A stretch of 64,000 nt of DNA from Microscillaceae bacterium (lineage in GTDB: Bacteria; Bacteroidota; Bacteroidia; Cytophagales; Microscillaceae): contig JAABSX010000003.1 in NCBI GenBank assembly GCA_011390205.1, positions 62,001-126,000 of the forward strand, read 5' to 3'. This document shows positions 1-64,000 of this stretch, in pieces. The position numbers were made by a program, and so were the translations under genes. The notes beneath the pieces are model-generated. The model was not told where the DNA came from. It saw only the letters and a program-made list of their open reading frames with translations, and did no database searches. Positions within the stretch are counted from its first letter, which is position 1, and every line of letters begins with the position of its first letter.

Positions 1-136
1 CCGCAGTCTTTTTTTAGGATGATTGGTTCATAGAAGTTATTTTGCTTTCAGAGCAAAAAATTTATAGAATCATTTTTTTAAATCATGGGATTTTATTTAT
101 TTTTCCATTTGATAAAACTAAAAGCTAGTAGCCTAT

Positions 137-1333
137 ATGAAGTTTAAATGGAATTATTGCCTCTTACCATTCTTGATTCTGTTAGAATCCTGCAACTTAT
201 CTCAATCAGAAAGTACAAATATCATCACCAACCACGAAGTGCTCATCCCTTACAGAGAAGGAGAAGAATGGGGATTTGCCAATCAGCAGCAGAAGGTCAT
301 CATCAAACCCAAATATCAAGAAGTATTTAGATTCTCGGAAGGGCTTGCCAAAGTAAAACAACAAAGCAAATACGGATTTATCAATCCAAAAGGGGAGGAG
401 GTAGTCCCACTCAAATATGATTGGGCTTGGGATTTTATGGACGGGCTCGCACTGGTCAAACACAATGGAAAATGGGGCTGCATCAATACCAAAGGCGAGG
501 TAGTCATCCCGATAGAATACACAGCCTTTGAAAAATTTAGTGAAGGGCTTGCCGTCGTGCAGGTCAAAGATAAATTCGGTGCAGTCAATCAAAAAGGCGT
601 GCTCATCATCCCACCTGAGTATGATGTCTTGTCGCCCTACCAGCAAGGAATCGCCAAGGCTGCCAAAAAAAATCAATACGGATTTCTCGATACACAAGGC
701 AAAGTAATCTTGCCATTCAAATACAATTTATACATTGAATTTAAAGAAAAACTTGCCAAGATACGTAACCAAGACCTCTACGGATACATCAACCTCAAAG
801 GGGATACCATCATAGAAGCAAAATACTTAGAAGTTACCCCATTTCAAGGTGATTTTGCAAAGGTAAAACCTGACCGAAAATGGCACATCATCAACAAGCA
901 AGGCACACAAATCACACAAAAAGGATATAATTTTATCTTTGATTTTTCAGAAAATATTGCCAAAGTACAAGACAGCACACACTATGGATTTATCAATCAA
1001 AAAGGTGCTGAAATCATCCCACCAAAATACCAACTGGCACAAGACTTCAAAGAAGGACTTGCCCTAGTGAAGCAAGACACGGCTTGGTTTTTTATTGACC
1101 TGCAAGGCAAAAAAGTAATAGACCTCCCCTATGATGAGGCCGTGAGCTTTACAGAGGGGCTTGCTGTGGTCAGAAAGGGTACAAAATATGGATTTATTAA
1201 TCAAAAAGGTGCTGAAATCATTCCGCCCAAATATGAAATGGCTCGAAGCTTTGAGCAAGGAATCGCCCATGTGAAATACAACGGAAAATGGGGATTCATA
1301 GACAAAGCAGGGCAGGAGTATTGGCAAGATTAA
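137..1333 (+). CDS. WG-repeat lipoprotein
   Basis: A 398-residue protein with a lipoprotein signal peptide ending in the lipobox LESC, so Cys19 is the predicted acylated residue. The rest is about a dozen degenerate WG repeats: the pattern GFIN-x-KGE-x-IIPxKYD, then an F-x-EGLAxV strand, recurs every 23-30 residues. The repeats probably form a beta-rich surface-binding domain; their ligand is unknown and no catalytic motif is visible. The DNA copies of two repeats (about 985-1030 and 1187-1232) are nearly identical, which suggests recent internal duplication. The gene is followed on the same strand by a GH31 glycosidase 76 bases downstream. The family assignment is firm; the function is not known. 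Confidence 0.9.
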   Translation: MKFKWNYCLLPFLILLESCNLSQSESTNIITNHEVLIPYREGEEWGFANQQQKVIIKPKYQEVFRFSEGLAKVKQQSKYGFINPKGEEVVPLKYDWAWDFMDGLALVKHNGKWGCINTKGEVVIPIEYTAFEKFSEGLAVVQVKDKFGAVNQKGVLIIPPEYDVLSPYQQGIAKAAKKNQYGFLDTQGKVILPFKYNLYIEFKEKLAKIRNQDLYGYINLKGDTIIEAKYLEVTPFQGDFAKVKPDRKWHIINKQGTQITQKGYNFIFDFSENIAKVQDSTHYGFINQKGAEIIPPKYQLAQDFKEGLALVKQDTAWFFIDLQGKKVIDLPYDEAVSFTEGLAVVRKGTKYGFINQKGAEIIPPKYEMARSFEQGIAHVKYNGKWGFIDKAGQEYWQD

Positions 1334-1409
1334 AGACTCAAAAATGAGTGAAAACAATAAAAAAATGGCTTATCTTCGTCTATCAAAAAAATAAACAAGC
1401 AATAAACAC

Positions 1410-3830
1410 ATGGCACAAGAACACTTTAACAAGCCCCTCGGTGAGGTACAAGATTTACAAATAAAAGGACAAATTTTTCATTTTATTACACCCGAAGCCA
1501 AATTACAACTGACTGTATTCTCCGAATCAGTGCTGAGGGTCAGGGCTTTGCAGATAGACCGCCCTTGGGAAGATTTCTCTTATGCAGTCATTGCCCAACC
1601 CATAACCGTTGATTTTGAGTGGGAAGAAAGCGATGCCCACTATCACCTCAGAACCGAAAAAATTCACTTAGAGATTTCTAAAAATCCACTTCGTTTTCGC
1701 TTCTTTGATGCCTACGATAATCTTCTTAATGAAGATGACCCTGCTTTCGGGATTTCTTGGATAGGCAATGAAGTATCTACCTACAAAACCCTCCAACCTG
1801 GGGAGCGTTTCGTGGGGCTAGGGGCTAAAACGGGCGGCATAGACCAGCGCAATAAAAGCTTCACTAACTGGAACTCTGATGCCTTTGGCTATGGCTATGA
1901 GACAGACCCACTCTATACTTCTGTGCCTTTTTTTATGGGAATCTTGCCCGAAATCGAAAAAAGCTACGGGATTTTTATGGACAATACCTATCAGAGCCGC
2001 TTCAACTTCGGGGCTTCTTCTAATCGTTTTGCGTATTTTCAGTCAGAAAACGGTGAGATGGATTATTATTTTATACACGATGATAGCCCCGCAAAGATTT
2101 TAGAGGCTTATACTGGGCTTACAGGGCGTATTTCTATGCCCCCACTTTGGTCTTTGGGCTATCAGCAATGCCGATATAGCTATTATCCTGATACAGAAGT
2201 AAAGCAAATAGCACAGACATTCAGAAGCAAAGACATCCCCGCAGATGTGGTTTATTTGGATATTCATTATATGGAAAGATACAAGGTCTTTACTTGGGAC
2301 AAAGAACGCTTCCCTGACCCTGCCAAGCTTTCTAGAGAGCTTGCAGAGATGGGCTTTCATTTGGTTTTGATTTTTGACCCTGGTGTAAAGGTAGAAGAAG
2401 GCTATGAGGCTTATGAAGACGGGCTAGACAAAGACGTATTTGTAAAATACCCTGATGGCACGCCTTACCAAGGGGAGGTCTGGCCTAGCTGGAGTCATTT
2501 TCCTGATTTTACAAACCCAAATGTGCGTGCTTGGTGGGGTGAAAAGTACAAGGCATTGACTGATTTGGGCGTGCAAGGCTTCTGGAATGATATGAACGAA
2601 CCCGCAGTATGGGGCAAACATTTCCCTGATATGGTTCAGTTTGATTTTGAAGGGCAAGGCGCTACCCACAAAAAAGCCCACAATGTCTATGGAATGCAGA
2701 TGGCACGAAGCACTTTTGAAAATACAAAAAAACTACTCGGCAACCAACGCCCCTTTGTGCTGACAAGGGCAGGCTATGCAGGCGTACAGCGCTATGCTGC
2801 CGTCTGGACAGGCGACAATGTCTCCGAAGATGGGCTGATGCTAAGTGATGTCAGGATTTTGAACAGTATGGGTCTGAGTGGCTTGGCATTCTCGGGCTAT
2901 GATGTAGGGGGCTTTGTGGGGGAGGCAAGTGCTTCACTTTTTAAGCGCTGGATAGCCATTGGTGCTTTTGCTCCTTTTTATAGAGGTCATTCTATGATTA
3001 ATAGCCGTGATGCAGAGCCTTGGGCATTCGGAGAAGAGGGCGAAGACATAGCCCGAAATTATATCAAACTACGCTACAGGTTGCTGCCTTATATTTACTC
3101 TTTGTTTTATGAGGCAACACAGACAGGCATGCCCATTCAGCGCAGTCTTGTTTTTGAATATGCTTTTGACCATATGATTTATCAAGGAGATTTTCAGAAT
3201 CAATACTTATTCGGGCCTAGTATTTTGGTCTGTGCAGTAAGCATACAGCACCCCATCCAAAAGGTGTATTTGCCTGAGGGTCAGTGGTTTGATTTGTTTA
3301 ATGACCAAGCGTATGCAGGCAATCAGCCCACGATGATAGAGACACCTTTAGATAAATTACCACTTTTTGTCAAAGCTGGGCAAATGCTTCTGATGCAATC
3401 TCCGACCAATCATACCCAAGAAAAACCGATAGATGTGCTAGAATTGCATCTCTACTTAGGAGGTGAGGGAAGTACTTTTGCTTATTATGAAGATGATGGA
3501 AGCAGCTATGATTTTGAGCAGGGAAGCTATTATAAGCGAGCCATTAGGTATGAGGCTGCCCAAAACACCCTGTATTTTGAAGCTAAAGAGGGAAGTTTTG
3601 TGAGTAAATTTACTCAAGTAAAAATCTATTTTCACGGCACACAAGGTGCAGAAATACAAGCCAGTTATGAGGGGCAGGACTTGTTACTCAGCAAAGAAGA
3701 TTACTATTTTGTAGCCCCTATTTCTAATTTTGACCCATTTGAATACAATGAAGATTTTTCAAAAATAGTGCAGAATCTTCCCTCGGTGCAGCTTGCACTG
3801 TCAGAAGAAGCTTTTGAGGTGAGCTGGTAG
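1410..3830 (+). CDS. Glycoside hydrolase family 31 (alpha-glucosidase type)
   Basis: An 806-residue protein of usual GH31 length. The (beta/alpha)8 barrel carries the family signature WNDMNEP near residue 391, whose Asp (about 393) is the catalytic nucleophile, and the acid/base region WTGDN near residue 466. The N-terminal galactose-mutarotase-like sandwich and C-terminal beta domains are also present. No signal peptide is visible at the ATG, so the enzyme is probably cytoplasmic. It would release terminal alpha-linked glucose or a related sugar from oligosaccharides. Exact specificity (maltose, isomaltose, xyloside) cannot be read from the motifs. It is not embedded in a SusC/SusD polysaccharide locus here. 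The ATG at 1410 starts just after an A-rich leader. Confidence 0.95.
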   Translation: MAQEHFNKPLGEVQDLQIKGQIFHFITPEAKLQLTVFSESVLRVRALQIDRPWEDFSYAVIAQPITVDFEWEESDAHYHLRTEKIHLEISKNPLRFRFFDAYDNLLNEDDPAFGISWIGNEVSTYKTLQPGERFVGLGAKTGGIDQRNKSFTNWNSDAFGYGYETDPLYTSVPFFMGILPEIEKSYGIFMDNTYQSRFNFGASSNRFAYFQSENGEMDYYFIHDDSPAKILEAYTGLTGRISMPPLWSLGYQQCRYSYYPDTEVKQIAQTFRSKDIPADVVYLDIHYMERYKVFTWDKERFPDPAKLSRELAEMGFHLVLIFDPGVKVEEGYEAYEDGLDKDVFVKYPDGTPYQGEVWPSWSHFPDFTNPNVRAWWGEKYKALTDLGVQGFWNDMNEPAVWGKHFPDMVQFDFEGQGATHKKAHNVYGMQMARSTFENTKKLLGNQRPFVLTRAGYAGVQRYAAVWTGDNVSEDGLMLSDVRILNSMGLSGLAFSGYDVGGFVGEASASLFKRWIAIGAFAPFYRGHSMINSRDAEPWAFGEEGEDIARNYIKLRYRLLPYIYSLFYEATQTGMPIQRSLVFEYAFDHMIYQGDFQNQYLFGPSILVCAVSIQHPIQKVYLPEGQWFDLFNDQAYAGNQPTMIETPLDKLPLFVKAGQMLLMQSPTNHTQEKPIDVLELHLYLGGEGSTFAYYEDDGSSYDFEQGSYYKRAIRYEAAQNTLYFEAKEGSFVSKFTQVKIYFHGTQGAEIQASYEGQDLLLSKEDYYFVAPISNFDPFEYNEDFSKIVQNLPSVQLALSEEAFEVSW

Positions 3831-3858
3831 GAGACACATAGTCTGGTATGAATAGAAT

Positions 3859-3902
3859 GAAAGAATCACTTTAATACATTTTGCCAAGAAAGTGATTCTT
3901 TC
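3859..3902. terminator. Hairpin between convergent genes
   Basis: A perfect 14-bp inverted repeat (3859-3872 and 3889-3902) with a 16-base loop lies between the converging GH31 and pirin genes. It probably ends transcription in both directions. The flanking T tracts are short, so its strength is uncertain. Confidence 0.55.
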
Positions 3903-3943
3903 CTCTAATTGGTGTTTTAGAAAGGAGGCAGCAGTGATGTAAA

Positions 3944-4960
3944 TTAAGATTTCACTTCTTCGTATCCGTTCCCGTGTAGTGCAAAACGCCCCCGTTCTTT
4001 GGCGTGTACTACCTCGGTTTGTGCCCAAGGCCAGCCTCCAAACTGTGTTCTGCCATAATCTTTCATAGCCTCCCTGATTTCTTCTTGGGTATTCATCACA
4101 AAGGGGCCATGCTGCACCACAGGCTCACCGATAGGTTTTCCTTCTAGCATTAAGAAATAAGCATCTGCTGCACCATTCTGAATAGAGATGTCCTCATCGG
4201 CTTTTAATTCAATGAGATGCTTCACAGGAGCTTTTTCCCCTTCTATTTGTATGTCAGTTCCTTTGTAAAAAAAGAGGGTTCTGTTGGCTTTGCTGCTCGT
4301 TTTTGGGATTGTCCAATTGGCATTTGCTTCCATCTTAATGGTATAAACACCAACGGCATTTTCAGGATTGGCAGCCCAAGAGTCGGGCGTAGTATCTAAG
4401 GCTTGTACCTCGTGCAAACTCCCTGCAATGATTTGGATAGTGGTAGATTTGCCTGCATCATCTTGTTTTGTAACTACAGGAATGTCTTCTCTCCACAGCA
4501 TTTTGAAGTGAGGTGCTACCATTTTAGACCTGCTCGGCAAGTTGAGCCAGATTTGGAAGATTTCTAGTGTATTTCCTTTGTCTTCGTGAAGAAGCGGAAA
4601 CATTTCGGAGTGCTGTACGCCCTTTCCTGCGGTCATCCACTGCACATCTCCAGCCATAAACCGCCCTGCGGCACCCAGTGAATCTGAGTGATCCACAATT
4701 CCCTCTTTGTTGATGGTGATGGTTTCAAAACCCCTGTGTGGGTGGTAGGGGAATCCCGGGATTTGAGCACCATGGTACATTCTCCAGTCGCTTCCTTCGG
4801 CAAAATCTTGCCCTATTTGCCGCCCTTTCAAAAGCTCAGGATTCACATGCATTTGAGGTGTTCCTGCGGGATATTCATCTCTGTGATAGACACAAAATAG
4901 AAAAGGGTCTTGTGTTTTCCAAGGAAACCCAAGGGGCTCTATGCTGAGTAGCTTGTTCAT
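3944..4960 (-). CDS. Pirin family protein
   Basis: A 338-residue bicupin of the pirin family. Typical sequence is seen around GFPYHPHRGFET and QWMTAGKGVQHSEM in the N-terminal cupin, supplying the conserved metal-binding His residues, and a second cupin lies in the C-terminal half. Some bacterial pirins are quercetin dioxygenases and others are regulators; the role here is unknown. The frame stays open to a TTG at 4999, but the ATG at 4960 (start MNKLLSIEPL) matches the usual pirin start and was chosen. It is a single gene, convergent with the GH31 gene. Confidence 0.92.
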   Translation of the reverse strand: MNKLLSIEPLGFPWKTQDPFLFCVYHRDEYPAGTPQMHVNPELLKGRQIGQDFAEGSDWRMYHGAQIPGFPYHPHRGFETITINKEGIVDHSDSLGAAGRFMAGDVQWMTAGKGVQHSEMFPLLHEDKGNTLEIFQIWLNLPSRSKMVAPHFKMLWREDIPVVTKQDDAGKSTTIQIIAGSLHEVQALDTTPDSWAANPENAVGVYTIKMEANANWTIPKTSSKANRTLFFYKGTDIQIEGEKAPVKHLIELKADEDISIQNGAADAYFLMLEGKPIGEPVVQHGPFVMNTQEEIREAMKDYGRTQFGGWPWAQTEVVHAKERGRFALHGNGYEEVKS

Positions 4961-5067
4961 TTTTATGATATTTAAAAGTAAAGGAATAGAATTATTCAAC
5001 TATGTTGTGTTGTTTTTGTTGGTTTATTGCTCATTTATTTGATTTGAGTTATTAAAAACTTATTTAG

Positions 5068-5096
5068 TTTGTACTGTTTTTTATATAATAAATTGG
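5068..5096 (+). promoter_or_regulatory. Candidate promoter for the serine-hydrolase gene
   Basis: TTTG at 5068-5071, a 17-base spacer, then TAAATTGG at 5089-5096. This differs by one base from the Bacteroidota -7 consensus TAnnTTTG. It would give a leader of about 70 bases before the ATG at 5174. Confidence 0.3.
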
Positions 5097-5173
5097 CAAC
5101 AAACTTTTGCCTAAACCTTTTGCAGAGAAAGAAGTCTGTAAATAAGATATAAAAACATTAAATTAAACTTGAA

Positions 5174-6274
5174 ATGCGGTATAAATTTAAAATTCTTCAA
5201 ATAGTATTTTTCTCTTTGATTATCTGTGCTTGTAGCTCTGGCACTGATAGCCCTACACCAAGTGCTGAGCTTTATTTTCCACCCAATACTGGCAGCACTT
5301 GGGAGCAGCTTAGCCCTGAGAGTTTAGGCTGGGATGTAGGCAAAATACCTGATTTTTTGACTTATCTGGAGAATAACAATACAAGGGCGTTCATCCTTCT
5401 CAAAGATGGAAAAATAGTGATGGAACACTACTTTGGTCAAAATCTACTCTCTACATCTCCTTTTAACTCAAACACTAACTGGTATTGGGCTTCGGCTGGC
5501 AAAACCCTTGCTGCTTTTTTGATAGGCAAGGCTCAAGAAGAAGATTTTTTGAGCATCAACGACCCCTCCGACATTTATCTAGGGCAGGGCTGGACAAGCC
5601 TCAACAGCGTGCAGGAGCGTCAAATCACCATTTGGCATCAGCTCACGATGACTTCAGGGCTAGATGACGGAGTCAGCAACAGTAACTGCACAACGCCCGA
5701 ATGCCTTCAGTATTTGGCTACTCCAGGGCAGCGATGGGCATACCACAATGCACCCTACACACTGCTAGATAAGGTCTTAGAAAATGCTACTGCACAAGAT
5801 TTTGATACTTATTTTAATGCAAAGCTGCGAGATAAGATAGGCATGAATGGTTTTTGGTCTTACACTGGTGATAACCATGTCTATTACAGTACTGCCCGCT
5901 CTATGGCACGCTTTGGTTTGCTGATACTCAATGAAGGAAAATGGAAAGACGAAACCGTGATGGGTGATACAGCCTATCTCAGGGCAATGCACAGCAGCTC
6001 ACAAAGTATCAATCCTAGCTATGGCTATCTGTGGTGGCTCAATGGCAAATCATCTTTCAAAGCACCAGGCTTTCAGACGAGTTTTGCAGGGGCTATTTCG
6101 CCACAAGCCCCTGCTGATATGTTCGCTGCCATGGGCAAAGATGGTCAGTTGATTAACATAGTGCCAAGCCAGAATCTAGTGCTTGTCAGGATGGGAGATG
6201 CCCCTGACAATACGCTTGTGCCTTTTCTTTTTCAAGATGATATGTGGGAAGCATTGAGGTTGATTATGGATTAA
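5174..6274 (+). CDS. Beta-lactamase-family serine hydrolase, lipoprotein
   Basis: A 366-residue protein of the class C beta-lactamase/esterase fold. It has a lipoprotein signal peptide (lipobox ICAC or CACS near residue 19), a nucleophile motif SAGK (SxxK) in WASAGKTLAAF near residue 112, and a YHN motif (YxN) in AYHNAPYTLLD near residue 198. The sequence around WHQLTMTSGLDDG is typical of the esterase/D-peptidase branch, so activity on esters or D-amino-acid peptides is more likely than antibiotic hydrolysis. It is anchored in an envelope membrane. The substrate is unknown, and the neighbours give no hint. Confidence 0.88.
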   Translation: MRYKFKILQIVFFSLIICACSSGTDSPTPSAELYFPPNTGSTWEQLSPESLGWDVGKIPDFLTYLENNNTRAFILLKDGKIVMEHYFGQNLLSTSPFNSNTNWYWASAGKTLAAFLIGKAQEEDFLSINDPSDIYLGQGWTSLNSVQERQITIWHQLTMTSGLDDGVSNSNCTTPECLQYLATPGQRWAYHNAPYTLLDKVLENATAQDFDTYFNAKLRDKIGMNGFWSYTGDNHVYYSTARSMARFGLLILNEGKWKDETVMGDTAYLRAMHSSSQSINPSYGYLWWLNGKSSFKAPGFQTSFAGAISPQAPADMFAAMGKDGQLINIVPSQNLVLVRMGDAPDNTLVPFLFQDDMWEALRLIMD

Positions 6275-6331
6275 GAGTGTTTTCTTTTTTTATACTCTCG
6301 GAGGTGTAAATGTTTCGGAGAAAAGTGTATT

Positions 6332-6347
6332 TTTAGACTAGTCTAAA
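6332..6347. promoter_or_regulatory. Perfect 16-bp palindrome, candidate DtxR/MntR operator
   Basis: TTTAGACTAGTCTAAA is a perfect palindrome lying 16 bases upstream of the -33 element of the metal-uptake operon. It resembles DtxR-family operators built from TTAG/CTAA half sites (known for DtxR, IdeR and SirR). A weaker copy, TTTAGATTATTTTGAA, lies at 6354-6369, exactly 22 bp (two helical turns) downstream, and overlaps the -33 element. Both a fused and a free-standing DtxR-like protein are encoded in this window. Binding itself is inferred. Confidence 0.55.
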
Positions 6348-6363
6348 CTTATTTTTAGATTAT

Positions 6364-6394
6364 TTTGAAAATTATCAAAAAAGACTTAACTTTG
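6364..6394 (+). promoter_or_regulatory. Consensus Bacteroidota promoter of the metal-uptake operon
   Basis: TTTG at 6364-6367, an exact 19-base spacer and TAACTTTG at 6387-6394 match the primary sigma consensus of Bacteroidota (TTTG-N19-TAnnTTTG) without a mismatch. Transcription would begin near 6400, giving a leader of about 30 bases to the ATG at 6432. This supports that start. Confidence 0.65.
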
Positions 6395-6431
6395 GAATCA
6401 AAATAGTACTAAACCAATTTTGAATCAATGT

Positions 6432-7358
6432 ATGAAAATAGACAAGGCTTTTTTGGGAGTGGTGATTTTTGCTTTGGGCTTGCTAGTTGCTTGCCAGCCT
6501 AGCTCAGATAGTCAAAGCCAAGAAACTGAGGAAAAACCATTTTTTCTCAGCACCACAGGGATGATTGCAGACATTCTTAGAAATGTGGCAGGAGACAGTG
6601 CCAAAGTAGAATCACTCATGGGGGCAGGGGTAGACCCTCATCTGTATAAAGCGACTCGCCAAGATTTGAGTCAGCTTCGTGCAGCTGATGTGGTTTTTTA
6701 TAATGGATTGCATTTAGAGGGCAAAATGGCAGAAGTACTCGAGAAGCTCGGAAGGCAAAAGCCCGTCTTTGCGGTGGCAGACGGCGTTTCATCCCAAAAA
6801 ATACAAAAACTTGGAGCAGCTGCAGACCCCCACATCTGGTTTGATGTGCAGCTATGGCATGATGCAGCAGGCTACATTGCCCAAGAGCTTTCTAAAAAAT
6901 ATCCCCAACAGGCTGATTATTTTCAAAAAAATACAAAAACATACCAAGAAAAACTCCTCGTACTGGATGCAGAAGTAAGAAAAGCCCTGCTTCAGATTCC
7001 TAAAGACAGACGAGTACTGATTACCGCCCATGATGCTTTTGGATATTTTGGGAAGGCATATCAAGTGGAGGTAAAGGGCTTGCAAGGCATTTCTACCATC
7101 TCAGAGTTTGGGGTGAGAGATATGAAGGATTTGGTTGATTTTATCGTCAGACGTAAGATTAAGGCTGTATTCGTAGAGTCTTCCATTTCTCCCAAATCAC
7201 TGGAGGCAGTCGTGCGGGCATGTGCGCAAAAAGGGCATAGCATTCAGATAGGAGGCACTTTGTATTCTGATGCAATGGGAACAAAAGGAACGCCCGAAGG
7301 CACATACATCGGCATGGTCAGGGCAAATGTAAAAACAATAGTGGAGGCATTAAAATAA
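6432..7358 (+). CDS. Metal ABC transporter substrate-binding lipoprotein (YtgA/TroA/ZnuA-like)
   Basis: A 308-residue cluster A-I metal-binding protein. A lipoprotein signal peptide ends in LVAC. The usual metal ligands are visible by eye: His in GVDPHLYKAT, His in DPHIWFD, the His of TAHDAFGYF, and an acidic residue near LYSDAMG at the C-terminus. These sites bind Mn2+, Zn2+ or Fe2+; the sequence does not decide which. No His-rich loop of the ZnuA type is present, which slightly favours Mn/Fe (inference). The frame is also open from a TTG at 6420; the ATG at 6432 gives the better signal peptide. It is the first gene of a four-gene operon, 5 bases before the ATPase. Confidence 0.92.
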   Translation: MKIDKAFLGVVIFALGLLVACQPSSDSQSQETEEKPFFLSTTGMIADILRNVAGDSAKVESLMGAGVDPHLYKATRQDLSQLRAADVVFYNGLHLEGKMAEVLEKLGRQKPVFAVADGVSSQKIQKLGAAADPHIWFDVQLWHDAAGYIAQELSKKYPQQADYFQKNTKTYQEKLLVLDAEVRKALLQIPKDRRVLITAHDAFGYFGKAYQVEVKGLQGISTISEFGVRDMKDLVDFIVRRKIKAVFVESSISPKSLEAVVRACAQKGHSIQIGGTLYSDAMGTKGTPEGTYIGMVRANVKTIVEALK

Positions 7359-7363
7359 AAAAC

Positions 7364-8152
7364 ATGATACAGCAAGTAGCAAACCCCGCCATCGAGCTGC
7401 ACAGCCTTACAGTGGCTTACCAGCAAAAGCCTGTACTTTGGAATTTGGATTATACCTTGCCAGCAGGCAAACTCATAGGAATCGTGGGGCCGAATGGCTC
7501 AGGCAAAACCACCATGATTAAAAGCATCATGGGTTTGGTGCCCCTGAGCAGTGGCTATGTAAAAATATTTGACGAATCTCTAGACAAGGTAAGGTCTAGG
7601 GTAAGCTATGTGCCACAGCGAGGCTCTGTAGACTGGGATTTTCCTGTCAATGTGCTGGATGTAGTCTTGATGGGGCGAGCCAAACCTAGGCGGCTTTTTA
7701 GCCGATACAGCAGCCAAGACAAAGAAATTGCGATGGATTCACTCAAAAAAGTAAACATGGAGGCATTCGTCAAGAGGCAAATCTCTGAACTCTCGGGCGG
7801 ACAACAACAGCGGGTTTTTTTGGCAAGGGCATTGGCACAGCAAGCAGATTTATACCTCATGGATGAGCCTTTTGCAGGGGTGGATGCTTCTACCGAAAGT
7901 ACCATTATGGATTTGCTCAAATCTATGCGTGCTGAGGGCAAGACCATCGTGGTGGTGCACCATGATTTACAGACTGTCAATCATTATTTTGATTGGCTTG
8001 TACTGCTCAATACCCGTTTGATAGCTTCTGGACCTACCAAAGAGGTCTTTAACTCCGAAGCCCTCACCCAAACTTATGGGGGCAAGCTCAATATCTTGAG
8101 CCGAGTGGGTGATTTGGTCAAAGAAAAAGCCCATCCATTGAGAGAAAAATAA
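7364..8152 (+). CDS. Metal ABC transporter ATPase (YtgB/TroB-like)
   Basis: A 262-residue ABC ATPase that energises metal import. It carries Walker A GPNGSGKT (about residues 43-50), signature LSGGQQQR, Walker B LYLMDEP and the switch His in VVHHD. The Q-loop lies near VPQRGSVDWDFP, which is characteristic of the Mn/Zn importer branch. It sits 5 bases after the binding-protein gene and 44 bases before the permease-repressor fusion, consistent with one transcript. Confidence 0.95.
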   Translation: MIQQVANPAIELHSLTVAYQQKPVLWNLDYTLPAGKLIGIVGPNGSGKTTMIKSIMGLVPLSSGYVKIFDESLDKVRSRVSYVPQRGSVDWDFPVNVLDVVLMGRAKPRRLFSRYSSQDKEIAMDSLKKVNMEAFVKRQISELSGGQQQRVFLARALAQQADLYLMDEPFAGVDASTESTIMDLLKSMRAEGKTIVVVHHDLQTVNHYFDWLVLLNTRLIASGPTKEVFNSEALTQTYGGKLNILSRVGDLVKEKAHPLREK

Positions 8153-8196
8153 CCCTGTAGCGTCCGACAACGAAAAATTAAATTCAATATAAAACT

Positions 8197-9507
8197 GTGC
8201 AGACATTCCTAGATTTTTTTTCATTTACTGACCCCAATGTGCGCTGGGTGGTGCTAGGCATCATGGCGATGTGTGCTGGGGCTGCATTGGTAGGGGTTTT
8301 TGCTTTTTTACAAAAGAAATCACTGGTAGGTGATGCCATTTCTCATGCCATTTTGCCTGGGATATGCTTGTCTTTTTTGATTACAGAATCCAAGGCTACT
8401 TGGGCTTTATTGCCTGGGGCATTCCTGACGGGCTGGTTTTCTCTGATAGCCATTGATTATCTCACACGGCACACCAAGCTCAAGTCAGATTCAGCAATTG
8501 CTTTAGTGCTTTCGGTGTTTTATGGAGTCGGGATTTTGCTCTTGACCATGATTCAAAACATGGAACTGGCACAGCAATCAGGGCTAGACAAGTTTTTGTT
8601 TGGCAAGGCGGCTGCGATGGTGTATGAAGATGTGCTGGTGCTGATTGGCCTAAGTATCCTGATTGCGGTGGTTATTTTTAGCTTGTACCGTCCTTTTCGT
8701 TTGCTGTCTTTTAATCCTGAGTATGCCCAAAGTTTGGGCTACCCGATTCGCTTTTTAGAAGGGCTTCTTTCGGGGCTGACGGTGCTTTCAGTGGCGATTG
8801 GTGTGCAGGCAGTTGGGGTGGTTTTAATGGCGGCCTTGCTGATTACGCCTGCTGCTACGGCACGCTACTGGACCAATAGTCTGAGTGTAATGCTAATTTT
8901 GGCTACTTTTTTTGGAGCATTTTCAGGCTTAATGGGTACATACATTTCTTATACTTACCCCCACATGCCTACGGGCCCTTGGGTGGTAACGGTGCTGTCG
9001 GTCATTGCCATTCTATCTGTTTTGCTAGGTAGAAAAAAGGGTGTACTCGCCAGCCAAAGACAACTTAGACGCAATGGACGCAAAATGCTAGAAGAAAATC
9101 TCCTCAAATGCCTTTATCATTTGGGAGAAATGGATAATGAGTGGCAAAAGAAAAGAACTTGGGCAGAAATCACGCAAAAGCGACTTTTCACAAAAAAACA
9201 ACTCCAGCGTGCTTGGAAAGCCTTGAGCCGTAAAAAATTACTGTTGGCAGACAGAGAAGGACTGCTATTAAGCAAAGAAGGTGAAAAAATGGGCAGACGC
9301 ATCACGAAGATTCATAGACTCTGGGAGCTTTACCTCACCAAACATTTGCATTTGGCTTCTGACCACGTCCACGAAGACGCAGAGGCAATAGAACACGTCA
9401 TTACCCCTGAGTTAGAAAAAGAACTAGAGCATCAGCTGGGTTATCCTGTACTAGACCCGCACGAAGAGCCGATTCCTTACAATGAAGATGATAAAAAAGA
9501 TACTTAA
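8197..9507 (+). CDS. Metal ABC permease fused to a DtxR-like repressor domain (YtgCR-like)
   Basis: A 436-residue fusion. Residues 1 to about 285 form an ABC-3 permease with several membrane helices, including the conserved VGDAISHAILPGI loop. Residues about 300-430 resemble a DtxR/MntR regulator: a degenerate winged helix (FTKKQLQRAWKALSRKKLL), then a dimerisation and metal-binding region with HRLWELYL, VHEDAEAIEH and DPHEEPIP. The ExxEH ligands match the Mn-type rather than the Cys-containing DtxR site; the N-terminal Asp ligand appears replaced by Asn. This is the architecture of chlamydial YtgCR, which is cleaved to release a repressor. Cleavage here is inference. The start is a GTG; no earlier in-frame ATG fits. 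Confidence 0.9.
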   Translation: MQTFLDFFSFTDPNVRWVVLGIMAMCAGAALVGVFAFLQKKSLVGDAISHAILPGICLSFLITESKATWALLPGAFLTGWFSLIAIDYLTRHTKLKSDSAIALVLSVFYGVGILLLTMIQNMELAQQSGLDKFLFGKAAAMVYEDVLVLIGLSILIAVVIFSLYRPFRLLSFNPEYAQSLGYPIRFLEGLLSGLTVLSVAIGVQAVGVVLMAALLITPAATARYWTNSLSVMLILATFFGAFSGLMGTYISYTYPHMPTGPWVVTVLSVIAILSVLLGRKKGVLASQRQLRRNGRKMLEENLLKCLYHLGEMDNEWQKKRTWAEITQKRLFTKKQLQRAWKALSRKKLLLADREGLLLSKEGEKMGRRITKIHRLWELYLTKHLHLASDHVHEDAEAIEHVITPELEKELEHQLGYPVLDPHEEPIPYNEDDKKDT

Positions 9508-9555
9508 GTGATTCATCACTCAAAAGAACATGACAGAAAGAAAAGAAAAAAAAGA

Positions 9556-10422
9556 ATGGATACATTTTGGATTATACTTACAGGTTCTTTAGTGGCTACT
9601 TGCAGTGCTTTGGTAGGCTGTTTTTTGGTGCTACGCAAAATGGCAATGGTGGGAGATGCCATTTCTCATGCCGTTTTGCCAGGGATAGTTTTGGCGTATT
9701 TAGTAGCTCAGACTAGAGATTCTCTACCGATGCTCATCGGGGCAGCTATTTTTGGGGTATTGATTACCATTCTGATAGAGACACTGCACCAGCAAGGTAA
9801 AATGCAAATAGATGCTGCCATTGGGCTGTCTTTCACATGGCTTTTTGCTTTGGGCGTGATTCTGATTTCGGTCTATGCAGGGCGGGTAGATTTAGACCAA
9901 GATTGTGTGCTGTATGGCGAGATTGCTTATATTCCGATTGATATTTGGTTCTGGAATGGGCAAGATATGGGCCCCAAGGCAGTCTGGCAGCTAGGAGGGC
10001 TTTTGGGAGTCATTGTTTTGCTGCTTGTTCTGGGCTACAAAGGATTGAAAATCACCACTTTCGATGAAAAATTTGCAGCCTCTTTGGGGATTTCTACCAT
10101 ATTCTGGCACTACGCCTTGATGAGTCTGGTGTCATTTACCACAGTTTTATCTTTTGAGTCGGTAGGGGCTATTTTGGTAGTGGCTTTTTTGGTAGGGCCT
10201 GCAAGCACGGCGTATTTACTTAGCAAACGCCTTTCTGAGATGTTGTTTTTAGCTGTTTTATTGGGGATTTTGGCAGCGTTAAGTGGGTATTTTTTAGCCA
10301 CATGGCTCAATGCGTCTATTGCTGGAGGTATGGCAGCCGCTGTAGGTTTAGAGTTTGTGCTGGCATTGATTTGGGTTTCTATTAAGAAAAAAAGTCTAGA
10401 GATTGCTTTTGAAGAAATATAA
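9556..10422 (+). CDS. Metal ABC transporter permease (YtgD-like)
   Basis: A 288-residue ABC-3 family membrane protein that pairs with the preceding permease to form the import channel. It has 8-9 hydrophobic segments and the family loop VGDAISHAVLPGI, nearly identical to that in its neighbour. The frame also opens at a GTG at 9508, directly after the stop of the fusion gene. That start would add a very basic 16-residue stretch, so the ATG at 9556 is preferred. It lacks a repressor tail and ends the operon at a strong hairpin. Confidence 0.92.
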   Translation: MDTFWIILTGSLVATCSALVGCFLVLRKMAMVGDAISHAVLPGIVLAYLVAQTRDSLPMLIGAAIFGVLITILIETLHQQGKMQIDAAIGLSFTWLFALGVILISVYAGRVDLDQDCVLYGEIAYIPIDIWFWNGQDMGPKAVWQLGGLLGVIVLLLVLGYKGLKITTFDEKFAASLGISTIFWHYALMSLVSFTTVLSFESVGAILVVAFLVGPASTAYLLSKRLSEMLFLAVLLGILAALSGYFLATWLNASIAGGMAAAVGLEFVLALIWVSIKKKSLEIAFEEI

Positions 10423-10424
10423 AA

Positions 10425-10482
10425 GAGGATTGTCAAAAAAATCTAAATACTTGTAAGCTGCTAGATTTTTTTGACAATCCTC
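10425..10482. terminator. Strong bidirectional terminator
   Basis: A perfect 21-bp inverted repeat (10425-10445 and 10462-10482) with a 16-base loop and A/T-rich inner stem stands between the metal operon and a convergent small gene. It probably terminates both. Confidence 0.8.
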
Positions 10483-10548
10483 GCTTTGATTTTACTAAAA
10501 AAAACCTGTGGTTAATTTTAGATTTGCAGGTGATGCAGTCTTTGCATT

Positions 10549-10887
10549 TTATTTTTCTTCACACTCTGTCAGTTCCCATGTATTTTTCTGACAGACATCA
10601 AAATTATAATAATCACAGAACTGCCCTTTGCTGTTTTCTACAGAGAGGGTATAGACTCCACACTGGAAGCTAATCTCTAGGCTTTGTCCAGCCTCGATGA
10701 CGGTCCCTTCTGAGAGAACAGGAATCTCATTTCCTTCACTATCATAAAGGTAGATTTGCTTGACAGAGGTCTGCATTTTATTCACTACTTGCAGTTTTAT
10801 GAGTTTTGGGTGAGTTGTTTGTTTTGTGAATGTAAAAGCCATCAGACTAAGACAGAGCACGAGGAGGGCAAAAGATTTTGTAGCCAT
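10549..10887 (-). CDS. Small secreted protein of unknown function
   Basis: A 112-residue protein with a clear Sec signal peptide (KSFALLVLCLSLMAFTF) and a compact mature domain predicted to be beta-rich. Three Cys residues lie in its last 35 residues (FCDYYNFDVCQ and TECEEK) and one more occurs earlier (FQCGVY), so two disulphides are possible. I do not recognise the family. The frame extends to a TTG at 10917, but the ATG at 10887 places the signal peptide normally. It is a single gene convergent with the metal operon. Confidence 0.7.
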   Translation of the reverse strand: MATKSFALLVLCLSLMAFTFTKQTTHPKLIKLQVVNKMQTSVKQIYLYDSEGNEIPVLSEGTVIEAGQSLEISFQCGVYTLSVENSKGQFCDYYNFDVCQKNTWELTECEEK

Positions 10888-10989
10888 TTTGCGTTTTTTT
10901 GTTAAAAATAATTTCAAATTACGTGAATTCTTAATTAAGACGCAAATTGTTTATTAGGTTACATATTACATATGTTTCTTTTATAGCCA

Positions 10990-11619
10990 TTAACCTCTGA
11001 AAACACTTTCTAATGCCTGCGGATTAGTTACTTGAATCATACGGCTTTCAAGTCTGACAAGGTTGGCATAGGCCAATTCTTGCAGTGTTTTTTCTACTTT
11101 GCTGAGGTTAATGCCCGTAAACTCAGTGATGAATGCAGGCAAAATGGCTAATCCTCCTGAGAAGGCCTGTTGTTCTGCTTTTGCTTTGAATAACTCTAGC
11201 AGTAAAAAAGCGATTTTCTGTTTGATGGTTTTGTTGTAATATTCTATGCCTCTCTGCTCTGTTCGGTTGATTTCTAGGCAAAGCTCTTGCATTAATTTAA
11301 GTTTAAAAAGTGGTTCATTCTCTATCATTTCGTGTATTTGAGAGACAGGAATAGACACCAACTCTGATTCTTCTAATACGATGGCGGAGTGCTCATACAG
11401 GGGCTTTGTGAGTGAAGACACACCCAAGATTTGCCCAGGTCTGACTAGGCTGAGCCAGAGCTTGCCGAAGCGTTCGTGTTGTTTGTAAGTGATTACGAGC
11501 CCCTTTTTTAGACAGAAAACGTGCAAAGCAGGGGCATTCTCCTGGTAGATAAGTTCCTGTTTATCAAGTGTCAAGATAATTGACTTGCTTATCAGTACAT
11601 TTTCCATTAATATTTTCAT
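10990..11619 (-). CDS. Crp/Fnr-family transcriptional regulator
   Basis: A 209-residue regulator. An N-terminal cyclic-nucleotide-binding-type beta barrel (about residues 10-115) is followed by a long dimer helix and a C-terminal Crp-type winged helix; the recognition region is TEFTGINLSKVEKTLQELAYANLVRLE. There is no Fnr-type Cys cluster, and the phosphate-binding cassette of true Crp (GExx...RxA) is not evident, so the effector is unknown. A second in-frame ATG at residue 5 could be the start. An inverted repeat upstream of its likely promoter may be an autoregulatory site. The family is certain; the regulon is unknown. Confidence 0.88.
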   Translation of the reverse strand: MKILMENVLISKSIILTLDKQELIYQENAPALHVFCLKKGLVITYKQHERFGKLWLSLVRPGQILGVSSLTKPLYEHSAIVLEESELVSIPVSQIHEMIENEPLFKLKLMQELCLEINRTEQRGIEYYNKTIKQKIAFLLLELFKAKAEQQAFSGGLAILPAFITEFTGINLSKVEKTLQELAYANLVRLESRMIQVTNPQALESVFRG

Positions 11620-11648
11620 GAAACTATAGGTTTATCAGATTAGTACTC

Positions 11649-11679
11649 CAAAGATACATTTGTTAGCTGAAATATAAAA
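11649..11679 (-). promoter_or_regulatory. Candidate promoter of the Crp/Fnr gene
   Basis: Read on the minus strand: TTTT (11679-11676, one mismatch to TTTG), a 19-base spacer, then TATCTTTG (11656-11649), a full match to TAnnTTTG. Transcription would begin near 11642, about 25 bases before the ATG. Confidence 0.4.
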
Positions 11680-11683
11680 TGAT

Positions 11684-11709
11684 ATACATCATACCTAAAA
11701 GTGATGTAT
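11684..11709. promoter_or_regulatory. Inverted repeat upstream of the Crp/Fnr promoter
   Basis: ATACATCA (11684-11691) and TGATGTAT (11702-11709) form an 8-bp inverted repeat with a 10-base spacer, just upstream of the candidate -33 element. Position and symmetry suit a dimeric regulator such as the Crp/Fnr protein itself. The half site is not the classical TGTGA or TTGAT. Confidence 0.35.
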
Positions 11710-11836
11710 TTAGGCAAGTCATTTCCAGTATTTTTCATAAATTATCTTTTATGAGTTATATTTCAATGTCTTTTTTATGAACTGCACAGCAAAAAAATAG
11801 CGGAAGCCTTGCTAGATATTGTCACAGGGGTTCAGC

Positions 11837-12241
11837 TCACACAATCTCTTGGCAAAGCTCTACAAGCACTCCGTTGGTGCTTTTGGGGTGCAAAAATACC
11901 ACCAGTTTATTGTCTGCTCCTTGTTTAGGGGTTTCATTCAAGATACTAAAACCTTCTGATTTCAGGCGTGCCACTTCTTGATAAATATCTGCCACCTCAT
12001 AAGCAATGTGATGTATTCCTTCTCCTTTCTTTGCTATAAATTTAGCAATGGCACTGTCTTCATGGGTAGCCTCTAACAGCTCTATTTTAGTTTCTCCTAC
12101 TTTAAAAAATGAAGTCTTCACATTTTCCGAGCTTACCTCTTCGGCCTTGTAGGGTGTTGCACCCAATAGTTTGGTAAATAAGCTGTCTGAATCTGTGATA
12201 CTTTTGACGGCTATGCCGATGTGTTCTACTTTTAATAACAT
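11837..12241 (-). CDS. mce: Methylmalonyl-CoA epimerase
   Basis: A 134-residue member of the vicinal-oxygen-chelate fold that interconverts the (R) and (S) forms of methylmalonyl-CoA in propionyl-CoA metabolism. The metal ligands are recognisable as His in VEHIGIAV, His in GIHHIAYEV and Glu in VLVELCQ. The catalytic Glu of the family is probably the one in KIELLEAT. Length is standard. It diverges from the A-type Fe-S carrier gene across 134 bases. The mutase subunits are not in this window. Confidence 0.92.
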   Translation of the reverse strand: MLLKVEHIGIAVKSITDSDSLFTKLLGATPYKAEEVSSENVKTSFFKVGETKIELLEATHEDSAIAKFIAKKGEGIHHIAYEVADIYQEVARLKSEGFSILNETPKQGADNKLVVFLHPKSTNGVLVELCQEIV

Positions 12242-12375
12242 ATTTGAGATAGATGTTTAATGGATGGCAGCTAAGTTAAGAAACTTTTTAAAAATAAGAT
12301 TAGTTCTAATGCATAATACTACTAAACTAAATCTTTCAGATAAATTAATTCACTAAATTTAAAAGGGAAAATCTC

Positions 12376-12702
12376 ATGGTAACGATTTCAGAACAAGCCA
12401 AGACTAAAATAGAAGAACTAAGAAAACAAGATGACCTCAATCAAAATCATCATATCCGTGTGGCAGTAAAAGGAGGGGGCTGCTCAGGGCTGATGTATGA
12501 TCTTGAGTTTGATGCAAGCATAGGAGATAGCGATCAAGTATTTGAAGACAAAGAAATTAAAATACTGGTAGATAAAAAAAGTCTGCTCTACTTGGTAGGT
12601 ACGCAGCTAGACTTTACGGATGGACTAAACGGAAAAGGCTTTCACTTCGTGAACCCGAATGCCAGCCGTACTTGTGGCTGCGGAGAGAGTTTCGCCGTCT
12701 AA
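12376..12702 (+). CDS. A-type Fe-S cluster carrier (HesB/IscA/SufA family)
   Basis: A 108-residue carrier that delivers iron-sulphur clusters to target proteins in the cytoplasm. The three conserved cysteines are present: one in GGGCSGL (about residue 35) and two in the C-terminal TCGCGESF. The phrase KGFHFVNPNASRTCGCG is the family hallmark. No isc, suf or nif genes are adjacent, so the subfamily name is left open. A hairpin follows it. Confidence 0.93.
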   Translation: MVTISEQAKTKIEELRKQDDLNQNHHIRVAVKGGGCSGLMYDLEFDASIGDSDQVFEDKEIKILVDKKSLLYLVGTQLDFTDGLNGKGFHFVNPNASRTCGCGESFAV

Positions 12703-12724
12703 TCTAAGAGATGCAAAGGGGGGG

Positions 12725-12765
12725 TAGCACTTGCCTCGATTTAGCCATCACAAAGGCGAGTGCTA
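12725..12765 (+). terminator. Hairpin after the Fe-S carrier gene
   Basis: A 12-bp stem (12725-12736 with 12754-12765, one G-T wobble) and 17-base loop lie 22 bases after the stop codon. The following T-rich stretch is broken by other bases, so termination is probable rather than certain. Confidence 0.5.
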
Positions 12766-12850
12766 TGTCTATTTGCTTTCAATCAAGCTTTTTTTGTACC
12801 TCTTTTTCATCATAATCCGTATAAAATGCAGCAATTAATACGAATTACTT

Positions 12851-13222
12851 ATGCAAGGACAGCAGTCTTATACAAACCACCCCAAAAACTTTGAGATTAT
12901 CCACCACCAAATGATTACAGGTGAGCTAGACCTAGAGATAGAGAGAAACAGCTCAGAAAGCTCCTTTTTGCTAAAATTTCATAAAATACTCAACCAACAA
13001 GAGTTTATCAAAATGAACTCAGAACGATTTAATACACTCACCCCACGCGAAAAAGAAATACTCATCATGGTAGCGTATGGTGATACCAATCAAAAAATAG
13101 CTGACCATCTCTCCATCTCTATCAATACCTCCAAAACACATCGCAAAAACATCAAAAGTAAACTGAATATCAAGACCACAAGAGAGCTAATAGAATATGC
13201 TCAGGCATTTGACCTTATCTAA
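12851..13222 (+). CDS. LuxR-type helix-turn-helix protein without receiver domain
   Basis: A 123-residue protein. The C-terminal 65 residues form a LuxR/FixJ (GerE) DNA-binding domain: LTPREKEILIMVAYG, then NQKIADHLSISINTSKTHRKNIKSKL. The N-terminal 55 residues match no receiver or PAS domain I recognise, and no phosphorylatable Asp motif is visible. It probably regulates transcription in response to an unknown signal or partner. It stands alone between the Fe-S carrier and enoyl-CoA hydratase genes. No sensor kinase is nearby. Confidence 0.85.
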   Translation: MQGQQSYTNHPKNFEIIHHQMITGELDLEIERNSSESSFLLKFHKILNQQEFIKMNSERFNTLTPREKEILIMVAYGDTNQKIADHLSISINTSKTHRKNIKSKLNIKTTRELIEYAQAFDLI

Positions 13223-13331
13223 GCAACCCTGACAAAGTGCGTCTCTTTTAAGATGAATTAGAACAAATTTTAGGTATTTCTCGGGCTGAAAGTTATCTTA
13301 GTGTTTTATAAAACTTATAGCTTAGAAAATT

Positions 13332-14096
13332 ATGAATTATCAAAATTTAATTTATCACCAAGAAGGTGCCATTGTCAAAATAACACTTAACCGCCCTGAT
13401 AAAATGAACGCTCTCAGTCCTGCACTCGTGCAAGAGCTCAAAGAGGCAGCCAAGTGTGTGGCAGAAGATGACAGCGTCAAAGTACTTATCATCAATGGAG
13501 CGGGCAGGGCGTGGTCGGCAGGGGTAGATTTACAAGCCCTCAATGAATCTATCCAAGGAGGGCAATTCTCAGCAGACCAAATCCTGATAGATGGCAATGA
13601 ATTTATTCACACCATTCAGACTATGCCCAAAGTAGCCATTGCGATGGTCAATGGATTTTGCTACACAGGTGCCACAGAGTTTATGCTTGCCTTTGATTTA
13701 ATCTATGCCGCCGAAGAAGCCAAAATAGGAGATACGCACAGCAAATGGGGAATCGCTCCAAAATGGGGCATGACACAGCGGCTTCCCCAAATGGTAGGTA
13801 TCCTCAAAGCTAGAGAACTCTCTTTTACGGCCCAGCCCGTTACTGGAAAAGAAGCAGAAAGAATCGGATTGGTCAATAAAGCAGTCCCACTTGCAGAGCT
13901 AGAGAATACCGTAAACGAAGTGGCTGCACATATCCTCAATAACAGTGCACAGGCGATTGCTGCCATGAAATCTCTCTACTACCAAGGAATGAACACTACC
14001 CTCAAAGAAGGCATCGAGATTGAATACAAGGCCCACTTTGAAATCAATGACAGAGAAGAATTTCTGAGAAATTTTCAGGAAAATAAGAAAAAATAG
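13332..14096 (+). CDS. Enoyl-CoA hydratase/isomerase family protein
   Basis: A 254-residue crotonase-fold protein of normal length, starting NYQNLIYHQEGAIVKITLNRPDKMNAL. The oxyanion-hole segments are AWSAGVDLQAL and NGFCYTGATEFMLAFD. The first catalytic Glu position appears kept (ATEF), but the segment holding the second Glu of hydratases reads GDTHSKWGIAP, so that Glu is replaced. It may therefore be an isomerase, hydrolase or lyase of the superfamily rather than a classical hydratase. It belongs to acyl-CoA metabolism in a broad sense, with no beta-oxidation partners adjacent. Confidence 0.85.
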   Translation: MNYQNLIYHQEGAIVKITLNRPDKMNALSPALVQELKEAAKCVAEDDSVKVLIINGAGRAWSAGVDLQALNESIQGGQFSADQILIDGNEFIHTIQTMPKVAIAMVNGFCYTGATEFMLAFDLIYAAEEAKIGDTHSKWGIAPKWGMTQRLPQMVGILKARELSFTAQPVTGKEAERIGLVNKAVPLAELENTVNEVAAHILNNSAQAIAAMKSLYYQGMNTTLKEGIEIEYKAHFEINDREEFLRNFQENKKK

Positions 14097-14636
14097 CAGA
14101 TTACAAGGCTCAAAAGACTTTCAATGAGTCTCTAATAATTAGCACATTTTAAGTAAACATATTGTACTGCTATACATTTTGGGCAGGTGTAGCACTCTGC
14201 AAAAAGTGCCATACCTAAGCGCTGAAAAAGTATCATTTGTACGATGTTCTTATTGTGTTGTTTTATAAAGTAGTTGGCATCAAAGGCTTCGCCCTTTCAC
14301 AGTATAAGAGCGGAGCTTTTCTTCTTGGTCAATGTCTCTCAAAAGATGCTTATATTAAACCCGTATTTTGCACTGACGGAAGCCCAATCTTGTGAGACTT
14401 AAAATTTATTTTTGATTTTTTAGAAAAACTGAAATTAAATATTTAAAATATAAGTTAATACAATCGCACAGTAAAATAGATGCGCCACAGCAAAAAAACC
14501 TCTTTTGAGTCTTTATGGACAATAAAGAAGCACTGCTAACCTACAGAAAAGTAAACCTTTTATTAACTAACTTGTTGCTTATTCGTATTTTTAGATGTAA
14601 TTTCACTTAAATAAAATGTAGATTTTTCCTAAAACA
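14097..14636. other. Non-coding stretch of 540 bases
   Basis: No open frame with a plausible start, no tRNA cloverleaf and no strong terminator was found. It is AT-rich, with a short hairpin (AGACT/AGTCT) just after the enoyl-CoA hydratase gene. It may hold the promoter of the next gene or a gene remnant. Confidence 0.5.
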
Positions 14637-15152
14637 ATGCTCAAAATAGAACCCATATCCTCTTGTAAAGATTTAAGCCTACGCTACCTAGATACTTCAT
14701 TTATCAATGAAATACATCAAGTGTATGTGCAAGCTTATCGTTATTTAGGATTGGCTGTTTCTGAGTTTTCTGGTGAAGAGCTAAAATCAAAATATGATGG
14801 TGTACTCGTCTATCAAAATGAAGCTTTTTTTATATATCTTGATACGCCATTTGGGCGCAAGATATCGCTTCTTTTTTCTAAATCTACGCCACATTCTAAA
14901 AGGCTATTGGTCAAAAACTATCTTGACATCATACAGCAAGATGGCTGGTATATAGAAGCCAGTGCCCGTATAGAGCAGATTTCTAAGCAGGCCAATGTTC
15001 CTAGCTTGGTACAAAGGAAAGACATAGAACTTGTGCTTCAAAAAAAAGTAAGGTGGCTTGGCAGAGGGTATTACCGCCGTAAGCTTTCCAAATCACAAGA
15101 GTGGGTTACCAAAAAAATTTATGGCAAACCTATGTTGTTTGCCACAAATTGA
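14637..15152 (+). CDS. Hypothetical protein
   Basis: A 171-residue soluble protein with no signal peptide or membrane segment. I do not recognise its family. The C-terminal third is strongly basic (KVRWLGRGYYRRKLSKSQEWVTKKIYGKP), which could suit nucleic-acid or membrane-surface contact. The central part (FFIYLDTPFGRKISLLFS) looks like paired beta strands. Codon use resembles its neighbours, so it is probably a real gene. It converges with the aldehyde dehydrogenase, leaving only 13 bases between the stop codons. Confidence 0.65.
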   Translation: MLKIEPISSCKDLSLRYLDTSFINEIHQVYVQAYRYLGLAVSEFSGEELKSKYDGVLVYQNEAFFIYLDTPFGRKISLLFSKSTPHSKRLLVKNYLDIIQQDGWYIEASARIEQISKQANVPSLVQRKDIELVLQKKVRWLGRGYYRRKLSKSQEWVTKKIYGKPMLFATN

Positions 15153-15165
15153 GGGAGGGGGAGGG

Positions 15166-16629
15166 CTAGAATACCAACAAGCGAATCTCGGTCATTTCTT
15201 CCATAGCATATTTAAGCCCCTCACGTCCAAAACCCGAATCTTTTACCCCACCATAAGGCATATTGTCTATACGGTAGCCGGGCACACTGTTCATAATCAC
15301 TCCACCCACTTCTAATTCATTCAGTGCTGTTTTCATACGGTCAATGTGCTTGGTATAAATACCTACTTGCAGCCCATAGACTGAGTCATTGACGATGTGG
15401 AGGGCATCTTCAAAGTTTTTGGCTTTTTGAAGCACTGCTACAGGCCCGAATACTTCTTCTTGCACTACTTTGCTTGTGCTGGGTGCATTTTCTAGCAAAG
15501 TAGCTTCATAGACATTGTGTGCTGCATCATAGACTTTAGCCCCTGTGAGTGCTTCTGCACCTGCTTCTAAGGCTTCTTTTACCCATTCTTTGATGCGTGT
15601 TACATTGCCTTGGTCTATGAGAGGCCCATTGATACAAGAGGCTTCACTGGGGTTGCCTTGTGAGATTTTGCCCACTTCTTGGAGAAGTAATTTTTTGAAG
15701 TCTTCATATACTTCCTCTACCACGATGATTCTTTGGGTGGAGATACAAATTTGCCCTGCATACAAAAAGGCGCTTTTAGCAACTGTAGAAGCAATCTCTG
15801 CGATGTCTGCCGTTTCGTCTATGATGACGGCGGCATTTCCCCCTAGTTCTAGGGCTATTTTTTTCTTACCAGCTTGGCTTTTAAGATACCAGCCTATCTT
15901 GGCACTTCCCGTAAAAGAGAGCATTTTAAGTCTTTCATCTTTGATCATTTGCTCGGCTACGGGCACATCACAGGTCAGCACATTGACCACTCCTTCGGGG
16001 TAGCCAGCTTCTTGGCAAAGTGCCGCAAAAGCAAGGGCAGTCAGGGGCGTTTGTGGGGCGGGTTTTAGTACAAAAGAGCAGCCTACAGCCAGTGCAGGAG
16101 CTATTTTGTGCAATGCTAGGTTAAGTGGAAAGTTAAAGGGGGTGATACAGGCAATGGGCCCTAAGGGCACTCTTTTGGTAAAGGCAATCTTTCCTTCTCC
16201 TATCCCAAAATCAATCGGAACAATCTCTCCCGAAAAAGAATAAGCCTCCCTGATGGCAGCTTCTAGAGTGGTAATTCCTCTGGCTACTTCCACTTCGGCG
16301 TAGCTTCTGGGTTTTCCTGCTTCGGCAATGATTAACTCTACAAAAGCCTTGCTGTGTGCTTCTAGGGCATCTCTTAGCTTTTGGAGGTGTGTTGCACGCT
16401 TGCCAGCAGGCCATTTTTTGATAATTTGAAAACCACGTTCGGCAGCTTGTATGGCAGCTTCCATTTGTGTGGCATCGGCCAGTTGGATACTTGCCAAGGG
16501 TTCTTGTGTGTATTTGTGTAGTACTTCTAGCTTTTCTTTGGCTTTGCCCTCTTGCCAAGAATTGGCGATGAATTGCTGTGTTTTTAGGATACTTTTAAAA
16601 GCTTCAGATGCTTTGGTCAATGTTTGCAT
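15166..16629 (-). CDS. Aldehyde dehydrogenase family protein
   Basis: A 487-residue NAD(P)-dependent aldehyde dehydrogenase. Visible motifs in order are the cofactor-binding TPFNFPLNLALHKIAPAL and FTGSAKIG, the general-base Glu in ALELGGNA and the catalytic Cys in AGQICISTQR. The C-terminal PYGGVKDSGFGREG completes the fold. The sequence resembles the lactaldehyde/non-phosphorylating glyceraldehyde-3-phosphate dehydrogenase branch; the substrate cannot be fixed by eye. It is a single gene in the cytoplasm. Confidence 0.93.
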   Translation of the reverse strand: MQTLTKASEAFKSILKTQQFIANSWQEGKAKEKLEVLHKYTQEPLASIQLADATQMEAAIQAAERGFQIIKKWPAGKRATHLQKLRDALEAHSKAFVELIIAEAGKPRSYAEVEVARGITTLEAAIREAYSFSGEIVPIDFGIGEGKIAFTKRVPLGPIACITPFNFPLNLALHKIAPALAVGCSFVLKPAPQTPLTALAFAALCQEAGYPEGVVNVLTCDVPVAEQMIKDERLKMLSFTGSAKIGWYLKSQAGKKKIALELGGNAAVIIDETADIAEIASTVAKSAFLYAGQICISTQRIIVVEEVYEDFKKLLLQEVGKISQGNPSEASCINGPLIDQGNVTRIKEWVKEALEAGAEALTGAKVYDAAHNVYEATLLENAPSTSKVVQEEVFGPVAVLQKAKNFEDALHIVNDSVYGLQVGIYTKHIDRMKTALNELEVGGVIMNSVPGYRIDNMPYGGVKDSGFGREGLKYAMEEMTEIRLLVF

Positions 16630-16717
16630 AAGATAGATGTATTTTAATATGATTGTTTTAGGTCAGTATAATTTAAACATCTTAAAAAAATAATTGTGAG
16701 AATGAAGCAAGTTTTTT

Positions 16718-17125
16718 TTACTGACAGTACTCGTCTATGGTACTTTGGGCAGCTTGGTATCCGAGCTGTTCTGCCATACGCCAGTCTAAGCAAGCCTCAT
16801 TTTTACGCCCTAGATTATATTTAGTCCAGCCTCTGTTAAGGTATGCAAGAGGGTCAGCAAAGCCCAGCCTGATGGCTTGTTCTAGGTCTTTTAGAGCAGC
16901 TTCATATTGTTTCAGGTTTTCGTAGCAATAGCCTCTTTCTGCATAAGCGATGGCGTAGCCAGGGGCATTGGCAATGATTTGCGAGTATTCTAAGATGGCA
17001 GCTTGGTATTGCCCTGTGGCTTTTTTGCTTTGAGCAGATATGAGTAAGTTCATATCTTGCCCAAAAATCAGGAAGGGTGCGCAAGAGAAGGTAAATATTA
17101 AAAAATAGAATTTATAATTTTTCAT
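16718..17125 (-). CDS. Secreted TPR protein (short)
   Basis: A 135-residue protein with an N-terminal signal peptide (FYFLIFTFSCAPFLIFGQ) and about three tetratricopeptide repeats (residues 30-125), for example AAILEYSQIIANAPGYAIAY. TPRs form a helical scaffold for protein contacts. It lies 14 bases downstream of a longer TPR gene on the same strand. Both end in a similar segment (NEACLDWRMAEQLG here, NKAACIQWEKAAKLG there), so they are probably tandem paralogues in one operon. The partner protein is unknown. Confidence 0.82.
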   Translation of the reverse strand: MKNYKFYFLIFTFSCAPFLIFGQDMNLLISAQSKKATGQYQAAILEYSQIIANAPGYAIAYAERGYCYENLKQYEAALKDLEQAIRLGFADPLAYLNRGWTKYNLGRKNEACLDWRMAEQLGYQAAQSTIDEYCQ

Positions 17126-17139
17126 GGCTTATCTGGGGC

Positions 17140-18060
17140 TTAGTTACATTCTTTTTCGGTCATTTCTTTCGCTTGTGGGTGCCCTAGTTTGGCAGCTTTT
17201 TCCCATTGTATGCAAGCGGCCTTGTTTTTTCCTTCGGCTTTTTCTACTTTTCCAAGGCAAAAGTAAGCGGCTGCATTTTCGGATTGTTTTTGAAGAATTT
17301 TTTGCAAATCTTGTCTTGCCTCCTCATATTCTTTGAGCATTAGTTTTGCCTCCGCCCGCATGAGGTATGCGTCCCAGTGATAAGGGTTTAGCTGAATGAG
17401 TGCAGTAGCATCTATTTTTAGTTTTTGGGGCATTTGTTTTTCTAAATAAATAGAAGCACGTAGTTTGAGTGCATCTTCATATTTTGGGTCTATATTGAGG
17501 GCTTTTTGCAGGTGAGCAAGGGCATCTTCTTGTCGGTTTTCTTTATTTTGGGCAAGCCAAGCAAGCTGGTAGTGTGCTTTTTTTTCTTGAGGGTCAAGTT
17601 GGCTGACCTTCAAAAAATCTTTTTTGGCATCGTCATATTTTTGGAGTGTGAGCAGGCTCACACCACGCTGAAAATAAACAGGGGTAATCTGTGGGTTGAT
17701 TTCTAAGATTTTACTAAAATCTTGGATGGCAAGTTCGTGAGATTGCATCCCTGCTTGGATAAGCCCACGGTTGTAGTAGGCTTCTAAGTACTGAGGTTCA
17801 TAGACGATTGCTATGTCAAAGTTATAAAGTGCAGCACTTGGGTTATCCAGTTGATACTCTGCCAAGCCCTTTAAAAAATAGGCCTTGGCTGATTTTACAT
17901 CTTTTCTGATGGCTTCATCCAATTCTAAGATGGCTTGAGAGTAAGATTTCTCTTTGAGGTAGGTTTGCGCCTTGCTGAGATGCTCACCAGCATTTTGGGC
18001 TGAGGCCTTTGTATGTAGTGCAAAAACAACAATGAAAGAGAGATAAAAGATATATTTCAT
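17140..18060 (-). CDS. Secreted TPR protein (long)
   Basis: A 306-residue protein with a Sec signal peptide (FYLSFIVVFALHTKASA) and about eight consecutive tetratricopeptide repeats, such as AKAYFLKGLAEYQLDNPSAALYN split over two helices. It is probably periplasmic and used for protein interaction. It is first in a two-gene minus-strand unit with the short TPR paralogue. No enzymatic domain is present. Confidence 0.88.
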   Translation of the reverse strand: MKYIFYLSFIVVFALHTKASAQNAGEHLSKAQTYLKEKSYSQAILELDEAIRKDVKSAKAYFLKGLAEYQLDNPSAALYNFDIAIVYEPQYLEAYYNRGLIQAGMQSHELAIQDFSKILEINPQITPVYFQRGVSLLTLQKYDDAKKDFLKVSQLDPQEKKAHYQLAWLAQNKENRQEDALAHLQKALNIDPKYEDALKLRASIYLEKQMPQKLKIDATALIQLNPYHWDAYLMRAEAKLMLKEYEEARQDLQKILQKQSENAAAYFCLGKVEKAEGKNKAACIQWEKAAKLGHPQAKEMTEKECN

Positions 18061-18617
18061 TTGTGAGATTTTTGTAAGTTAAGAGAATCACCATATTCTC
18101 ATACATTTTTTTATGGTGAAGGGTTTTGTAGTGTGCTTGGTTAAGTTTTAATTACTATTTTTATTCTCGTCCATCCTTGTAAGGTGCCTCACCCTTGGAA
18201 ATTTCGGTGTCTCATCAAAATCAAACCGATGAAAATTCCCAAGTCTTGAATAAACCAATTCTTTATCGTCCGAACTACAAGGCTTCTAACATAGGAAAAT
18301 GGTAATAAAATACTCAAGTATGGTAGTATGAAGAATGACAAAAAAGCCTTTTGCATAGCAGAAACGCTTTCTTTGTGTAAACTCAAAACCAGAAAAAAGA
18401 TTGTCTTTTGATTTGTGATTTCTTTGTGTAGCTTTTTAAAGCAGGTGTCTTTGTCTGCCATTACATAAACTGAAGCAGTACCAAAATTAAGGATTGGCAA
18501 AGAAAAGCCTTGATTTGACATTTGATTTGTCGTGCTTGGTGCATACCTAAAACCATTCAGCAGATTGTTTTCGTATTTACTCAAAAAAAGAAAGCATAAT
18601 TTAAACAAGTCAATGTC
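18061..18617. other. Non-coding stretch of 557 bases
   Basis: It contains no convincing gene. A 163-codon minus-strand frame (18189-18680) is open, but it starts at TTG or at an ATG inside the divergent gene and has no recognisable domain. No tRNA or known RNA was seen. Confidence 0.5.
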
Positions 18618-19025
18618 ATGGAACTCATTCATCTTAAAGCAGCTGCCAAACTTGTGCAAGAGAGTCCTGAAAACTTGCAAAGATTAATTGAATCACAAAA
18701 AATTGAAGTTTATCCTCAAAACACTTATTATGGACGGTATCCCAAAATCATCAAAAGTAGTTTACTTGCCTATTATCAGCAGCAACTCTTACAAGAAATT
18801 CGCCAACAGATGCCGCAGGCTCAGCATACTGTGTCTGCTTATCAGTCTTTGCAGTATCGGATTGCTCGTTTACAGAACTTTGGAAGTTCCCCTAAAAAAT
18901 TATTTCAATTCAAAAGCCATACAAGTCGAAAAGTCAAGAGGCATCTCAATTTAAGTACAAGTTTGGCTTGGAGCATACTTCTTTTATTAGGCTATTTTAT
19001 TTTTCAGGCCATTATTGCTTCTTGA
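18618..19025 (+). CDS. Putative membrane-anchored helix-turn-helix protein
   Basis: A 135-residue protein. The N-terminal 55 residues (LKAAAKLVQESPENLQRLIE, then a basic wing and YPKIIKSSLLAYY) follow the pattern of excisionase/MerR-type winged helices: alpha-turn-alpha, a short wing, then a helix. Residues about 112-133 (LAWSILLLLGYFIFQAIIAS) form one C-terminal membrane helix preceded by a basic stretch. This suggests DNA binding at the membrane, but the similarity is by eye and weak. An alternative is a small membrane protein with no DNA role. It stands alone. Confidence 0.6.
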   Translation: MELIHLKAAAKLVQESPENLQRLIESQKIEVYPQNTYYGRYPKIIKSSLLAYYQQQLLQEIRQQMPQAQHTVSAYQSLQYRIARLQNFGSSPKKLFQFKSHTSRKVKRHLNLSTSLAWSILLLLGYFIFQAIIAS

Positions 19026-19100
19026 GGCATTGTTGATTGTTTGGTAGGGGTTTTCTTTGTGGGTAGGTTGCTGATTTACATTTCTTGGGAAGTTTTAAGT

Positions 19101-19325
19101 TCAGAATTTTACTTTCTTATAAATGTCTTCTATGGCTATCTCACAATCTCCTATTTTTATTTTTTCTGAAGTATTTTTATAAAGTTTGAGCATCCATTCA
19201 TTTTCATCGGCACGGGTATAAACAGAAATATCTTTGCTTTCGCTGTCTATCAAGACATATTGCCTCATGACATTGAAGTAAATATACACATTATTATTCA
19301 AAAATTGGCAGCACAAAACACTCAT
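19101..19325 (-). pseudogene. Remnant of a Uma2 (DUF820) family gene
   Basis: A 74-codon frame. From residue 20 it matches the C-terminal end of Uma2-family putative endonuclease-fold proteins: RQYVLIDSESKDISVYTR, then W-x-L, IGDCEIAIEDIYKKVKF. Full-length members are about 190 residues and carry the catalytic Glu/Asp/Lys core upstream. That core is missing, and the first 19 residues do not fit the family. It is most likely a 5'-deleted pseudogene, though a short expressed product cannot be excluded. Confidence 0.5.
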
Positions 19326-19434
19326 TCTGGTTTTCGGGTTTTTACTTTTTTAGCTTTCTTATCTTAAAAAAATAAGAAAAAAATTACTCAGTAATTATTC
19401 AAAAAAACGATACCTTTATCAAAAATTTAAAATC

Positions 19435-20070
19435 ATGCGTAGAAAATATTGGCTAATGCTATTAGGTGGACTTACTTTTTTTAGCATCATTATTTACAAT
19501 CTGTCCGAAACACAAATAAGAGAAGAAGATTCCAAGGATTATATCCCTAGCATCCAAAAAGAAAGACAAGAAAAAGACAATCTTTTCAAAGCCACTAGCA
19601 ACTCACCTTTGCGTGAAGAACAGAAAGAAAAGTTTAAAAATTTAGACTATTTCTCTGTTAATGAAGATTTTAAAACAACGGCAACACTGGAAAATATCAA
19701 CCCACAGGAGGCACTTAGATTGCCTTTGAGTGATGGAAACGAAGAAATTTACCTTAAATATGCTTGGGCAAATTTCACACTCAAAGGTCAAAAATTACGT
19801 GCTTTGTTACTCAAAAAATCTAAACAAGACCCCCGTCTTTTCTTAATATTTACGGATGCTACCAGTGGAAAAGAAACTTATGCAGGTGGACGCTATTTGG
19901 ACATACCACACCAAAGAAACGAAATGAAAATCACCTTAGATTTTAATCAGGCATACAATCCTTATTGTGCGTATAATCCTGATTATGCTTGCCCCTTGCC
20001 CCTTGCCGAAAATGACCTAGGAATTGAGATTTTGGCAGGAGAGAAGAATAGCCCTCTAAAAGCCCCTTAA
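19435..20070 (+). CDS. DUF1684 family protein
   Basis: A 211-residue protein with one N-terminal hydrophobic segment (signal anchor or signal peptide; no lipobox). The conserved family core is clear: KNLDYFSVNEDF, then DATSGKETYAGGRYLD and the very characteristic LDFNQAYNPYCAYNPDYACP with two Cys. The biochemical function of DUF1684 is not established. It converges with the C1 peptidase gene. The last codons run into a C-rich stretch that could fold with 3' sequence. Confidence 0.88.
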   Translation: MRRKYWLMLLGGLTFFSIIIYNLSETQIREEDSKDYIPSIQKERQEKDNLFKATSNSPLREEQKEKFKNLDYFSVNEDFKTTATLENINPQEALRLPLSDGNEEIYLKYAWANFTLKGQKLRALLLKKSKQDPRLFLIFTDATSGKETYAGGRYLDIPHQRNEMKITLDFNQAYNPYCAYNPDYACPLPLAENDLGIEILAGEKNSPLKAP

Positions 20071-20148
20071 CCTCCAGAGGAGGAATTTTACTGGAAGAAT
20101 GAGGAGTTAATTTAAAGAAATTTTGAGGACTGTCCTGCTTGTGTTTAT

Positions 20149-21237
20149 TCACTCAATCTTCAATTTTTTACGGATGTGTGGCGGGATGCCTTCCTTATGC
20201 ACCGTAAAAGAAGTCGTTTTGAGCAAAAGATAGGGAACTGACATATATAGATAGCCACTGAGGTTATTTGTGTCCATTCCCCAAGAGTTTTTGATGTAGT
20301 AGTACGTTTTTTTATCACTTCCCTTTGCTTTGCCTATGAGGTGCATTACGTGGTCTATCTTGGTAGAAGTATCTGCAAATGCCTGTTGTCTGGTCTCTTG
20401 TGTGATGGGCTGAAGCGTACTAGGCAAATGAGCAATTCCATTTTCATACTCAAAAGTTTCCTCAGTTACATCTCCATTCCAAGCCAAAGAATAGCCATTT
20501 TTGAGGGCATAGTCGATGGTCTCTTGCCACTCATTTAGAGGAAGATTTTGGTATTTTTGGTGTAGCCAGTTGAAAGGGTCTTCTAACACGAAACCTTGGT
20601 AAAAAGGATGATGATTGTAAGAAGTAATCGTGATATATTCTTCTGATTTGATTTTTAGGTATTCTTTTGCAAAGCTTTGAGGTGTGTAGGTTTGTCCTTT
20701 GTAAGAAAACTTTTCAGGGACTTCTCCCAAAAATTTGTCAAATGCTTGGCAATAATCTCCCATATCTTGAGAAGTAATGCCCGTAGCTTTTACTTCTAGT
20801 AGTTTTTCGGTTTTTTGTTTTACTAAGGTATCTAGCTCAGGGTGATAGTGTTTGGTGTAGTATGCCAGGCCTGAATAGGCTTCTTCCGTCATGATGCCAT
20901 TTTCTGAAATCACCTTCAAGACATCATGCACTTGCCCACCAGGGGTAAAATAATTATCTCCTTTTCGTCTAAGGTACTCATTGATTTTATTAAAATAAGA
21001 ATTTCGTGCTACAAACATTTCTGACAAATCTATGCTATCTTGCTGAATACGGATGATTTCACTTTCTAAAAAAGACAAAGAAGCAAAACTCCAGCAAGTG
21101 CCCGAATAATATTGGTCTTTGATGGAGGTGTGGGGAATGACCATCTCATTTTGCCAAGTAATGGTGTTTGTCTTTTGGGCAATGAGTGTGTAGCTGAGCA
21201 AAAGACTTAGAAAAAGGATACAAGTTTTTCTCATCAT
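20149..21237 (-). CDS. C1 family cysteine peptidase (bleomycin hydrolase/PepC-like), secreted
   Basis: A 362-residue papain-fold peptidase of the C1B (PepC/bleomycin hydrolase) type. The catalytic triad is visible: Cys in YSGTCWSFASL, His in KIDHVMHLIG and Asn in YYIKNSWGM. Unlike cytoplasmic PepC it has an N-terminal signal peptide (CILFLSLLLSYTLIAQ), so it acts in the periplasm or outside. The frame opens at a GTG at 21273, but the ATG at 21237 is the natural start (another ATG follows directly). It is shorter than typical PepC (about 440-450). Confidence 0.88.
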   Translation of the reverse strand: MMRKTCILFLSLLLSYTLIAQKTNTITWQNEMVIPHTSIKDQYYSGTCWSFASLSFLESEIIRIQQDSIDLSEMFVARNSYFNKINEYLRRKGDNYFTPGGQVHDVLKVISENGIMTEEAYSGLAYYTKHYHPELDTLVKQKTEKLLEVKATGITSQDMGDYCQAFDKFLGEVPEKFSYKGQTYTPQSFAKEYLKIKSEEYITITSYNHHPFYQGFVLEDPFNWLHQKYQNLPLNEWQETIDYALKNGYSLAWNGDVTEETFEYENGIAHLPSTLQPITQETRQQAFADTSTKIDHVMHLIGKAKGSDKKTYYYIKNSWGMDTNNLSGYLYMSVPYLLLKTTSFTVHKEGIPPHIRKKLKIE

Positions 21238-21322
21238 TGTGTGATATTTTTCCTTTTTAATCAATGATTTCACGATAAAAACGAAGATTTTGTTTCAAGT
21301 CGTGAGTGTGGTTAAAGTAAAG

Positions 21323-21991
21323 TTAGACCAATTTTGCCACATAAATATTTTCTGCCACTTCTTTAGAAATCATCAAGATATGATGTGTATTGATTTCTAT
21401 TTCTAGCGAATCATCAAACTCGATTCGGTCCAGTACCTTGAGTTGAGTGCCTATTTGGATGTTGATTTTGTTGAGGTATTTTAAGAATGGAGGCGTATTT
21501 TCTTCTACGGCGATTACCCTGAGTATTTGGTGAAAAGGAGCGTTTTTGAGATGAATGCGTTTTTGTTCTGCGATTTCACCTTTTTCATTGGGGATAGGGT
21601 CTCCGTGTGGGTCAAAAGAAGGATAATCTAAGAAAGCATCCAACCGCTCCACAAGGGTTTTTGATTGGATATGTTCTAATTGCTCTGCTATCTCGTGCAC
21701 CTCATCCCAAGTAAATTGCAGTTTTTCTACCAAGAAAGTCTCCCAAAGCCTGTGTTTTCTGACCAAGTGCAGGGCATAGTTTCGCCCTAGTTCGGTGAGG
21801 GTTACGCCTTGGTATTTCACATGATTAAGGAGTTTTTTTTGGTCTAATTTTTTGAGCATATCACTTACTGAAGCCGCACTGATGTCTATTCTTTTAGCGA
21901 TTTCATTGGTGCTGATGCCTCTTTCAGGTGTATTTTCTGAGAGATAATAAACAGCTTTTAGGTAGTCTTCTTCGGTCAGGCTTAGTTTCAT
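21323..21991 (-). CDS. Metal-dependent transcriptional regulator, DtxR/MntR family
   Basis: A 222-residue free-standing regulator with three domains: an N-terminal winged helix (STNEIAKRIDISAASVSDMLKKL), a dimerisation and metal-binding domain (RKHRLWETFLVEKLQF, VHEIAEQLEH, DPHGDPIP) and a C-terminal FeoA/SH3-like domain (about residues 150-222). ExxEH in place of the DtxR Cys ligand suggests Mn2+ sensing (inference). It probably represses metal uptake when metal is plentiful. The ytg-like operon at 6.4 kb, with its palindrome, is the obvious candidate target. Confidence 0.93.
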   Translation of the reverse strand: MKLSLTEEDYLKAVYYLSENTPERGISTNEIAKRIDISAASVSDMLKKLDQKKLLNHVKYQGVTLTELGRNYALHLVRKHRLWETFLVEKLQFTWDEVHEIAEQLEHIQSKTLVERLDAFLDYPSFDPHGDPIPNEKGEIAEQKRIHLKNAPFHQILRVIAVEENTPPFLKYLNKINIQIGTQLKVLDRIEFDDSLEIEINTHHILMISKEVAENIYVAKLV

Positions 21992-22071
21992 GGCATTGGT
22001 TTAAAAACGAAATCAATGTTGTCAAAAAAAATAGGACACATTAATTTACAAAAAAAATCAGAAAATCAATG

Positions 22072-23241
22072 CTATTTGATGACAGGATGCCTTGTAAACT
22101 CTTTGGTGTCATCAAATAACTTACGGTAAGTAATCTGCACCTTAGAGATTTCGGCAAGGAGACTTTCGTACATGTGCATCATTGTAGGGTGAAAATCTCC
22201 CACCCAATTAAATTCTAACTCTTCATACGGAAAATTAGCAGCATAAGCGATGCTTGAAAACTCTGCAATCAAAGCACTCTCTAGCCCTCGCCCGTGAAAG
22301 CGTGGAATCACGCCGACAACCAAGCCCAGTATTTTTTTGCCATGCCCTCGCCAGCGGTGATAGGCGAATTTTAGTTTGCCGAGCAGGTTAAGTTTTCCAT
22401 TGACATATTTAAAGAGTTGATTGAGCTCCGGAATCATCACAATAAAGGCTATTGGGGTGTCATTGTAATACGCAAACCAAATCAAACGCTCATCTATGAC
22501 GGGTTTGAGCTGCGACATCAGTGCTTGGGCTTCCTCTTCACTCATCTCTGCTACTCCTGTATGCTTTACCCAGCTTGCATTATAGACAGCCCTGAATTGC
22601 TCGGCGTATTCAGGTAATTTTTTCTTTTGGATGTGGCTAAAACTATATGAAGCATTGCGCCGAACCCTCTCTGCTTTGGCATAAAAAGTATCTCCTAATT
22701 TAGGGCCACTGATGAGCCTTCTGTAAGTATATTGCTGAAAATAATCTTTGAATCCGTAGCTTTCAAAGAGTGCTTCATAGTAGGGCGGATTGTAGTTGGT
22801 ACAGTAGTTAGGGTCTGTGAATCCTTTGACGAGCAGCCCCCACCATCTGGCACGGTCGCCAAAATTAATGGGGCCGTCCATGGCTTCCATTCCTTTGCTT
22901 TTGAGCCATTGTGCTCCTGCCCCGAAGAGCTCAAAGGCAGCCTCTTGGCTATCAATACACTCAAAAAAACCCACTCCACCTGTAGGCTGTTCATTGCCTG
23001 CATTCATAGTCCTTTTATCATAAAAAGCAGCTATCCGCCCGATGGTATTACCCTGTTCATCTTGCAGAATCCAGCGAATCAGTTCTCCATGCTCAAAGCA
23101 AGGATTACTCTTTGGGTCAAATACGGCTTCTATGTCTTTATCTAGAGGGCGAATCCAGTTGGGGTCGTCTTCATAAATCTTCAAGGGCAATCGTAAAAAC
23201 TCCTTACGAGTCTGAGCGTCTTTTACTTCAATCAATTTCAT
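22072..23241 (-). CDS. YghO-like GNAT-fold acyltransferase
   Basis: A 389-residue protein of the acyl-CoA N-acyltransferase fold. It resembles the YghO group: an N-terminal KIYEDDPNWIRPL, GRIAAFYDKR and FFECIDSQEAA region, a middle GPINFGDRARWWGLLVKGF, then a C-terminal half with GVIPRFHGRGLESALI resembling the acetyl-CoA loop. The substrate is unknown. The frame extends to 23286, but a good minus-strand promoter lies across 23276-23305, so the ATG at 23241 is the start. Confidence 0.82.
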   Translation of the reverse strand: MKLIEVKDAQTRKEFLRLPLKIYEDDPNWIRPLDKDIEAVFDPKSNPCFEHGELIRWILQDEQGNTIGRIAAFYDKRTMNAGNEQPTGGVGFFECIDSQEAAFELFGAGAQWLKSKGMEAMDGPINFGDRARWWGLLVKGFTDPNYCTNYNPPYYEALFESYGFKDYFQQYTYRRLISGPKLGDTFYAKAERVRRNASYSFSHIQKKKLPEYAEQFRAVYNASWVKHTGVAEMSEEEAQALMSQLKPVIDERLIWFAYYNDTPIAFIVMIPELNQLFKYVNGKLNLLGKLKFAYHRWRGHGKKILGLVVGVIPRFHGRGLESALIAEFSSIAYAANFPYEELEFNWVGDFHPTMMHMYESLLAEISKVQITYRKLFDDTKEFTRHPVIK

Positions 23242-23275
23242 AGCGACAAAACTAAATCGAAAACTTGAAATGAAA

Positions 23276-23305
23276 CAAAGATACACTTAAAAAATTTACT
23301 GCAAA
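23276..23305 (-). promoter_or_regulatory. Promoter of the YghO-like gene
   Basis: On the minus strand, TTTG (23305-23302), an 18-base spacer and TATCTTTG (23283-23276) match the Bacteroidota consensus fully. Transcription would begin near 23270, about 28 bases before the ATG at 23241. Confidence 0.55.
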
Positions 23306-23384
23306 AGGCTTGCTTGTTTACTTAATGCACATAATTTAAGACTTAAACGAAAATAAGTAAGTACCTTTATACAAAAAACTAGAT

Positions 23385-24284
23385 ATGAACTGGGATTTGC
23401 ATTTTAAAGGATTTAAGAATTATCTACGCTTAGAGAGAGGGCTTTCGGACAACTCTTGGCAGGCATACCTGCGAGATGTCAGGAAGCTGCTAGAGTATCT
23501 TGAGCTAAGGGGCTTATCTCTCAACCCTCAGGAAGTAGAAGTAGCACATTTGAGTGATTTTTTGCGGTATCTCAGTGATTTGGGGGTGGCAGAGGCTTCA
23601 CAAGCCCGTATTTTATCAGGTTTGAAAGGCTTTTTTAAATATTTATTGGTAGAAGAAATCATCCTTGACAGTCCTGTGGCATTGATAGAAAGCCCTCGCC
23701 TGAGTCGTAAACTTCCTGATGTGCTGAGCCTCGAGGAGATAGAAAAGATGCTTTCGGTCATTGATTTATCTCGTGCAGATGGCACACGTAACCGAGCCAT
23801 GTTAGAGATTTTGTATAGCTCTGGGCTAAGAGTAAGCGAGCTGATAAGCCTGAAAATCAGTGATTTATATCTTAATATTGATTTTTTAAAAATACTGGGC
23901 AAAGGCAATAAAGAGCGTTTTGTGCCTGTGGGGCAAGATGCCAAAAAGCACCTTCAGCTCTACCTAGAGTATGTCAGATGCCATGTGCCTATCAAAGCAG
24001 GCCAAGAAGATTATATATTTTTAAACCGAAGGGGAAGTGCCCTCTCAAGGGTCATGGTTTTTATGATAGTCAAAGAATTGACGGCACTTGCAGGCATCAA
24101 GAAAAATGTAAGCCCCCATACATTCAGACACTCTTTTGCGACACACCTCATAGAGGGAGGGGCAGATTTGCGTGCCGTGCAGGCGATGCTAGGGCACGAG
24201 TCTATCACCACTACAGAGATTTACACACACTTAGACAGAGATTATCTGCGGCAGACGATGAGAGATTATCACCCTAGAAGCTAA
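23385..24284 (+). CDS. xerD: Tyrosine recombinase XerD-like
   Basis: A 299-residue site-specific recombinase of the length of XerC/XerD. It has an N-terminal SAM-like core-binding domain (about residues 1-90) and a catalytic domain with the first Arg in YSSGLRVSELISL, Lys in LGKGNKERFVPV, HTFRHSFATH (His-x-x-Arg), the second His in MLGHESI and the nucleophile Tyr in TTTEIYTHL. It resolves chromosome dimers at dif when acting as XerD. No integron or phage context is present, so a housekeeping role is likely. The choice of XerD over XerC is by general resemblance. Confidence 0.9.
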   Translation: MNWDLHFKGFKNYLRLERGLSDNSWQAYLRDVRKLLEYLELRGLSLNPQEVEVAHLSDFLRYLSDLGVAEASQARILSGLKGFFKYLLVEEIILDSPVALIESPRLSRKLPDVLSLEEIEKMLSVIDLSRADGTRNRAMLEILYSSGLRVSELISLKISDLYLNIDFLKILGKGNKERFVPVGQDAKKHLQLYLEYVRCHVPIKAGQEDYIFLNRRGSALSRVMVFMIVKELTALAGIKKNVSPHTFRHSFATHLIEGGADLRAVQAMLGHESITTTEIYTHLDRDYLRQTMRDYHPRS

Positions 24285-24375
24285 AATATAAAGAAAAGCT
24301 ATGCTTGAAGTAACTCTTTCTCTCTTAAAATTGAAAAAAGCAATTATATAACACGCTAATTTATAAGTATTTGCC

Positions 24376-24383
24376 TAACTTTG
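24376..24383 (+). promoter_or_regulatory. Possible -7 element before the AAA ATPase gene
   Basis: TAACTTTG matches TAnnTTTG and lies 45 bases before the ATG at 24428. No TTTG stands at the proper distance upstream, so this is only half a promoter. Confidence 0.3.
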
Positions 24384-24427
24384 TAGGCTTAAAATGCTTT
24401 TCAATAACCCATCAATCTCAATTCTTT

Positions 24428-25573
24428 ATGTCAAAGGAAAAATTACCAAATCAGTTTTATGGCAAGTACAATGTCTTTGACGGAAGCTATTTCTATGAGG
24501 CGTATTATCTTATCAATAAATTTAACCAAAAACTGGTAGAATGTACTGTAGAGGATTATTTTGAGAGTAACCAACTTGTGAATCTGAATAGTTTTTTGAA
24601 ATTACTTCAAGAAAATGGCTACGGCGACACGGACATCTACCGACACAATACTTTTTTTAATAAAAAAGAACAACGCTACTCCATTGATTGGTATTTGTTT
24701 CTGAAAAATGAGCAAATCGTGATGACACTCAGCAATGACAATGTCAAAGATTTAGAAGAGGTTACTTTCCGCCCGCATGATGTGCTCGCAGTAGAATCTA
24801 TGCAAACCAATGAGCTCATGAAAATATTTGAGCTGGCAGAAGAGTGCACTGTAGAGATTCAGCACGATACCAAACGCTATATTAACATCGTCAGCTCGAT
24901 GCCTCGGGATGGGCTAAGGCTTAACAAATACGAAATCCGTCAGCCGCAGATTAATGACTTAGACCTCTATTATGGAGAAGGCTTCGGTAAAAAACACGAG
25001 GAAATCATGCAGATGATTCACCAAAAAGAACGCTCTGGCCTTTTTATCTTTCATGGGCTTACAGGCAGCGGCAAGACCAATTATATCCGTTACCTTATCT
25101 CTCAAGCCAAGCCCGAGACCAATTTTATATTTTATCCCATTACGCTCTTGCGTGAGCTGGCAAACCCTCAGTTGATTACCTTTATCTCTGATTATCAGCA
25201 CTCTGTGCTGGTCATAGAAGAGTCAGAAGATTCTGTGCAGACCAGAGACAGCTTTAGTACTGACAAAACCTCTATCGCCAATTTGCTCAATATCTCCGAT
25301 GGCTTGCTTTCAGATGTACTGAATCTAAAAATCATCTCTACTTTTAATACTGACATCCGCAACCTAGACAAAGCATTGCTGCGTGAGGGGCGTTTGTTAG
25401 GGATTCATAAATTTGGAGAGCTTTCAGTAGAAAATGCCAATAAAATATCTGAGATGAATAAACTTAACAAAACCTTTGACAAACCTGTTACGCTTGCACA
25501 AATCTTTAATAGTCCTCTAAAAGATGACTTAACAGGATTTGCAAATACAGACAATAAAATTGGTTTTCGCTAA
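24428..25573 (+). CDS. AAA-type ATPase with an unknown N-terminal domain
   Basis: A 381-residue protein. Residues about 200-350 form a P-loop ATPase: Walker A GLTGSGKT (about 210-217), Walker B SVLVIEES (about 259-266), a sensor-1-like KIISTFNTD, and LLREGRL resembling an AAA arginine finger, broadly of the BCS1/proteasomal-ATPase pattern. The first 190 residues match nothing I know. The stop codon overlaps the start of a membrane-protein gene (TAATG), implying translational coupling. The frame opens at a TTG at 24371, but the ATG at 24428 is preferred. The role is unknown; membrane-protein remodelling is one inference. Confidence 0.82.
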   Translation: MSKEKLPNQFYGKYNVFDGSYFYEAYYLINKFNQKLVECTVEDYFESNQLVNLNSFLKLLQENGYGDTDIYRHNTFFNKKEQRYSIDWYLFLKNEQIVMTLSNDNVKDLEEVTFRPHDVLAVESMQTNELMKIFELAEECTVEIQHDTKRYINIVSSMPRDGLRLNKYEIRQPQINDLDLYYGEGFGKKHEEIMQMIHQKERSGLFIFHGLTGSGKTNYIRYLISQAKPETNFIFYPITLLRELANPQLITFISDYQHSVLVIEESEDSVQTRDSFSTDKTSIANLLNISDGLLSDVLNLKIISTFNTDIRNLDKALLREGRLLGIHKFGELSVENANKISEMNKLNKTFDKPVTLAQIFNSPLKDDLTGFANTDNKIGFR

Positions 25574-26151
25574 TGATGCAAACAAATAATCAACTCTCTC
25601 AATATTCAGAAATAGGCTTGGCAGCCTTGGCGTTTATAGGTTTTGTGCTGAGGGTCAGGGGTATTGAGTTCGGGATATATCTTTTGCCTGTGGGGCTTTT
25701 GGGCTTGGGCTTGTTTTATGTAGGGCAGGTGTTTTTGCCCACAGCACAGCAGGTCTCACCAAGCCCGAGCAGGTTTAACCCCCTGAGTATGCTGGTCTAT
25801 TTGATAGCACTTGCTGCGATGCTTGGCATCACATTCAAGCTTTCGCTCTTGCCTTATGCCACGGATGTCCTCAAATATGTCTTGGCAAGCTTTGTATTGT
25901 CTATTATGTTCGTGCTTTTTCAATACAGAGTATCACAGCAGCCTGTAGCTATTTTACATTATCGGTATCTGCTCTCTAGGTGTGTGCTGATAGCAGCCAC
26001 TTCTTTTTTGTTCTATATCACTCCCTACCCCAAGATAGCAAAACTTTATTATCCTGATAAACCTGAATACGTGAAGGCATTAGAGAATTACCTCAAAGAA
26101 CCACACAATAAGAATTATCAAAAGAAAGTGAAGGACTTAGGTGATTTTTAG
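25573..26151 (+). CDS. Membrane protein coupled to the AAA ATPase
   Basis: A 192-residue protein with about five hydrophobic segments (roughly residues 12-28, 32-50, 70-90, 96-114 and 130-150) and a basic, soluble C-terminal tail of about 40 residues. I do not recognise the family. Its ATG shares a base with the TAA of the ATPase gene, so the two are almost certainly co-expressed. The second start codon (MM) is equivalent. It may anchor or be the substrate of the ATPase (inference). Confidence 0.75.
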   Translation: MMQTNNQLSQYSEIGLAALAFIGFVLRVRGIEFGIYLLPVGLLGLGLFYVGQVFLPTAQQVSPSPSRFNPLSMLVYLIALAAMLGITFKLSLLPYATDVLKYVLASFVLSIMFVLFQYRVSQQPVAILHYRYLLSRCVLIAATSFLFYITPYPKIAKLYYPDKPEYVKALENYLKEPHNKNYQKKVKDLGDF

Positions 26152-26243
26152 TAGATGAGAGAACTCTGATAAGCCTCCCTTTGTACTTTTACGAAGCACT
26201 TAATACAAAAAAATAAGTACCTCCTAAGAATCATCACTAAAAT

Positions 26244-26696
26244 ATGACGCACGATTTTTTTATGCAAAAAGCCCTTGCCCAGGCACGCATTGCTTACGAA
26301 GAAGGCGAAATCCCTGTCGGGGCAGTCATCACAGCCCAAGGAAGAATCATAGCACAAGCCTACAATCAGACCGAAAGACTCAACGATGTAACAGCCCACG
26401 CCGAAATATTGGCAATCACAGCTGCTACACAGGCCTTAGGAGGGAAATACTTACAAAACTGTACACTTTATGTTACGCTTGCTCCTTGTCTGATGTGTGC
26501 AGGGGCTCTTTTTTGGGCACAGCCACACAGCATCGTCTATGGTGCCGAAGATGACAAAAGAGGTTTTACACTTTATCAAAACCTCAGCAGACAAGATGGG
26601 CGTGTCTTGCACCCCAAGACCCAGGTCATCTCGGGCATTCTAGAAAATGACTGCAGAGAATTATTGACAAAGTTTTTTCAAAAATTAAGAAACTAA
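26244..26696 (+). CDS. tadA: tRNA-specific adenosine deaminase (TadA-like)
   Basis: A 150-residue zinc deaminase that converts adenosine 34 to inosine in tRNA-Arg. The zinc ligand and catalytic Glu are in TAHAEIL, and the other two Cys ligands in LAPCLMCAGAL. The segments EGEIPVGAVI and QPHSIVYGAEDDKRG are typical of TadA rather than of cytosine or riboflavin deaminases. Length is standard. It is a single gene between the ATPase pair and superoxide dismutase. Confidence 0.92.
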   Translation: MTHDFFMQKALAQARIAYEEGEIPVGAVITAQGRIIAQAYNQTERLNDVTAHAEILAITAATQALGGKYLQNCTLYVTLAPCLMCAGALFWAQPHSIVYGAEDDKRGFTLYQNLSRQDGRVLHPKTQVISGILENDCRELLTKFFQKLRN

Positions 26697-26793
26697 TTTA
26701 ACTTTAGAAGGTTGCTACAGTAGGGTTTGATTTTATTCAAGACCCTCAATTAAAATTAATTTTCAAGTTTTTTTAACCTAAAACAATATAATT

Positions 26794-27399
26794 ATGGCTT
26801 TCGAACTTCCTGCTTTACCTTATGCTACTGATGCCTTAGAGCCTCACTTCGATAAAATGACCATGGAAATCCACCATGGCAAACACCATGCAGGCTATAC
26901 CAATAACCTCAATGCTGCTATTGACGGTACTGAACTTGCAAGCAAGACCATCGAGGAAATCGTAACGGGCTTAGGGCGTGATAATATGGCAGTACGCAAC
27001 AATGGCGGTGGCTATTATAACCACAGCATGTTCTGGACTATCCTTTCTCCTAAGGGAGGCGGCGAGCCCACAGGTGAGCTTGCAGAGGCAATCAATGCTG
27101 CCTTCGGCTCATTCGCAAAAATGAAAGAAGATTTTTCTAAGGCAGCAGCCACCCGATTCGGCTCAGGCTGGGCTTGGCTCTGTGTAGAAAACGGCAAACT
27201 CGTTGTCTGCTCCACTGCCAATCAAGATAACCCATTGATGTCTGATGCAGGTTGCAATGGCACACCCATTATGGGCTTAGATGTATGGGAACATGCCTAT
27301 TATTTAAACTACCAGAACCGCCGCCCTGATTATGTAGCTGCTTTCTGGAGCTTAATCAACTGGGAGCAAGTGGGCAAAAACTATGCTGCAGCAAAGTAA
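26794..27399 (+). CDS. sodB: Superoxide dismutase, Fe/Mn type
   Basis: A 201-residue cytoplasmic enzyme that dismutates superoxide. The metal ligands are recognisable: His in MEIHHGKHH, His in YYNHSMFW, and Asp and His in the signature DVWEHAYYL. Fe versus Mn cannot be decided firmly by eye; the sodB symbol is by general resemblance. It ends at a strong hairpin and converges with a small membrane-protein gene. Confidence 0.92.
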
Positions 27400-27430
27400 T
27401 TTTTTGAGCATAAAGAATTAAAATTTTACT

Positions 27431-27470
27431 AAAAAGCCTCAAATCTCAGTGATGAAATTTGAGGCTTTTT
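27431..27470. terminator. Terminator after superoxide dismutase
   Basis: A perfect 14-bp stem (27431-27444 and 27457-27470), a 12-base loop and a run of T follow the sod gene. The A-rich opposite arm makes it usable from the minus-strand gene as well. Confidence 0.82.
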
Positions 27471-27503
27471 TGTGTAAATATACAAACTGCCCAAAGGCAC
27501 AGC

Positions 27504-27944
27504 TTATGCAGCCTTGCTATGATAATCTCTGTAAACCACCAAAAAATAAGAATAAGCAATCACTTGTGGAATGGCAAAAAGAGTCAGGATTACCTGAGAA
27601 TTATCTGCCCTCATTTCATCACTACCTGGCAAATAACCCATCACAAGATAGAAAAAGGAAACAAGCAAAATCACCAAACGCCAAGGCACAAACCTTCTAT
27701 CATTCCGAAAATAAACCAAGTGCGCTACATTACTGATTACCTGAATAAAACCTAGAAAAAACTGTGTCAGCAAAGCGATGATTAACTGCCCTGTGATGCC
27801 ACTCAGAGGTATATCACTCCTTTTGGGTGGGTCAGAGTTTAACAAGATAAGGAGGGTAAGTACTGCCGCAAATGTATTGATGATGATGGCAAAGAAGTTT
27901 ATACGGTAATCCGATTTGAATAGAAAAGCTTTGTAAGAGTCCAT
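27504..27944 (-). CDS. Small multispanning membrane protein
   Basis: A 146-residue protein with four predicted membrane helices (about residues 18-38, 50-75, 88-105 and 117-138). The N-terminus is soluble and lacks a signal peptide. I do not recognise the family. It lies 72 bases downstream of a TPM-domain gene on the same strand, so the two may share a transcript. Confidence 0.72.
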   Translation of the reverse strand: MDSYKAFLFKSDYRINFFAIIINTFAAVLTLLILLNSDPPKRSDIPLSGITGQLIIALLTQFFLGFIQVISNVAHLVYFRNDRRFVPWRLVILLVSFFYLVMGYLPGSDEMRADNSQVILTLFAIPQVIAYSYFLVVYRDYHSKAA

Positions 27945-28016
27945 GTTTTTATTTTGAGAGAAATAATTGAGACGAAAGTATAAAAAACCATGAGTGTTTG
28001 ATTCAAATCACTGCAT

Positions 28017-29483
28017 CTACCATGAGCCGCTTGCTCCACCTCCTCCAAAGCTGCCACCTCCGCCTCCCCCAAAACTGCTCGAGCCAGAAGAAGAGCCTGA
28101 ACTCCCCCAACTAGAAGAGGAAGAAGAACTCGAGCTGCCCCAACTAGAAGAGGAAGACGAGCTTGAACTTCCCCAGCTAGAAGAAGAACTTGAACTCCCC
28201 CAGCTAGAAGAAGAACTCGAGCTTCCAGAGGAATAGGTGTAAGAACCACCACCACCACCTTTGAGTGTGAGCCACCATTTAGGCTGTCTGTAGATATAGA
28301 AGTGTATCATAAGCAGCAAAATCATATTCCAGTAAAACGTATCCCAGATTGCCCCTTCTATGTAATACAGTGAATAGTTATCTACTACTTTTATAAATTG
28401 CCTAAGTTCATAATACCTAAAAATAAACAAAGGAATGACGAGCAAAAAACTGAAAAGAAAATTAAGGAGAATGACGTATATTAACTCGCTATTTTCAAAA
28501 GATTTTCTAATCCTAGTACGTACAAACCTATATCCAAACAGCATAAAAACAAACAATGAGAGTGCCAGAAGGAGCATCTCTCGGTCATTGGCAAAAGAGC
28601 CTACAGCCAAAGCAAAGTGATAAGCCCCTTGAAAAAACAAAGCATCTAACATCAAAAGTCCTGAGAATACTCCCAAAGAAATACCAAGCCATTGATAAAA
28701 TAGCTTTGAATCAGAAGGTGAACTAAATCTTGGATGAACACTTTTTGAGCTTACACGTCCAGGAAACTTTTTCTGAAATATACCAAATACTATCCAAGTG
28801 AGTAAATAAAACAAAGGAAAATACCAGCCAATCAACAGAACTGCATAGACACAATGCGCCATCTGATTGATTTGCTTGATTTGGGCTTCCTCCTTTATTT
28901 TTTTAAGTTCGTATTCAGCCTGTCTTTTTTTAGAGAGAATGGCCATTTCAGCGACATAAGCACTGTCTGTCCTTGCCATAATTTGATAGACTCCATTTCG
29001 GATTCCCTCATATATCCTGTTTTCTTTGAAGCGAGGAGTGATATAGTAAGTGATAATATTGCTTGCAGCAAGGTCTGTCAGGTAAGCTTCTAAGCCATAG
29101 CCTACTTCTATGCGTAGTTTTCTGTCTTTTAAGAATACAGCAAGCAAGACTCCATTGTCAAATTCTTTTTGTCCTACGCCCCATTTTTCAGCAATTTGAA
29201 GCGTAGCATCTTCCAGTCTCAGGCCATAAAGCGTATCTGCAATTAATACAAAGATTTGATTACTTGTTTTTTGCTCAAAATAAGCCAAAGTATCATTCAG
29301 GTGTTGGGCTTGTTCGGTACCTAGTTTTCCTGATAAATCACTGACATAATTGTTAGGTTTGGCAGGAAAAGTCTGGGCAAAAAGCGAAGGGAAATAAAGT
29401 GAAAAAAGTACGAAAAGCCATAGACTCCTACTTTTAAAGCAAATAGGATTGATTTTTTTGAAGATATGTACTTGATAATTCAT
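28017..29483 (-). CDS. TPM-domain membrane protein with Ser/Gly-rich tail
   Basis: A 488-residue protein: signal peptide (ending about residue 36), an extracytoplasmic TPM domain (residues about 40-170; VSDLSGKL, GVGQKEFDNGVLLAVFLKDR, RIEVGYGLE), several membrane helices in residues 210-400, and a tail of WG plus poly-Ser repeats ending in GGGGGSFGGGGASGSW. TPM proteins of the YgcG group share this layout; some have phosphatase activity or help photosystem repair, but the role here is unknown. The Gly/Ser tail is usual for the group, though the regular WG-Ser(7-9) units are striking. Confidence 0.88.
   Translation of the reverse strand: MNYQVHIFKKINPICFKSRSLWLFVLFSLYFPSLFAQTFPAKPNNYVSDLSGKLGTEQAQHLNDTLAYFEQKTSNQIFVLIADTLYGLRLEDATLQIAEKWGVGQKEFDNGVLLAVFLKDRKLRIEVGYGLEAYLTDLAASNIITYYITPRFKENRIYEGIRNGVYQIMARTDSAYVAEMAILSKKRQAEYELKKIKEEAQIKQINQMAHCVYAVLLIGWYFPLFYLLTWIVFGIFQKKFPGRVSSKSVHPRFSSPSDSKLFYQWLGISLGVFSGLLMLDALFFQGAYHFALAVGSFANDREMLLLALSLFVFMLFGYRFVRTRIRKSFENSELIYVILLNFLFSFLLVIPLFIFRYYELRQFIKVVDNYSLYYIEGAIWDTFYWNMILLLMIHFYIYRQPKWWLTLKGGGGGSYTYSSGSSSSSSSWGSSSSSSSWGSSSSSSSSSWGSSSSSSSSSWGSSGSSSGSSSFGGGGGGSFGGGGASGSW
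28108..28225 (-). repeat. In-frame tandem repeat coding WG-Ser units
   Basis: Four adjacent units of about 33, 33, 27 and 27 bases encode Trp-Gly followed by nine, nine, seven and seven Ser in the TPM protein tail. All differences are multiples of three, so the frame is kept. Such repeats can change copy number by slippage. Confidence 0.75.
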
Positions 29484-29600
29484 CCAAACAAGTGATTAAA
29501 GCAGTAAAAGTAACCAGTGATAGCCCCTTAAAAAGCCTACCACAAGTTAGTAAATTTTAGACTAAATCACTTTAAAACGATAAAATAAACTCCTTCATTC

Positions 29601-30203
29601 CTAAAACTTTCCTACTTTGGCTGACTGCATCACCGCTTCGGCCGTTTTTTGCCAGCGTTCTTTTTGGCGGTAGGGGCAGGTAAAGTTAAAGATAAGCACA
29701 CGCTCATCTTCTATGGTATATTGCAAGTAAGAATATTGCATCAGTTCTCTGCTTGTGCGTAGTTGGCTACTTTCGTCTTTGACTGTCCCCACAAATTCTA
29801 TCACAATATAGTCTCTTTTGTTGATATTCATGACTTTATCTTGTATAAAACTCACATCACTGTGCATCGCTGCGATGCTTGCCTTATACATTTCTTTGAG
29901 CATTTCTAAATCTTCGGGTTTGAAGCCTGAGCCCTTGTAGGCTTGTAGGGAGCGATTGACGGTCATATTGACACCAAAGTCAGCATCACCGCTAGGGCTT
30001 GTGTACATAGCAAGGGCAGGGCGATAAGCGCCATATTTACGGGCATAGGCATCTTCGGGCATGAGCATAAAATCTTCGGGGATAGACACCATGATTTTAT
30101 CTGCTACTTTCACTTTCACGAGTCGGCTGATTTCTTGGGCAAAAGCTGCACAGTTGAGCAAAGAGAAAAGCAGGAGCAAGTTTATTTTTAAGAATGAATA
30201 CAT
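29601..30203 (-). CDS. Secreted protein of unknown function
   Basis: A 200-residue protein with a Sec signal peptide (INLLLLFSLLNCAAFA). The mature part resembles PsbP/DUF1795-like folds in pattern (VSIPEDFMLMPEDAYARKYG, then strands ending in RVLIFNFTCPYRQKERWQ and a final helix AEAVMQSAKV), but this is a loose impression. It probably acts in the periplasm. It stands alone on the minus strand, 117 bases from the TPM gene. Confidence 0.78.
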   Translation of the reverse strand: MYSFLKINLLLLFSLLNCAAFAQEISRLVKVKVADKIMVSIPEDFMLMPEDAYARKYGAYRPALAMYTSPSGDADFGVNMTVNRSLQAYKGSGFKPEDLEMLKEMYKASIAAMHSDVSFIQDKVMNINKRDYIVIEFVGTVKDESSQLRTSRELMQYSYLQYTIEDERVLIFNFTCPYRQKERWQKTAEAVMQSAKVGKF

Positions 30204-30314
30204 ATTTTAAAAAGGGTTTAATAGAGCATTTTTAACACTTTGTTATTTGACTAAGAAACTAATGCTTATCCAGAAAATTGTATGATTTACAGTACATTAA
30301 CAGCTATTGATGGT

Positions 30315-31169
30315 TTAGGTGCTTTCTTGCCATACTGCCAGAATCATCGTTTTGTCATCGGGTTCATTTGCCAATTTACCATTTCCTTCACGCAAAAACT
30401 TTCCCCATTTTTCTTTCATTTCTTGGGGAGATATTTTGCTAGAGTGCATTTTTTGGAGATTGGCGATGAGCGGGTTAAAGAACTTATCAAAAGGCTGATT
30501 AGGGTCTATGTATTTTTGGGATGCTTCATCCCAGATATTACAAATAAAAGAGTGTCGCTCACAGCCATCAGAGAGCAGCGCAAAAGCCTTTACTTTTTCT
30601 GTGATGGTAGAGGTTTTGAGGTATTGGTCTATGCTTTCTTTGTCCCAAATATCCGAACTTAAGAAGACAGTTTCATTGGCATACTCACCCTTCCAGGGTT
30701 GTATCAGTGCTTTCCATTCGTTTTTTTTGCTGAGGTAGCCTGCACGCCCGTCACCGATATGTGCAGCCAGCAGCCCCAAAGGCCCAAAAACGACTACCAT
30801 CAGGGTAGAAGATAAATCTCTGGCACTGAGCTGCTGTGAGAATGCAAATGTCTCTAAACTTTGCCTAAGCTGGGCAAATGAGTTTTTGGAGAGCTGTTGC
30901 CATGCTTCTTCTGTGGGCAGTTCTTTGTCCCATTGTTTTTGCTGAATTAAATCTATAAAAATTTGTCCAGCATTTTTTGCCAAAAACCGTGCTCCCAGAT
31001 GTGCTTTTTCTACAGAGCCAGCGCCGTCAGCGACCACTGCCACCCCCCAGCCGTGGGGGAGGGTCTGATAAAAATGTGCATCTTGGCAAGGAGTATTGTT
31101 TTTTTGATGAGAAGCCCCTGGGCTAGATTCTCCCACGATAATCCAGTGTTTGTCTGCTTGGTCTTTCAT
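30315..31169 (-). CDS. PP2C-type protein phosphatase
   Basis: A 284-residue metal-dependent Ser/Thr phosphatase, cytoplasmic. The metal-binding motifs are visible in order: NTPCQDAH (Asp), VADGAGSVEKAHLGA (DGxG), HIGDGRAGYL, LLSDGCERHS (SDG) and PDDKTMI (DDxT). The sequence is of the PP2C_2 type often found beside TerY/VWA-domain and kinase genes. Neither is adjacent here, so the cognate kinase is elsewhere. Its role is dephosphorylation of an unknown protein. Confidence 0.88.
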   Translation of the reverse strand: MKDQADKHWIIVGESSPGASHQKNNTPCQDAHFYQTLPHGWGVAVVADGAGSVEKAHLGARFLAKNAGQIFIDLIQQKQWDKELPTEEAWQQLSKNSFAQLRQSLETFAFSQQLSARDLSSTLMVVVFGPLGLLAAHIGDGRAGYLSKKNEWKALIQPWKGEYANETVFLSSDIWDKESIDQYLKTSTITEKVKAFALLSDGCERHSFICNIWDEASQKYIDPNQPFDKFFNPLIANLQKMHSSKISPQEMKEKWGKFLREGNGKLANEPDDKTMILAVWQEST

Positions 31170-31222
31170 TTCTTCTTATTTGCCTTAATTTGCTAAATTT
31201 TCAAAATCAATGTTTTTTTAGT

Positions 31223-31269
31223 AGAAAGGCTTCGCAAGAGTAAACCCCCTCAAAGCACGAAGCCTTTCT
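31223..31269. terminator. Hairpin between EttA and PP2C genes
   Basis: A perfect 12-bp stem (31223-31234 and 31258-31269) with a 23-base loop follows the ettA stop codon. The T run lies on the plus-strand side, so on the minus strand it may act mainly as an mRNA 3' stabiliser. Confidence 0.5.
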
Positions 31270-31276
31270 TTTTGCC

Positions 31277-32941
31277 TTAGCTCAGTGGCTTGTATTTAAT
31301 GCGTTGAGGGCCTTCGTTTCCTGTTCGTTTCTGATAATTTTCTTCATAATCAGAGTAATTTCCCTCAAACCAATATACCTGAGAGTTGCCTTCAAAAGCC
31401 AAGATATGTGTAGCTACCCTGTCTAAAAACCATCTATCGTGGGAGATAATCACGGCACAGCCCGCAAAGTTTTCTAGGGCTTCTTCTAAGGCTCGCAGTG
31501 TATTGACATCCAGGTCATTGGTAGGTTCATCTAACAAGATAAGGTTACCGCCTTGCTTGAGTGCCATAGCAAGGTGCACACGGTTGCGTTCTCCTCCTGA
31601 GAGTGAGCCTATTTTCTTTTGTTGGTCTGTGCCACTAAAATTAAATTTGCTCACATAAGCCCTTGAGTTAATTTCTCGCCCACCTACCATGAGTATTTCG
31701 TTGCCTCCAGAGATTGCCTGAAAGACGGTCTCCTCAGGGTTTAGGTCATCATGCTCTTGATCTACATAAGCCGTTTCTACGGTCTCGCCCACACTAAAAG
31801 TGCCACTGTCTGGTGCTGCTTGCCCTGTGATAAGCCTAAAAAGAGTGGTTTTGCCTGCTCCGTTAGGCCCTACGATGCCTACAATGCCTGCGGGTGGGAG
31901 TGCAAATTCGAGATTCTCGAAGAGGAGTTTATCTCCAAAAGCCTTAGAAACTCCATGTGCTTCTATGACTTTATTGCCTAGGCGAGGCCCAGGCGGGATA
32001 AAGAGTTCTAGTTTTTCTTCTTTCTGCCTAGAATCTTCACTGAGCATTTTGTCATATGCTCCGAGCCTTGCTTTAGATTTGCTTTGGCGTGCTTTGGGGC
32101 TCATGCGCACCCATTCGAGCTCACGCATGAGGGTTTTTTGTCTTTTAGATTCTTGTTTCTCTTCTTCTGCAAGGCGTTTTTGTTTTTGCTCAAGCCAAGA
32201 AGAGTAGTTTCCTTTCCAAGGCAAGCCTGCCCCACGGTCTAGCTCCAGAATCCATCCTGCCACATTGTCTAAGAAGTACCTATCGTGCGTAACGGCTATC
32301 ACTGTGCCTGCATACTGCTGAAGGTGCTGCTCAAGCCAGTGCACGGATTCGGCATCTAAGTGGTTGGTAGGCTCATCAAGCAATAGCACATCAGGGGTCT
32401 GTAACAAGAGGCGGCAAAGTGCTACACGTCTTTTTTCTCCTCCAGAGAGATGCTCTATGCGTGCATCGGCGGGCGGAGTACGGAGTGCATCCATGGCTTT
32501 CTCAAGGCGATTGTCCAGATTCCAAGCATCTAGCTGGTCTAGCTGCTCTTGTACTTCGCCTTGTCTGGCAAGTAATTTATCAAAATCTGCATCGGGTTCG
32601 GCAAATTTGGCGTTGATGTCTTCAAACTCTTTGAGCAAATCCACGACCTCTTGCACACCCTCTTCTACGATTTGACGCACAGTTTTTGTTTTGTCTAATT
32701 CGGGTTCTTGCTCAAGGTAGCCCACAGAATAACCTGAGGAGAAGACGACTTCTCCTTGGTAGTTTTTGTCTAGCCCTGCGATAATCTTCAGAAGAGAGGA
32801 TTTACCAGAGCCATTGAGCCCGATAACACCTATTTTAGCTCCATAAAAGAAGGATAAATAGATGTTTTTGAGCACTTGCTTTTGAGGAGGGTAGATTTTA
32901 TTTACGCCTGCCATCGAAAAAATTATCTTTTCGTTACTCAT
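31277..32941 (-). CDS. ettA: Energy-dependent translational throttle protein EttA (ABC-F)
   Basis: A 554-residue ABC-F protein of standard EttA length. It has two ATPase domains, with Walker A GLNGSGKS and GPNGAGKT, signatures LSGGEKRR and LSGGERNR, and Walker B motifs ending LLLDEPTNHLDA and LLDEPTNDLDV. The arm/linker region includes WKGNYSSWLEQKQKR. It binds the ribosomal E site and gates translation according to the ATP/ADP ratio. It has no membrane helices. It diverges from the DUF349 gene across 142 bases holding a near-palindrome. Confidence 0.94.
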   Translation of the reverse strand: MSNEKIIFSMAGVNKIYPPQKQVLKNIYLSFFYGAKIGVIGLNGSGKSSLLKIIAGLDKNYQGEVVFSSGYSVGYLEQEPELDKTKTVRQIVEEGVQEVVDLLKEFEDINAKFAEPDADFDKLLARQGEVQEQLDQLDAWNLDNRLEKAMDALRTPPADARIEHLSGGEKRRVALCRLLLQTPDVLLLDEPTNHLDAESVHWLEQHLQQYAGTVIAVTHDRYFLDNVAGWILELDRGAGLPWKGNYSSWLEQKQKRLAEEEKQESKRQKTLMRELEWVRMSPKARQSKSKARLGAYDKMLSEDSRQKEEKLELFIPPGPRLGNKVIEAHGVSKAFGDKLLFENLEFALPPAGIVGIVGPNGAGKTTLFRLITGQAAPDSGTFSVGETVETAYVDQEHDDLNPEETVFQAISGGNEILMVGGREINSRAYVSKFNFSGTDQQKKIGSLSGGERNRVHLAMALKQGGNLILLDEPTNDLDVNTLRALEEALENFAGCAVIISHDRWFLDRVATHILAFEGNSQVYWFEGNYSDYEENYQKRTGNEGPQRIKYKPLS

Positions 32942-33016
32942 TTTTTCAAATTCTTTTATATTTTCACAAACTTATTAATTTATGAGCGAAATAGAGTAAT
33001 TTTAATGTAGAATTCA

Positions 33017-33033
33017 TTAGACTTGTAGTCTAA
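33017..33033. promoter_or_regulatory. Interrupted palindrome in the ettA/DUF349 divergent region
   Basis: TTAGACT (33017-33023), TGT, AGTCTAA (33027-33033): 7-bp arms around three bases, midway between two divergent genes. The half site equals that of the palindrome before the metal operon, but the spacing is three bases longer. Confidence 0.35.
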
Positions 33034-33083
33034 CAGAATTTACCAATATTCTTAAAGCACAGCTAAATGCGAATTAAAAAAAA

Positions 33084-34379
33084 ATGGAAGCACAACAGAC
33101 AGAACACGAATTTGGGTACATTCAAGGAGATAAAATATTCTTAAAAAAGTTTTTAGACTTTCCTAGCCGCCAAATCGGAGTAGTAAAAGAATCAGTAGAA
33201 GCCTCAATAAAATATTTTGAGAACAGATTTGAGATAGCCCAACAAAAAGTAACCACACTGGGCAACCTAATAGAAGAAGCTCAAAATAAAGGCTCATACC
33301 TTATGAAGCTCATACATATGCGTAGGTATCTCTCTGATTTTGATGGGCTTGGAGATTATGTATATCTTTTTGCTTCCTTAGATGAGATGGAAAAACGCCT
33401 GATGGCATTGATATCTATCAACCGTGTCAAAAATCTTGAAATCAAAGAAGCCCTCCTCAAAAGCGCCCAAGAAATCTTAGAAAGTGAAAACATCACTGAG
33501 CTAGAAGAAGAAATCAAAGAACTCAAACAAAAATGGATTAAGACAGGCGCTGTCATCAAAGAAAAGCAAGAACTGTTGGAAAATAAATTTCAAGAAATCT
33601 ATGCAGAATATTTTGACAAAAGGAAAAGAATCATCTACGAACGCACACAGCAGGCCCGATACAATCTGCGCCGATACCACCAAATATTAGAGCGTGCAGA
33701 TAGGCTGAGAAATTCGGATGATTTTGATGGCACTTTCCAAGAGTTTAGAACCCTACAGCAGGCTTGGAAAAATGCGGGCAAAGTGCCACACAAGCAAGCT
33801 GTAATACTCTGGGAAAACTTTAAGAAAATTAATGACTATTTTTTCAATAGATTTAAAAGCTTTAAAAGCCTAAAAACAGAGTATCCTGAGCTAGAAGCCC
33901 AAGAAATTAAAGAAAAATTACAGACAGAACTCGCCGAAGAAGCCGACAAACTCTCCAGAAAAGATGCTCACCTGCATACAGACAGGGCCAAGGAGCTGCT
34001 GATGGACTGGAAGCAGCTGACAAGTGTGTTTAGAGGGATAGACCGTGACTATGCCAATATGTTTAGATTTGCCTGTGATCGTATCTTTGAAGAAAGCTAC
34101 CTGATGCGTGTGGTCAAAAGAAAATACCCTCTTTTTGAGACCAAACCCCAAGAAGATCAGCTGCGTATCAAGACGAGTTTTATGCGTGAACTCATCAGAA
34201 GAGATGAAGAAGATGTAAACTTAGGAGAAGACAAACTGAACCGAAACCAAAAAAGAAATATGCACCCCAAAGCACTGCGCACGATGCAAAATAACCTCAA
34301 TATTCAAAAAAGAAAAATAGAAGTAAAAAAGGAAGTCTTGAAAGAATTACAAAAGGAACTCAATGATTTAAGAAATTAA
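33084..34379 (+). CDS. DUF349 domain protein
   Basis: A 431-residue, highly charged and mostly helical protein with about four DUF349 repeats (each near 70 residues; for example LRNSDDFDGTFQEFRTLQQA and the preceding RYNLRRYHQ helix). Predicted coiled coils run through most of the length. There is no signal peptide. DUF349 proteins are widespread in Bacteroidota and Actinobacteria; their function is not established. An ATG at 33084 follows an A-rich leader. Confidence 0.85.
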   Translation: MEAQQTEHEFGYIQGDKIFLKKFLDFPSRQIGVVKESVEASIKYFENRFEIAQQKVTTLGNLIEEAQNKGSYLMKLIHMRRYLSDFDGLGDYVYLFASLDEMEKRLMALISINRVKNLEIKEALLKSAQEILESENITELEEEIKELKQKWIKTGAVIKEKQELLENKFQEIYAEYFDKRKRIIYERTQQARYNLRRYHQILERADRLRNSDDFDGTFQEFRTLQQAWKNAGKVPHKQAVILWENFKKINDYFFNRFKSFKSLKTEYPELEAQEIKEKLQTELAEEADKLSRKDAHLHTDRAKELLMDWKQLTSVFRGIDRDYANMFRFACDRIFEESYLMRVVKRKYPLFETKPQEDQLRIKTSFMRELIRRDEEDVNLGEDKLNRNQKRNMHPKALRTMQNNLNIQKRKIEVKKEVLKELQKELNDLRN

Positions 34380-34472
34380 TCTTTTTTTTGAAACATTTTC
34401 TGTCTTTCACGTTTATTAGCATTAAAATTGGAGATTCTGGTTTTCAGATTTTACCCTTAATATTAAAAATAT

Positions 34473-34694
34473 ATGTATTGGACTCTTGAATTAGCCTCTT
34501 ATTTAGAGGATGCACCTTGGCCGGCTACCAAAGAAGAATTGATAGATTTCTCAGAACGCTCAGGGGCTCCCCTAGAGCTGAAAGAAAATCTTCAGCAACT
34601 CGAAGATGACGGACAGCCTTATGAAAGCATTGAGGAAATATGGCCTGATTATCCTACAAAGGATGATTTTTTGTTTAATGAAGATGAGTACTAG
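34473..34694 (+). CDS. DUF2795 family small protein
   Basis: A 73-residue acidic protein. The phrases YLEDAPWPATKEELIDFSERSG and IWPDYPTKDDFLFNEDEY (split here for reading) are characteristic of the small DUF2795 proteins common in Bacteroidota. Function unknown. It is 93 bases downstream of the DUF349 gene on the same strand and could be co-transcribed. Confidence 0.85.
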   Translation: MYWTLELASYLEDAPWPATKEELIDFSERSGAPLELKENLQQLEDDGQPYESIEEIWPDYPTKDDFLFNEDEY

Positions 34695-34731
34695 CTAAAA
34701 AAATGCTTTTCTGATAGTTTTTGTGAGAGTA

Positions 34732-34800
34732 AATCCGTAAAACGGTCTATAGACTGTCTTAGAATTAAAATTTGGCAGACCGAAATTGCCCCTACGGATT
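34732..34800. other. Nested inverted repeats, possible structured RNA
   Basis: AATCCGTA (34732-34739) pairs with TACGGATT (34793-34800), and inside them CGGTCT (34743-34748) pairs with AGACCG (34777-34782). The two stems are nested with an asymmetric internal loop. It lies between convergent genes and could be a 3' end structure, small RNA or repeat relic. No T tract follows, so a simple terminator is unlikely. Confidence 0.35.
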
Positions 34801-34896
34801 CACCAAAAGAATTGCCAGACAAGCAAGATGCAAAGGTTTAAGTATCTCAAACTCTCATACATCACAGTATTTATCTGCCCAAGATGTGAAAGGTTT

Positions 34897-35589
34897 TTAG
34901 GACTCTTTCACATAAAAGAGAGGCAAGAAAGCCTCCAAAACTTTTAAATCTTCTGGAGTAGTTGCCTTTAAATTGCGGTAATCTCCTTGAATTAAGTAAA
35001 TCACAATGCCTGCTTGCTCGGCTACGCCAGCATCGTCAGTCATTGTGATTTTTTGTGGAAAGCTGTATGCTTTCTTGATGAGGGAGGTCTGAAAGGTCTG
35101 TGGAGTCTGCACCAAACAAAAATCTTCACGGGGGCGTGATACACTCGTGCCTTCTGCCGTAAGCTCTCTGAGAGAATCCTTTAGCTTTACTACAGCCACT
35201 GCACTGCCTTTTTGGGCAGCTGTGCTGTAGCTTCTTAAGATAATGTCAGCAGTAATACAAGGGCGGACTCCATCATGAATTGCTACAAGGCTGTCTTCCT
35301 TATCTGGAATCATAGCAAGTCCATTTCTGACAGATTCGGTGCGTGTCTGGCCGCCATTGGCAAGCCAAAAAGGGATTTTACACCCGTATCGAGCTACTAG
35401 CTGTTTCCAAGTTTGATGTTCTGAAGAGGCAATGACCACAATCAGCTGAATGTCAGGGTCTGCCTCCTCAAAACGCCTAAGAGTGTGAATCAAAATGGGC
35501 AAGCCCGCTACCACCAAAAACTGCTTTGGGGTTTCGCTTTCCATTCTAGAGCCACTTCCTCCTGCTACTATTAAAGCATACTTTTTCAT
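34897..35589 (-). CDS. ispD: 2-C-methyl-D-erythritol 4-phosphate cytidylyltransferase
   Basis: A 230-residue enzyme that makes CDP-methylerythritol from CTP and MEP, the third step of the non-mevalonate isoprenoid pathway. The nucleotide-binding start AGGSGSRMESETPKQFL, the DGVRPC metal region and the late MTDDAGVAEQ segment are typical. The fold is a cytoplasmic nucleotidyltransferase. It lies 166 bases downstream of queA on the same strand. Confidence 0.94.
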   Translation of the reverse strand: MKKYALIVAGGSGSRMESETPKQFLVVAGLPILIHTLRRFEEADPDIQLIVVIASSEHQTWKQLVARYGCKIPFWLANGGQTRTESVRNGLAMIPDKEDSLVAIHDGVRPCITADIILRSYSTAAQKGSAVAVVKLKDSLRELTAEGTSVSRPREDFCLVQTPQTFQTSLIKKAYSFPQKITMTDDAGVAEQAGIVIYLIQGDYRNLKATTPEDLKVLEAFLPLFYVKES

Positions 35590-35675
35590 ATAGCTTTGTA
35601 TTTTTCAGAGAAAAATAAGTACTTGGATATATTTAGTTTGCATCATCTTCTGTATAATATGCCGATAACTAAATG

Positions 35676-35747
35676 AATGTGCTAATTATCAGTATGTTAG
35701 ATAAAGAATAATATAAATTTATGTAGGCACAAAGCACTTAGCACATT
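35676..35747. other. Long inverted repeat between queA and ispD
   Basis: AATGTGCTAA (35676-35685) and TTAGCACATT (35738-35747) form a perfect 10-bp stem enclosing 52 bases. Inside are a small stem TTATC/GATAA (about 35686-35705) and the palindrome ATAAATTTAT. The layout suggests a folded RNA or leader before ispD on the minus strand; no known riboswitch is recognised. Confidence 0.35.
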
Positions 35748-35755
35748 TACTTATG

Positions 35756-36811
35756 CTATATAATCAGCATAGCATCTCCATAGCTAAAGAAACGGTATTT
35801 TTCTTTGATGGCTACTTCATAGGCATGCATCACGAGGTCATAGCCCCCAAAGGTACAAGTAGTCATAAGCAGGGTAGATTCTGGCAAATGAAAATTGGTA
35901 ATGAGTGCATTAGGGATTTTAAACTCATAGGGTGCAAATATAAATTTATCTGTCCAGCCTGAGTTAGGTTTCAATCTCCCAAGTGCAGAGACAGAAGATT
36001 CCAATGCTTTGATGGTGGTAGTGCCTACTGATACGACTCTTTTTCGGTTGTCTAATGCTTCATTGACGGCATCTGCGGTGCTTGCGAGCACCTCAAAATT
36101 TTCAGAATCAGCTTTGTGCTTGGTGAGGTCTTCTACATCTACACTTCTGAATGTGCCCAAGCCTATGTGCAAAGTGATAGGGGAGACATTCACGCCTTTT
36201 AGTTCTAGCCTTTTCACGAGTTGCTTGGTAAAGTGTAGCCCTGCTGTAGGTGCAGCTACTGCCCCCACGTGTTTGGCAAAGATGGTTTGAAAGCGTTCAC
36301 GGTCTTCAGGTTCGGTTTTGCGAAGTGCGTGTATATTTTTTGGGAGGGGGGTTTCTCCGAGTTCATCTATTAATTTATAAAACTCTTCAGTTTCATGCTT
36401 GTCAAACAAAAATCTAATAGTCCTTCCTCTCGAGGTCGTATTGTCAATTACTTCAGCTACGAGTTCTCCATTCCCGAAGAAAAGTTTATTGCCTACACGT
36501 ATTTTTCGGGCGGGGTCCACGAGCACGTCCCACAGAAACTGGTCTTGGCTGAGCTCTCTGAGCAAAAAGACTTCTATTTTTGCTCCAGTTTTTTCTTTGC
36601 TACCATACAGTCTTGCCGGGAAAACCTTGGTATTATTGACTATAAACACATCACCTTCATCAAAATAATCTACAATATCCTTAAAAGTGCGGTGTTCTAT
36701 TTCTCCCGTATCACGGTGCACCACCATTAAGCGAGATTCATCTCGGTTGGGTGTAGGGTGTAAAGCAATTAAGCTATCAGGTAAATCAAATCTAAATTCG
36801 GAAAGTTTCAT
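35756..36811 (-). CDS. queA: S-adenosylmethionine:tRNA ribosyltransferase-isomerase
   Basis: A 351-residue enzyme that transfers and isomerises the ribosyl group of SAM onto preQ1-tRNA to make epoxyqueuosine. Family segments are plain: [16 protein letters not shown] at the start, [23 protein letters not shown] and [11 protein letters not shown]. Length is standard. It is encoded on the minus strand, diverging from the FtsX-type permease gene. Confidence 0.95.
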
Positions 36812-36884
36812 ACAAAATATCTACAAAAAAATAAAAAAGGCATAATACTAATTAGCAAACTTAGAGAATTGTTTGAAATATCTC

Positions 36885-36892
36885 TATATTTG
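36885..36892 (+). promoter_or_regulatory. Possible -7 element before the permease gene
   Basis: TATATTTG matches TAnnTTTG, 50 bases before the ATG at 36942. The -33 position reads TTAG instead of TTTG, so this is a moderate candidate. Confidence 0.3.
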
Positions 36893-36941
36893 ATGACTGA
36901 AATAAGGGTTTATATTTTGAATCTTTCACAAAAGAACATTC

Positions 36942-38207
36942 ATGAGACGTTTTTTCCTTTTTATTCGCCTTATCTTAGAGAGTTTACGCTTTGCGTTACA
37001 GGCTTTACAATCCAATTTATTACGCACCACACTTTCATTGCTAGGGGTGAGCATCGGTATTTTTGCCATTGTTGGTGTCTTCACGATTGTGGACTCTCTG
37101 GAGCGAAAAATCAGGAATGATATGGCATTCATAGGAGATAATGTGATGTATATCCAAAAATTTCCTTGGAGTTTCGGACCAGGAAATGGAGATTTCCCTT
37201 TTTGGAAATATGCAGCCCGCCCCTCTAATACAGAAAGTGAGTTTAGGTTTTTGGAGGAGAATCTTCAAAATGCCAAGGCGGTGTCTTTTTTAGCCCAGCG
37301 TGGACGCAATACAGCAAAATATCAAAACAAAAGCATTGAAGGAGTTTTTCTTACAGGGGCTTCCTTCCAATACCCTCAGATTCAAGAGCTAGAAATCAAT
37401 GAAGGGAGATTTTTTACCAGCCAAGAATCTATCAAAAAGCAGAATGTGGTCATCATAGGTGCTGAGATAGAAGAGGCATTGTTTTCTGGGATAAGTGCCC
37501 TTGGAAAAACCATCAAAATCAAAGGAAAGCCCTTTATAGTCATAGGTGTAATGAAAAAAGAGGGGACAAACTTTTTTGGATTTAGCCCAAGAGATACACA
37601 GATAATCATGCCTTACGGAGCTTTCGGTACTTTGTATCGGATTGGCTATCAGGCAGTTGAGCCCACCATAGCCCTTAAAGGTTTTGAAGATGATGAAGGT
37701 TTGACTGCCTTAGAAGGAGAGGTAACAGGGCTTATGAGGGCCAAGCGGAGCATCAAGCCCAAAGAAGAAAGTGATTTTGCACTGAACCGAACTGAAGCCT
37801 TTGCTGATGCAATTTCTTCCTTGTTTAGTATTTTAAATCTTGCAGGGAGTTTTATAGGTTCATTCTCAATTTTGGTGGGAGGCTTCGGGATTGCCAACAT
37901 CATGTTTGTATCTGTCAAAGAGCGTACAGGGCTGATTGGTATTCAGAAATCATTGGGGGCAAAGAATTACTTCATTCTTTCGCAATTTTTATTTGAGTCT
38001 ATTTTCTTGAGTTTGATAGGAGGGGGAGTAGGTTTGTTTTTGGTTTATTTGATTTCGCTGATTCCTATTGAATCTTTTGACATCGTACTTTCCATAAGTA
38101 ATCTGATGACAGGCTTGGTTATTTCCTCTACCATTGGGTTGCTTTCTGGAGTAATTCCTGCTTATTTGGCAGCCAGAATGGACCCTGTGGAAGCGATTAG
38201 AGCATAA
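36942..38207 (+). CDS. FtsX/MacB-type ABC transporter permease
   Basis: A 421-residue membrane protein. It has an N-terminal helix (about residues 22-45), a large extracytoplasmic MacB-type domain (about 50-280) and three C-terminal helices of the FtsX fold, with the usual ERTGLIGIQKSLGAKNYFIL segment and the closing PAYLAARMDPVEAIRA. Such proteins work with a LolD/MacB ATPase to move lipoproteins, peptides or drugs, or to transmit force. No ATPase gene adjoins it in this window. Confidence 0.9.
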   Translation: MRRFFLFIRLILESLRFALQALQSNLLRTTLSLLGVSIGIFAIVGVFTIVDSLERKIRNDMAFIGDNVMYIQKFPWSFGPGNGDFPFWKYAARPSNTESEFRFLEENLQNAKAVSFLAQRGRNTAKYQNKSIEGVFLTGASFQYPQIQELEINEGRFFTSQESIKKQNVVIIGAEIEEALFSGISALGKTIKIKGKPFIVIGVMKKEGTNFFGFSPRDTQIIMPYGAFGTLYRIGYQAVEPTIALKGFEDDEGLTALEGEVTGLMRAKRSIKPKEESDFALNRTEAFADAISSLFSILNLAGSFIGSFSILVGGFGIANIMFVSVKERTGLIGIQKSLGAKNYFILSQFLFESIFLSLIGGGVGLFLVYLISLIPIESFDIVLSISNLMTGLVISSTIGLLSGVIPAYLAARMDPVEAIRA

Positions 38208-38383
38208 AAAATCTGTAAGAATTTTAATAAAACATCAAAATAAGACATTGACAGGCAGTCATTTAAGACGGAATATACGCAGCAGCAGCCCATTTATTAC
38301 GCTTCAATATTCTCTTTCTTTGTGTTTTCTTATTTATATTTGTATAAATAAGATTTTTAGAAATTACCTCAACCCCCTCAAAA

Positions 38384-39079
38384 ATGATAAACAAAGTAGT
38401 AGAAAATGCCGAAGTAGCCGTAGCAGATGTATTTGACGGTGCCATACTAATGTTAGGTGGTTTTGGGCTTTGTGGAATACCCGAAAACTCCATCACTGCC
38501 CTCGTCAAAAAAGGAGTCAAAGACCTGACTTGCATCTCTAACAATGCAGGCGTAGATGACTTCGGAATAGGTTTGATGCTCAAGCAGCACCAAGTCAGAA
38601 AAATGATTTCTTCTTATGTAGGTGAAAACAAAGAGTTTGAGCGGCAGCTCCTCTCTGGTGAGTTAGAAGTAGATTTATTGCCACAAGGCACACTTGCCGA
38701 GCGAATCAGGGCAGGCGGTGCAGGCATTCCTGCTTTCTTTACTCCAGCAGGCGTAGGTACAGAAGTAGCCGAAGGCAAAGAAGTAAGAGCGTTTGATGGC
38801 AAAATGTACTTGCTAGAGAGCTGGCTAAAAGCCGATTTTGCATTTGTCAAAGCTTGGAAAGGAGATACTTCAGGCAATCTTATCTTCAAAGGAACAGCCC
38901 GTAATTTTAACCCGATGATGGCAACCGCAGGCAAAATCACCATCGCAGAGGTAGAAGAACTGGTAGAGCCTGGAGAGCTTGACCCCAATATGGTTCATAC
39001 CTCAGGGATATTTGTGCAGCGCATCTTTCAGGGCAAAAACTATGAAAAAAGAATAGAACAAAGAACTGTCAAAAGCTAG
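38384..39079 (+). CDS. scoA: 3-oxoacid CoA-transferase subunit A
   Basis: A 231-residue alpha subunit of succinyl-CoA:3-ketoacid (or acetate/acetoacetate) CoA-transferase. It moves CoA between acids in ketone-body and short-chain fatty-acid metabolism. Segments [30 protein letters not shown] and the Gly-rich [22 protein letters not shown] are diagnostic. The catalytic Glu belongs to the B subunit, whose gene is not next to it but about 2.7 kb away on the opposite strand. A strong terminator follows within 150 bases. Confidence 0.93.
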
Positions 39080-39136
39080 ACCTTGCCTGAGTCTGCAAAT
39101 ACAGACCACCCGAAATATTTATTTATTAAACAATGT

Positions 39137-40630
39137 ATGAATTCTCAAAGATCAATTTATCATAGTCTGATTTTTTTCTTAGAAAAGAAAAATACCTCTT
39201 ATCTATTTACAAGAGGTATTTTTTTGTGGGTATTTATCCTGAGCTTTTCCCCAATCCAAGCTCAAGAGCAAGTGGCGGGGCTTTTCTCTATAAATAGCCC
39301 TCACCCCAACGGATTTCAAAAAATCCAAAGTGATAATGAAGGAAATCTTTATGCCAGTGGCTATTTTCAAGAAGTACTCTACTGGGGGGGCAAAGAGTTA
39401 TGGATAGACCAAGGTGGTTATTTTCTTGCCAAAATGGATAAAGAATACCAGTTACAATGGATTCTACAGCTAACGGCTCCTGTACGTGATTTGCAAATGG
39501 TTCAGAACCGCCTTTTTGTGCTAGGGCATTTTACCAAAAGACTTTTACTTGCCAATGATACACTTCACTCTCAAGGAGGTTTTGATAGCTACCTTTGTGA
39601 GCTGAGTATCCAAAATGGAGAGGTCATCTGGAAAAAACAATTCTCAGCCAAACGTGATATTTTAGCCCAATCTCTTGCCCTAGAAGGGGCATCTCTCTAT
39701 GCAATGGGGCATTATGAGGCAGATTTTGAGAGTGGGGATGTCAAGTTTCAGACACAGCATTTTAAAAATGTATATCTCATAAAGTTTGATTTGCAGGGCA
39801 ATGCACAGTGGGGCAGAAGGCTGAGCGGAGGACACAACGCACTCACGGGTGTCTATGGGCGAAAGGTGGAAGTGGATTCTCTCGGAAATGTATTCGTAGG
39901 CGGAGGGATTAGCGGCTATGCTGAGTTTGGAGGTGAATCTCTTCGAAGCAGTACGGAGCATTTTTATGGGGAAGGGCTTGTCTATAACCATGACCTGTTT
40001 TTGGCACGATACAGTGCCAAAGATGGCTCACTGATATGGGTCAGAAGGCTGGCACAGTATGCAGATTTGCAAGACATCAAGGCAGATGGCAAGGGCTGTG
40101 TGTATCTTACGGGATATTTTCAAGGCTGCACAAGCCAACCCTCAAACTATGGCAAGGCGTGGTTTGGTGACAAAGAGCTTCAGGCACAGCGTCTAGTGTC
40201 GGGTGAGCCAAGTGAAGATAGTTTTTTGGCAAAAATTTCTCCCTTAGGTAATTACATCTGGCTAAAACATGCCCAATCCAAAAATCACAGCAGAGGCGTC
40301 TCTATTGCAGTAGATGCAGCCAGAGATTTGGTCTTTTTGGCAGGTATCTTTGAAGGAAAACTGAGCATCAACCAGACAGAGTGGAGCATTCAATCACCTG
40401 AAAATCACCGTCAAGACCTGTATTGGGTTTGTTTTAAGGCAAATGGGGCTTGGGTGGAGGGTGATTTGTATGGGGGAGTAGCCAGTGAGCAGGTGCATAC
40501 ACTTGTATTGAGGCAAGATGGCGAACTGATACTGAGCGGCAGGCTAAGCTCACAAGTAGCACAAGGAACTCAATCACTTACTCGTAACAATGCCTTTGTG
40601 CTAAAAATCAAAGCCAAAAACAGTGATTAG
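39137..40630 (+). CDS. Secreted beta-propeller-like protein
   Basis: A 497-residue protein (from the ATG at 39137; the frame is open from a TTG at 39083). It has a signal peptide ending SFSPIQA about residue 41, and then repeated blades of the SBBP type: NEGNLYASGYF, DSLGNVFVGGGISG, GKGCVYLTGYFQG, ARDLVFLAGIFEG and DGELILSGRLS, each with an IKFDLQGNAQW-like strand. It is probably exported; no sorting domain of type IX secretion is evident at the C-terminus. A terminator-like hairpin lies inside codons 18-29, so the start is uncertain; a TTG at 39224 is an alternative. Confidence 0.78.
   Translation: MNSQRSIYHSLIFFLEKKNTSYLFTRGIFLWVFILSFSPIQAQEQVAGLFSINSPHPNGFQKIQSDNEGNLYASGYFQEVLYWGGKELWIDQGGYFLAKMDKEYQLQWILQLTAPVRDLQMVQNRLFVLGHFTKRLLLANDTLHSQGGFDSYLCELSIQNGEVIWKKQFSAKRDILAQSLALEGASLYAMGHYEADFESGDVKFQTQHFKNVYLIKFDLQGNAQWGRRLSGGHNALTGVYGRKVEVDSLGNVFVGGGISGYAEFGGESLRSSTEHFYGEGLVYNHDLFLARYSAKDGSLIWVRRLAQYADLQDIKADGKGCVYLTGYFQGCTSQPSNYGKAWFGDKELQAQRLVSGEPSEDSFLAKISPLGNYIWLKHAQSKNHSRGVSIAVDAARDLVFLAGIFEGKLSINQTEWSIQSPENHRQDLYWVCFKANGAWVEGDLYGGVASEQVHTLVLRQDGELILSGRLSSQVAQGTQSLTRNNAFVLKIKAKNSD
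39188..39223 (+). terminator. Intrinsic terminator overlapping a coding start
   Basis: A perfect 13-bp stem (39188-39200 and 39211-39223) with a 10-base loop ends in a run of seven T. It lies 109 bases after scoA and would terminate it, yet it sits inside the 5' end of the next frame, downstream of the ATG at 39137. Confidence 0.75.
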
Positions 40631-40890
40631 CCATCAGTTATTTATTATAGTTCTCCTGATTAAGTTTTACGAGAAATCTCTGACTTATACAAAAACTTAC
40701 TAAATAGGATTTCAGGATTCACAAGATTTTGACACAAAGGACAGAGTCCTGTTCTTAAAAAGACGGGACATAGCTCCCTCTTTTTTTCAATTCTTGATGT
40801 GGAGAACTATAAATGATTGGCTTGCTAAGTGGGTGTTTTAGTGCGTGTGTATGTTCATTTTATTATTGAATTATTCTCTTAAAACAATTA
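40631..40890. other. Non-coding stretch before a terminator
   Basis: No gene, RNA or repeat recognised. AT-rich spacer between convergent genes, with the terminator hairpin at its right end. Confidence 0.5.
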
Positions 40891-40934
40891 AAAAAACGAT
40901 TGCTTAGAATAAGATTTCTAAGCAATTGTTTTTT
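40891..40934. terminator. Bidirectional terminator
   Basis: An 18-bp stem with one G-T wobble (40891-40908 and 40917-40934), an 8-base loop, and A and T runs at opposite ends stands between the beta-propeller gene and the convergent M48 peptidase gene. Confidence 0.8.
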
Positions 40935-40992
40935 AATGCGCAGTTACCTTTGCCTTTATAAGGTATCTTACCTTCAGAAATTCACAATAATA

Positions 40993-41802
40993 TTATCTTG
41001 GCAAGCTATTTTTAAACGCTTGATAATTGTTTCCACTTGGCTTGGTATCACAGTTTATGGCATTTGCCTCTGCATTGATATCAGCCACTCTCGAGTCAGA
41101 GCTAGGGTGTGTGCTCAAAAAAGCGGGAGGAGCTTGGCTGTTTCCCTCTTGTAATATTTTCTCAAAGAAACCTGCTGCACCATTGCACTGATACTGTGTT
41201 TTAGAAAGAAAAATCACAGAGTATTTGTCGGCATCTTGCTCTGCAGTTCGGCTAAATTTTAGTCCGATGAGTTGCTGAGAGATATTTCCAAGTAGAGAGT
41301 TTTGCCCTGCCAATGCACCAATGAGTGTGGCCACTCCATATTGCTTGGTGAGTGTATTGGTAGAGTGTCGGCGGTCTGCATGTGCTATCTCATGCCCCAT
41401 CACACCTGCGAGTTGGTCTTCAGTATCAAGATATTTAATCAGCCCTGTGAACACATAAATATAACCGCCTGGGGTTACGAAAGCATTGAGTGTTTTGTCA
41501 TCATGAATGATGTGTACTCTCCATTCAAACTCATTTCTATACTGTACTTGTCCTGAGTTTAGGATATTATCAGTGATGCGCTGCAGGTGTCTATATGCCT
41601 CTGCATGCTTGCTGGGGTCAAGTATAGGGTATTCATTGGGCGCATTGGCAATCTGCTGCGCTGTCTGTTTGCCCAGTTCTATATCATCTTGGATAGAAAA
41701 GACATTCATGGCAGAGCCTCCAGGTGTACAACTATTGAGTGCCATCAGACTTAATAGGCTCATTATTAGAATGGTGTATTTAAGAGAGTTTGTTTTTAAC
41801 AT
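40993..41802 (-). CDS. M48 family metallopeptidase, lipoprotein
   Basis: A 269-residue zinc peptidase of the BepA/LoiP/YcaL type. It has a lipoprotein signal peptide (lipobox LNSC near residue 25), the zinc motif HEIAH in GVMGHEIAHADRRH, and the third ligand Glu in TAEQDADKYSV. The segment NAFVTPGGYIYVFTGLI is diagnostic. It probably takes part in outer-membrane protein quality control. It lies 20 bases downstream of the CoA-transferase B gene on the same strand, probably in one transcript. Confidence 0.92.
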   Translation of the reverse strand: MLKTNSLKYTILIMSLLSLMALNSCTPGGSAMNVFSIQDDIELGKQTAQQIANAPNEYPILDPSKHAEAYRHLQRITDNILNSGQVQYRNEFEWRVHIIHDDKTLNAFVTPGGYIYVFTGLIKYLDTEDQLAGVMGHEIAHADRRHSTNTLTKQYGVATLIGALAGQNSLLGNISQQLIGLKFSRTAEQDADKYSVIFLSKTQYQCNGAAGFFEKILQEGNSQAPPAFLSTHPSSDSRVADINAEANAINCDTKPSGNNYQAFKNSLPR

Positions 41803-41822
41803 ATTGATTTATTTTAAAAAAA

Positions 41823-42476
41823 TTACATTTCTACAACGTTTTCAGGAATGATTAGCTTGCCTGCTGTGGCATTTTTAATTTCTTCTATGCTTACGCCTGA
41901 AGCACGTTCACGAAGCACAAATCCACCTTCAGGAGCTATTTCAAACACACCCAGTTCGGTTACGATTTTTTTGACACACTTCACACCCGTAAGTGGAAGC
42001 GAGCATGCTGGAAGTAGTTTAGACTTGCCATATTTATCTACGTGCTGCATAGCCACTATGATATTCTCAGCAGAAGCCACTAAATCCATTGCTCCTCCCA
42101 TTCCTTTTACCATTTTGCCAGGGATTTTCCAGTTGGCGATATCACCTGTTTCAGAGACTTCCATTGCACCCAAGATGGTCAGGTTTACGTGCCCACCCCT
42201 GATCATTGCGAAGCTATCCGAAGAGCTAAACAAAGAAGAACCTGCCTGCATAGTAACAGTTTGCTTCCCTGCATTGATGAGGTCAGCATCTACTTCTGCT
42301 TCTTCTGGAAAGGGGCCTATGCCAAGCAGTCCGTTTTCAGATTGTAGCATCACATTCATCCCCTCAGGGATGTAATTGGCCACTAGGGTAGGGATTCCTA
42401 TTCCAAGATTGACATAGTAGCCATCTTCTAGCTCTTGGGCTATTCTTTTTGCAATTCCATTTTTGTCTAATGCCAT
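41823..42476 (-). CDS. scoB: 3-oxoacid CoA-transferase subunit B
   Basis: A 217-residue beta subunit. The catalytic Glu, which forms the CoA thioester, is in LQSENGLLGIG (about residue 47). The segments YYVNLGIGIPTLVANYI and KGMGGAMDLVASAENIIV are family hallmarks. It must pair with subunit A at 38384, though the genes are on opposite strands and separated by the beta-propeller and M48 genes. In most genomes A and B are adjacent. The M48 gene follows after 20 bases. Confidence 0.93.
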   Translation of the reverse strand: MALDKNGIAKRIAQELEDGYYVNLGIGIPTLVANYIPEGMNVMLQSENGLLGIGPFPEEAEVDADLINAGKQTVTMQAGSSLFSSSDSFAMIRGGHVNLTILGAMEVSETGDIANWKIPGKMVKGMGGAMDLVASAENIIVAMQHVDKYGKSKLLPACSLPLTGVKCVKKIVTELGVFEIAPEGGFVLRERASGVSIEEIKNATAGKLIIPENVVEM

Positions 42477-43111
42477 AATTTTAGCGTTGTTATAGGTCTA
42501 TTGGATAAAATAATTACTGTCTAAAAGCTACAAACAACTTAGCACCTTATGTTACACGACCACGTACACCAAGAAAATCTTGATGTGTTTATTGTATATA
42601 ATCAAGAAAGATGTGCAACCATATTTTTGGGCAATGATTGTTTAGAGCTTTAAATATAAGTTCTAAAGTAGTGCATTATTTTTAATTTATTGAGGTATTC
42701 GATAAGTTATTATTTGATAGAGAAAAAGATGTATTTTTATGTAGCTTGTTCAACCTTTATTTTTTGAACTGAGTAAAGAGTCCTGCCACAGCTTGACAGT
42801 ATAGGAGTACTTTTGGCGGAATAGAGATACTCTTTTTTGTTATTTAGAATAATTCTATGTAAAAAGTAGTAAAATCTTACTCAGGCTAACATGCTGATTA
42901 TCAGAGAGATGTTTTAACAATGATTATTTTAGAGACCTTAAAAGAAGGTAGATTAAGTGATTAGATTCTCAAAAAATTTTTGCTATCTGAAAATTGTGTT
43001 GTAGTATTGCCTATTCATAGGGATAGACGTGTTTTGAAACCACCTAAACATTGTCTTTAACAATAAGTTAAGAATTTTAGAAATTGCATTTATTACAGAA
43101 TTTTAGCCTAA
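42477..43111. other. Non-coding stretch of 635 bases before the respiratory operon
   Basis: No gene or RNA recognised. It must hold the promoters of scoB (minus) and actA (plus). ATTGT/ACAAT (inverted, 5-base spacer) occurs about 55 bases before actA. No promoter with both consensus elements at good spacing was found, which may point to regulation by another sigma factor or an activator. Confidence 0.5.
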
Positions 43112-44407
43112 ATGATTATAATTAAAATGTTTGCGAATCGTATAACAATCTACCAAAAACTTCTTTTTGTGCTTTTATTTGGCCTATTTACTTCTTATGG
43201 AGTACACGCACAAGACAGCCTAGCCACCGCCACTACAGACAATGCAGACGGTGGACTGGCCAAGCCAAGTGATGAGGTGTATAATACAGGAAAGACTCTC
43301 TGGGAGCAAAACTGTACCTCTTGTCATAATATCAATGCTGAGAAAAAAGTAGGCCCAGGTATGAAAGGTATCTTTGAGAGAAGAGACAGAGCCTGGTTAA
43401 AACCTTGGATTGTAAACTCTCAGGCAGTCATCGCTAGTGGTGATGCATATGCCAATAAGCTTTATAACGAATACAACCAGACTGTCATGACCAGCTTCGC
43501 CTTCAAAGACGAGGAGTTAGATGCTTTGCTTGATTTCATTGCTTATGAAAGTGAGCAAGAAGCTGTAGTAGTTACTGATACAGACGGTGGCAATACAGTA
43601 GCAGGTGATTCTGGCGGAATATCCTCCAACTATTTTAATTTATTATTAGGAGTACTTGTATTTGTGTTGATACTTATATTGGCTGTATTATTCTTGATGG
43701 TTACAATCCTGAACCGATTCCTAAACCAGAAAGAAGATCTGAATGAGGCAGACAAAGAAATTGTTAACCAGAAATTTAATCCTTTCTCTATTTTCCAAAG
43801 CCGTGCTTTTTTGGGTGGAGTAGCACTTATATTCGTGTTGGTAGTCGCCAAAACAGGGCTAGATGGTCTGATTGGTGTAGGCATTCAGCAAGGATATGCC
43901 CCTACTCAACCGATTGCTTTCTCACACAAACTTCACGCAGGAATGTATGAAATAGATTGTGGATATTGCCATACAGGAGTGTATAAAGGTAAATCAGCCA
44001 CGATTCCTTCGGCGAACATCTGTATGAACTGCCACAATCAAGTAAAAGTAGGCTCTCCTGAGATACAGAAAATATACAAAGCCATTGAGAACGACAAGCC
44101 AATTGAATGGATACGTATTCACAATTTACCTGATTTGGCTTATTTTAACCACTCACAGCATACCAATGTCGCTGGCTTGGAGTGTACGCAGTGCCACGGT
44201 GAGGTAGAGAAAATGGAAGTAGTAGCACAAAGAGCACCTCTTACAATGGGCTGGTGTATCAACTGTCACAGACAGAGTGCAGTAGATCACGCTGAAGGCA
44301 ACGAATATTATGACCGACTTTTAGAATATCACGAAGGAACAAAAGGCAAAGCGCCTATGACTGTAGAGCAAATAGGTGGCTTAGAGTGTTCTAAGTGTCA
44401 CTATTAA
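43112..44407 (+). CDS. actA: Alternative complex III subunit ActA (multiheme cytochrome c)
   Basis: A 431-residue electron-transfer subunit on the periplasmic side. After a signal peptide (ending GVHAQ) comes a monoheme class I cytochrome c domain (CTSCH, about residue 69; probable Met ligand in TVMTSF). A membrane helix follows (about 175-200), a second hydrophobic segment (about 230-250), then a C-terminal domain with five more heme motifs: CGYCH, CMNCH, CTQCH, CINCH and CSKCH. Six CxxCH in all; ActA is usually described as pentaheme, so the N-terminal domain is extra. First gene of the respiratory operon. Confidence 0.93.
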   Translation: MIIIKMFANRITIYQKLLFVLLFGLFTSYGVHAQDSLATATTDNADGGLAKPSDEVYNTGKTLWEQNCTSCHNINAEKKVGPGMKGIFERRDRAWLKPWIVNSQAVIASGDAYANKLYNEYNQTVMTSFAFKDEELDALLDFIAYESEQEAVVVTDTDGGNTVAGDSGGISSNYFNLLLGVLVFVLILILAVLFLMVTILNRFLNQKEDLNEADKEIVNQKFNPFSIFQSRAFLGGVALIFVLVVAKTGLDGLIGVGIQQGYAPTQPIAFSHKLHAGMYEIDCGYCHTGVYKGKSATIPSANICMNCHNQVKVGSPEIQKIYKAIENDKPIEWIRIHNLPDLAYFNHSQHTNVAGLECTQCHGEVEKMEVVAQRAPLTMGWCINCHRQSAVDHAEGNEYYDRLLEYHEGTKGKAPMTVEQIGGLECSKCHY

Positions 44408-44471
44408 TATATAATTTTACGGAAAAATTATTTTTTTTTAAAAGATTTAACAATTTAGAGGATAAACCGAA

Positions 44472-47400
44472 ATGGCGGAAAATAGATACTGGAAAGGTAT
44501 TGAGGAATATACCAATAATACTGAGTTTGTAAAGAATGCTGAGCGAGAATTCTCAGAAGGAATGCCCGAACTGAGCAACAATCGCCGTGATTTTTTAAAG
44601 TTGATGGGTTTCAGCATTGCAGCCGCATCACTAGCAGCCTGTGAAGCTCCTATTAAAAAGGCTATTCCTTACCTTAATAAGCCTGAAGAATTAGACCCGA
44701 GCATTCCCAACTATTATGCTTCTACCTACTATCAAGGAGGAGACTATGCAAGCATTTTAGTGAAAACTCGTGAGGCACGTCCCATCAAAATAGAAGGCAA
44801 TAAACTCTCAAAAATCTCAATGGGAGGCACAAGTTCAAAAGCACAGGCTTCTGTGCTAGACTTGTATGACGACAACAGATACAGAGGTTTTGTTCGCAAA
44901 GATGGAAAGTTTGCAGACAGCTCTGAGGAAAGGATAAAGCAAAATGAAGCTATAGACAAAGAAATTATGTCTAAACTAGGTTCTTCAAGGAATATCCGCA
45001 TCGTTTCTCCTACCATCATCAGCCCTTCTACCAAGAAAGCCATAGAAGATTTTAAGGCAAAGTACACTTCTGCAGAGCACATTATGTATGATGCTCTCTC
45101 AGCAGATGCCATTTTGCAAGCAAGCAAGGAGTCTTTTGGAAAGGCAATGATACCTACTTATAACTTCAAAGATGCGAAAATCATCGTGAGCTTTGGAGCA
45201 GATTTTTTAGGTACTTGGATTTCACCCACTGAGTTTTCACGTCAATATGCACAAAATCGCAAACTGAGCAAAGAGAACAGAGAAATGTCTCGACACTATC
45301 AGTTTGAGTCACATCTATCACTCGCAGGTGCAAATGCAGATTATAGAACACCCATCACGCCTTCACAAGAAGGGTTGGTTGTAGCTTCTTTATATAAGAA
45401 AATAACTGGCTCAGATAAATTTGCAGATGCTAACATTGACAAGATGCTAGACAAAGCTGCCAAAGAATTAAAAGCCAACAAAGGCAAGTCTTTGGTTATC
45501 TCTGCATCTCGTGATAAATCAGTACAATTGATTATCAATGCCATCAATGATGCGCTCAATAATCACAATAGCACTGTAAATATAAGCAAGCCAAGTTATG
45601 TGTTGCAGGGCAACGACCAAGCAATGAACAAATTTATCGCCGATGCCAAAGGCGGCAGTGTAGATGCTGTGATATTCTACGGTGCAAACCCTGTGTATGA
45701 CCATCCAAAAGGTGCTGAACTTAAGGCTGCCCTCTCTAAGGGAGTAAAGTTAAAAATTTCATTTGCTGACAAGCCTGACGAAACAGCTACACTTTGTGAT
45801 TATGTCTGCCCTGACAGCCATTATTTAGAGTCTTGGAATGATGCAGAGCCACGCCAAGGGCATTATAGTCTAGCACAGCCCACAATCACGCCGTTGTTTG
45901 ATACACGCCAAGCACAAGAAAGCCTCTTGACTTGGGCGGGAGTCAATACATCTTTTTATGATTATATTCGCCAATACTGGCAAAAAAATACCTTCTCAGC
46001 ACAGAAAGAATATGCTTCTTTTGATGATTTCTGGAGAATAAGCCTCTACAATGGCGTATTTGATACTACTTCACCCAAGCTTGTAGCAGCTGCGGAAGAA
46101 GGAGAAGAAACGGAAACTGCTGGCACTGCAAGTACTTCCTTTAGTGGAAATGTAAATGCAGCAATGACTGCCATCACCAAAACCTACAAGGCGACTTCTA
46201 GTAAAGTAGAACTGGTATTGTACCAAAAAGTGGCAATCGGTGCAGGAGTGCAAGCCAATAACCCTTGGCTACAGGAAATGCCTGACCCTATCAGCAAAGC
46301 CTGTTGGGGGAATTATGTAGCAGTTTCTCAAAAACTTGCTGACGAAATGAGCCTATCACAAAACGATGTGGTGAAAGTAGAAGGTAAAGGATATTCAGTA
46401 GAACTACCCATTTTAGTACAACCAGGACAGGCACAAAAAACTGCTGGAATTGCACTCGGTTATGGACGTGAAGTAGCTGGAAAAGTAGGCGATAAGGTAG
46501 GTGCAAATGCATTTCCTTGGCTGAAAGAGTCTGGAGTAACTGAGGTTACTTTGACAAAGACAGGCAAGCAAGAGCCTATTGCACAAACACAGACACACCA
46601 TACCATTATGGGGCGTTCTATCATCCAAGAGGCTACACTGAATGAATATAAAAAAGATGAGTATGCAGGCAGAGTAATCCCAATGATTGAGACATATACA
46701 GGTGCTCGCCGACCCAAAGATATTACTTTATGGAAAGGACATTATTACCCTAATCACTCTTGGGGAATGGTCATAGACCTTAACTCTTGCATTGGTTGTG
46801 GTGCTTGTACCATTGCCTGCCAAGTAGAAAATAATGTGCCTGTAGTAGGTAAAAAAGAAGTCATCAACAGCCGTGAAATGCACTGGATTAGGATTGACCG
46901 CTATTACAGCAACTCTCAAGAAGTACAAGACAAAGTAGCAAATAGAGAGCTAGACGGCACAAGTGTAGAGTTAGAAACGGCTGCTGAAAACCCTGAGGTT
47001 ACTTTCTTGCCGATGATGTGTCAACACTGCAACAATGCTCCTTGTGAGACTGTTTGCCCAGTATTGGCTACCACGCACAGTACAGAAGGGCTTAACCAAA
47101 TGACTTATAACCGCTGTATTGGTACTCGTTATTGTGCAAATAACTGTCCTTATAAAGTACGCCGCTTTAACTGGTTCCATTATGCAGAAGATACTCGCTT
47201 TACGGATGTAAACTACACACAAACTACCGACCTCGGTAAAATGGTGTTGAACCCTGATGTAACCGTACGCTCTCGTGGTGTGATGGAAAAATGTACAATG
47301 TGTGTACAACGCATCCAAAGTGGTAAGCTAGAAGCTAAGAAAGAAAAACGTCACGTTAAGGATGGAGAGATTCAGACTGCTTGTGCACAAGTTTGTCCTA

Positions 47401-47651
47401 CGGAAGCGATTATCTTCGGAGATATGAGAGACATGGACAGTAAAATCTCAAAAACAATCGGTCTCAAAAAAGAAGTTGAAGAACCTAAAGAGGGAGAAGG
47501 CAAAGCCAAGACTACTTTTACAATGACCGAGCCTAGGGCTTATCACATCTTAGAAGAAATTAACGTACAGCCACAGATTTCTTACCTGACGAAGATACGA
47601 AACAAGGATGAGGCAAAGCACGCACATAAAAAAGGCAATGCTGCCCACTGA
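44472..47651 (+). CDS. actB: Alternative complex III subunit ActB (molybdopterin-like and Fe-S fusion)
   Basis: A 1059-residue fusion. A Tat-type signal (NNRRDFLKLMGF, RR at 38-39) ends in a lipobox LAAC with Cys57. Residues about 70-750 form a molybdopterin-oxidoreductase-like domain, which in this complex is known not to hold molybdopterin. The C-terminal 280 residues form a ferredoxin domain: CIGCGACTIACQVE, CQHCNNAPCETVCP, CIGTRYCANNCPY, CTMC and CAQVCP, enough for one [3Fe-4S] and three [4Fe-4S] clusters as in the family. It passes electrons from the quinol site to ActA. Confidence 0.95.
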   Translation: MAENRYWKGIEEYTNNTEFVKNAEREFSEGMPELSNNRRDFLKLMGFSIAAASLAACEAPIKKAIPYLNKPEELDPSIPNYYASTYYQGGDYASILVKTREARPIKIEGNKLSKISMGGTSSKAQASVLDLYDDNRYRGFVRKDGKFADSSEERIKQNEAIDKEIMSKLGSSRNIRIVSPTIISPSTKKAIEDFKAKYTSAEHIMYDALSADAILQASKESFGKAMIPTYNFKDAKIIVSFGADFLGTWISPTEFSRQYAQNRKLSKENREMSRHYQFESHLSLAGANADYRTPITPSQEGLVVASLYKKITGSDKFADANIDKMLDKAAKELKANKGKSLVISASRDKSVQLIINAINDALNNHNSTVNISKPSYVLQGNDQAMNKFIADAKGGSVDAVIFYGANPVYDHPKGAELKAALSKGVKLKISFADKPDETATLCDYVCPDSHYLESWNDAEPRQGHYSLAQPTITPLFDTRQAQESLLTWAGVNTSFYDYIRQYWQKNTFSAQKEYASFDDFWRISLYNGVFDTTSPKLVAAAEEGEETETAGTASTSFSGNVNAAMTAITKTYKATSSKVELVLYQKVAIGAGVQANNPWLQEMPDPISKACWGNYVAVSQKLADEMSLSQNDVVKVEGKGYSVELPILVQPGQAQKTAGIALGYGREVAGKVGDKVGANAFPWLKESGVTEVTLTKTGKQEPIAQTQTHHTIMGRSIIQEATLNEYKKDEYAGRVIPMIETYTGARRPKDITLWKGHYYPNHSWGMVIDLNSCIGCGACTIACQVENNVPVVGKKEVINSREMHWIRIDRYYSNSQEVQDKVANRELDGTSVELETAAENPEVTFLPMMCQHCNNAPCETVCPVLATTHSTEGLNQMTYNRCIGTRYCANNCPYKVRRFNWFHYAEDTRFTDVNYTQTTDLGKMVLNPDVTVRSRGVMEKCTMCVQRIQSGKLEAKKEKRHVKDGEIQTACAQVCPTEAIIFGDMRDMDSKISKTIGLKKEVEEPKEGEGKAKTTFTMTEPRAYHILEEINVQPQISYLTKIRNKDEAKHAHKKGNAAH

Positions 47652-47716
47652 TAATTTGAAACCGAATACTAAAATAAAGAACTAGGTTTTTGTTGAATAA
47701 TAGATAATATAGATAT

Positions 47717-49168
47717 ATGCAACTTACGTCACCTATACGCGAGCCTTTGGTAGGGAGGCAAATTCACGATGATAATCGTCCTACTACCTACCATGACATT
47801 ACAAACGACATCTGCCGTCAGGTAGAAGCGCCACCTAATGCAAGATGGATGGCCGCCATGGCTATCTCCCTCATTGTGTTGGCTTGGGGAAGTTACACCT
47901 TGTACCGTACTTGGTTCTTTGGAATCGGGGAGTGGGGTCTGAACAAAACCGTTGGATGGGCTTGGGACATCACCAACTTCGTTTGGTGGGTAGGTATCGG
48001 GCACGCTGGTACTTTGATTTCTGCTATTCTGTTGCTTTTCCGTCAAAAATGGCGTACTTCCATTAACCGTGCTGCAGAAGCGATGACCATATTTGCCGTA
48101 CTTTGTGCGGGTTCGTTTATTTTAATGCACATGGGGCGTCCTTGGTTGGCCTATTGGGCATTGCCACTTCCCAATACGTATGGCTCATTGTGGGTAAACT
48201 TTAACTCACCTTTAGTGTGGGACGTGTTTGCGATTAGTACTTATTTAACGGTTTCCCTTGTATTTTGGTACATAGGTCTTATACCTGATTTAGCCACCAT
48301 CCGTGAGAGGGCAAAGAACCCAATTGCTCGTTTTATATATGGCTTACTAAGTTTTGGCTGGGATGGTTCAGCAAAAACTTGGGCACGTTACGAGATGGTT
48401 GCTTTGATTCTGGCTGGTCTTTCTACTCCCTTAGTACTTTCAGTACACACGATTGTGAGCTTTGACTTTGCTACTTCCGTAATTCCAGGCTGGCATACTA
48501 CTATCTTCCCTCCTTATTTTGTGGCAGGTGCTATTTTCTCAGGTTTCGCAATGGTACTGACGCTTATGCTGATAACACGTTATGTGTTTAAGCTTGAGCC
48601 ATATATTACAGTAGGGCACGTAGAGTCAATGAACAAGATTATTCTTTTGACTGGTTCTATCGTGGGTGTTGCTTACCTTACGGAGTTCTTTATGGCTTGG
48701 TATTCGGGTGTAGAGTATGAGCGTTATGCCTTCGTAAACCGTGCCTTTGGGCCATATTGGTGGGCATATTGGGCGATGATGTCGTGTAATGTGATTTCTC
48801 CACAGTTCTTTTGGTTTAAGGCAATGCGTCGTAATCTATACGTAACATTTGCACTGTCTATAGTGGTAAATATCGGGATGTGGTTTGAGCGATTTGTGAT
48901 TATTGTTACCTCCCTACACCGTGATTATATTCCTTCAAGCTGGACAATGTTCTATCCTACTTATGTAGATGTAGGTGATTACTTATTTACTTTCGGCTTC
49001 TTCTTTACTTTATTTTTCTTATTTGCTAAATTTTTGCCAGTAATCAATATGGCAGAGGTGAAAGCAGTACTTAAATCATCTAATCCTGATTCATCAAATG
49101 GGTACTCAGATGATATGAATGAGGCTGTGGTAGAGAGTGATACATCTGTAAAAAAAGAAACTGAATAA
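47717..49168 (+). CDS. actC: Alternative complex III subunit ActC (NrfD-like)
   Basis: A 483-residue integral membrane protein of the NrfD/PsrC family with about ten helices. It forms, with ActF, the membrane part and carries the quinol-binding site near the ActB clusters. Typical segments are [17 protein letters not shown] (its His is near the quinol site in the family), [16 protein letters not shown] and [21 protein letters not shown]. The tail is hydrophilic. It lies 65 bases after actB and 28 before actD. Confidence 0.95.
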
Positions 49169-49196
49169 TCAAAAAGAAACCTAATCAGTCAATCTA

Positions 49197-49733
49197 ATGA
49201 CAAGCAAAGAAAAAAATACATATTTGGTGGGCATCTTCGATGATGAAGATGTCCTTATTCCAGCGGTAAAAAAAATCCGTGCAAAAGGAGTCAATATTCA
49301 TGAAGTATATACACCGTATCCTGTACACGATTTGGATGTATATCTTGGCTACAGGCGTTCTCGCCTTTCTAAGGCTGCATTTCTATTTGGAGCTACAGGT
49401 ACTTTCTTGGCGATCTTGATGCAGACATACATGCTCGGATTTGCTTGGCCTATGGTGATAGGTGGTAAAGATTATGTAACATACCCAGACTTTGTGCCTG
49501 TTACTTTCGAGCTTACTGTGCTTTTGGCGGCTCTTGGTATGGTAGCTACTTTTTTAATTTCAAATAATTTGGGGCCGGGTAAGCAAGCTACGATGTTTGA
49601 CCCTCGTAGTACAGATGATAAATTCGTGATGGCCATAGATTTAGGTGCTAATTCAAAGTTTACCAAAGAGGAGTTAGAAAGTATATTAACTGAGTATGGT
49701 GTCTCAGAAAAGCCCAAAGAAAAAGAAGTCTAA
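49197..49733 (+). CDS. actD: Alternative complex III subunit ActD (DUF3341)
   Basis: A 178-residue protein of the DUF3341 family. The N-terminal cytoplasmic part holds YLVGIFDDEDVLIPAVKKIR and PYPVHDLD, followed by two membrane helices (about residues 57-80 and 98-122) and a hydrophilic C-terminus. It is a structural subunit of the complex without cofactors. Place and length match the act operon of other Bacteroidota. Confidence 0.93.
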   Translation: MTSKEKNTYLVGIFDDEDVLIPAVKKIRAKGVNIHEVYTPYPVHDLDVYLGYRRSRLSKAAFLFGATGTFLAILMQTYMLGFAWPMVIGGKDYVTYPDFVPVTFELTVLLAALGMVATFLISNNLGPGKQATMFDPRSTDDKFVMAIDLGANSKFTKEELESILTEYGVSEKPKEKEV

Positions 49734-49757
49734 TCTTTTCAAAAACTAATTAAAAAA

Positions 49758-50471
49758 ATGAATTCTCAAGCATATAAAATTTTTACCCTTACAGCAGTTT
49801 TAGGCTTGTGGTTTTTAACCTCTTGCCAAAAAGACCCCAATGATCCAGGGACAGAGTTCGCACCCCAAATGTATGTCTCAAAACCTTATGAGCCTTACAC
49901 TCAGGTAGAGCCAAATAGTTTGAATCCTAAAGGGCTTAATCTACGAAACCCCGCAGAGAATACCATCGCAAGAAGGGCATTCAGTCCTGAATTTCAGATT
50001 ACAGATTCTCTCGGCAATACAGTCAAAAAGGTGGATATTATGTATTATGATATACCTCGCGATGATGCCGGGAGAGAGCTTGCATCGAAAGTGCTAAGGA
50101 ATCCTATTCCTATAAATGAAAAATCTCTTGCAGAGGGCAAGGTCTTGTACGAGCGTTTTTGCGCATCTTGCCACGGTGCAGGTGGTGCTGGAGACGGAAA
50201 AGTGTCACAGAAATATGCAGGTGTAGCCAACCTTACAGGTGCAGCCTATAATAAGTTATCTGGCGGACACATTTTCCACGTGATTACCAATGGCAAAGGT
50301 TTGATGTGGCCCCATGGTTCGCAGCTCAATGCAGACGAACGCTGGAAGGTCGTACATTATGTACATCAGATTATGGGGCAGATACCTGCCGAGCTAGGCA
50401 GCAAAGTAAAAACAGAAGGTGCTGGCTCAGATTCTACAAAGGTTTCTCCCAAAACGACAGAGGCAGAATAA
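49758..50471 (+). CDS. actE: Alternative complex III subunit ActE (monoheme cytochrome c lipoprotein)
   Basis: A 237-residue lipoprotein (lipobox LTSC near residue 22) with one class I cytochrome c domain: heme motif CASCH in YERFCASCHGAGGAGDG (about residue 137) and a probable distal Met in GKGLMWPHGSQL. It is anchored to the outer face of the inner membrane and takes part in electron exit toward the oxidase or a soluble cytochrome. It sits between actD and actF as usual. Confidence 0.94.
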   Translation: MNSQAYKIFTLTAVLGLWFLTSCQKDPNDPGTEFAPQMYVSKPYEPYTQVEPNSLNPKGLNLRNPAENTIARRAFSPEFQITDSLGNTVKKVDIMYYDIPRDDAGRELASKVLRNPIPINEKSLAEGKVLYERFCASCHGAGGAGDGKVSQKYAGVANLTGAAYNKLSGGHIFHVITNGKGLMWPHGSQLNADERWKVVHYVHQIMGQIPAELGSKVKTEGAGSDSTKVSPKTTEAE

Positions 50472-50539
50472 AGTAAGAAAACTCTCTTTTGAGTTTGATA
50501 AATTATAATTAATCAAGAATTTAAAAGAATAATAATATT

Positions 50540-51862
50540 ATGGCCGCAGGACATAAGATATCTATAGCAGATGAAAAAATGCAATACGAATTTACATCGT
50601 CTTTGAAAAAGAAGTTGATGATTGCATTTGGAGTAGGGGTAGCCTTGCTCATACTAGGAATGATTTTTAGTGCAATGGGAGGAGGTGCCGAACACGGTGC
50701 TGCTGAGCATGCTGCGGCTGCTGCAGAGGGGCACCATGGTCCAGAGTATCATTGGACCAAACGTTTGTGGGCCAATCTTTGGCTCTGCTGCGTTTACTTT
50801 ACGGGAATATCCTTGGCAGGTGTGTTCTTCGTATCTGTAAACTATGTGGCTTGGGCTGGATGGTCAGCATTGATTAAGAGAATCCCAGAAGCATTTGGTA
50901 ATTTTTTACCTATCACTGGTGTTTTAATGTTCATCTTGTTTTTTGTGGCTGGACATGATTTATTTCACTGGACACACGAAGGCATCACCGATCCAAACAG
51001 TGAGCATTTTGACCGTATTATAGCAGGAAAGGCTGCATACTTAAACACTCCTTTCTTTTTAGCAAGAATGGTGTTTTACTTTGCCGCTTGGATTGGTCTA
51101 TTTTTATTTTTCAGAAGACTTTCTGCACAAGAAGATGCCATCTCTGACTATAATGGCTACCTAAAAGATCCCTCTGTTTACAATAAACGTGTATATTTCT
51201 CTGCCGTATTTTTGATAGTATTTGCGGTTACTAGCTCTACATCAGCTTGGGACTGGGTGATGTCTATTGACACACACTGGTTTAGCACGATGTTCGGTTG
51301 GTATAATTTTGCAAGCTGGTTTGTGGCAAGTCTTGCTGTAGTAACACTCACAGTGATTTACCTTAAAGAAGCTGGTTACTTAAAAGCTGTCAACCAGCAT
51401 CATTTACATGATTTAGGTAAGTTTATGTTTGCATTCAGTATTTTCTGGACATACATATGGTTCTCTCAGTTTCTTCTCATTTATTATGCACACATTCCAG
51501 AAGAGACTTATTATTTTGAGCCCCGCTTATTTGGTCATTATAGAGGAGTATTTTTCTTGAATATTATCATCAACTTTGCATTCCCGTTTTTAGCACTGAT
51601 GACCAAGGAATCAAAGCGTACAACCATTCTTATTAAAATAGCTGCTTTTGCTATTCTAATTGGTCATTACCTAGATTTCTATATGATGATTATGCCAGGT
51701 ACAGTAGGTGATAATGCAGGCTTTGGTCTCTTAGAGTTTGGGACATTGGCGATGTTTGTGAGTGCATTTATTTATACCATTGCAAACGGACTCACCAAGC
51801 TTCCGTTGATTCCTAAGAATGATCCTTTCATTAAAGAAAGTTTACATTTTACACAGCTATAG
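50540..51862 (+). CDS. actF: Alternative complex III subunit ActF
   Basis: A 440-residue membrane protein with about ten helices, distantly related to ActC. The long N-terminal soluble part holds one helix followed by a His-rich loop (HGAAEHAAAAAEGHHGPEYH). Family segments include FHWTHEGITDPNS and DWVMSIDTHWFSTMFGWYNF. It is thought to contribute a proton path. It is the last act gene, 70 bases before coxB. Confidence 0.93.
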   Translation: MAAGHKISIADEKMQYEFTSSLKKKLMIAFGVGVALLILGMIFSAMGGGAEHGAAEHAAAAAEGHHGPEYHWTKRLWANLWLCCVYFTGISLAGVFFVSVNYVAWAGWSALIKRIPEAFGNFLPITGVLMFILFFVAGHDLFHWTHEGITDPNSEHFDRIIAGKAAYLNTPFFLARMVFYFAAWIGLFLFFRRLSAQEDAISDYNGYLKDPSVYNKRVYFSAVFLIVFAVTSSTSAWDWVMSIDTHWFSTMFGWYNFASWFVASLAVVTLTVIYLKEAGYLKAVNQHHLHDLGKFMFAFSIFWTYIWFSQFLLIYYAHIPEETYYFEPRLFGHYRGVFFLNIIINFAFPFLALMTKESKRTTILIKIAAFAILIGHYLDFYMMIMPGTVGDNAGFGLLEFGTLAMFVSAFIYTIANGLTKLPLIPKNDPFIKESLHFTQL

Positions 51863-51932
51863 GAAAACATTATTTTTGCACAAAGTTTTAAGATACTAGA
51901 TAAGAAAACAAGAACGAATAAATAGATAAGTT

Positions 51933-52994
51933 ATGAATACATTATTCATTGGATTGGCGGCGGTACTCATTCTAAGCATACTTTTTATGCTTTTCCGTAT
52001 TCAATCTTTAGTTACAATTGTGAAAGGGTCTCATCAGAGAGTGGGTATGAGTAACAAAGTAAATGGTGCATTAATGCTAATCGTACCTATTACTCTTCTT
52101 GCCCTTACTGTTTGGTATTCTCCTATTGCCGCAGAGAGTTTTTTGCCTGAGGCATCTTCAGAGCACGGTTTAGTTACTGACCGTCTTTTTTGGACATCAA
52201 TTACGGTCATCTCGATTATGTTTTTGATTACGAATGCAGGTCTTTTTTGGTTTGCGTATAAGTATCAATATAAGGAAGGAAGACAAGCAAGCTTTTTTCA
52301 TGACAATACTCGCTTAGAAGTATTTTGGACGATTGTCCCTGCGGTGATTATGGCTTTGTTAGTTTTCTTTGGTTGGAAAGCATGGTCAGACATTATGAGT
52401 GAAGTGCCAAAAGAGGCCATACAAGTAGAAATCATGGGAAAACAGTTTGCTTGGCAGGTTCGCTATCCAGGTAAGGACAAAGAGTTCGGAAATCATGATT
52501 TTCGCTTGATAGATGATGTAGCAGGAAATGAGTTTGGAATCGACTTTGAGGATAAGAAATCAGAAGATGACTTTATTGCAAGGGAATTATACATTCCAAA
52601 AGGACAGCCTGTTTTATTCAAAATTAGGGCACGTGATGTTTTGCACAGTGTTTTTGCCCCTCACTTCAGAGTGAAAATGGATGCTGTACCAGGGATGCCT
52701 ACACAGTTTCACTTTGTGCCTACCAAGACAACTGAAGAAATGCGTACCGAGTTAAACAATCCCAAGTTCAACTATGAGTTGGCTTGTACTGAAATATGTG
52801 GTCGTGGTCACTTTGCGATGAAATTTATCATCGTGGTGGTAGAACCCAATGAATACAATACTTGGGTGGCAGAGCAAACCCCTTTCTTAGAATCAAATCC
52901 TCAATTTAAAGGAAAAGGGCTTTCAGATTTGCGTAAGAAAAATCTTGCAAAGAAAAAAGAAGAGGAAAAATCAAAAGAGCAAGCAAGCCTATAA
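51933..52994 (+). CDS. coxB: Cytochrome c oxidase subunit II
   Basis: A 353-residue subunit with the binuclear CuA centre that accepts electrons from cytochrome c or complex III. The CuA ligands are visible: His in VLHSVFAPHFRVKMD, then CTEICGRGHFAM with two Cys, Glu, His and Met. Four hydrophobic segments precede the cupredoxin domain (about residues 1-25, 45-65, 85-110 and 125-150), two more than in the classical subunit. A Lys/Glu-rich tail ends the protein. Confidence 0.94.
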   Translation: MNTLFIGLAAVLILSILFMLFRIQSLVTIVKGSHQRVGMSNKVNGALMLIVPITLLALTVWYSPIAAESFLPEASSEHGLVTDRLFWTSITVISIMFLITNAGLFWFAYKYQYKEGRQASFFHDNTRLEVFWTIVPAVIMALLVFFGWKAWSDIMSEVPKEAIQVEIMGKQFAWQVRYPGKDKEFGNHDFRLIDDVAGNEFGIDFEDKKSEDDFIARELYIPKGQPVLFKIRARDVLHSVFAPHFRVKMDAVPGMPTQFHFVPTKTTEEMRTELNNPKFNYELACTEICGRGHFAMKFIIVVVEPNEYNTWVAEQTPFLESNPQFKGKGLSDLRKKNLAKKKEEEKSKEQASL

Positions 52995-53052
52995 GGCTAT
53001 GTATTCTCTTCATAATCTAGTATCTTAATAAACAGAAATATATAATTTAATT

Positions 53053-54945
53053 ATGGCAACAGAAACTAATTTAACCCAAGGCGTGAGCCTAGATCATCAC
53101 CACGATGATCATGGGCATGAGCATCATGAAGAAAGTTTCATCAGCAAATATATCTTCAGCGAAGACCATAAGATGATCGCCAAGCAGTTCCTAATTACTG
53201 GAATTATCTGGGCTTTCTTTGGCGGTGCAATGTCCGTTATATTCCGACTACAATTAGGCTTTCCCGATATGGAGCTTTCATTCTTGAAGCCTTTTCTTGG
53301 TCACTGGTTAGACTCAGCAGGAAAGCTTGACCCTAACTATTACTTGGCACTTGTTACAATGCACGGTACCATTATGGTTTTTTTCGTACTGACTGCTGGG
53401 CTAAGTGGTACATTCAGTAATTTCTTGATTCCACTTCAAATCGGAGCGAGAGACATGGCATCAGGTTTTATGAACATGCTTTCTTATTGGTTTTTCTTTG
53501 CAGCGAGTGTAGTCATGTTTTCTTCACTTTTTTTAGAAACAGGCCCTGCTATGGGAGGATGGGTTGTGTATCCACCTTTGAGTGCGCTGCCTGAGGCCGT
53601 GCCTGGCTCAGGAGCAGGGATGACGTATTGGTTAATCTCTATGGCATTGTTTATTATATCTACGCTTTTGGGTGGTATCAATTATATCACTACTGTCATC
53701 AACATGCGTACAAAGGGCTTGTCATTCTCTAGGCTTCCCTTAACTATATGGGCTTTCTTTCTGACTGCAATCATCGGACTGTTATCATTCCCTGTATTGT
53801 TTGCTGCAGCCTTATTGTTGATATTTGATCGTAGTTTTGGAACAAGCTTCTATTTATCAGAGATTTATATGAATGGAGAGGCACTGCACAATCAAGGTGG
53901 TAGTGCGATACTTTATCAGCACTTGTTCTGGTTCTTAGGACACCCTGAGGTGTATATTGTACTTCTTCCCGCCTTGGGAATTACGTCGGAAATTATTGCA
54001 ACAAATTCACGCAAGCCTATTTTTGGCTACCGCGCTATGATTGGCTCTATGATTGGAATTGCAATACTGTCCTTCATAGTATGGGCGCATCATATGTTCG
54101 TAACAGGTATGAATCCTTTCTTAGGTTCTATCTTTATGTTCTTGACTCTGATTATTGCAGTGCCTTCGGCAGTAAAAGCCTTTAACTACATTACTACTCT
54201 GTGGAGAGGAAACATTATCTTTACCCCTGCAATGCTTTTCTCAATTGGTTTAGTGTCAGTGTTTATTTCAGGCGGTGTTACAGGTATTATTTTAGGGAAC
54301 AATGCCCTAGACATACAACTACATGATACTTATTTTGTAGTAGCTCACTTTCACATAGTAATGGGCAGTGCATCTTTCTTTGGTTTTATGGCTGGGGTTT
54401 ATCATTGGTTCCCTAAGATGTACGGACGTATGATGGATGAAAAGCTGGGATATATTCACTTTTGGCTAACATTCGTGGGTATCTATCTGGTGTTTTTCCC
54501 AATGCACTACATCGGTATTGCTGGCTTCCCTCGTCGCTATTATTCTCACACAAGCTTTGATGCATTTAGCACATTTACAGACCTTAACATGTTTATAAGT
54601 GCGGCTGCTATTGTTACCTTCTTAGGGCAAGCGATATTTGCATTCAATTTTGTATGGAGTATTTTCCGTGGACGTAGAGCCCCTGAGAATCCTTGGAACT
54701 CTAATACTTTGGAGTGGACAACCCCAGTGTCACCAGGTCATGGCAACTGGCCTGGCAAGATTCCTCACGTTTATCGTTGGGCCTATGACTACAGCAAGCC
54801 CAATGCTGACAAAGATGGATTCGGTGATTTTATACCTCAGAATGTTCCTTTATCTAAGACTCCCCACTCTAACTTAGAGCATGAGAACGAGATAATGAAT
54901 GAACAGCATGTAGAAGATGATTTAAAAATTAATGACCACAAATAA
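53053..54945 (+). CDS. coxA: Cytochrome c oxidase subunit I
   Basis: A 630-residue catalytic subunit with twelve or more helices. Ligands are seen in order: low-spin heme His in TMHGTIMVFF, CuB His and the cross-linked Tyr in LGHPEVYIVLLP, the CuB pair in WAHHMFVTG, and the heme a3/heme a His residues in DTYFVVAHFHIVMG. The HPEVY Tyr marks an A-type oxidase. The N-terminus has an unusual His/Asp-rich stretch (SLDHHHDDHGHEHHEES). Its last 14 bases overlap ctaA. Confidence 0.96.
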   Translation: MATETNLTQGVSLDHHHDDHGHEHHEESFISKYIFSEDHKMIAKQFLITGIIWAFFGGAMSVIFRLQLGFPDMELSFLKPFLGHWLDSAGKLDPNYYLALVTMHGTIMVFFVLTAGLSGTFSNFLIPLQIGARDMASGFMNMLSYWFFFAASVVMFSSLFLETGPAMGGWVVYPPLSALPEAVPGSGAGMTYWLISMALFIISTLLGGINYITTVINMRTKGLSFSRLPLTIWAFFLTAIIGLLSFPVLFAAALLLIFDRSFGTSFYLSEIYMNGEALHNQGGSAILYQHLFWFLGHPEVYIVLLPALGITSEIIATNSRKPIFGYRAMIGSMIGIAILSFIVWAHHMFVTGMNPFLGSIFMFLTLIIAVPSAVKAFNYITTLWRGNIIFTPAMLFSIGLVSVFISGGVTGIILGNNALDIQLHDTYFVVAHFHIVMGSASFFGFMAGVYHWFPKMYGRMMDEKLGYIHFWLTFVGIYLVFFPMHYIGIAGFPRRYYSHTSFDAFSTFTDLNMFISAAAIVTFLGQAIFAFNFVWSIFRGRRAPENPWNSNTLEWTTPVSPGHGNWPGKIPHVYRWAYDYSKPNADKDGFGDFIPQNVPLSKTPHSNLEHENEIMNEQHVEDDLKINDHK

Positions 54946-56053
54946 GGGTAAAATTTTTTATAAATTCAATAATAGGGTTATCTTCAGGAAACTGGGGATA
55001 ACCACTATTTTTTCAGTCTATATCTTAATTCTTATTGGGGGTGTAGTAAGGAGTACTGGTGCTGGTATGGGCTGTCCTGACTGGCCTAAGTGCTTCGGCC
55101 AGTGGGTTCCTCCTACGGAGATGAATCAACTTCCAGCAGATTATAAGGAGGTTTATGCTGAAAAAAGAAAATTAAAAAATAGCCGTCTTGCAGAGATGCT
55201 AGAAAATATGGGCATGCCTCAACTTGCCAAGAGAATACAAGGTGATTCTTCTACTTATGTGGAGGCCGATTTTAATGCTGTTAAGACTTGGATAGAGTAT
55301 ATCAACCGTTTGGTGGGTGTGCTGATAGGTATTTTTATATTTTTTACTTTGCTGTTTTCTTTTTCGTATCGCAAGATTAATTATAAAGTTCCTTTATATT
55401 GCTTCGTTGCCTTTGTTTTGGTAGGGGTGCAAGGTTGGATAGGCTCTATCGTAGTTTCTACGAATCTTTTGCCTGGCATCATTACAGTTCATATGCTTCT
55501 GGCAGTCGTGATTGTAATGCTGCTGATATATGCAGTAAGCAGAACATATAGTTATTCAGATTTGGTAGTTAGCCAAGAACAGAAAGTATTTCTGAACAGA
55601 TTGTTGATATTGGCTACGATTATAGCCCTTGCACAAGTGCTTTTGGGTACACAAGTGAGGGAAGGAATAGATTCTATCGCCAAGCTACTTGGTGCAGAAG
55701 GTCGCTCACTTTGGGTAGAGCAGTCTGGTATGGCTTTCTATATTCATCGTTCTTTTTCTTGGTTAGTATTATTTGTACACGGTTATTTGGCTTATTACAT
55801 ATTGAGGCAAATCCCGAGTCAAGTATCTTCCTCGGTAAAGAATTTGGCTTTGAGTTTATTTGTGATATTATTGGTAGAAACTTTTACTGGAATAGGCATG
55901 GCTTACTTTAGTATTCCTGCCTTTTTACAGCCTGTGCATCTGTTTTTAGCAATAGTGGCATTGGGAATTTTATTTATGCTTTGGCAGGCTATTAATTATC
56001 CTAAACTATCTTTGCAAGAACAAGTTAATACTTCAAAACCTGTAGGAGTATAA
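54932..56053 (+). CDS. ctaA: Heme A synthase (CtaA/COX15)
   Basis: A 373-residue membrane enzyme with about eight helices that oxidises the methyl group of heme O to make heme A for CoxA. The segment GGVVRSTGAGMGCPDWPKC near residue 30 is the hallmark, and His residues of both heme sites lie in EYINRLVG/TVHMLLAV and YIHRSFSW/QPVHLFLA. The gene overlaps coxA by 14 bases and stops 1 base before ctaB, so translation is coupled. Confidence 0.94.
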   Translation: MTTNKGKIFYKFNNRVIFRKLGITTIFSVYILILIGGVVRSTGAGMGCPDWPKCFGQWVPPTEMNQLPADYKEVYAEKRKLKNSRLAEMLENMGMPQLAKRIQGDSSTYVEADFNAVKTWIEYINRLVGVLIGIFIFFTLLFSFSYRKINYKVPLYCFVAFVLVGVQGWIGSIVVSTNLLPGIITVHMLLAVVIVMLLIYAVSRTYSYSDLVVSQEQKVFLNRLLILATIIALAQVLLGTQVREGIDSIAKLLGAEGRSLWVEQSGMAFYIHRSFSWLVLFVHGYLAYYILRQIPSQVSSSVKNLALSLFVILLVETFTGIGMAYFSIPAFLQPVHLFLAIVALGILFMLWQAINYPKLSLQEQVNTSKPVGV

Positions 56054-56054
56054 T

Positions 56055-56963
56055 ATGAATATGGTAAGTACTGAAGTGGAAAACAAACATCTAGTAGCGC
56101 TATCCTCTGCCTCTAAGCTACGGCACTATGTGGCTTTGCTCAAGCCGAGGCTTTCTTTCTTAGTAACCTTCTCGGCTGCTTTTGGCTATCTACTGGCGTT
56201 GAATGGGGATGTAAATTGGCTTACATTGATAGCTCTTTCAGTAGGAGGATTCTTAATTTCGGGAGCTTCCGTGATTATCAATCAAGTAATAGAAAAAGAC
56301 TTGGACAAAAAGATGAGTAGGACGTTTATGCGTCCTTTGCCCTCTGCAAATGTAAGCACCTCTGAGGCTATTTATTTTGGTTTTTTTGTGGGGATGCTAG
56401 GTCTTACGTTATTGATGGTATTCACTAATTTTTTGACAGCTTTTCTTGCCTTGACTTCAGTATTTTTGTACGGATTCATATATACTCCCCTCAAGCGTGT
56501 TGGACCCATTGCAGTAATTGTTGGAGCGATACCAGGGGCTCTGCCTCCTCTGTTGGGCTGGGTAGCCGCTACGGGTCAGCTAGGTTTTGAGGCTTTTGTT
56601 GTTTTCACTATACAGTTTGTGTGGCAGTTTCCCCACTTTTGGGCTATAGCTTGGGTAATGGACGATGACTACAAAAAAGCAGGCTTTCGTTTATTGCCAT
56701 CTAAGGCTGGGCGTAGCTTTAATTCAGCCTTACAGATTATGTTAGGTGCTTTGTTTTTAGTGCCTGTTGGGCTGATACCGTATCAGTTAGGTATTACAGG
56801 CTTTACGTCTATGGTGGTTGCGACTGTGGCAGCCATTTTATTTTGGCTTCCTACCGTGAAGCTAATGTATGTGCAGGACAGAAAAACAGCTTTACAGATA
56901 ATGTTTGCTTCCTTTATATATTTGCCAGTAATTCAAATAGCCTTTTTATTAGATAAATTGTAA
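56055..56963 (+). CDS. ctaB: Protoheme IX farnesyltransferase (CtaB/COX10)
   Basis: A 302-residue UbiA-family enzyme that adds the farnesyl group to heme B, giving heme O for CtaA. The prenyl-diphosphate motif reads NQVIEKDLDKKMSRTFMRPL, and the second Asp-rich motif is VMDDDYKKAGFRLLP. About nine helices are visible. It lies 1 base after ctaA. The start could also be the Met two residues later. Confidence 0.95.
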   Translation: MNMVSTEVENKHLVALSSASKLRHYVALLKPRLSFLVTFSAAFGYLLALNGDVNWLTLIALSVGGFLISGASVIINQVIEKDLDKKMSRTFMRPLPSANVSTSEAIYFGFFVGMLGLTLLMVFTNFLTAFLALTSVFLYGFIYTPLKRVGPIAVIVGAIPGALPPLLGWVAATGQLGFEAFVVFTIQFVWQFPHFWAIAWVMDDDYKKAGFRLLPSKAGRSFNSALQIMLGALFLVPVGLIPYQLGITGFTSMVVATVAAILFWLPTVKLMYVQDRKTALQIMFASFIYLPVIQIAFLLDKL

Positions 56964-56975
56964 ACAAAGAAAAAT

Positions 56976-57569
56976 ATGTTAGAACAACAGATAGATATTA
57001 CAGATGAAGCACAGGAAACTCTTTCCATGCATCCGCAGAAGTTTGCAATGTGGCTTTTTATCACCAGTATTGTGATGCTTTTTGCTGCTTTTACGAGTGC
57101 GTACATTGTACGTCAGGCGGAAGGGAATTGGCTGTATTTTGAGCTTCCCAATCTTTTTTGGACGAACTCTGCCATATTGATTATTAGCAGTGCTACGATG
57201 CATTGGGCAGTATTGAGTGCCAGAAAAGACAATCTCTCTATGCTTAAAATTGCCATCAGTATCACTACAGTCCTTGGGCTTACCTTTTTGGTGATGCAGG
57301 TTTGGGCTTGGCAAGAGTTGGTAGTGAATGGGGTTTTCTTTGCTGGGAGTGAGTCAAATCCCTCTGGCTCATTTTTATATGTCATCACAGGGATGCACGG
57401 GGTGCATATAGTAAGTGGGGTAGTTTTCCTCTTAATTGCACTGTATTCGGTCTTTACATATAAAATTCACTCGAAAAATATGACCCGTTTAGAGATGTGT
57501 GCTACTTTTTGGCATTTTTTAGACATTCTTTGGTTATATTTATTCGGTTTTTTGCTTTTGAACCACTAA
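56976..57569 (+). CDS. Cytochrome c oxidase subunit III (first copy, short)
   Basis: A 197-residue membrane protein with five helices, corresponding to the five C-terminal helices of the mitochondrial subunit III. Typical segments are FAMWLFITSIVMLFAAF, YVITGMHGVHIVSG and ATFWHFLDILWLYLFGFL. It lies 12 bases after ctaB and 39 before a second, longer subunit III gene. The two probably both join the oxidase, as in other Bacteroidota. Confidence 0.9.
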   Translation: MLEQQIDITDEAQETLSMHPQKFAMWLFITSIVMLFAAFTSAYIVRQAEGNWLYFELPNLFWTNSAILIISSATMHWAVLSARKDNLSMLKIAISITTVLGLTFLVMQVWAWQELVVNGVFFAGSESNPSGSFLYVITGMHGVHIVSGVVFLLIALYSVFTYKIHSKNMTRLEMCATFWHFLDILWLYLFGFLLLNH

Positions 57570-57608
57570 ATTTGAAAAAAATAGAAAACTAAAACCTAAT
57601 TAAATTAT

Positions 57609-58376
57609 ATGGCAACAGCAACAAGTTCTGAACAAGGCATCGACTGGAGTGGAGGAAACCTCCCGTTGAAAGCAAGTTGGGGTAAACTCATGATGTGGTT
57701 TTTCCTTTTATCAGATGCTTTTTCTTTTTCTGCACTTTTGATTTCCTACGGATTAATCCGCTATAGTCACCCTGCTTATTCAGGTAAAGTGTCTGATTTT
57801 GAGTTTTCTCAAGCATACTGGCCTATCCCTGAGAGGGTGTTTGAAGCAGTGCCTTTCTTGCATGGTGTTCCGCTTCCTCTCGTATTTGTAGGGATTATGA
57901 CGTTTATCTTGATTATGAGTAGTGTTACAATGGTACTTGCCGTAGAGGCAGGACACAGAGGAGACCGTAGAGATGTGGAAAAGTGGATGCTCTGGACTAT
58001 CTTAGGCGGAATTACCTTCTTAGGTTGTCAAGCTTGGGAGTGGACTCACTTTATCCATGGCACAGAAGGTAGAGGTGCTACTGATTTTTATGGAAATGTG
58101 ATCTATGGTGCAAACCTCATTCAGAATGAGTATGGGCCAGTACCATTTGCCAATTTATTTTTCTTTATCACTGGTTTCCACGGGATGCACGTAACGAGTG
58201 GTGTGGTATTGAATATCATCATTTTTTACAATACAGCCTTAGGAATCTATGACCGCCCCGACCGCAAGGTAGATGAAGGTGCAAGCCGCTACGAGATGGT
58301 AGAAAAAGTAGGACTTTACTGGCACTTTGTAGATTTGGTGTGGGTATTCGTGTTTACATTCTTCTACTTAGTATAA
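57609..58376 (+). CDS. Cytochrome c oxidase subunit III (second copy)
   Basis: A 255-residue subunit III. It is longer than its neighbour through an insertion in the loop after the second helix (PIPERVFEAVPFLHGVPLP) and an extended loop (HGTEGRGATDFYGNVIYGAN). Shared core segments are MMWFFLLSDAFSFSALLISY, FFITGFHGMHVTSG and GLYWHFVDLVWVFVFTFFY. Subunit III stabilises the catalytic core and proton uptake. Subunit IV follows after 31 bases. Confidence 0.93.
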   Translation: MATATSSEQGIDWSGGNLPLKASWGKLMMWFFLLSDAFSFSALLISYGLIRYSHPAYSGKVSDFEFSQAYWPIPERVFEAVPFLHGVPLPLVFVGIMTFILIMSSVTMVLAVEAGHRGDRRDVEKWMLWTILGGITFLGCQAWEWTHFIHGTEGRGATDFYGNVIYGANLIQNEYGPVPFANLFFFITGFHGMHVTSGVVLNIIIFYNTALGIYDRPDRKVDEGASRYEMVEKVGLYWHFVDLVWVFVFTFFYLV

Positions 58377-58407
58377 TTATCAAAGAAAACCTTTAAAAAA
58401 TAATCAA

Positions 58408-58728
58408 ATGGCAGAAATACAACATTCACAAGATGGCGAAATAGCCAAGCCAAATACAGCCATTATCTGGAAAACCTTTTGGATTCTTTCTGGATTGACA
58501 GCTCTAGAGTTTTTGATTGCCTTCACGATGCCCGCTAATATGCTCAGAGTTGGGATATTTATCATCCTGACCATAGCCAAGGCTGCCTACATCGTAGGTG
58601 AGTTTATGCACTTACGCCACGAAGTAAAATTTCTAATTTGGGCGATTATCCTCCCGATGATTTTCGTGGGATGGCTATTATTGGCAATGATTCTAGAAGG
58701 TGGCTCAATATTTACAATGCTACAATAA
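58408..58728 (+). CDS. Cytochrome c oxidase subunit IV (prokaryotic)
   Basis: A 106-residue protein with three helices (about residues 25-45, 50-70 and 78-98). The middle segment IAKAAYIVGEFMHLRHE is characteristic of the small prokaryotic subunit IV. It is a structural subunit of the oxidase. Position after the two subunit III genes is the norm. Confidence 0.92.
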   Translation: MAEIQHSQDGEIAKPNTAIIWKTFWILSGLTALEFLIAFTMPANMLRVGIFIILTIAKAAYIVGEFMHLRHEVKFLIWAIILPMIFVGWLLLAMILEGGSIFTMLQ

Positions 58729-58795
58729 AATTTTTAAAAACATTCAAATTTGCGATTGGTTTATAGTGTATATAAATCAATCGCTTTTTTTATTT

Positions 58796-59521
58796 ATGAA
58801 CAAAAATCGTCAGTATATACTTTTAGGTATTTTGGTTATTTTTCCTATTCTCGTCTTTGTGTTTTTGCAAAGCATGGGCACCAATACCTATCCGCTTGAG
58901 ATATACCATACTCAGTGGATAGAAGAGGTACAAGTAGATGGACAGCCTTATTTAGATACACTTCGTGATGCCTCTGCCCTTGAAGGGCATAAAATTGTAG
59001 ATACCATTTATCACCATATCCCTGATTTTGAACTGACAGACCAAGAAGGGAAAGTCTTCAAAGGTGCATCTCTAGACGGACAAGTCTATGTAGCCGATTT
59101 TTTCTTTACACGCTGTGGCAATCCTACACTTTGCCCACGGATGAGTGCAGAGCTTGAGAGGGTTCAAGAAAATTTTAAAGACAATGACCTCGTTAAGATT
59201 GTATCATTTACAGTAGATCCCGTCAATGATACTCCTAAAGTGCTGAAAGAGTATGCAGGCAGATACCAAGCAAACTATGAGAAATGGAAGTTTCTTACAG
59301 GAGAGAAGGACAAGATTTATGATTTGGCATATTATGGCTTTAAGGTAAATGCCATGGAAGAAGGCAATGAAGTTACACCTGAGTTTTTGCACGCTACCAA
59401 GCTGATGCTGATAGATGCTCAGGGCCGTGTCAGGGGCTATTATGAAGGCACAAACCGTGAAGAAGTAGATAAACTTATTTTAGAAATTAAAATATTATTA
59501 TACGAAATTAAAAAATCATAA
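58796..59521 (+). CDS. SCO1/SenC copper chaperone with an enlarged Cys motif
   Basis: A 241-residue thioredoxin-fold protein anchored by one N-terminal helix, expected to deliver copper to the CuA site of CoxB. The frame opens at a GTG at 58700 inside the preceding gene, but the ATG at 58796 gives a clean membrane anchor. The distal His is in EFLHATKLMLID. The usual CxxxC copper motif is instead CGNPTLC (CxxxxxC) in FFFTRCGNPTLCPRM, two residues longer. The rest of the fold looks intact (IVSFTVDPVNDTP). Confidence 0.9.
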   Translation: MNKNRQYILLGILVIFPILVFVFLQSMGTNTYPLEIYHTQWIEEVQVDGQPYLDTLRDASALEGHKIVDTIYHHIPDFELTDQEGKVFKGASLDGQVYVADFFFTRCGNPTLCPRMSAELERVQENFKDNDLVKIVSFTVDPVNDTPKVLKEYAGRYQANYEKWKFLTGEKDKIYDLAYYGFKVNAMEEGNEVTPEFLHATKLMLIDAQGRVRGYYEGTNREEVDKLILEIKILLYEIKKS

Positions 59522-59537
59522 TTAAGATTTTATTGAT

Positions 59538-60089
59538 ATGTTAGAAAATCAAGCCGTACCCCAATCAAACCGCTTTTATATGAGGCTTATCGGAGTCCTC
59601 TCTGTGGTGATTCCTATTGTTGTAGCTTTTTTGATGTTCGGAGGAAACCAGTTTACCCGTATTGAGGGTTTGGATGTTTCCTTTTTGCCACATCTGAATG
59701 CCGTACTCAATACAGCTACTTTTTTACTTTTAGTGGCGGGCTTTATTGCCGTAAAAAATAAGCAAGTAGCTTATCATCGTATGTTTATGATGTCTGCTTT
59801 CGTGCTTTCTTCTATCTTTTTGGTTTCTTATGTGATTTATCACAACAATGCAGAAAGTACCAAATTTGGTGGAGAGGGAATGATAAAGTACGTATATTTC
59901 TTTATCCTCATTACGCATATTATTTTGGCTGCTACTGTAGTGCCTTTTGTGCTCACTACGATATACTATGCTTGGTCTAACCAAATAGAAAAACATAAGA
60001 AATTGGTAAAGTGGACTTACCCTATCTGGACTTATGTGGCAGGTACTGGAGTCATTGTCTATTTGATGATTAGCCCGTATTATGCTTAG
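59538..60089 (+). CDS. DUF420 membrane protein
   Basis: A 183-residue protein with five or six helices and several conserved His residues in or near the membrane (SFLPHLNAVLN, YHRMFMMSAFV, ILITHIILAATVVP). DUF420 proteins such as YozB/CtaM are linked to assembly of heme-copper oxidases. Its position at the end of the oxidase operon agrees. It is followed by a terminator. Confidence 0.88.
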   Translation: MLENQAVPQSNRFYMRLIGVLSVVIPIVVAFLMFGGNQFTRIEGLDVSFLPHLNAVLNTATFLLLVAGFIAVKNKQVAYHRMFMMSAFVLSSIFLVSYVIYHNNAESTKFGGEGMIKYVYFFILITHIILAATVVPFVLTTIYYAWSNQIEKHKKLVKWTYPIWTYVAGTGVIVYLMISPYYA

Positions 60090-60101
60090 TAAAGCTTACA
60101 A

Positions 60102-60143
60102 GCCCTGCCAAAGTTAAATTACTTAACTCTGACAGGGCCATTT
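60102..60143. terminator. Terminator of the respiratory operon
   Basis: A 16-bp stem with two mismatches (60102-60117 and 60123-60138), a 5-base loop and a following run of T lie just after the DUF420 gene. The CCCTG/CAGGG stem is of a type common in Bacteroidota. Confidence 0.8.
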
Positions 60144-60181
60144 TTATTAAGATTTTACCAACTTGTAGGACATCATTTTAT

Positions 60182-60868
60182 TTATCCAGCCGTCATCCAC
60201 TGCTCGAGCTGTTTTTGTCCTCTACTTCTGCTTTCTCTCAGTTGCTTTTCTCGCTCTGTTACTGCATCTATTAGAGATTTTGGCAGTTCGTCGTCATTTT
60301 CTGCAATGGAATTGACTTTTTGTTGAGATAACGTTCTTTGATAGCTTTCTAGGGTAGTTTCAGCATAGGCTTTGTATGATTTTTCAGTGGGAGAAGCCCC
60401 CAGACTTTTGAGGCAGTAAAATATTAGTTCAGTATCATCAGAGTGATTTTCTATGAGCCAATTTGTATAAAAGGCTACTGACTCTCTTGATTCTTGGCTT
60501 GGGGACATTTTTAGAAGATACCAACGCAGTATTTTTTGGGCTGCTTCTTGTCTAAAAATCATCTTAGTCTTTGGATGATTCACCTTTTCGGCCTCAAAAG
60601 TGATAATCTCTTGATGAAAAGCCTTCCAGTCTTGTTTGCCATCGGCATATTTTTTACTGATGGTATAGTCAAAATCAAATAAAACAGGATGTACTAAGGT
60701 TCGCATCTCTTCTCTGCTTATCTTATCTTTCGGAACTTTGTATGTCCAAGTTTTATCAAAGTTTGAAGGTAGAGTCATAGCAAGTGCTTTGCTCTCTTGT
60801 TGGGTGTTTTCTTTTGTGCAGGCACACAGTGTGGCCATACAAAGAATGAATAGGGCGATTTTTTTCAT
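60182..60868 (-). CDS. Lipoprotein of unknown function
   Basis: A 228-residue, largely helical protein with a lipoprotein signal peptide (lipobox LCAC, Cys17). The mature part is hydrophilic, rich in Lys, Glu and Gln, and ends in a charged helix (AVTEREKQLRESRSRGQKQL). No known domain is recognised. It is a single gene convergent with the respiratory operon. Confidence 0.75.
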   Translation of the reverse strand: MKKIALFILCMATLCACTKENTQQESKALAMTLPSNFDKTWTYKVPKDKISREEMRTLVHPVLFDFDYTISKKYADGKQDWKAFHQEIITFEAEKVNHPKTKMIFRQEAAQKILRWYLLKMSPSQESRESVAFYTNWLIENHSDDTELIFYCLKSLGASPTEKSYKAYAETTLESYQRTLSQQKVNSIAENDDELPKSLIDAVTEREKQLRESRSRGQKQLEQWMTAG

Positions 60869-61184
60869 ATCGGTAAAGATTAAAGGGTGAATAAAATAAA
60901 ATTCTGCCTAGTTGAGAAACTCTGAGAGGAAGAATAGGTGTTGAAAGATATCTTTTAATTATATTTTTTCTAATATAAATAAAAGCAAAATAAAATAAAA
61001 ACAAAATTATAACTTTATTGATAAATCATATTAATTTAAAAGGATTTTTATGTTTTGTAGCTTACTTTGAGTATAATATTCGGCAGGCAAACTATCTGGT
61101 ATCAAAAGTAGTTATTTGATAAACTAAGGTAGTATCATAAGCTCCTCAGTTTTTATTATATTTGCAGTAAACAACACTTAGAAA
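60869..61184. other. AT-rich non-coding stretch
   Basis: 316 bases between divergent genes, with A-rich tracts around 60980-61050. It holds the promoters for both sides; only a -7 match is seen on the plus side (61157). No RNA gene recognised. Confidence 0.5.
61157..61164 (+). promoter_or_regulatory. Possible -7 element of the CxxC/TlpA gene pair
   Basis: TATATTTG matches TAnnTTTG, 20 bases before the ATG at 61185. No TTTG occurs at the right distance upstream. Confidence 0.35.
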
Positions 61185-61421
61185 ATGAAAATATTAAGAA
61201 TTGTATTGATATTGACACTGGCTGTATGCTGTATGAGTGGAGAAGTACTGGCACAATGTGCTATGTGTAGAGCCACTATAGAGACAAGTGCCAGCAATGG
61301 GGGAGACCTTGCAGCAGGGCTCAATGCAGGGATTTTGTATCTTGCCACGATTCCTTATCTGATGCTTGGAGGGCTTGCTTATTTTTGGTATCGCTCTAGC
61401 CGAAGCCGATTGGCAAGTTAA
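61185..61421 (+). CDS. Small CxxC membrane protein
   Basis: A 78-residue protein: a signal peptide or first helix (residues 5-22), then a short exported loop with CAMC in LAQCAMCRATIETS, and a C-terminal helix (about 48-70) ending in a basic tail. The CxxC pair just after the predicted cleavage site could bind metal or shuttle disulphides. The stop overlaps the start of a TlpA-like thioredoxin gene (TAATGG), which points to a shared redox job. Function not established. Confidence 0.8.
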   Translation: MKILRIVLILTLAVCCMSGEVLAQCAMCRATIETSASNGGDLAAGLNAGILYLATIPYLMLGGLAYFWYRSSRSRLAS

Positions 61422-61966
61422 TGGCTAATAATACAAAGAAAATGAAAGTGTACAATTTTTTGTTTTTAAATTTATGTTGGATGGCAGTGATTGGCTTACT
61501 AGGAGCTTGCTCGAGTATGCCAGGGACAGCCAAGGGAGATTTGGCTCCTGATTTTAAGTTGAAAGATGTTTATGCAGCGTCTCAACAACTTTCTGATTAC
61601 AGGGGCAAAGTAGTTTTATTACATTTCTGGACAGACTGGTGCAATGCTTGCCGGGCGGAGTTTCCACGCATTCAGGATTATTATGCCGAGCTAAAGAGTG
61701 ATGATTTTGAAATCATCGCTGTCAATGTAGGGCAAGCTATGTCAGTTTCATTGGATTTCAAGCAGTCATTTGGGGTTACCTTTCAGATGCTGACCGATGT
61801 AGAGAAAGCAGTGGGCGAACTGTACAAGGTGGAAGCATATCCTACCAATTATTTCATAGACCCTGAGGGGAAAATCATCAAAAAATACATAGGCTGGGTA
61901 GATAAAAAACAAGTAGAAGTCATCATCAATCAGCACAGAAACACTCCAAAAGTAGCTGCTAAATAA
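61421..61966 (+). CDS. TlpA/ResA-like thioredoxin lipoprotein
   Basis: A 181-residue membrane-anchored thioredoxin. A lipoprotein signal (lipobox LGAC) is followed by an AhpC-TSA/TlpA domain with APDFKLKDV, the active site WCNACRAEFP (WCxxC) and the cis-Pro region VEAYPTNYFID. It reduces or oxidises disulphides in the periplasm, perhaps of apocytochromes c or the copper sites of the oxidase encoded nearby (inference). It is translationally coupled to the CxxC protein. An in-frame ATG at residue 8 could also start it. Confidence 0.9.
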   Translation: MANNTKKMKVYNFLFLNLCWMAVIGLLGACSSMPGTAKGDLAPDFKLKDVYAASQQLSDYRGKVVLLHFWTDWCNACRAEFPRIQDYYAELKSDDFEIIAVNVGQAMSVSLDFKQSFGVTFQMLTDVEKAVGELYKVEAYPTNYFIDPEGKIIKKYIGWVDKKQVEVIINQHRNTPKVAAK

Positions 61967-61996
61967 AGACTAGATTTTTGTGTTTAGTCTTTTTTA
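61965..61996 (+). terminator. Terminator after the TlpA gene
   Basis: AAAGACTA (61965-61972) pairs with TAGTCTTT (61985-61992), followed by more T. It overlaps the stop codon of the convergent small gene. Confidence 0.65.
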
Positions 61997-62172
61997 TCTT
62001 TTTTCGCATTGGCGTACTTTTGAGAGCGCCTTTGAAGCTCACCTAAGAGATAAAATTTTTCATCTGCACTCAGTTGAGGCTCTGCATAGACCAGTTTGTT
62101 AAACTTAATCTGGAAACTATACTCCTGTGATTGGGCTATGCTGTCTAAAATGGTTAAGTAAAAATCAAACAT
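61984..62172 (-). CDS. Small hypothetical protein
   Basis: A 62-residue helical protein with a basic C-terminus (RRSQKYANAKKDKKD). It has no signal peptide or known domain. A proper ATG and protein-like composition favour a real gene, but evidence is limited. It converges with the TlpA gene. Confidence 0.5.
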   Translation of the reverse strand: MFDFYLTILDSIAQSQEYSFQIKFNKLVYAEPQLSADEKFYLLGELQRRSQKYANAKKDKKD

Positions 62173-62495
62173 ACTGATAATCTGATGTTTTGGAGGTCTA
62201 GGACTTTGTTTATGAGCAATAAAGATACACCATTTAAAAATACAAGAAAAAATAGATATTTAATAGATTGATTGCAAAATACTTAAAGTAGTTTTGAGTA
62301 ATTATTTTAGCGCAAGATGTACCTCACAGTGTAATACTGTATTAAATAAAATTAGTTTGTGTATTTAAAGCCAAAAACTTGCATCTTTGCACAGAAGAGT
62401 CAAAAATAAATTTAGTGAACAGTCTTTTTATTTACAAAAATTTGTCCTTTGTTTAGAGTCTGATACATTCTCCAAACAAGACACAACTGCTGTCT
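62173..62495. other. Non-coding stretch with a promoter candidate
   Basis: 323 AT-rich bases between divergent genes. Apart from the promoter candidate at 62356-62389 nothing is recognised. Confidence 0.5.
62356..62389 (+). promoter_or_regulatory. Candidate promoter for the GNAT-fold gene
   Basis: TTTG at 62356-62359, a 22-base spacer and CATCTTTG at 62382-62389 (one mismatch to TAnnTTTG). The spacer is slightly long. It is about 107 bases before the ATG at 62496. Confidence 0.3.
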
Positions 62496-63650
62496 ATGCC
62501 GATAAAAATATATAACCAAACTAATCTACATACGCTAAACTGGAAGGAAGTAGAGAATGGAGAAAACTTAGCATCCTTCTTAAAGCCTATGATTGCCCAT
62601 AAAATAGATGATTTTGTAGGAAATGCTACACAAGAGGTTCAATTATTACAGATTGACCGAGTGGTGTTGCCCTTGGTCATTGCCCAAAAGTACATAGCAA
62701 AAACCACCTACCTTAGCTCTGCCCTTGTGCAATACTTTGACCTCGCCAAAGAAGAGATAGAAATGGAACTCAAAGGAAAGCGTTCTCTCAGAGCATACAT
62801 CGCTCCTGTAGTGCTCAATTTAATGAAGAATATATTCAAAGGTTTAGGGTTTGAGAAGACAGTCTTTGTAAATAATTGGTTACTCTCTACCAATCTTTAT
62901 CCTACACTTACAGATGCCCAAATCCGAGAAAGTCTTACAGTACTTAAAAAAGCCTTTCCTAGACACGCCATTGTTTTTCGCTCAGTCAATGAATACACAG
63001 ATAAAAATCTATTAGAAAAACTCACAAAAAATGGGCTGAAAAAAATCATCAGCCGCCCCCTCCTCATGCTTGACCCCTCTGACAAAGGCTATCAGAAAAA
63101 GCGCATGTTTAAGATGGATGAAAAACTTTGGAAAAAAAACAAACAATATCACTGGACAGAAAACCACGACCTCAGCCCCGAAGAGATTAGCAGAGTCAGA
63201 GATTTGTATGAGGAGCTTTACCGAGTCAAGTACTCTGATTATAACCCTGAATACAGTGATCGCCTTATCAAGGCATGGCTAGACACTGACTTTATGGAGT
63301 TTAAGCTACTACGCCAAGAAAACAAAATTGTGGGAGTTACTGCCTTTTTAAAGCGAAATGGCGTACTTACTACGCCTTTTATAGGCTACGACCAAGAGAT
63401 TCCTATTTCTGAGGGTCTCTATAGATTCCTAAATCTCAAACTGATGGAAGAAGCCATCAAAGAAGGGTTGATTCTGAATATGAGCTCTGGAGCAGCCCAT
63501 TTTAAACGCTTGCGTGGAGGCACTTCTACCCTAGAATACAATGTAGTCTGCTATGCTCATTTGCCATGGTATCAAAAAATACCTTGGAAAATTTATCATC
63601 AAATTTCCCAAAAAATAGCCATTCCAGCCATTCAGAAGTATGGGCTTTAA
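62496..63650 (+). CDS. GNAT/FemAB-fold protein of unknown substrate
   Basis: A 384-residue soluble protein. The C-terminal half (about 215-360) resembles acyltransferases of the GNAT/FemAB fold: FKLLRQENKIVGVTAFLKR, a strand-rich middle, and GLILNMSSGAAHFKRLRGG, which is typical of large GNAT-like proteins of Bacteroidota. The N-terminal half is not recognised. It may transfer an acyl or aminoacyl group; the target is unknown. It is a single gene. Confidence 0.75.
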   Translation: MPIKIYNQTNLHTLNWKEVENGENLASFLKPMIAHKIDDFVGNATQEVQLLQIDRVVLPLVIAQKYIAKTTYLSSALVQYFDLAKEEIEMELKGKRSLRAYIAPVVLNLMKNIFKGLGFEKTVFVNNWLLSTNLYPTLTDAQIRESLTVLKKAFPRHAIVFRSVNEYTDKNLLEKLTKNGLKKIISRPLLMLDPSDKGYQKKRMFKMDEKLWKKNKQYHWTENHDLSPEEISRVRDLYEELYRVKYSDYNPEYSDRLIKAWLDTDFMEFKLLRQENKIVGVTAFLKRNGVLTTPFIGYDQEIPISEGLYRFLNLKLMEEAIKEGLILNMSSGAAHFKRLRGGTSTLEYNVVCYAHLPWYQKIPWKIYHQISQKIAIPAIQKYGL

Positions 63651-63721
63651 ATGTGGAAAGTTTCCCAAGAACATATCTTTGGCTTAGAAACAGCATGGCA
63701 CTAAATAGACACAATATACTC

Positions 63722-63755
63722 AGGGAGTTTTATGTGCCAAAAAGCAAAACTCCCT
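63722..63755. terminator. Hairpin between convergent genes
   Basis: A perfect 10-bp stem (63722-63731 and 63746-63755) with a 14-base loop lies between the GNAT-fold gene and the universal stress gene. There is no long T run, so function is uncertain. A small CCACAA/TTGTGG hairpin follows at 63762-63776. Confidence 0.4.
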
Positions 63756-63790
63756 AAGCGTCCACAAGGTTTGTGGTTGTGTATCAATGA

Positions 63791-64000
63791 TTAACGCAAG
63801 CTAAAAGTCATCACAGGCACTTGAGCCGAGCCTACCACGCCCTCACTCACACTGCCAGAGAGCAAGCGAGCAAAACCCTGTCTTTTGTGAGAAATCAGCA
63901 CAATTAGATTCGCATTAATAGACTCAGCAAAGCGATTAATGCCATCATCCTCTACGTATTCGCAGTAAATACTAAAATGATAATTGCTCAGTTGGTGTTC
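63791..64000 (-). CDS. Universal stress protein, C-terminal part (cut by window edge)
   Basis: The last 69 codons of a minus-strand gene whose start is beyond the window. The translation [20 protein letters not shown], then [20 protein letters not shown] and QVPVMTF, is the C-terminal half of a UspA-family domain. The G-x(9)-G(S/T) ATP-binding pattern is only partly met: [11 protein letters not shown]. It would bind ATP or respond to stress in the cytoplasm. The family is clear; full length is unknown. Confidence 0.85.

Follow-up and report, generated by a model that had tools for sequence, protein, structure and literature searches.

In Streptococcus mutans, the DtxR-family regulator SloR recognizes SREs, 18-bp elements separated by 4 bp and hence spaced by 22 bp from centre to centre (PMC12096823). 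At mntH, SloR binds cooperatively to one strong and one weak site, one of which overlaps the -35 element (PMC12096823). At mneP of Bacillus subtilis, a stretch of 84 bp contains four 18-bp sites, to which MntR dimers bind cooperatively (PMC11275975). As for Bacteroidota, we found no DtxR-family or MntR operator described in the open-access literature searched.

The window, by which we mean the whole 64-kb stretch of DNA that was analyzed, contains a Psa/Mnt-type ABC metal importer operon preceded by a candidate for such an operator. In our judgment, it is quite probable that this is the operator-promoter region of a metal-uptake operon controlled through tandem sites by the free regulator encoded at 21323-21991, and that the DtxR-like domain fused to one of the permeases is not a DNA-binding regulator. 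The relevant features are as follows.

6332-6347, no strand assigned: predicted strong operator, the perfect palindrome TTTAGACTAGTCTAAA; one of two exact genomic copies; conserved 5' of dtxR and metal-uptake genes
6354-6369, no strand assigned: predicted weak second operator TTTAGATTATTTTGAA; second-best matrix score in the window; copies at ±22 conserved in 92 operators
6364-6367, + strand: putative -33 promoter element TTTG; matches the pattern, which is moderately more frequent than expected
6387-6394, + strand: putative -7 promoter element TAACTTTG (TAnnTTTG); pattern match
6432-7358, + strand: metal-binding lipoprotein of the ZnuA/TroA/PsaA family, first gene of the operon, ATG start
7364-8152, + strand: ABC transporter ATPase; best NCBIfam hits are Mn/Fe transporters, below the cut-off
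8197-9507, + strand: ABC-3 permease (aa 14-276) carrying a fused DtxR-like domain (~aa 297-430)
9085-9486, + strand: the fused DtxR-like domain; winged-helix scaffold, unconserved recognition helix, conserved metal/dimerization part
9508-10422, + strand: second ABC-3 permease
21323-21991, - strand: free DtxR/MntR-type regulator, proposed repressor at the operator; domain profile matches

A preliminary description of this DNA had pointed out the palindrome TTTAGACTAGTCTAAA, a degenerate copy 22 bp further on and the promoter-like sequence TTTG-N19-TAACTTTG, all of which lie where it had placed them. The second site is identical to the palindrome at 12/16 positions, its offset is exactly 22 bp (centre to centre), and its right half is weak (TTTGAA). 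The promoter-like sequence spans 6364-6394, 5' of the importer operon, so that the weak site overlaps the -33 element. Matches to TTTG-N17-21-TAnnTTTG occur eight times in the window for 3.25 expected, and the assignment of 6364-6394 as a Bacteroidota promoter is plausible, not proven. Likewise, a perfect 16-bp palindrome is by itself no rarity, two being present in the 64-kb window. From the start of the palindrome to the -7 box there are 55 bp, whereas in orthologous operators this distance is mostly 20-25 or 45-47 bp. Since the strong site is farther 5' of the -7 box than in most orthologues, the geometry of repression would be less standard here.

The preliminary description had suggested looking for the 16-mer near other metal genes. 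In the 4.51-Mb assembly there are only two exact copies, the other being located 71 bp 5' of a TonB-dependent receptor gene, and no copy with one or two mismatches. We also scanned the window with a matrix built from 36 sites of other genomes, the sites of this genome being excluded from training. The site at 6332 ranked first in the 64 kb and that at 6354 second. According to a local Markov control, a score such as that of the second site is expected at the exact 22-bp offset about once in 4000, and anywhere in ~140 bp with a frequency of 1.25%. A third motif-like site (C28:6342), found with a degenerate pattern, was set aside as a chance match because it is inside a coaBC-like reading frame. 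Two features of the receptor genes were seen in passing. The TonB receptor under the second predicted operator is followed, 61 bp further on and on the same strand, by an M1-family peptidase gene (L011:4887-9281), and TonB receptors under the operator have in common a plug-region motif, NCxxC (NCQNC and NCNVC, in L011:6885-9281 and L117:4679-6910).

Next, we considered other Bacteroidota. In relatives, the motif is found just 5' of orthologous operons with the order dtxR - binding protein - ATPase - permease::DtxR - permease, and named Bacteroidota records from a separate scan have it in the same place before dtxR-importer operons. Further sites were seen 5' of divergent gene pairs (dtxR with NRAMP or with a TonB receptor), of genes for TonB receptors, which are homologous to one another, and of one ZIP transporter gene. 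The independent test set consisted of 89 regions 5' of free dtxR homologues across Bacteroidia. The motif was present in 66 of these at a matrix score of at least 12 and missing from 23, while in shuffled versions of the 89 regions none scored at least 14 and one scored at least 10. What is conserved is a palindromic site of ~16-20 bp 5' of the regulator's own gene and of metal-uptake genes. Comparing the upstream regions of orthologous operons, another suggestion of the preliminary description, therefore strengthens its view that the promoter of this metal-uptake operon has a DtxR-type operator, as the motif tracks free dtxR and Mn/metal transport genes across Bacteroidota. Motif-like matches in L119 and L128, which are inside genes, were left out of matrix training. 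In two Pontibacter records, operator-like palindromes lie ~1.2 kb 5' of dtxR (L131:4092 and L135:4303); on the + strand, both continue with sequence resembling the start of a FabH-type gene. In one other genome, three motif palindromes are found within 92 bp, with starts 44 and 32 bp apart (G019:C28:12802-12893).

The 22-bp spacing is a second conserved property. For the 38 sites of the first set, the best secondary site was found at exactly ±22 much more frequently than at other offsets. It was at ±22 in 34 of 66 independent operators as well, while column-permuted matrices (n = 300) applied to these 66 placed it there 3.9 times on average and 24 times at most. When 92 operators are aligned, TTTAG..CTAAA reappears in the columns at +22 and -22. 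The ±22 signal in these 92 loci has z values of 7.3 and 7.0. At least one good half-site is found at ±22 in 75/92 operators, as compared with 38 at ±23, 21 at ±21 and 4-23 at the remaining distances. For targets other than dtxR, +22 again ranks first among the offsets, by a narrow lead (11 sites). We also looked for a third site at ±44, and the evidence for it is not convincing (z of 0.7 and 1.6).

Could this signal instead come from lone operators, each with a -7 box (TAnnTTTG), or that of a divergent promoter, at a constant distance? Many +22 sites do have TAnnTTTG in register, the distance from the palindrome start to the -7 box peaks at 24 bp, and several -22 sites resemble reverse -7 boxes. 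However, the outer half-site CTAAA at +33..+37, which falls outside the -7 box, is itself enriched about tenfold at +22 (28/92 for 2.9 expected), and the outer half-site at -22 is enriched fivefold (15/92 for 3.1 expected). Moreover, the ±22 signal persists in loci devoid of a -7-like sequence, with z values of 4.2 (n = 15) and 3.0 (n = 21) in what are small sets, and the 6354 site of the window does not coincide with the -7 box. We consequently regard the -7 box as an improbable source of the signal and favor tandem operators. The 22-bp tandem, whose significance had been proposed from this one locus, is borne out by the weak copy at exactly ±22 bp, which is a conserved feature of these operators. 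The sites are 22 bp apart (18 bp + 4 bp), as in cooperative MntR/SloR-type arrays. Since this spacing equals that of the SloR sites, and the MntR array at mneP is comparable, we infer on good grounds that binding at the tandem sites is cooperative.

Which protein would bind there? As for the product of 21323-21991, it has the domain composition of a free DtxR/TroR-type regulator, with Pfam matches to Fe_dep_repress, Fe_dep_repr_C and FeoA, which correspond to the DNA-binding, metal/dimerization and FeoA/SH3-like domains. Its recognition helix follows the pattern (A/P)ASVSDMLKKL, near-invariant in 39 free regulators including this one. The strict Mn-specific MntR ligand set (Asp8 + Glu11) is incomplete, Asp9 being present and Lys12 occupying the Glu11 position. 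Because of this Lys, we do not class the protein as a strict MntR; with its SH3-like domain, it appears to resemble the TroR/ScaR/SloR/DR2539 type, and SloR is among its best sequence relatives in the PDB. Both Mn and Fe are candidates for the metal sensed. A gene for a papain-like C1 peptidase (20149-21273) lies directly downstream on the same strand. Because the motif tracks dtxR genes and the recognition helix is near-invariant in free regulators, the predicted operator most likely belongs to the free DtxR-family regulator. In the family to which the window belongs, dtxR lies apart from the importer operon and has no motif upstream, which is why the link between regulator and operator in this genome is by homology.

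The permease-fused domain presents a different picture. In an AlphaFold2 model of the fusion (pLDDT of 91.7), it adopts a winged-helix scaffold with a wing hairpin, and a long helix, modeled at residues 283-313, links it to the membrane part. Foldseek matches this C-terminal part to DR2539, ScaR and SloR, with DR2539 as the closest fold in the PDB. In 24 fusions, the metal ligands H80, E84, H99, E106 and H107 are present in 24/24 and E103 in 23/24, while the helix-turn-helix is unconserved. Mean identity in the metal/dimer part is 56% among fusions and 69% among free regulators. When this genome is compared with a relative from its own family, this part is 81% identical in the fused protein and 90% in the free one. 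In two sets of fusions, the dimerization domain Fe_dep_repr_C was matched in 19/19 and 33/34. The idea that an Asn at the MntR Asp8 position represents a lost ligand in the fused domain was dropped, since free regulators carry Asn there in 21/36 cases.

According to the preliminary description, the fused domain and the free regulator might compete for or share the operator, which would make the transporter a membrane-tethered repressor. The winged-helix scaffold kept in the model, an alignment with DNA-bound DR2539 at a TM of 0.82, and the location of both genes within 16 kb all speak for this. However, mean identity in the recognition helix is 24% in fusions as opposed to 67% in free regulators, and between the two relatives just compared it is 3/12 for the fused protein and 12/12 for the free one. 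The DNA-binding Pfam domain Fe_dep_repress was matched in 0/19 and 0/34 fusions, against 18/18 free regulators. In another genome (G031), the fusion gene stands alone, no Fe_dep_repress protein was found, and the only motif-like site is on a different contig from the fusion. With the recognition helix unconserved and no DNA-binding match in the fusions tested, the claim finds no support, and we consider a shared operator very unlikely. Apparently, the scaffold of the fused domain remains and its ability to recognize DNA has been lost. Because the metal/dimer part is conserved and the DNA-reading part is not, the fused domain is most likely a sensor of cytoplasmic metal that acts directly on transport; alternatively, it might have a structural or metal-storage role.

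Permease-DtxR fusions are found in records from Bacteroidota, Planctomycetota, Verrucomicrobiota, Latescibacterota and Spirochaetota, and the literature searched contained nothing relevant on them. Several relatives have lone fusion genes, with no adjacent binding protein or ATPase (L067, L069, L070, L072, L073, L074 and L088).

Fur and Zur control similar operons elsewhere and chance palindromes of this size occur (two in the window), but it is highly improbable that the palindrome serves either of them, or forms an RNA hairpin or terminator, since it lies 5' of the promoter, making its transcription unlikely, and the motif specifically tracks dtxR genes, own promoters included.

The motif, its regulon-wide conservation, its link with free dtxR genes, the ±22 spacing and the lost conservation of the recognition helix in the fusion were computed. 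Our reading of control by the free regulator through tandem sites adds what we infer about binding, cooperativity, repression, the identity of the metal and the function of the fused domain. With Mn(II) and/or Fe(II) in sufficient supply, a metal-loaded dimer would occupy the strong palindrome at 6332-6347 and help a second dimer onto the weak site at 6354-6369, 22 bp downstream, where it would cover the -33 box and block RNA polymerase. At low metal, the operon would be released. The same regulator would control the TonB receptor gene with the only other copy of the 16-mer, this shared control coordinating uptake across the outer and inner membranes. Whether feedback operates on two levels, the free DtxR repressing the operon via a 22-bp phased array and the permease-fused fold, devoid of DNA recognition, reading the same metal and shutting the transporter (trans-inhibition), is in our view evenly balanced.

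The operator wwTTTAGRYNNRYCTAAAww allows Mn/Fe-uptake regulons to be read off Bacteroidota genomes. Throughout the phylum, operators have kept weak sites on their flanks at exactly 22 bp, so that the cooperative spacing described in Firmicutes seems to be a property of the DtxR family in general. A free repressor can be told apart from a transporter-fused DtxR-like domain, and the latter is a testable case for a metal sensor of transport. The operator itself belongs to a known kind; it is the conserved weak flanking sites and the fusion without DNA recognition that are worth following.

Finally, this locus can be set beside characterized systems. The permease part has the same fold as the PsaBC Mn importer of Streptococcus pneumoniae (7KYP; TM of 0.9 and 30% identity by Foldseek), whose solved permease of ~280 residues is without a C-terminal DtxR-like domain. 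TroR of Treponema denticola is, as proposed here, a Mn/Fe-dependent repressor of an importer (troABCD), with an 18-bp promoter dyad and an SH3-like domain (PMC2628430). The available part of that account describes one dyad rather than tandem sites, places the regulator gene in the same locus (troABCDR), whereas the window's regulator is apart from the operon, and does not mention a fused permease (PMC2628430). DR2539 of Deinococcus radiodurans, which represses an NRAMP gene in response to Mn(II)/Fe(II), has a Lys in place of MntR Glu11 like the free regulator, but its operator context is different and it is not fused to a permease (PMC3327659). B. subtilis MntR, which unlike the free regulator is without an SH3-like domain, activates efflux genes at mneP (PMC11275975), whereas here the targets are uptake genes and would be repressed. 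The SloR operator consists of AATTAA/TTTTAA repeats instead of TTTAG..CTAAA (PMC12096823), and the present system, known from sequence alone, has its predicted strong site upstream and a putative Bacteroidota-type rather than a sigma-70 promoter. Nevertheless, SloR, with its targets sloABC/mntH, is a Mn regulator of the DtxR family that controls an ABC Mn importer (PMC12096823), as proposed for the operon described here.
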